Below, one piece after another: positions 1 through 15,772 of a DNA stretch of 15,772 nucleotides (position 1 is the stretch's first letter; each line of letters begins with the position of its first letter). The stretch is from assembly GCA_029335935.2 (NCBI GenBank), contig JARJMV020000079.1:1-15772 (forward strand). Reading direction: 5' to 3'. Under the pieces are notes generated by a model. That model was not told the DNA's origin and did not search any database. It was given only the letters and a program-made list of their open reading frames with translations. The stretch comes from a bacterium. GTDB taxonomy: Bacteria; Armatimonadota; Fimbriimonadia; Fimbriimonadales; GBS-DC. Made by a program: the position numbers and the translations under genes.

Positions 1-1
1 G

Positions 2-736
2 GAACTGGAGACCGAACTGGGCGACCTCATCAGCGAGCTGCGCATCGTTACCCTCGCTCCCGAACTGGAAGGCGGCTTGGAACTGACCCAGTATCTGGCA
101 CAGCAGGGGATAATCGTCTCTATCGGGCACAGCGACGCGACCTACGAGCAGACCCTGCGCGCTATCGACTGCGGCGCACGCCACGCCACACATACCTTCA
201 ACGCCATGCGCCCGTTCCAACATCGCGATCCCAGCTTGGCAGGCGCAGTGCTGCTGCGCGATGAGCTGAACGCCGAGGTCATCTGGGATAACCTGCATAC
301 GCACCCCGCCGCCGCGCAACTGCTGGTGAAGGCGAAAGGCGCAGAGCGCGTGATTTGCGTCTCCGACGGCACGACAGGCGTGGGCATGCCCGACGGCTAC
401 ACCTTCGAACTGTGGGGACACCGCGCGGTTGTTCAAAACGGCGCGGCGCGTATGATCGAAACAGGCGGGCTGGCAGGCAGTACGATTGCGATGGATACCT
501 GCCTGCGCAACAGCGCGGAATCGCTCGGACTGGAAGCCGCCTCGCTGCTGTGCGCGGCGAACCCCGCACGCGCACTCGGCAAAGAAGGCGAATTGGGTAC
601 CCTGCGACCTGGCGCGCACGCCGACCTCATCCTCTGGAACGCCGCCACCCAGCGCGTCGAACAGACCTATATCGAGGGCATTTTGCAAAAATGCCACCCA
701 GAAATAGCAGGAATTGTATCACCTACCACGAACTAA
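2..736 (+). CDS. nagA: N-acetylglucosamine-6-phosphate deacetylase, 3' part (5' end outside window)
   Basis: This enzyme removes the acetyl group from N-acetylglucosamine-6-phosphate, giving glucosamine-6-phosphate and acetate, in cytoplasmic amino-sugar and cell-wall recycling. The frame is open from base 2, so the gene begins left of the window; a TTG at 77 is in frame but lies inside conserved sequence and is not the start. Visible family motifs, in order, are VTLAPE (its Glu, codon 62-64, is a metal ligand in the family), GHSDATY, HTFNAM, WDNLHTHP (where relatives usually have ADGxHxHP), VSDG (catalytic Asp), LAGSTIAMD and NPARALG, followed by the closing GTLRPGAHADL strand. All expected C-terminal catalytic elements are present, so the enzyme looks functional. 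The gene ends 33 bases before rpsA, and the gap shows no terminator, so co-transcription is possible. The assignment is firm for the amidohydrolase family and strong for NagA. Confidence 0.93.
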   Translation, partial: ELETELGDLISELRIVTLAPELEGGLELTQYLAQQGIIVSIGHSDATYEQTLRAIDCGARHATHTFNAMRPFQHRDPSLAGAVLLRDELNAEVIWDNLHTHPAAAQLLVKAKGAERVICVSDGTTGVGMPDGYTFELWGHRAVVQNGAARMIETGGLAGSTIAMDTCLRNSAESLGLEAASLLCAANPARALGKEGELGTLRPGAHADLILWNAATQRVEQTYIEGILQKCHPEIAGIVSPTTN

Positions 737-769
737 CTAATCCGTAGCCTGAAGAAGGAGCGTGAACCC

Positions 770-2287
770 ATGTGGAACGATGAGCAGACCCGTGAGAACC
801 TGACGACCGAGACGACGCCTGAAGCCGCGACCCCGACCGCTGAGCCGACGGCGGAAACAGCAAGCGTGTCGGCGCCAGCAGCCGCTGAAACCAGCGAAAC
901 CACCGTAGCAACTGCGCCGACCGACGAAACGCCACAACCGCCGACGGCAGAATCGACCGCGTTCAACCCTGTCGACGCCGCAGCCTCCACCTCCCCATCC
1001 CCACCGGAGGCAACAACCGACGATATGCCGATGAGCATGGATGAAGCCATCGAGCAGAGTTTCCCCAAGTTCGAGGCAGGTGAAGTCATTCAAGCGACTG
1101 TGGTACAGGTAGATCGCGACGCCGCCTTGGTCGATGTCGGCACGAAAACGGAGATAAAAATCCCCAAAGAGGAACTGGGCACGGGCAAAATCGACTCGGC
1201 GGAGGATGTGGTGCAGGTCGGCGATACCATCGATGTGAAAGTGGTGCGCACGCGCGGCGAGGGCGGCGCGCCCGTGCTGTCCAAGCGTGAAGCCGATTTC
1301 GACAAGCTTTGGGAATCTATCGTGGCCGCATACCACAATAAAGAGACGCTGGAAGCGATGGTGGAAGACGCTGTGAAAGGCGGCGTGGTGGTGAATATCG
1401 GCGTGCGATGCTTCGTGCCCTCCAGCCAAATCGCACGGCGCTTGCCCCCCAACCAACTCGACCGACTCATCGGCGAGGTCATCCCCATCAAGCTCATCGA
1501 CATCGACACGGAGAAGCGCAAGGTGGTCGCCTCGAACAAGTTAGCCGAAGAGGAGCTGCGTAAGCAGCGTGAGGAGGCGGAGCGCCAACGCCGCGAGCGT
1601 GTCTTCTCTACCATCAAAGTGGGGCAGCGGTTCGAAGGCGTGGTGAAACGAATCGTCTCGTATGGCGCGTTCGTCGATATCGGCGAATACGAAGGGCTAC
1701 TGCACATCAGCGAGATGTCGTGGGCGCGCATAGACAACCCACGCGAAGTGCTGAAAGAGGGCGATGTGATTGAAGTGGTGGTGATCCGCCTCGAACCCGA
1801 AAACGGCAAGGTCGCCCTGAGCCGACGCCAAGTGCTGCCCGACCCGTGGCATGTGGCGGCGCAGCAATATAAAGAGGGCGAAGAGATTGAAGTGCCCATC
1901 TCGCGCGTGGCGCGCACTGGCGCGTTCGCCCGCGTGATGGAAGGCGTCGAAGCGTTCCTGCCCCTCTCTGAACTCTCCAGCAAGCGCGTCAAGAGCGCGG
2001 AGGAGGTTGTGCAGGTGGGCGAAACCGTCAAAGGGCGCATCATCGAGTTAGACCCGCGCCGCCGACGCATGGTGATTAGCCTGCGCGCCCCCGAAGAGCA
2101 GCGCGCCGTGCAAGAGCATCGCCAACGCACCAGCAGCAGCAAAACCACCGGGTTCACTATCGGCGATCGGCTCTCGTCGCAACTGCAACAGCTGCGCACG
2201 GAAGCCGCCCAAACCCAGCCCGAGACGGAATCCACCGAAACGCAAGAAGCATCGGCAGGAACACCGCCAGACGCTCCGAATGATTGA
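770..2287 (+). CDS. rpsA: 30S ribosomal protein S1, four S1 domains with long acidic N-terminal extension
   Basis: S1 binds mRNA on the 30S subunit and helps load transcripts for translation. The 505-residue product has four OB-fold S1 repeats at about 103-173, 190-258, 283-352 and 368-438. The third is the most canonical (YGAFVDIG, then EGLLHISEMSW). Four repeats match the shorter S1 of many non-proteobacterial phyla; E. coli has six. Residues 1-95 are a Thr/Glu/Ala/Pro-rich, probably disordered extension, and residues 440-505 form a second Gln/Thr/Glu-rich tail. A charged Arg/Glu stretch at 258-278 links repeats 2 and 3. The ATG at 770 follows an AGAAGGAG ribosome-binding site (753-760) with a 9-base spacer. 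An in-frame ATG at 1025 follows GGAGG at 1006-1010 with a long 14-base spacer, so a shorter isoform is possible but less likely. Confidence 0.93.
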   Translation: MWNDEQTRENLTTETTPEAATPTAEPTAETASVSAPAAAETSETTVATAPTDETPQPPTAESTAFNPVDAAASTSPSPPEATTDDMPMSMDEAIEQSFPKFEAGEVIQATVVQVDRDAALVDVGTKTEIKIPKEELGTGKIDSAEDVVQVGDTIDVKVVRTRGEGGAPVLSKREADFDKLWESIVAAYHNKETLEAMVEDAVKGGVVVNIGVRCFVPSSQIARRLPPNQLDRLIGEVIPIKLIDIDTEKRKVVASNKLAEEELRKQREEAERQRRERVFSTIKVGQRFEGVVKRIVSYGAFVDIGEYEGLLHISEMSWARIDNPREVLKEGDVIEVVVIRLEPENGKVALSRRQVLPDPWHVAAQQYKEGEEIEVPISRVARTGAFARVMEGVEAFLPLSELSSKRVKSAEEVVQVGETVKGRIIELDPRRRRMVISLRAPEEQRAVQEHRQRTSSSKTTGFTIGDRLSSQLQQLRTEAAQTQPETESTETQEASAGTPPDAPND

Positions 2288-2910
2288 TGCAACGGATTGC
2301 CATTACCGGTGGCGTCGCCGAAGGTAAGACCACGATCTTGCGGATGTTCGAAGCGCTGGGCGCGCACACGCTTAGCAGCGACGCGATCGTTGCGACGCTT
2401 ACCCGTCCAGGGACGGAGCTATGCCGACAGTTAATCAAGGAGTTTGGGCCATCGATTGTAGCGGCGGATGGCACGCTGGCGCGCGGCGCACTGGCGCAAC
2501 AGGCGTTCAGCGAGCCGCGCCTGCGTCGCAGGCTCAATCAACTCATACACCCGGCGGTCATGCGCGCCCTGCGTGCCCAGCTCGATGCACTGGAAACGGC
2601 GTCGCTGGTGGTAGTGGAGGTCCCGCTCCTGATCGAGGCCGCGCTGCAAGGGGCGTTCGATGGCGTGATTGTGGCGCAAGCGACGCCCGCCCTGCAGCGC
2701 CAGCGCTTGCTCCAGCGCGGCGTCTCCTGGCAACAGGCGCAGCGGATACTGCGCGCGCAACTGCCCACACGCGCCAAAACCGCCTTCGCCGACTGGACAG
2801 TACGCACCCATCGCACCCTCGAACAGGTCGAGGCACAGGTACGGCGAATCTGGCAGGAGCTGACCGAACCGCGTGGGGTATACTCCTCAGCGCAACGAAT
2901 TCGGCGCTGA
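2287..2910 (+). CDS. coaE: Dephospho-CoA kinase
   Basis: The enzyme catalyses the last step of coenzyme A synthesis: ATP-dependent phosphorylation of the 3'-hydroxyl of dephospho-CoA in the cytoplasm. The 207-residue product has the usual family length. It shows a P-loop (GGVAEGKTT, residues 8-16), the PG and FG landmarks at 41-54, the DGTLARGALA element at 61-70, the HP pair at 88-89 and VEVPLLIE at 110-117, the family's central strand. The common DAD motif near residue 30 reads SSD here; only the second Asp (D32) is kept. The ATG at 2287 shares one base with the rpsA stop codon (TGATG), which suggests translational coupling, and there is no independent ribosome-binding site. A TTG three bases upstream is also in frame, but the ATG is the more natural start. 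Confidence 0.9.
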   Translation: MQRIAITGGVAEGKTTILRMFEALGAHTLSSDAIVATLTRPGTELCRQLIKEFGPSIVAADGTLARGALAQQAFSEPRLRRRLNQLIHPAVMRALRAQLDALETASLVVVEVPLLIEAALQGAFDGVIVAQATPALQRQRLLQRGVSWQQAQRILRAQLPTRAKTAFADWTVRTHRTLEQVEAQVRRIWQELTEPRGVYSSAQRIRR

Positions 2911-2964
2911 GGCGTCAAAATCGGGCAGGAGTATCGGATTGGATGTGGAATCGAGCAACGGAAG

Positions 2965-2970
2965 AGGAGG
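2965..2970 (+). promoter_or_regulatory. Ribosome-binding site that sets the GTG start at 2981
   Basis: AGGAGG lies 10 bases before the GTG at 2981. The frame stays open upstream to 2873, inside coaE, but that extension has no comparable site and would bury the signal peptide behind 36 polar residues. The site therefore decides the start. The 70-base gap after coaE shows no clear promoter or terminator by eye. Confidence 0.75.
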
Positions 2971-2980
2971 TTCGAACGCA

Positions 2981-5900
2981 GTGATACGACGATGGCAGGT
3001 GACACTGGCGGGGCTTCTACTGGCGTGGGCAGGCTACGCCCAAAACGGCGGTGAGACCACTCAAGACGCCTATCGCGACCGCCCCGGGCGCCATATTTTG
3101 CCGAACGCGCGGGTGAAGGAGATACCGCCTCAGAACTATCGCGTCGCGCCCTCGCGCGCGCCTCAAGATGCAACGCAAACGCGCTGGCGTAAAGGCGGGC
3201 TTTTTGACCCTCAACAGTTCCGCCAGCAACTCGAACAGCGTCAGCAACGCACCCGAAGCGTGCGCTGGGATACCGACATCACCAACGCCGCCCCCGACGA
3301 GATGCACCCCATCTACAATCCGGGCGCGTCCAAAGTCTACTTCTCCAGCAACGCGGGGAGCGTTGGGCAAGACGGACGGCTGGTGAACCCCACCCCACGC
3401 TACCGCATCTGGCGCGGCGAGGTGGACGAAGGCTCCCAGCTCTACATCGGCAACCTGACAAACTTGACCCCCATCACTGGCGACACGCCCGACGAACAGT
3501 TCGGTAGCCAGATCCAGCCCACCATCAACGCCGCCGCGAACATCATCGCCTACGCCAACCGCAGCGCGGCAGGCAGCTACAACATCGTCGTGCGCAACCT
3601 CACCACCGGACAACGCACATCGCTCACCACCGACAACAACGGCGTCACGCAGAACCTCCGACCCACGCTTAGCCCCGGCGGCAACTTGGTGGTGTTCGCG
3701 TCTAACCGTCTGGAAGTGACCGAAACGCCCGCCGACCGACGCTACCGACTCTACTTGGCGCGTACCGACGGGCGACCATTCGAAGATGGAACCTTCTTCC
3801 GACGCATCACCTTCCCCGATCCTGGCGAGAACGATGTCGAACCTGCCTGGTCGCCTGACGGCAACCGCATCGCCTTCGCACGAATCGCCGCCGACGGCAG
3901 CAGCTATATCTTCGTGCTCGATTTTAATACACTCACGGCGGTTCAGTGGACGAACTTTGTGGACGCGAATGGCAACCGCCCACGCGACCGCCAGCCCGCA
4001 TGGACTCAGATTGGCAATACACCCGTGCTGCTGTTCGCCTCCACCCGCAAATCGGGACAACCGCATCAGATTGGGCAACCCGCTGATCGCGTGGATGTAA
4101 CAAATAACATCTACGATATCTACCGCGTGGCGGCAGTGCTGCCTGAACCGCTCGGCGGAGATGTGATTGCCCTGACGGCAGACCCCAGTACCGCCGCCCA
4201 AGCACAACCTGATGTGCCTGGTGTGAGCTTCTACGCACCCGCCGCAGGCGCAAAGTACCCCACAGGCGCCATCAACGAGCGCAATCGTGTCGCCTATCAC
4301 TCCACCCGCACCCAAGGCGCAGAACCGCCCGGACCTGGTATCCACGACCTGTGGGAAACCCGCGTGTTCGATCTGACGCCGCCTGTGGTGGAAGTGCTGC
4401 CCATCGTCAGCCCCAAAGAATCGTTCCCAGGCGACACCGTCACCATTAAAGTGCGCGCCGTAGACCTGCAAAGCGGCGTGAACTTCGTGCGTGTGCAGTT
4501 CAAAGACCCCGACAGCGCCGAGCAAGACGCCGAAGGTCTGGAGCACCGCCTCTATCAGCTGTTCCAGTTCGACATCTTCTTCCCGAACCGTATCTTGGTG
4601 GGGCAGGGCCAGGCGTATGTGCCGCTGTTTGTGGAAGTGGGGCAACAGGCCATCCATCCCCAGACCTACGAATACAAAGACCCCTACAGCTTGGTACGCT
4701 TGGGCTTCAGCGGCAGCTTAGACGACACACTGCTGCTGCAGCCCGAGCTGGATGCGAACGGCAACCCCACCGACTGGTATGTCGCCACTTGGCGCACGCC
4801 CGATGTGCCCAGCGACTTCTATCTCGATGTGATTGTGCGCGACAACGCGGGCAACGAGTTCATCTACGATAACATCACGGGCTTCACAACCCAGCAGTTC
4901 ACGGGTTCCCACGATATCTTGCTGGTATCGGACTACATGGGCGGTCAGATTTTCGTGCAGAACCGCATCGACGCGATTGGCAACTCCATCACGCGCCCCA
5001 CTTGGCAGCCTGTGGAGAGCTACTGGACGGATAACCCGACAGGGAAGCCGCCGTTCGACCAGACGCAGCCGCCAAGCGGCAGCCCGCTCATCATTCATGG
5101 CGACGGCGCGCTGCCGCATCCGAACCTGCCGCCCGGCTTTTTCATCCGCTCCGACACGCTGGGGCAGAACACCACCTACGGCAGCCTCTACAACATCTGG
5201 CGCGTGCAGTGCCGCAACCCGATTACGCCGTCCGTGCTGGCAGGCTACCTCCCGCGCCTCGAACGCGAGCCGACCGATCTGCAAGGCAATAGCCGCCAAA
5301 AACTCCATTCCCCCCGAATCATCGTCTGGGGTAGCCCCTACGCAGGCAATGTGTGGGCAGGACCAGGACACATTCTTGACCCCGAAATCCAGACGCTGAT
5401 TCGCACCTTCCTGCAAGGTAGTGGGCGCATGGTGTTCAGCGGTCAGGATATCGCCTGGGCGCTCAGCTTGCGTGGCGCGGTGGCAAACCAGTTCCTCAAC
5501 GACATTCTGCGCGTGTCGTTTGATAGCGACTCGGCCGACGATGTGTTCCTGACGCCTTATCAAGGGTTGCGCCACATCGTACAAGGTGTGCCTGCGCCTG
5601 GCGGCGAAGACCCCAACCCGATTGCTGACAACCCTGGCGGGCTTGCCGTCTGGTTCCGCTTCGAGGGCAACGCGCGTCAGGTGGACCAACCGCAAGAGCT
5701 TCGCCTGTCGCACCCTGCCGCCTACATCGTGTTCCCGACCTTCGACAATTTTGATGTGATCCCGCCTGTAGGTGCGGGTACTGGTCCGCTCTACACCGAC
5801 GCCGCATGGAACCAGGTGTGGATTGACACCGTTACCGTTAGCCCCACTGCCCGCGCAGTCTACCGCTATACGCAGCCACGCTCACTGGGCGGCGCACTGT

Positions 5901-8488
5901 TGGGCACTTCCGACCAAGCAGGCTCTTATTATGCCGATTCGGCGACCCGCTCCAAGTTGGCGTTCGTTGCTTTCGGTGTAGAGGGCGTCAACTCGGCGTA
6001 CAACGACGGCCCTACGATTGGTGGTCAGGGTACTCTGTGGTGCCGCGCCTACCGCAACAAAATCATCCACAACGCCTTCGGTTGGATGACCCACAATGTG
6101 CTGGTGGGGCAGGTGCGCCAGTACGACCCCGATACCCGCACCTACACACCACTGCCCCGTGCGCTCGTGCGTGTGATTGGTATCGCGCCGATTAGCATCG
6201 CAGGAGTAGACGCGGGCTATGCGATTACCGATTCGAACGGGTTGTATCGCGTGGTAGGGCTGGAGGCAGGCGTCTATCTGGTGGACGCAGAGCGACCGGG
6301 CTTCAAAACCCAGCACCCAGAAACCGTCGTCCTGTTCAGCAACGGCGACAACAACCCCGTGACAATCAATCTACTTATGCTCGCCACGCCGCCAGGACAG
6401 ATTAGCGGTCGGGTGATCGATATCAACAATCAACCTGTGCGCGGCGCGGTCGTGCGCGCGACCAACACGACCGACCCCGACCTCACGCGCGAAGTGTTCA
6501 CCGACCCCGACGGCAATTTCCTCATGCCGCGCGTGCCTGTCGGAACATGGGATGTGACGGTGGTAAGCCTTTCGTTTGGCGGCTACATCCTGCCGCCTGC
6601 CCAACCCACGCCTGACGGCGTGTACCGCGATGTACAGGTGCAGCCCGGACAGACCACCAATGTCGGCGACTTCGTGCTGGAGCCTGAACCGGGCACAGTG
6701 ACAGGTACAGTGACCGACGCCAATACGGGGCAACCTATCCCCAACGCGCGCGTTCGGGCAGTTGCAGGCACAACCACGCGCGCCGATGTGACCACCGACG
6801 CTAACGGACAATATACTTTCAGTGTGCCTGCAGGCGAATATATCATCACTGCGGTTGCACCGGGCTACGCACCTGAGAGCCAGACGCTGAATGTGCCCGC
6901 GAACCAGACCACCACGCTCAACTTCCAGCTGACGCTGCTGCCGCCCGGCTCGGCATCGGGCAGAATCACGCGACGCTTCGGCGGTGCGCCCGAACCGAAC
7001 GCCACCGTTGAACTGCGCTTTGGCGCGGTGGTGGTGCAAACAACGACAACCGACGCGAACGGCGACTACAGCTTCTCCAGCGTGCCGCCTGGCGAGTATA
7101 CCGTCGTGCCCAGCAAGTCGGGATTCACCTTCACACCCAACCAGCGCACGATCACCATCACCTCGAGCCAGAACACCGTCATCGGCGAGTTCAAGTCGGA
7201 GCCGTTGCGCACCTTCTTCCGCGGGCGGTTCTTAGTGTCTGCGCCGTATGACTACACGCAAGATATCCAGACGCTGCTGAGCGTGCCCGCGAGCGCAAAC
7301 TTCCGATTCTTTAGCTGGGATCCGAGCGCGACGCGCTATGTGTTCTACCCGAACGCGCCCGCCAATCGGTTCGAACTCGGACGCGGCTACTTCTTGGAGA
7401 CTTCGGTCGACCTGCCGCTCTCCATTCAAGGCACACCTGCCAACACGAGCCAGCCGTTCCAAATCCCGCTGCAGGTCGGGTGGAACCTGATTGGCAACCC
7501 GTTCACCTTCGATGTGAACTGGAGCGCAGTGCAGCTCATCGATCCCGATACGAACACGGCAATCCCGCTGTCAACTGCAGTGGGCAGGGGCATCGTGGCG
7601 AATGCGCTGTGGGGCTACTCGTTCGGCGCGTACACAGCGACCACGCGCATGAAGGTGTGGGAAGGCTACTGGGTCTATGCCTACCGCGCGACCACGTTGA
7701 TTATTCCGCCCAGCGCCGCCGCGACCACTGCGCTCGGACGCAGCGTCAGCAACCATGCAGGCGAGTGGCGACTGACGCTGGAAGTCGAATCGGGCGAGCT
7801 GCGCGACCGCGCTTATGTGGGCGTCTCACGCGCGGCGACGCACAGCTACGACAGCAACCACGACCTGCTGAAGCCGCCGCCCGTCGGTGCTGAGTATGTC
7901 CACATCAGCCTGCCGCGCCTCGCATGGGGCGAGCAGAGCGGACTCTACGGCGTGGATATCCAGCCCGCCACGCGCAGCGCCAGCTGGGAGTTCACTGTGG
8001 AGACCAGCCAGCCCAACCGCGAGGCGACCTTGCGCTGGCCCGATATGCAACAGCTGCCGCGTACGGCGAACCTCGTGCTGGTGAACCTCGACACGGGCGA
8101 GCGACGCTACCTGCGCACGACAGGCGCGTACACCTTCCGCACAGGCGCCACTGGCGTGAGCCGATTCCGACTCGAAATGGCGCACAGCAGCGGGCTACTA
8201 CGCATCCAGCAAGTGCAGGTGAGCTCTGGACGCGGCAATCAGCACACCATCGCGTTCCAACTGACAGGAGATGCGACCGTTCAGGTGAATATTCTGTCGG
8301 GCGGCAAGGTGGTGCGCCAACTGCTCAATCAGGCGACCCGTAGTGCAGGTGTGCAACAAGCCACGTGGGACGGACGCGACCAGAGCGGTGTGGCGCTGCC
8401 GCCAGGCGCATACACCATCGAGATTCGAGCCGTGAGTGAAGACGGTCAAGTCGCACGGGCGACCGCGCCGCTTATCCTCACGCGCTGA
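2981..8488 (+). CDS. Giant exported mosaic protein: beta-propeller, amidotransferase-like domain, carboxypeptidase-regulatory repeats, shared C-terminal module
   Basis: The product has 1835 residues and I do not recognise a named family. From the GTG start it has a signal peptide (basic IRR, hydrophobic core, likely cut after GYA at residue 20), so it is exported. Residues 97-400 hold TolB/WD40-like propeller repeats (for example EPAWSPDGNRIAFA at 287-300). Residues 468-630 look like Ig-type sandwiches. Residues 644-870 resemble a class I amidotransferase-like fold (ILLVSDY, IIVWGSP, then GSGRMVFSGQDIAW) with no nucleophilic Cys at the expected turn, so it is probably non-catalytic. Residues 1039-1405 hold four carboxypeptidase-regulatory repeats. 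Residues 1409-1835 form the C-terminal module shared with two downstream proteins, ending in a FlgD-like Ig domain. A structural, adhesive or surface role is likely. No enzyme activity can be assigned. Confidence 0.9.
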   Translation: MIRRWQVTLAGLLLAWAGYAQNGGETTQDAYRDRPGRHILPNARVKEIPPQNYRVAPSRAPQDATQTRWRKGGLFDPQQFRQQLEQRQQRTRSVRWDTDITNAAPDEMHPIYNPGASKVYFSSNAGSVGQDGRLVNPTPRYRIWRGEVDEGSQLYIGNLTNLTPITGDTPDEQFGSQIQPTINAAANIIAYANRSAAGSYNIVVRNLTTGQRTSLTTDNNGVTQNLRPTLSPGGNLVVFASNRLEVTETPADRRYRLYLARTDGRPFEDGTFFRRITFPDPGENDVEPAWSPDGNRIAFARIAADGSSYIFVLDFNTLTAVQWTNFVDANGNRPRDRQPAWTQIGNTPVLLFASTRKSGQPHQIGQPADRVDVTNNIYDIYRVAAVLPEPLGGDVIALTADPSTAAQAQPDVPGVSFYAPAAGAKYPTGAINERNRVAYHSTRTQGAEPPGPGIHDLWETRVFDLTPPVVEVLPIVSPKESFPGDTVTIKVRAVDLQSGVNFVRVQFKDPDSAEQDAEGLEHRLYQLFQFDIFFPNRILVGQGQAYVPLFVEVGQQAIHPQTYEYKDPYSLVRLGFSGSLDDTLLLQPELDANGNPTDWYVATWRTPDVPSDFYLDVIVRDNAGNEFIYDNITGFTTQQFTGSHDILLVSDYMGGQIFVQNRIDAIGNSITRPTWQPVESYWTDNPTGKPPFDQTQPPSGSPLIIHGDGALPHPNLPPGFFIRSDTLGQNTTYGSLYNIWRVQCRNPITPSVLAGYLPRLEREPTDLQGNSRQKLHSPRIIVWGSPYAGNVWAGPGHILDPEIQTLIRTFLQGSGRMVFSGQDIAWALSLRGAVANQFLNDILRVSFDSDSADDVFLTPYQGLRHIVQGVPAPGGEDPNPIADNPGGLAVWFRFEGNARQVDQPQELRLSHPAAYIVFPTFDNFDVIPPVGAGTGPLYTDAAWNQVWIDTVTVSPTARAVYRYTQPRSLGGALLGTSDQAGSYYADSATRSKLAFVAFGVEGVNSAYNDGPTIGGQGTLWCRAYRNKIIHNAFGWMTHNVLVGQVRQYDPDTRTYTPLPRALVRVIGIAPISIAGVDAGYAITDSNGLYRVVGLEAGVYLVDAERPGFKTQHPETVVLFSNGDNNPVTINLLMLATPPGQISGRVIDINNQPVRGAVVRATNTTDPDLTREVFTDPDGNFLMPRVPVGTWDVTVVSLSFGGYILPPAQPTPDGVYRDVQVQPGQTTNVGDFVLEPEPGTVTGTVTDANTGQPIPNARVRAVAGTTTRADVTTDANGQYTFSVPAGEYIITAVAPGYAPESQTLNVPANQTTTLNFQLTLLPPGSASGRITRRFGGAPEPNATVELRFGAVVVQTTTTDANGDYSFSSVPPGEYTVVPSKSGFTFTPNQRTITITSSQNTVIGEFKSEPLRTFFRGRFLVSAPYDYTQDIQTLLSVPASANFRFFSWDPSATRYVFYPNAPANRFELGRGYFLETSVDLPLSIQGTPANTSQPFQIPLQVGWNLIGNPFTFDVNWSAVQLIDPDTNTAIPLSTAVGRGIVANALWGYSFGAYTATTRMKVWEGYWVYAYRATTLIIPPSAAATTALGRSVSNHAGEWRLTLEVESGELRDRAYVGVSRAATHSYDSNHDLLKPPPVGAEYVHISLPRLAWGEQSGLYGVDIQPATRSASWEFTVETSQPNREATLRWPDMQQLPRTANLVLVNLDTGERRYLRTTGAYTFRTGATGVSRFRLEMAHSSGLLRIQQVQVSSGRGNQHTIAFQLTGDATVQVNILSGGKVVRQLLNQATRSAGVQQATWDGRDQSGVALPPGAYTIEIRAVSEDGQVARATAPLILTR
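6095..7195 (+). repeat. Four tandem carboxypeptidase-regulatory-like (CarboxypepD_reg) protein repeats
   Basis: Residues 1039-1132, 1139-1234, 1238-1318 and 1323-1405 of the giant protein are tandem copies of one beta-sandwich of about 80-95 residues. Each has an opening GxV/GRV/GTV strand, a small-residue turn (PIPNARV, PVRGAVV), a TDxxGxY or TDPDGNF hairpin and a closing P/AG-x-Y element. In known families this fold acts as a rigid spacer or a sugar-binding or adhesive unit. The copies have diverged in protein and DNA, so they are old domain duplications and not a recent DNA repeat. Confidence 0.8.
7205..8485 (+). repeat. Shared C-terminal module, copy 1
   Basis: This is one of three diverged copies in the window. 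Part (a), residues 1409-1577, holds GWNLIGNPF at 1500-1508 and closes with GYWVYAYRATTLIIPP. Part (b), residues 1595-1733, opens EWRLTLEV, contains DLLKPPP at 1628-1634 and ends with ATLRWP, LPRT, LDTGER and a YTFR strand. Part (c), residues 1738-1835, is a FlgD-type Ig domain with AGVQQATWDGRD and LPPGAYTIEI, ending PLILTR at the very C terminus. Confidence 0.8.
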
Positions 8489-8500
8489 GGCACACTATGA

Positions 8501-8506
8501 AGGAGG
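8501..8506 (+). promoter_or_regulatory. Ribosome-binding site that sets the GTG start at 8517
   Basis: AGGAGG lies 10 bases before the GTG at 8517. The reading frame extends upstream to 8436, overlapping the previous gene, but the added residues are polar and precede the signal peptide. An ATG at 8529 is also in frame but lies 22 bases from the site. GTG at 8517 is therefore the best start. Confidence 0.75.
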
Positions 8507-8516
8507 AGCAATCAGG

Positions 8517-10289
8517 GTGAAAACACGGATGAGACGAACTTGGACAACGCGCACAGCGTATCTTGGAGTGATGAGTATGCTCGCGGTGGGGCTGCTCTAC
8601 CCACTGGGCGCTGCGCGCGCCTACGCCCAACTGGTGCAACTGCCACGCATCGCGGTGCTGGACTTCGCCAATAAAAGCGGCTACGGCGGCGCAAGCATCG
8701 CACGCGCCGCCACCGACGCCGTCGCAAGCGAATATCAGAAGTCAGGTAAGTTCGAAGTGCTGGCGCGCGGCGAGGTCGACCAACAACTCAAAGACTTAGA
8801 CCTCGCACTCCCCTTAGACCGCACAGGCTTCCTGCGACTGGGACGCGCTCTGCAAACCGAATCGCTCATCACGGGCGAGGTGAACGCCGTCACCTTCGTG
8901 GGCAATCCGAAACAAGCGCAGGTGGTGCTCACGGTGCGTGTCATCGACATCGCTTCGGGCGAACCTATCAACGGCGCGGTGGCGACAGGCTTTAGCAATC
9001 GCCGTCCAGGCTACACGGGCGACGACGACACGCTGGTGCAAGAGGCAATCCGCAACGCCGCCTTCGAAGCCGTGCGCTCCATTCAAAACTACACGATTCC
9101 TGAAGCCACCATTCTCACCACGCGCGCGGGCAAGGAAGTGCTGCTCAATCGCGGCATTCGCGGCGGATTGCAGCCCGGCATGGAGATGATTGTCGTGCGT
9201 CGCGGCGAGGAAGTAGGGCGCATCCGCATCACCCAAGTCTCCGATAGCGACGCGGTAGGCGAGATTATCGACTTCGGGCGCGGTATCCAGAGCGAAGACC
9301 GCGCACGCGCCATCTTCCGCGTGCCCACCGTGGAAGTGCGCGCTGGCAAAGTTCGCACCGAAACACCGCGCCGACCTGGCGAAGGTAATAAACTCCTGCG
9401 CGCATTAGGACCCATCCTCATCATCGGTCTGATTGCCTTCGGCGTGGCGCGCGCCTCCTCCGGCGGCAATACCCCCGTGCAGTCTTTACTCGCGGAAGCA
9501 GGCGCAGACAGCAACTTCGAACCTTATGTGCGTATCTCATGGAAAACCACTCTGTTCGCAAAAAGCGCATCCGATACGATTCAGTGGCAGATCTATCGCT
9601 CGGACTTCATCGGCACGGACGGCAATGGCAACTTGCGCCCTGTGGGTGTAACCCCCGGCAACCAGAACTTCTTCATCGATACCACAGTGCCGCGCACCTT
9701 CAGCTACGCCAGCCTGCCGCGTGAAGGCAGCGAAGACCCAGAATTCGATGAGCTGGAAGGCGCGCCCGGCGTTGCGTCAGGACGCTCCTACACCTACCAA
9801 ATCGCGTTGGTCTATCGCGAGCGTATCGATGTAGAAGGTTCACAGCTCATCCTGTTTAAGCTCTCCGATCGGGTGCGCTCGGGTCAGGCGACCGTCTTGC
9901 AGCCGGTGCAACTGTTGACGCCTGTGCAGCGCAGCGAGGATGTAGACCCCAAAGATGTGCGCTTTAGTTGGCTATCGACGGAGGGTGCGAACGCCTATCG
10001 TGTGCAAGTCTCAACCGACCCAACCTTCCCCAGAGATCGCACCTTCGTCTCTAACGAGATACTGACGACGATAGCAGGCGGCTCGCCTCTATCTACCGAT
10101 CGAATCAATCTGGAGACCGCGTTGCTGAACCGCTTGGGATTGGTGGGGCAGCGCGTGCCTCTCTACTGGCGTGTGGGCGCACGCAACTTGGGCGATAGTC
10201 CGGGGCCTGTGCCCGACAACAGTGGCTTGCGCTATGTGTGGAGTCGCCCCTTCGAGTTCACCACGCAAGAGCTGCCGCCCAGCCCGTAA
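8517..10289 (+). CDS. CsgG/FlgT-like envelope protein with internal membrane segment and C-terminal Fn3-like domains
   Basis: The 590-residue product begins with a long signal peptide (RMRR, then a hydrophobic core, likely cut after AYA at 37). Residues 43-190 resemble the CsgG/LpoB-type alpha/beta domain: IAVLDFANKS, then a helix rich in Ala, FEVLARGEVDQQL, LITGEVNAV and VVLTVRVIDIASGEPI. Residues 196-267 resemble the C-terminal beta domain of FlgT (EVLLNRGIRGGLQPGMEMIV). Residues 294-310 form a hydrophobic, probably membrane-spanning helix, and residues 336-450 and 466-585 look like two fibronectin-III-type sandwiches. CsgG forms an outer-membrane export pore in curli systems, and relatives assist envelope machines. 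Here no lipobox Cys is visible and the internal helix is unusual, so pore formation is not shown. The gene lies 28 bases after a gene for an exported giant protein and 82 bases before a protease carrying the same tail. Confidence 0.8.
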   Translation: MKTRMRRTWTTRTAYLGVMSMLAVGLLYPLGAARAYAQLVQLPRIAVLDFANKSGYGGASIARAATDAVASEYQKSGKFEVLARGEVDQQLKDLDLALPLDRTGFLRLGRALQTESLITGEVNAVTFVGNPKQAQVVLTVRVIDIASGEPINGAVATGFSNRRPGYTGDDDTLVQEAIRNAAFEAVRSIQNYTIPEATILTTRAGKEVLLNRGIRGGLQPGMEMIVVRRGEEVGRIRITQVSDSDAVGEIIDFGRGIQSEDRARAIFRVPTVEVRAGKVRTETPRRPGEGNKLLRALGPILIIGLIAFGVARASSGGNTPVQSLLAEAGADSNFEPYVRISWKTTLFAKSASDTIQWQIYRSDFIGTDGNGNLRPVGVTPGNQNFFIDTTVPRTFSYASLPREGSEDPEFDELEGAPGVASGRSYTYQIALVYRERIDVEGSQLILFKLSDRVRSGQATVLQPVQLLTPVQRSEDVDPKDVRFSWLSTEGANAYRVQVSTDPTFPRDRTFVSNEILTTIAGGSPLSTDRINLETALLNRLGLVGQRVPLYWRVGARNLGDSPGPVPDNSGLRYVWSRPFEFTTQELPPSP

Positions 10290-10299
10290 AGGGTTCTAT

Positions 10300-10327
10300 C
10301 GGGGCGCAGCATGAAACCTGCGCCCCG
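10300..10327 (+). terminator. Perfect 10-bp intergenic hairpin, possible terminator or processing site
   Basis: Bases 10300-10309 (CGGGGCGCAG) pair perfectly with 10318-10327 across an 8-base loop. The structure starts 11 bases after the stop codon of the CsgG-like gene. The stem is strong enough for a rho-independent terminator, but the downstream tract is weak (only a TCTTT at 10336-10340). It may terminate partially, protect the upstream mRNA 3' end, or separate the array into two expression units. Confidence 0.5.
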
Positions 10328-10371
10328 CCTATGCGTCTTTACTACTGGCAATTATCGGGAGGAGATAACCG

Positions 10372-13287
10372 ATGAAATGGATGTGGCGATGGTTCGTTGG
10401 AGTTGTAATGGCTGTCCACTGCGCGGGCGCACAAACGCTTACGCCCGACGATGTGGTACCCGGCGAGATGCTGGTGCGTCTCCACGCTGGTTCCACCGTC
10501 GACACAGCTAAAGCGCTCGCTGATCGCTACGGTCTCAGCGTGCGACCTATCGCAGTGACCGATACCTATGTCATGCGCTTCCCCCAGCAAAACGCGACTC
10601 CACAGCAGCTGCTGGATCGTGTGAACGAACTGGTCAAGCAGCTGGAGCGCGAGGCAAGTGTGAAATATGTAGAGCCGCACTGGCGGCTCAAACCGCTGGC
10701 GGTCCCCAACGATCCTCTCTTCGCTGAGCAGTGGGCGCTTCGCATGATGAAAGCCCCCGCTGCATGGGATACCGAGAAAGGTCAAGCAGGCATCCGAATT
10801 GCTATCATCGACGATAACTTCCTTCGCTCGCATCCAGACCTGCAAGCACGCTTTGACCCGCTCTCGCGCAACTTCGTAGCCGACCCACCCGACACCAACA
10901 TCGACCCTGAAGGTTCAGGATTCTCTCACGGAACAGCTGTGATGGGCGTCGCACTGGCAGCGACCGACAACGGCATCGGCATCGCAGGGCTCTGTTGGGA
11001 AGGTGTCACTGCAGTAGCGCTGAAAACGACTGCCTCGCCGTCGGGATTTCTTGATGGTCAAAACATTCTCGAGGCGTTCCAGTATGTCTTGGATAACGCC
11101 AACCAGATTGCCGTAGTGAACATGAGCTTCGGCGGCTACTTCCCATCCTCCCAAATGAACGATTTGATCCAGCGTATCTACCAAGCAGGCGTTGTGCTGG
11201 TGGGTGGCGCTGGCAACGACAATACCAACTTACCCTTCTATCCAGCCGACTTTAACAATGTGGTGAAGGTTTCGGCGGTGGGTCCGTCGGGTGCAAAAGC
11301 GTCCTACTCGAACTTTGGGAATGTCGATCTGGCGACCCCTGGCGGCGACCAGGAGAGCAACTTCAACGATGGCGTGCTGTCGACCGTTACTGGCTCAGCG
11401 CAATATGCCCCTGTGCAGGGTACCTCCTTTGCCTCGCCCTACGCGGCGGCGGCCGTGGCGCTACTGCTCTCCGCAGGGGTTCCGCGCCATACCGCTAACG
11501 ACGCCGAACCGCGCGCAGTGGTGGTGCTGAAAGAGACAGCTGACTCGCGCGGTCGCGCCGTACCCGACCCTGAACTGGGCTACGGTATTGTCGACTTGGA
11601 TCAAGCGCTGCGCGGCGTCGGCGGCGTGGGCGTCGCTTTCCTGCAGCCTGTGTCTGGCACAACTACCGACACGCGCATCGTGCGCGTGCAAGTGGTGGTG
11701 CGCCGCGTCTTAAACAACGATGTCGCCAACATCCTGAATGTGCGCCTCAATGGCGACCCGCTACCGCGCAGTGTGTGGGAGCCGAGCGCTGTAGTGAATG
11801 TCCAACAGAAGACGATTAGCCTCGATTTCAATGTTGCCCTGCCCGGTGAGGGACGCCATACGATTACCGTGGAAGCAACAGGGCAGGATGGCGTGGTTGG
11901 CAGCGGTTCTACCCGCGTGATTGCCAAAGCCTATGTGCTAAACGCAGGGTTAGCGATGTTCTCAGTGCCGTACAACATCACGCAGACGCCTGAAGAGATT
12001 TTCGGCAGTGAAGCGTTGCTGGCGCGCTACATCACTACCGAAGGCGCATACGCCCGCTACTCAGCGGCAAACCCCGACCCGCGCGCGAGCTTCAATCCGC
12101 CCGGCGCCGCAGTGCGACCCGACGGTTCTAATACCCCCACACCACCGCGCGGCTTGGGATACTTTGTGCGCAGCAACTCGCCCGCCTTCATCTTAGGCGA
12201 CCAATCAATCGATAACAATACCGCCTACCTCATCCCGCTCCAAGAAGGCTGGAACATGATTGGCAACCCGTTCCCGTTTAATGTGCCGTGGGCGGCGTGC
12301 GAAGTCGAAATCACGGGCGCGGGCGGTCAGCTACAACGCATCAGCTTGCAAGAAGCCGCCGAACGCGACTATATCCGCTTGCAAATCTATCGATTCATTC
12401 CGCTAACAGGCGAATACACTTGGCGCACCGCGCCGCTCGGCGAACTCATCGCCTGGCAAGGACACTGGGTGAAAGCGCTGAAGCCCTGCACGCTCGTGGT
12501 GCCCCCTGTCGGCGCGCTGCGTAGCCGCCCCGACGAGTCGCCGCGCGTCGTCCCTCAACAAACCGAGGGCTGGCTCCTCAGACTTGTGGCGCGTAGCGGC
12601 GACCGCGAAGACAGCAACACGCTCATCGGCGCCGCTTCCAACGCCAGCGACGACATCGGACGCGAAGATGTGGAGAAGCCCCCAGCGTTCAAGTCCTACC
12701 TGATGGTGCGAATCATCGACCAGCGCACCCGCTCTGCATTAGCGCAGGACATCCGACGCAACAGCCGACGCGCCCAACGCTGGGAACTGGAAGTCGCGAC
12801 CGACCAGCCCGAAGCAGAGGTGACTTTGCAGTGGACGCAAGAGCTGCCCCTGCCGCGCGGCACACGGCTCACGCTGATAGACCAGGCAACGGGCGAGCGG
12901 ATCTCGATGATCCACAACAGCGCGCATCGGTTCCGCACCGATGCGAATAGCCGTCGCCGATTCGTTATCGAGGCGCAGTCCACCCGAACCAGCCGCCTGC
13001 AGGTGACGAATGTGGCAGTGACGCAGACGCGCGGCAACCAGTTCTCCATTCAGTATGCACTCAACGGAGACGCTTCAGTGCAGGTGCTTGTCCAAGACGC
13101 AACGGGCAGGACGATTGCGCGTCTACAGAATGGAACGCGCTCGGCAGGCGTGAACACCGCTACTTGGAACGGGCGCAGCGACTCGGGCGTCGCCGTGCCG
13201 CCCGGCGCGTACCAACTGCAGATCGTCGCCACAGGCGACGATGGCGAAGTGGCGCGAGCGGTTCGACCGCTTATCGTGGCGCGATAA
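10372..13287 (+). CDS. Exported subtilisin-family (S8) serine protease with shared C-terminal module
   Basis: This is a 971-residue secreted endopeptidase. The signal peptide is likely cut after AGA (residue 20). Residues 28-120 form a fervidolysin-type propeptide (PGEMLVRL through PNDPLFAEQWAL). The catalytic domain spans about 125-415, with Asp147 in IAIIDDNF, His186 in FSHGTAVMG, oxyanion Asn282 in GGAGND and Ser352 in GTSFASPYAAA. The usual Asp-Thr-Gly around the catalytic Asp reads Asp-Asp-Asn, but all catalytic residues are present. Residues 425-520 look like an Ig-type linker domain. Residues 523-971 form the three-part C-terminal module shared with the neighbours. The ATG follows GGGAGGAG (10357-10364) with a 7-base spacer. 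Its substrate is unknown; processing of co-encoded surface proteins is a plausible inference, and general nutrient proteolysis is the alternative. Confidence 0.93.
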   Translation: MKWMWRWFVGVVMAVHCAGAQTLTPDDVVPGEMLVRLHAGSTVDTAKALADRYGLSVRPIAVTDTYVMRFPQQNATPQQLLDRVNELVKQLEREASVKYVEPHWRLKPLAVPNDPLFAEQWALRMMKAPAAWDTEKGQAGIRIAIIDDNFLRSHPDLQARFDPLSRNFVADPPDTNIDPEGSGFSHGTAVMGVALAATDNGIGIAGLCWEGVTAVALKTTASPSGFLDGQNILEAFQYVLDNANQIAVVNMSFGGYFPSSQMNDLIQRIYQAGVVLVGGAGNDNTNLPFYPADFNNVVKVSAVGPSGAKASYSNFGNVDLATPGGDQESNFNDGVLSTVTGSAQYAPVQGTSFASPYAAAAVALLLSAGVPRHTANDAEPRAVVVLKETADSRGRAVPDPELGYGIVDLDQALRGVGGVGVAFLQPVSGTTTDTRIVRVQVVVRRVLNNDVANILNVRLNGDPLPRSVWEPSAVVNVQQKTISLDFNVALPGEGRHTITVEATGQDGVVGSGSTRVIAKAYVLNAGLAMFSVPYNITQTPEEIFGSEALLARYITTEGAYARYSAANPDPRASFNPPGAAVRPDGSNTPTPPRGLGYFVRSNSPAFILGDQSIDNNTAYLIPLQEGWNMIGNPFPFNVPWAACEVEITGAGGQLQRISLQEAAERDYIRLQIYRFIPLTGEYTWRTAPLGELIAWQGHWVKALKPCTLVVPPVGALRSRPDESPRVVPQQTEGWLLRLVARSGDREDSNTLIGAASNASDDIGREDVEKPPAFKSYLMVRIIDQRTRSALAQDIRRNSRRAQRWELEVATDQPEAEVTLQWTQELPLPRGTRLTLIDQATGERISMIHNSAHRFRTDANSRRRFVIEAQSTRTSRLQVTNVAVTQTRGNQFSIQYALNGDASVQVLVQDATGRTIARLQNGTRSAGVNTATWNGRSDSGVAVPPGAYQLQIVATGDDGEVARAVRPLIVAR
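11938..13284 (+). repeat. Shared C-terminal module, copy 2
   Basis: In the protease, part (a) spans residues 523-712 with GWNMIGNPF at 626-634 and a closing GHWVKALKPCTLVVPP. Part (b), 732-870, opens GWLLRLVARSG, contains DVEKPP at 766-771, then VTLQW, LPRG, DQATGER and HRFR. Part (c), 874-971, is the FlgD-type Ig domain with SAGVNTATWNGRSDSG and VPPGAYQLQI, ending PLIVAR at the C terminus. Order and spacing match copy 1. Confidence 0.8.
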
Positions 13288-13307
13288 CCGAAGGAGGCAA
13301 ACGAATT

Positions 13308-15772
13308 ATGAGACGAAGCATCTTGACAACACTGAGTGCCCTAACGCTGAGCGCTACGCTCTGGGCGCAGGATTTCTATATTCCTGCCCCAGGTCAGCGA
13401 TGTGGGTGTCCCGATAATCAAAATCCCGTGAGCGATGACTACCTTGACCTTGAGGTGGACAACGGCGTGCTGGGCGCTGTGTTAGGTCTGAGCGGCACGG
13501 TCACTTGGCGCACGGGGTGCTTCCCCATAGAAAGCGCCCCATGCACCACACGACCCGCCGAGGGGAGCATTCAGCTGGGCACTTCGGGGGGCAACACCCT
13601 GCTTGGCGACGGCAGTATCGCAATGACCTCAGGCTATCCTTGGGGCGTGTACCCCGGCGGCATCTTCATCACGATGCAAGCCACGCGTGAAGGTCAAACC
13701 CAGACCTTTGTGTGGGGGCGCGAGGGCGGTCCGAACGTCATCTTTGAGCGTGCCTTTCGGGGCGCGAGTGGATTCTACATCCGACGCACTTGGAATGTGG
13801 AAGGCTGGGATACCGACTTGCGCATCGATCTAATCCAGTCGGTGGCGCGTATCAGCCTGCGCGTGCGCAATAACGGCGATACTCCCGCCAGCTTGGCGCT
13901 GCGACTGGCATCCGATGTGGAAGTCGGCGTCGAGGATGGCTTCAGCCGCAACGGCGCATCCCGCCCTCCTTATGTCTATCTACAAGGGCAACGCCCTGTG
14001 CGCACCGATGTCGACCTGCGCGGCACGCAGGTTCCTAACGCCATCGAATTCTATCTGGGGCGCGGCAACCTCGCAGGTTCCTCGCGCTATATCCTCCGAC
14101 CGATTCCGGGCTTCAACGACCAGACGCCCATCGACCGACTCGTGGTGGGGGACTGGTACTTCATACAGGGTACCACCATCTGGGAACCCACGCTCTTCCC
14201 AGATGTGTTCATTCGCGATGTCGCAATTAATCTGTTCGTGAATGCCCGTAATTTTGCTCCAGGTCAAGAACGAGAGTATGTGTTCTATGTCTCCCTGACA
14301 CCTGTGGATCTGGATGTGCAGCCGCCGATTGCGCTGGGTGTCGAGGCGCTGCCCGTCATCGAGCCGAACCGCGACGACCTCTCGCAACTCGCCAACAACG
14401 GCGCGTTCGATATCATCGCGAATGTCACCAATCAATACTTTATCGTGGGACGCGAGATCGACCTAACGAATGTCGCTGTCGACCTGTCGCTGCCTGCTGG
14501 AGTATCGCTCGCGCCAGGCGAGACCCGCTCCCGAACGATTGCGAGGCTTTCCCCTGGGCAAACAGCGCCCGTCCGATGGCGCGTAGTCGCCGACCCTGCA
14601 ACCGTGGGATTTGTCACTTTTCGCGTCTCGGTTCAAGCACCGCCGGCTCCCACGAAGTCGGTGGCGCGTACGATCCTTATCTCCGCGACAACGAATCGCA
14701 AGCTGGAGCGCGGTTTCCAAATCGTCTCGATACCGTTCACGGCAACAGGAACCCTGGACGAGGTTCTCAACCTCCCCGTGTCGTACCAAGCAAAGCGATG
14801 GAACCCTGAACGCGAGTTGTACGAGACCATCGATACCATACAACCCGGTCAAGGCTTTTGGCTCTTCTTGCCCGGAGATTCGTTCGTGGCTCAGTACGAC
14901 TCTGGCAGCTTACGCTTCCCCGATAGCGTGTTCGATACCAGTGTGCCCGTGCCGCTCAAGAAGGGCTGGAACCAGATTGGCAACCCCTACCCGTACCCGC
15001 TGGTGTTGGGGCAGGTGGTTGTGGTGCCGTCCAGCAATCCGAGGAATAGCTTGAGCTTTGCGGAGGCGGCAGGGCAGGGCGTTGTTCGTGGCGTGATTTA
15101 CTTCTGGGATGAGTTCACGGGCGAGTATAAGTTCACTTCGGACCCGAACACCCCCATCTTGCCTCATCGGGGCTACTGGATTAAGTGCGCCGAGGATGTG
15201 GAGTTTGTCTACCCGCCCGTGTTTCTGCCCGGCACGGGCTTCGGCGGCAACCTCACGCGCTCCGTGCAAGAGCGTCCGAACCTGCCCAACGATTGGCGAT
15301 TACAAATCGTGGCGCGCACCAGCCGCGGCGTGGATACCCAGAACTTCGTCGGGATGAGCAGTGGGCGTAGCGCAGGCGACATTGAAGAGCCGCCCACGCC
15401 GCTGCCCGAGCGCCCGGTCAACCTAACCATCCTGAAGTCGGGCACGGGCGCGCCGCTGATGCAAGAGATACGCCCGCTCGCCAACCGACAGCAGTTCGAC
15501 CTGCTGGTGGAAGCCGCGACTGGCGAAGAGGTGACGCTCATCTTCCCGAACCTGAACACCGTGCCGCAGGGCTACCGCCTGCGCCTGACCGACTTGAACA
15601 CAGGTCGCATGGTAGACCTGCGCTCGACGCCAGAGTATCGGTTCGTCTCCTCAGGGCGCACACGCCTGCAACTGACAGGAGAGCGCGCGACTCGCACGGG
15701 CGCGCTAATCTCTCTTGTGACTGTCGGCACGGCAGGACGCGGCGCAGGTAGCGTCTCCTTCTCCTATGTGAT
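13308..15772 (+). CDS. Large exported beta-rich protein with shared C-terminal module, 3' end outside window
   Basis: The frame is open from the ATG at 13308 to the right edge (821 codons, no stop), 20 bases after the protease gene. The start follows AAGGAGG (13291-13297) with a 10-base spacer. Residues 1-20 are a signal peptide, likely cut after LWA. Residues 21-330 are an unrecognised beta-rich region with Cys at 32, 34, 71 and 79 that could form disulfides after export. Residues 333-460 resemble a CARDB- or NEW3-type Ig domain (IIANVTNQ, VDLSLPAGVSLAPGETR). From residue 466 the shared module begins, and the FlgD-type part is cut by the window end. By analogy with copies 1 and 2, about 75 more residues are expected. 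No enzymatic motif is visible; a structural or ligand-binding surface role is the best guess. Confidence 0.9.
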   Translation, partial: MRRSILTTLSALTLSATLWAQDFYIPAPGQRCGCPDNQNPVSDDYLDLEVDNGVLGAVLGLSGTVTWRTGCFPIESAPCTTRPAEGSIQLGTSGGNTLLGDGSIAMTSGYPWGVYPGGIFITMQATREGQTQTFVWGREGGPNVIFERAFRGASGFYIRRTWNVEGWDTDLRIDLIQSVARISLRVRNNGDTPASLALRLASDVEVGVEDGFSRNGASRPPYVYLQGQRPVRTDVDLRGTQVPNAIEFYLGRGNLAGSSRYILRPIPGFNDQTPIDRLVVGDWYFIQGTTIWEPTLFPDVFIRDVAINLFVNARNFAPGQEREYVFYVSLTPVDLDVQPPIALGVEALPVIEPNRDDLSQLANNGAFDIIANVTNQYFIVGREIDLTNVAVDLSLPAGVSLAPGETRSRTIARLSPGQTAPVRWRVVADPATVGFVTFRVSVQAPPAPTKSVARTILISATTNRKLERGFQIVSIPFTATGTLDEVLNLPVSYQAKRWNPERELYETIDTIQPGQGFWLFLPGDSFVAQYDSGSLRFPDSVFDTSVPVPLKKGWNQIGNPYPYPLVLGQVVVVPSSNPRNSLSFAEAAGQGVVRGVIYFWDEFTGEYKFTSDPNTPILPHRGYWIKCAEDVEFVYPPVFLPGTGFGGNLTRSVQERPNLPNDWRLQIVARTSRGVDTQNFVGMSSGRSAGDIEEPPTPLPERPVNLTILKSGTGAPLMQEIRPLANRQQFDLLVEAATGEEVTLIFPNLNTVPQGYRLRLTDLNTGRMVDLRSTPEYRFVSSGRTRLQLTGERATRTGALISLVTVGTAGRGAGSVSFSYV
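14703..15772 (+). repeat. Shared C-terminal module, copy 3 (truncated by window edge)
   Basis: Part (a), residues 466-640, has GWNQIGNPY at 553-561 and a closing RGYWIKCAEDVEFVYPP. Part (b), 661-790, opens DWRLQIVAR, contains DIEEPP at 691-696, then EVTLIFPNL, VPQG, LNTGR and an EYRF strand. Part (c) starts near residue 798 and only its first strands are visible (GRGAGSVSFSYV). The same order as copies 1 and 2 supports common descent. Confidence 0.78.

What the first reader, a model, noticed from the sequence alone, without database searches (positions are those of the whole stretch)
7205..15772. A common three-part C-terminal module on three neighbouring exported proteins with unrelated N-terminal halves
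Seen: copies at 7205-8485, 11938-13284 and 14703-15772 share order, spacing and motifs: GWN-x-IGNP-F/Y, then D-[ILV]-x-[KE]-P-P, then a T/S-L-x-W/F strand with DxxTGxR. The two complete copies end in a FlgD-like Ig domain with AGV-x-x-ATW-x-GR and PPGAY, finishing PLI-x-x-R. Known: type IX secretion cargo in Bacteroidota carries a C-terminal sandwich used as an export and anchoring signal, and FlgD-type Ig tails are used similarly in some other phyla. Inference: this module may be a sorting or surface-attachment tag of a secretion route not described for this lineage. The N-terminal halves differ completely while the tail is kept, as expected of a tag and not of a catalytic part.
Basis: partly seen in the sequence, partly recalled or inferred. 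Interest (0 to 1): 0.75.

Follow-up and report, generated by a model that had tools for sequence, protein, structure and literature searches.

The report
Secretion tails without their secretion machine
Neighbouring, predicted-exported proteins in this bacterium end in the same C-terminal module that is found on type IX secretion cargo in Bacteroidota and related phyla, yet no gene for the type IX channel was detected in any of 291 genomes searched from its phylum, so the tail is likely read by an undescribed outer-membrane sorting route.

Summary
P1, P3 and P4 share a C-terminal module of about 430 residues (blastp 3e-58, 2e-26, 1e-19): two beta domains (D1, D2) and a FlgD-type Ig domain (D3). 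The lineage is Fimbriimonadales, Armatimonadota. The module occurs in 40 of 41 genomes of the order and 274 of 291 of the phylum. In 117 of 117 full-length hits it ends within 15 residues of the C terminus; 84 of the 85 hits nearest the window end in Arg. The same module lies on named Calditrichia, Ignavibacteriae, Bacteroidetes, Zixibacteriota and Marinimicrobia proteins; 6 of 7 pass the T9SS type A sorting model, the window's copies do not. SprA: 11 of 12 named tail-bearing genomes of other phyla, 0 of 291 Armatimonadota. PorV: 12 of 12 against 0 of 32. The genes form a conserved locus with a predicted LptD-like barrel. Against a tag: few clients, losses of D3, no tail swapping. Best reading: a type-IX-type tail used for outer-membrane sorting or retention without T9SS; the mechanism is inferred.

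The parts
2981..8488 (+). P1: predicted exported protein, PD40 and CarboxypepD_reg domains, C-terminal module (GTG start at 2981 behind GGAAGAGGAGG)
7211..8485 (+). Module copy 1 (D1-D2-D3) of P1; FlgD_ig match 8225-8440
8517..10289 (+). P2: predicted exported protein with sub-cut-off CsgG/TolB_N matches; no module
10372..13287 (+). P3: subtilase (Peptidase_S8; Asp147, His186, Ser352) with C-terminal module
11938..13284 (+). Module copy 2 (D1-D2-D3) of P3
12982..13284 (+). D3 of P3: Ig domain (model residues 352-452 of 11929-13284), FlgD_ig 13024-13239, last residue Arg
13308..15770 (+). P4: predicted exported protein, cut by the contig end; N half of unknown family
14703..15770 (+). Module copy 3 of P4: D1 and D2, D3 only begun

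Best explanation
Three neighbouring, predicted-exported Armatimonadota proteins end in a module homologous to that on type IX secretion cargo, in a phylum where no type IX translocon was detected, and this tail is likely a sorting and retention signal that would be read at the outer membrane by a different, locus-encoded apparatus. Shown by calls: the module D1-D2-D3; its extreme C-terminal position and near-invariant last Arg; its sequence continuity with named FCB-type proteins whose D3 passes the T9SS type A model; no detectable SprA or PorV and no PorU-sized C25 peptidase in the genomes searched; a conserved locus P1-P2-P3-P4-P5-P6. Predicted: Sec export, an active subtilase P3, and P6 as an LptD-type barrel. 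Inferred and untested: the last strands of D3 with the terminal Arg are recognised after Sec export; P2 and P5 (CsgG/LpoB-like by weak matches) and P6 are the candidate apparatus; P3, itself tailed, is the candidate processing protease in the place that PorU holds in T9SS; D1-D2 is a spacer or binding unit that stays useful where D3 is lost.
Confidence: 0.43

Rival explanations
1. The module is a structural C-terminal cap (stacked beta domains, perhaps binding a partner or glycan) of a small, ancient set of Sec-exported envelope proteins; it carries no sorting information here, and the likeness to T9SS cargo is shared ancestry of an Ig tail.
For: Few clients, stable pairing of tail and N half, D3 lost from some orthologues while D1-D2 stay, no T9SS.
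Against: A near-invariant last residue (84 of 85, 45 of 46) and the lack of any extension are not expected of a mere cap; loss of D3 from all three locus proteins in one genome looks shared.
Confidence: 0.37
2. Armatimonadota have a strongly diverged T9SS whose translocon and partners the profiles miss.
For: The tail is homologous to T9SS cargo tails; C25 peptidase domains occur in 3 of 32 order genomes.
Against: The same SprA profile still finds Zixibacteriota (4e-16), Cloacimonetes (6e-11) and Gemmatimonadota (1e-44) proteins but 0 of 291 Armatimonadota, 194 of them at least 90% complete and at most 5% contaminated; PorV 0 of 32 against 12 of 12. The C25 hits in order genomes lie in frames of 558-875 aa, the best control hits in frames of 1,134-1,733 aa. 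Motor and ring genes (PorK, PorL, PorM, PorN) were not searched.
Confidence: 0.12

Closest known systems
T9SS type A cargo tail (TIGR04183 / PF18962)
   Same: Extreme C-terminal Ig sandwich on signal-peptide-like proteins, same preceding D1-D2 in named FCB-type proteins, basic last residue.
   Different: Window copies are below the TIGR04183 cut-off; no SprA, PorV or PorU-sized C25 peptidase detected; few clients.
FlgD Ig-like domain (PF13860)
   Same: D3 passes the Pfam cut-off.
   Different: Not a FlgD hook cap: all FlgD equivalog models are far below cut-off (at best 42.7 of 230 bits) and the rest of the protein is unrelated.
PorU, the T9SS sortase
   Different: P3 is a subtilase, not a C25 peptidase; no sortase function shown.
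LptD (for the neighbour P6)
   Same: Predicted jellyroll and barrel; Foldseek ranks 1-13 are LptD/LptDE entries by title, save 4q35, titled only a membrane protein.
   Different: Extra intimin/invasin-type Ig domain; no LptD family match; VIA-align puts other barrels (SAM-Mdm10 15.3, TonB receptors) level with or above LptDE at 13.7.

Membership tests
T9SS cargo, type A | C-terminal domain over the TIGR04183 cut-off | tested here: not met
   P3 14.0 bits against 23, P1 not listed; P4 cut. 6 of 7 named full-module relatives pass, L114 Flammeovirgaceae does not; 5 of 5 unnamed distant relatives pass, three of which I knew to carry PF18962.
T9SS cargo, type A | Tail at the extreme C terminus of the protein | tested here: met
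T9SS cargo, type A | N-terminal signal peptide | tested here: inconclusive
   Signal-like starts by eye in P1-P4; crude test 42 of 44 module ORFs against 106 of 190 controls. No trained predictor was available.
T9SS cargo, type A | Host encodes the SprA translocon | tested here: not met
   0 of 41 and 0 of 291; controls 11 of 12
T9SS cargo, type A | Host encodes PorV | tested here: not met
   0 of 32, controls 12 of 12
T9SS cargo, type A | Host encodes a PorU-type C25 sortase | tested here: not met
   Own genome none; 3 of 32 have C25 matches, in shorter frames; controls 12 of 12
T9SS cargo, type A | Tail cleaved, product anchored to LPS or released | not testable with these tools
   Needs proteomics
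FlgD_ig (PF13860) | D3 over the Pfam cut-off | tested here: met
   55.4 and 39.6 bits, cut-off 27
Subtilase S8 (P3) | Asp-His-Ser triad | tested here: met
LptD (neighbour P6) | LptD fold | tested here: inconclusive
   Foldseek best hits E 3e-15 to 7e-12, model pLDDT 78; VIA-align does not single LptD out
LptD (neighbour P6) | Match to a Pfam or NCBIfam LptD family | tested here: not met
   against PDB sequences LptD only E 0.1

The most novel reading that the evidence does not exclude
Armatimonadota run a type-IX-like but SprA-, PorV- and PorU-free sorting route: Sec-exported proteins ending in a T9SS-type Ig tail with an invariant terminal Arg are recognised at the outer membrane by a phylum-wide locus (CsgG/LpoB-like P2 and P5, LptD-like barrel P6) and processed by the tailed subtilase P3, which stands in for PorU and ties surface proteins to LPS delivery.
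Probability: 0.2. Interest if true: 0.87.

Novelty: new variant of a known kind. Interest (0 to 1): 0.62.

Why it matters
It parts the type IX tail from the type IX machine across a whole phylum. If the tail still sorts, there is a second and smaller way to use it, which bears on how such tails are recognised and how T9SS arose. If it does not, 'sorting domain' and FlgD-type annotations outside Bacteroidota need caution. Either way a conserved envelope locus in a little-studied phylum becomes a concrete target.

Tried and rejected
Chance likeness of the copies: rejected. Only these three paralogues: rejected. Canonical T9SS in this lineage: not detected; absence of motor and ring genes was not tested. 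FlgD hook cap: rejected. Missing D3 in G020 as a frameshift: rejected, since 132, 62 and 112 bp separate the three stops from the next ORF, and no frame printed there continues the domain. P6 as a dedicated protein exporter: weakened by its LptD-like fold, while lpxA, lpxB and lpxC pass their cut-offs in relative G014. VIA-align on P6 did not single out LptD. D1 and D2: no Pfam family in the window's copies, but they were not folded and searched alone, so no new fold is claimed. Promoter scan at the shuffle level, terminators below it. Paper searches on an Armatimonadota T9SS-type tail gave nothing on it (open-licence library only).

Full report
What is in the window. The window is one whole contig (C76) of a 2.03 Mb, 85.5%-complete assembly. 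On the + strand lie an amidohydrolase end, an S1-domain protein, a CoaE-like kinase and then P1, P2, P3 and P4, with gaps of about 28, 82 and 20 bp. Named homologues of P3 are Fimbriimonadales or Armatimonadetes.

Spread and position. The own genome has six profile places: three here, C139 (probably a variant of P4's end), C45 and C265. In the order 40 of 41 genomes match, 1-7 rows each; in the phylum 274 of 291. All 117 full-length protein hits of two searches end within 15 residues of the C terminus, 112 within 1. The last residue is Arg in 84 of the 85 hits nearest the window and in 45 of 46 locus ORFs (the exception has only weak fragments of the module), against 25 of 190 control ORFs; 32 distant hits end in Lys (13), Arg (13), His (3) or others.

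Link to type IX secretion. Full modules lie on named contigs of Calditrichia, Ignavibacteriae (two), Bacteroidetes, Zixibacteriota, Neomarinimicrobiota and Flammeovirgaceae (all seven reach the stop). Six of the seven pass the T9SS type A sorting model at 26.6-45.2 bits (cut-off 23); Flammeovirgaceae does not, and of the window's copies P3 scores 14.0 and P1 is not listed. SprA is found in 11 of 12 named genomes with the tail (the miss is a 1.0 Mb Marinimicrobia MAG; 5 of the 6 with the full module), 0 of 41 order genomes and 0 of 291 phylum genomes. PorV: 12 of 12 against 0 of 32. C25 peptidase: 12 of 12 against 3 of 32, in shorter frames.

The locus. In the order, f1, f2 and f4 genomes fetched have S1 gene-coaE-P1-P2-P3-P4-P5-P6 in whole or as far as the stretch reaches; f5 lacks P1; f3 lacks P1, P3 and P5. 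P6 has a module gene 85-888 bp upstream on the same strand in 40 of 40 order genomes. Outside the order, of seven genomes whose stretches were read, G083, G081 and G191 show P1-P2-P3-P4-large protein-P6, with P5 found in G083 and G191; G239 shows P2 to P6 without P1, G097 P1 to P4 and P6 without P5, G073 a P1-like piece, P2, P5 and P6, and G203 none of P2-P6 beside its module gene. By listed coordinates, 23 of 25 genomes outside the order have a module gene within 20 kb upstream of P6; in the two misses P6 lies at a contig edge. P6 matches in 278 of 291 genomes, including nine (families f22 and f23) without a module match. It is predicted as an intimin-like Ig domain, a jellyroll and a barrel, LptD by Foldseek, not singled out by VIA-align. 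Core LPS genes have been reported in Armatimonadetes (PMC5007114, passages), and lpxA, lpxB and lpxC pass their cut-offs in relative G014.

For and against a tag. For: exact C-terminal position and last Arg; homology to cargo whose last residues are the export signal in P. gingivalis (PMC4804311, passages); an intact protease in the locus; and loss of D3 from all locus proteins together in one genome. Against: few clients, D3 absent from 7 of 44 uncut module ORFs, no swapping of tails between families, and no localisation data. I put sorting or retention slightly above a structural cap.

Novelty. The tail is of a known kind; its phylum-wide setting without detected T9SS and its LptD-linked locus were not found in the paper searches made (listings; passages of six papers).

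Noticed in passing
Signal-peptide-like N termini of P1-P4 in the window; order loci L036-L048, L146-L155: Gln often follows the likely signal-peptide cleavage site (YA|Q, YA|Q, GA|Q, WA|Q in P1-P4), like the Bacteroidetes Q-rule (PMC5837995, passages). Crude counts: 24 of 64 in Fimbriimonadales loci, 10 of 45 other Armatimonadota, 12 of 22 Bacteroidota-type, 13 of 42 Ignavibacteria/Calditrichota, 7 of 39 other FCB-type loci; Gln is 3-4% overall. So the bias is not confined to Bacteroidota in this small, tail-centred sample.
   Followed up: partly
Named genomes behind L049, L050, L052, L104, L117, L125: SprA, PorV and C25 matches in Calditrichia, Ignavibacteriae, Zixibacteriota, Gemmatimonadota, Cloacimonetes and Caldithrix genomes, though T9SS is still called Bacteroidetes-specific in a review abstract (PMC7463736, listing).
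   Followed up: partly
L040 (G020:C4) 4216-9585, 11767-14457, 14520-17054: P1, P3 and P4 all end after D2, with no room for D3 before the next ORF, and no FlgD_ig match in that genome.
   Followed up: partly
L146, L147, L150, L155: A second module protein family (P0084-like) lies near a gene with weak LptA/LptC-like matches.
   Followed up: partly
G258: 46 FlgD_ig matches in one Armatimonadota genome: some families of the phylum use this tail type far more than the window's order.
   Followed up: no
window 15415-15770 against L004 1-356: The contig end overlaps contig C139 of the same assembly at 95.8% identity: probably strain variation that broke the assembly inside P4.
   Followed up: yes
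L004 (C139) and P6 homologues P0159-P0217: The LptD-like P6 carries an intimin/invasin-type Ig domain at its N terminus, an arrangement that I do not recall from described LptD proteins.
   Followed up: partly
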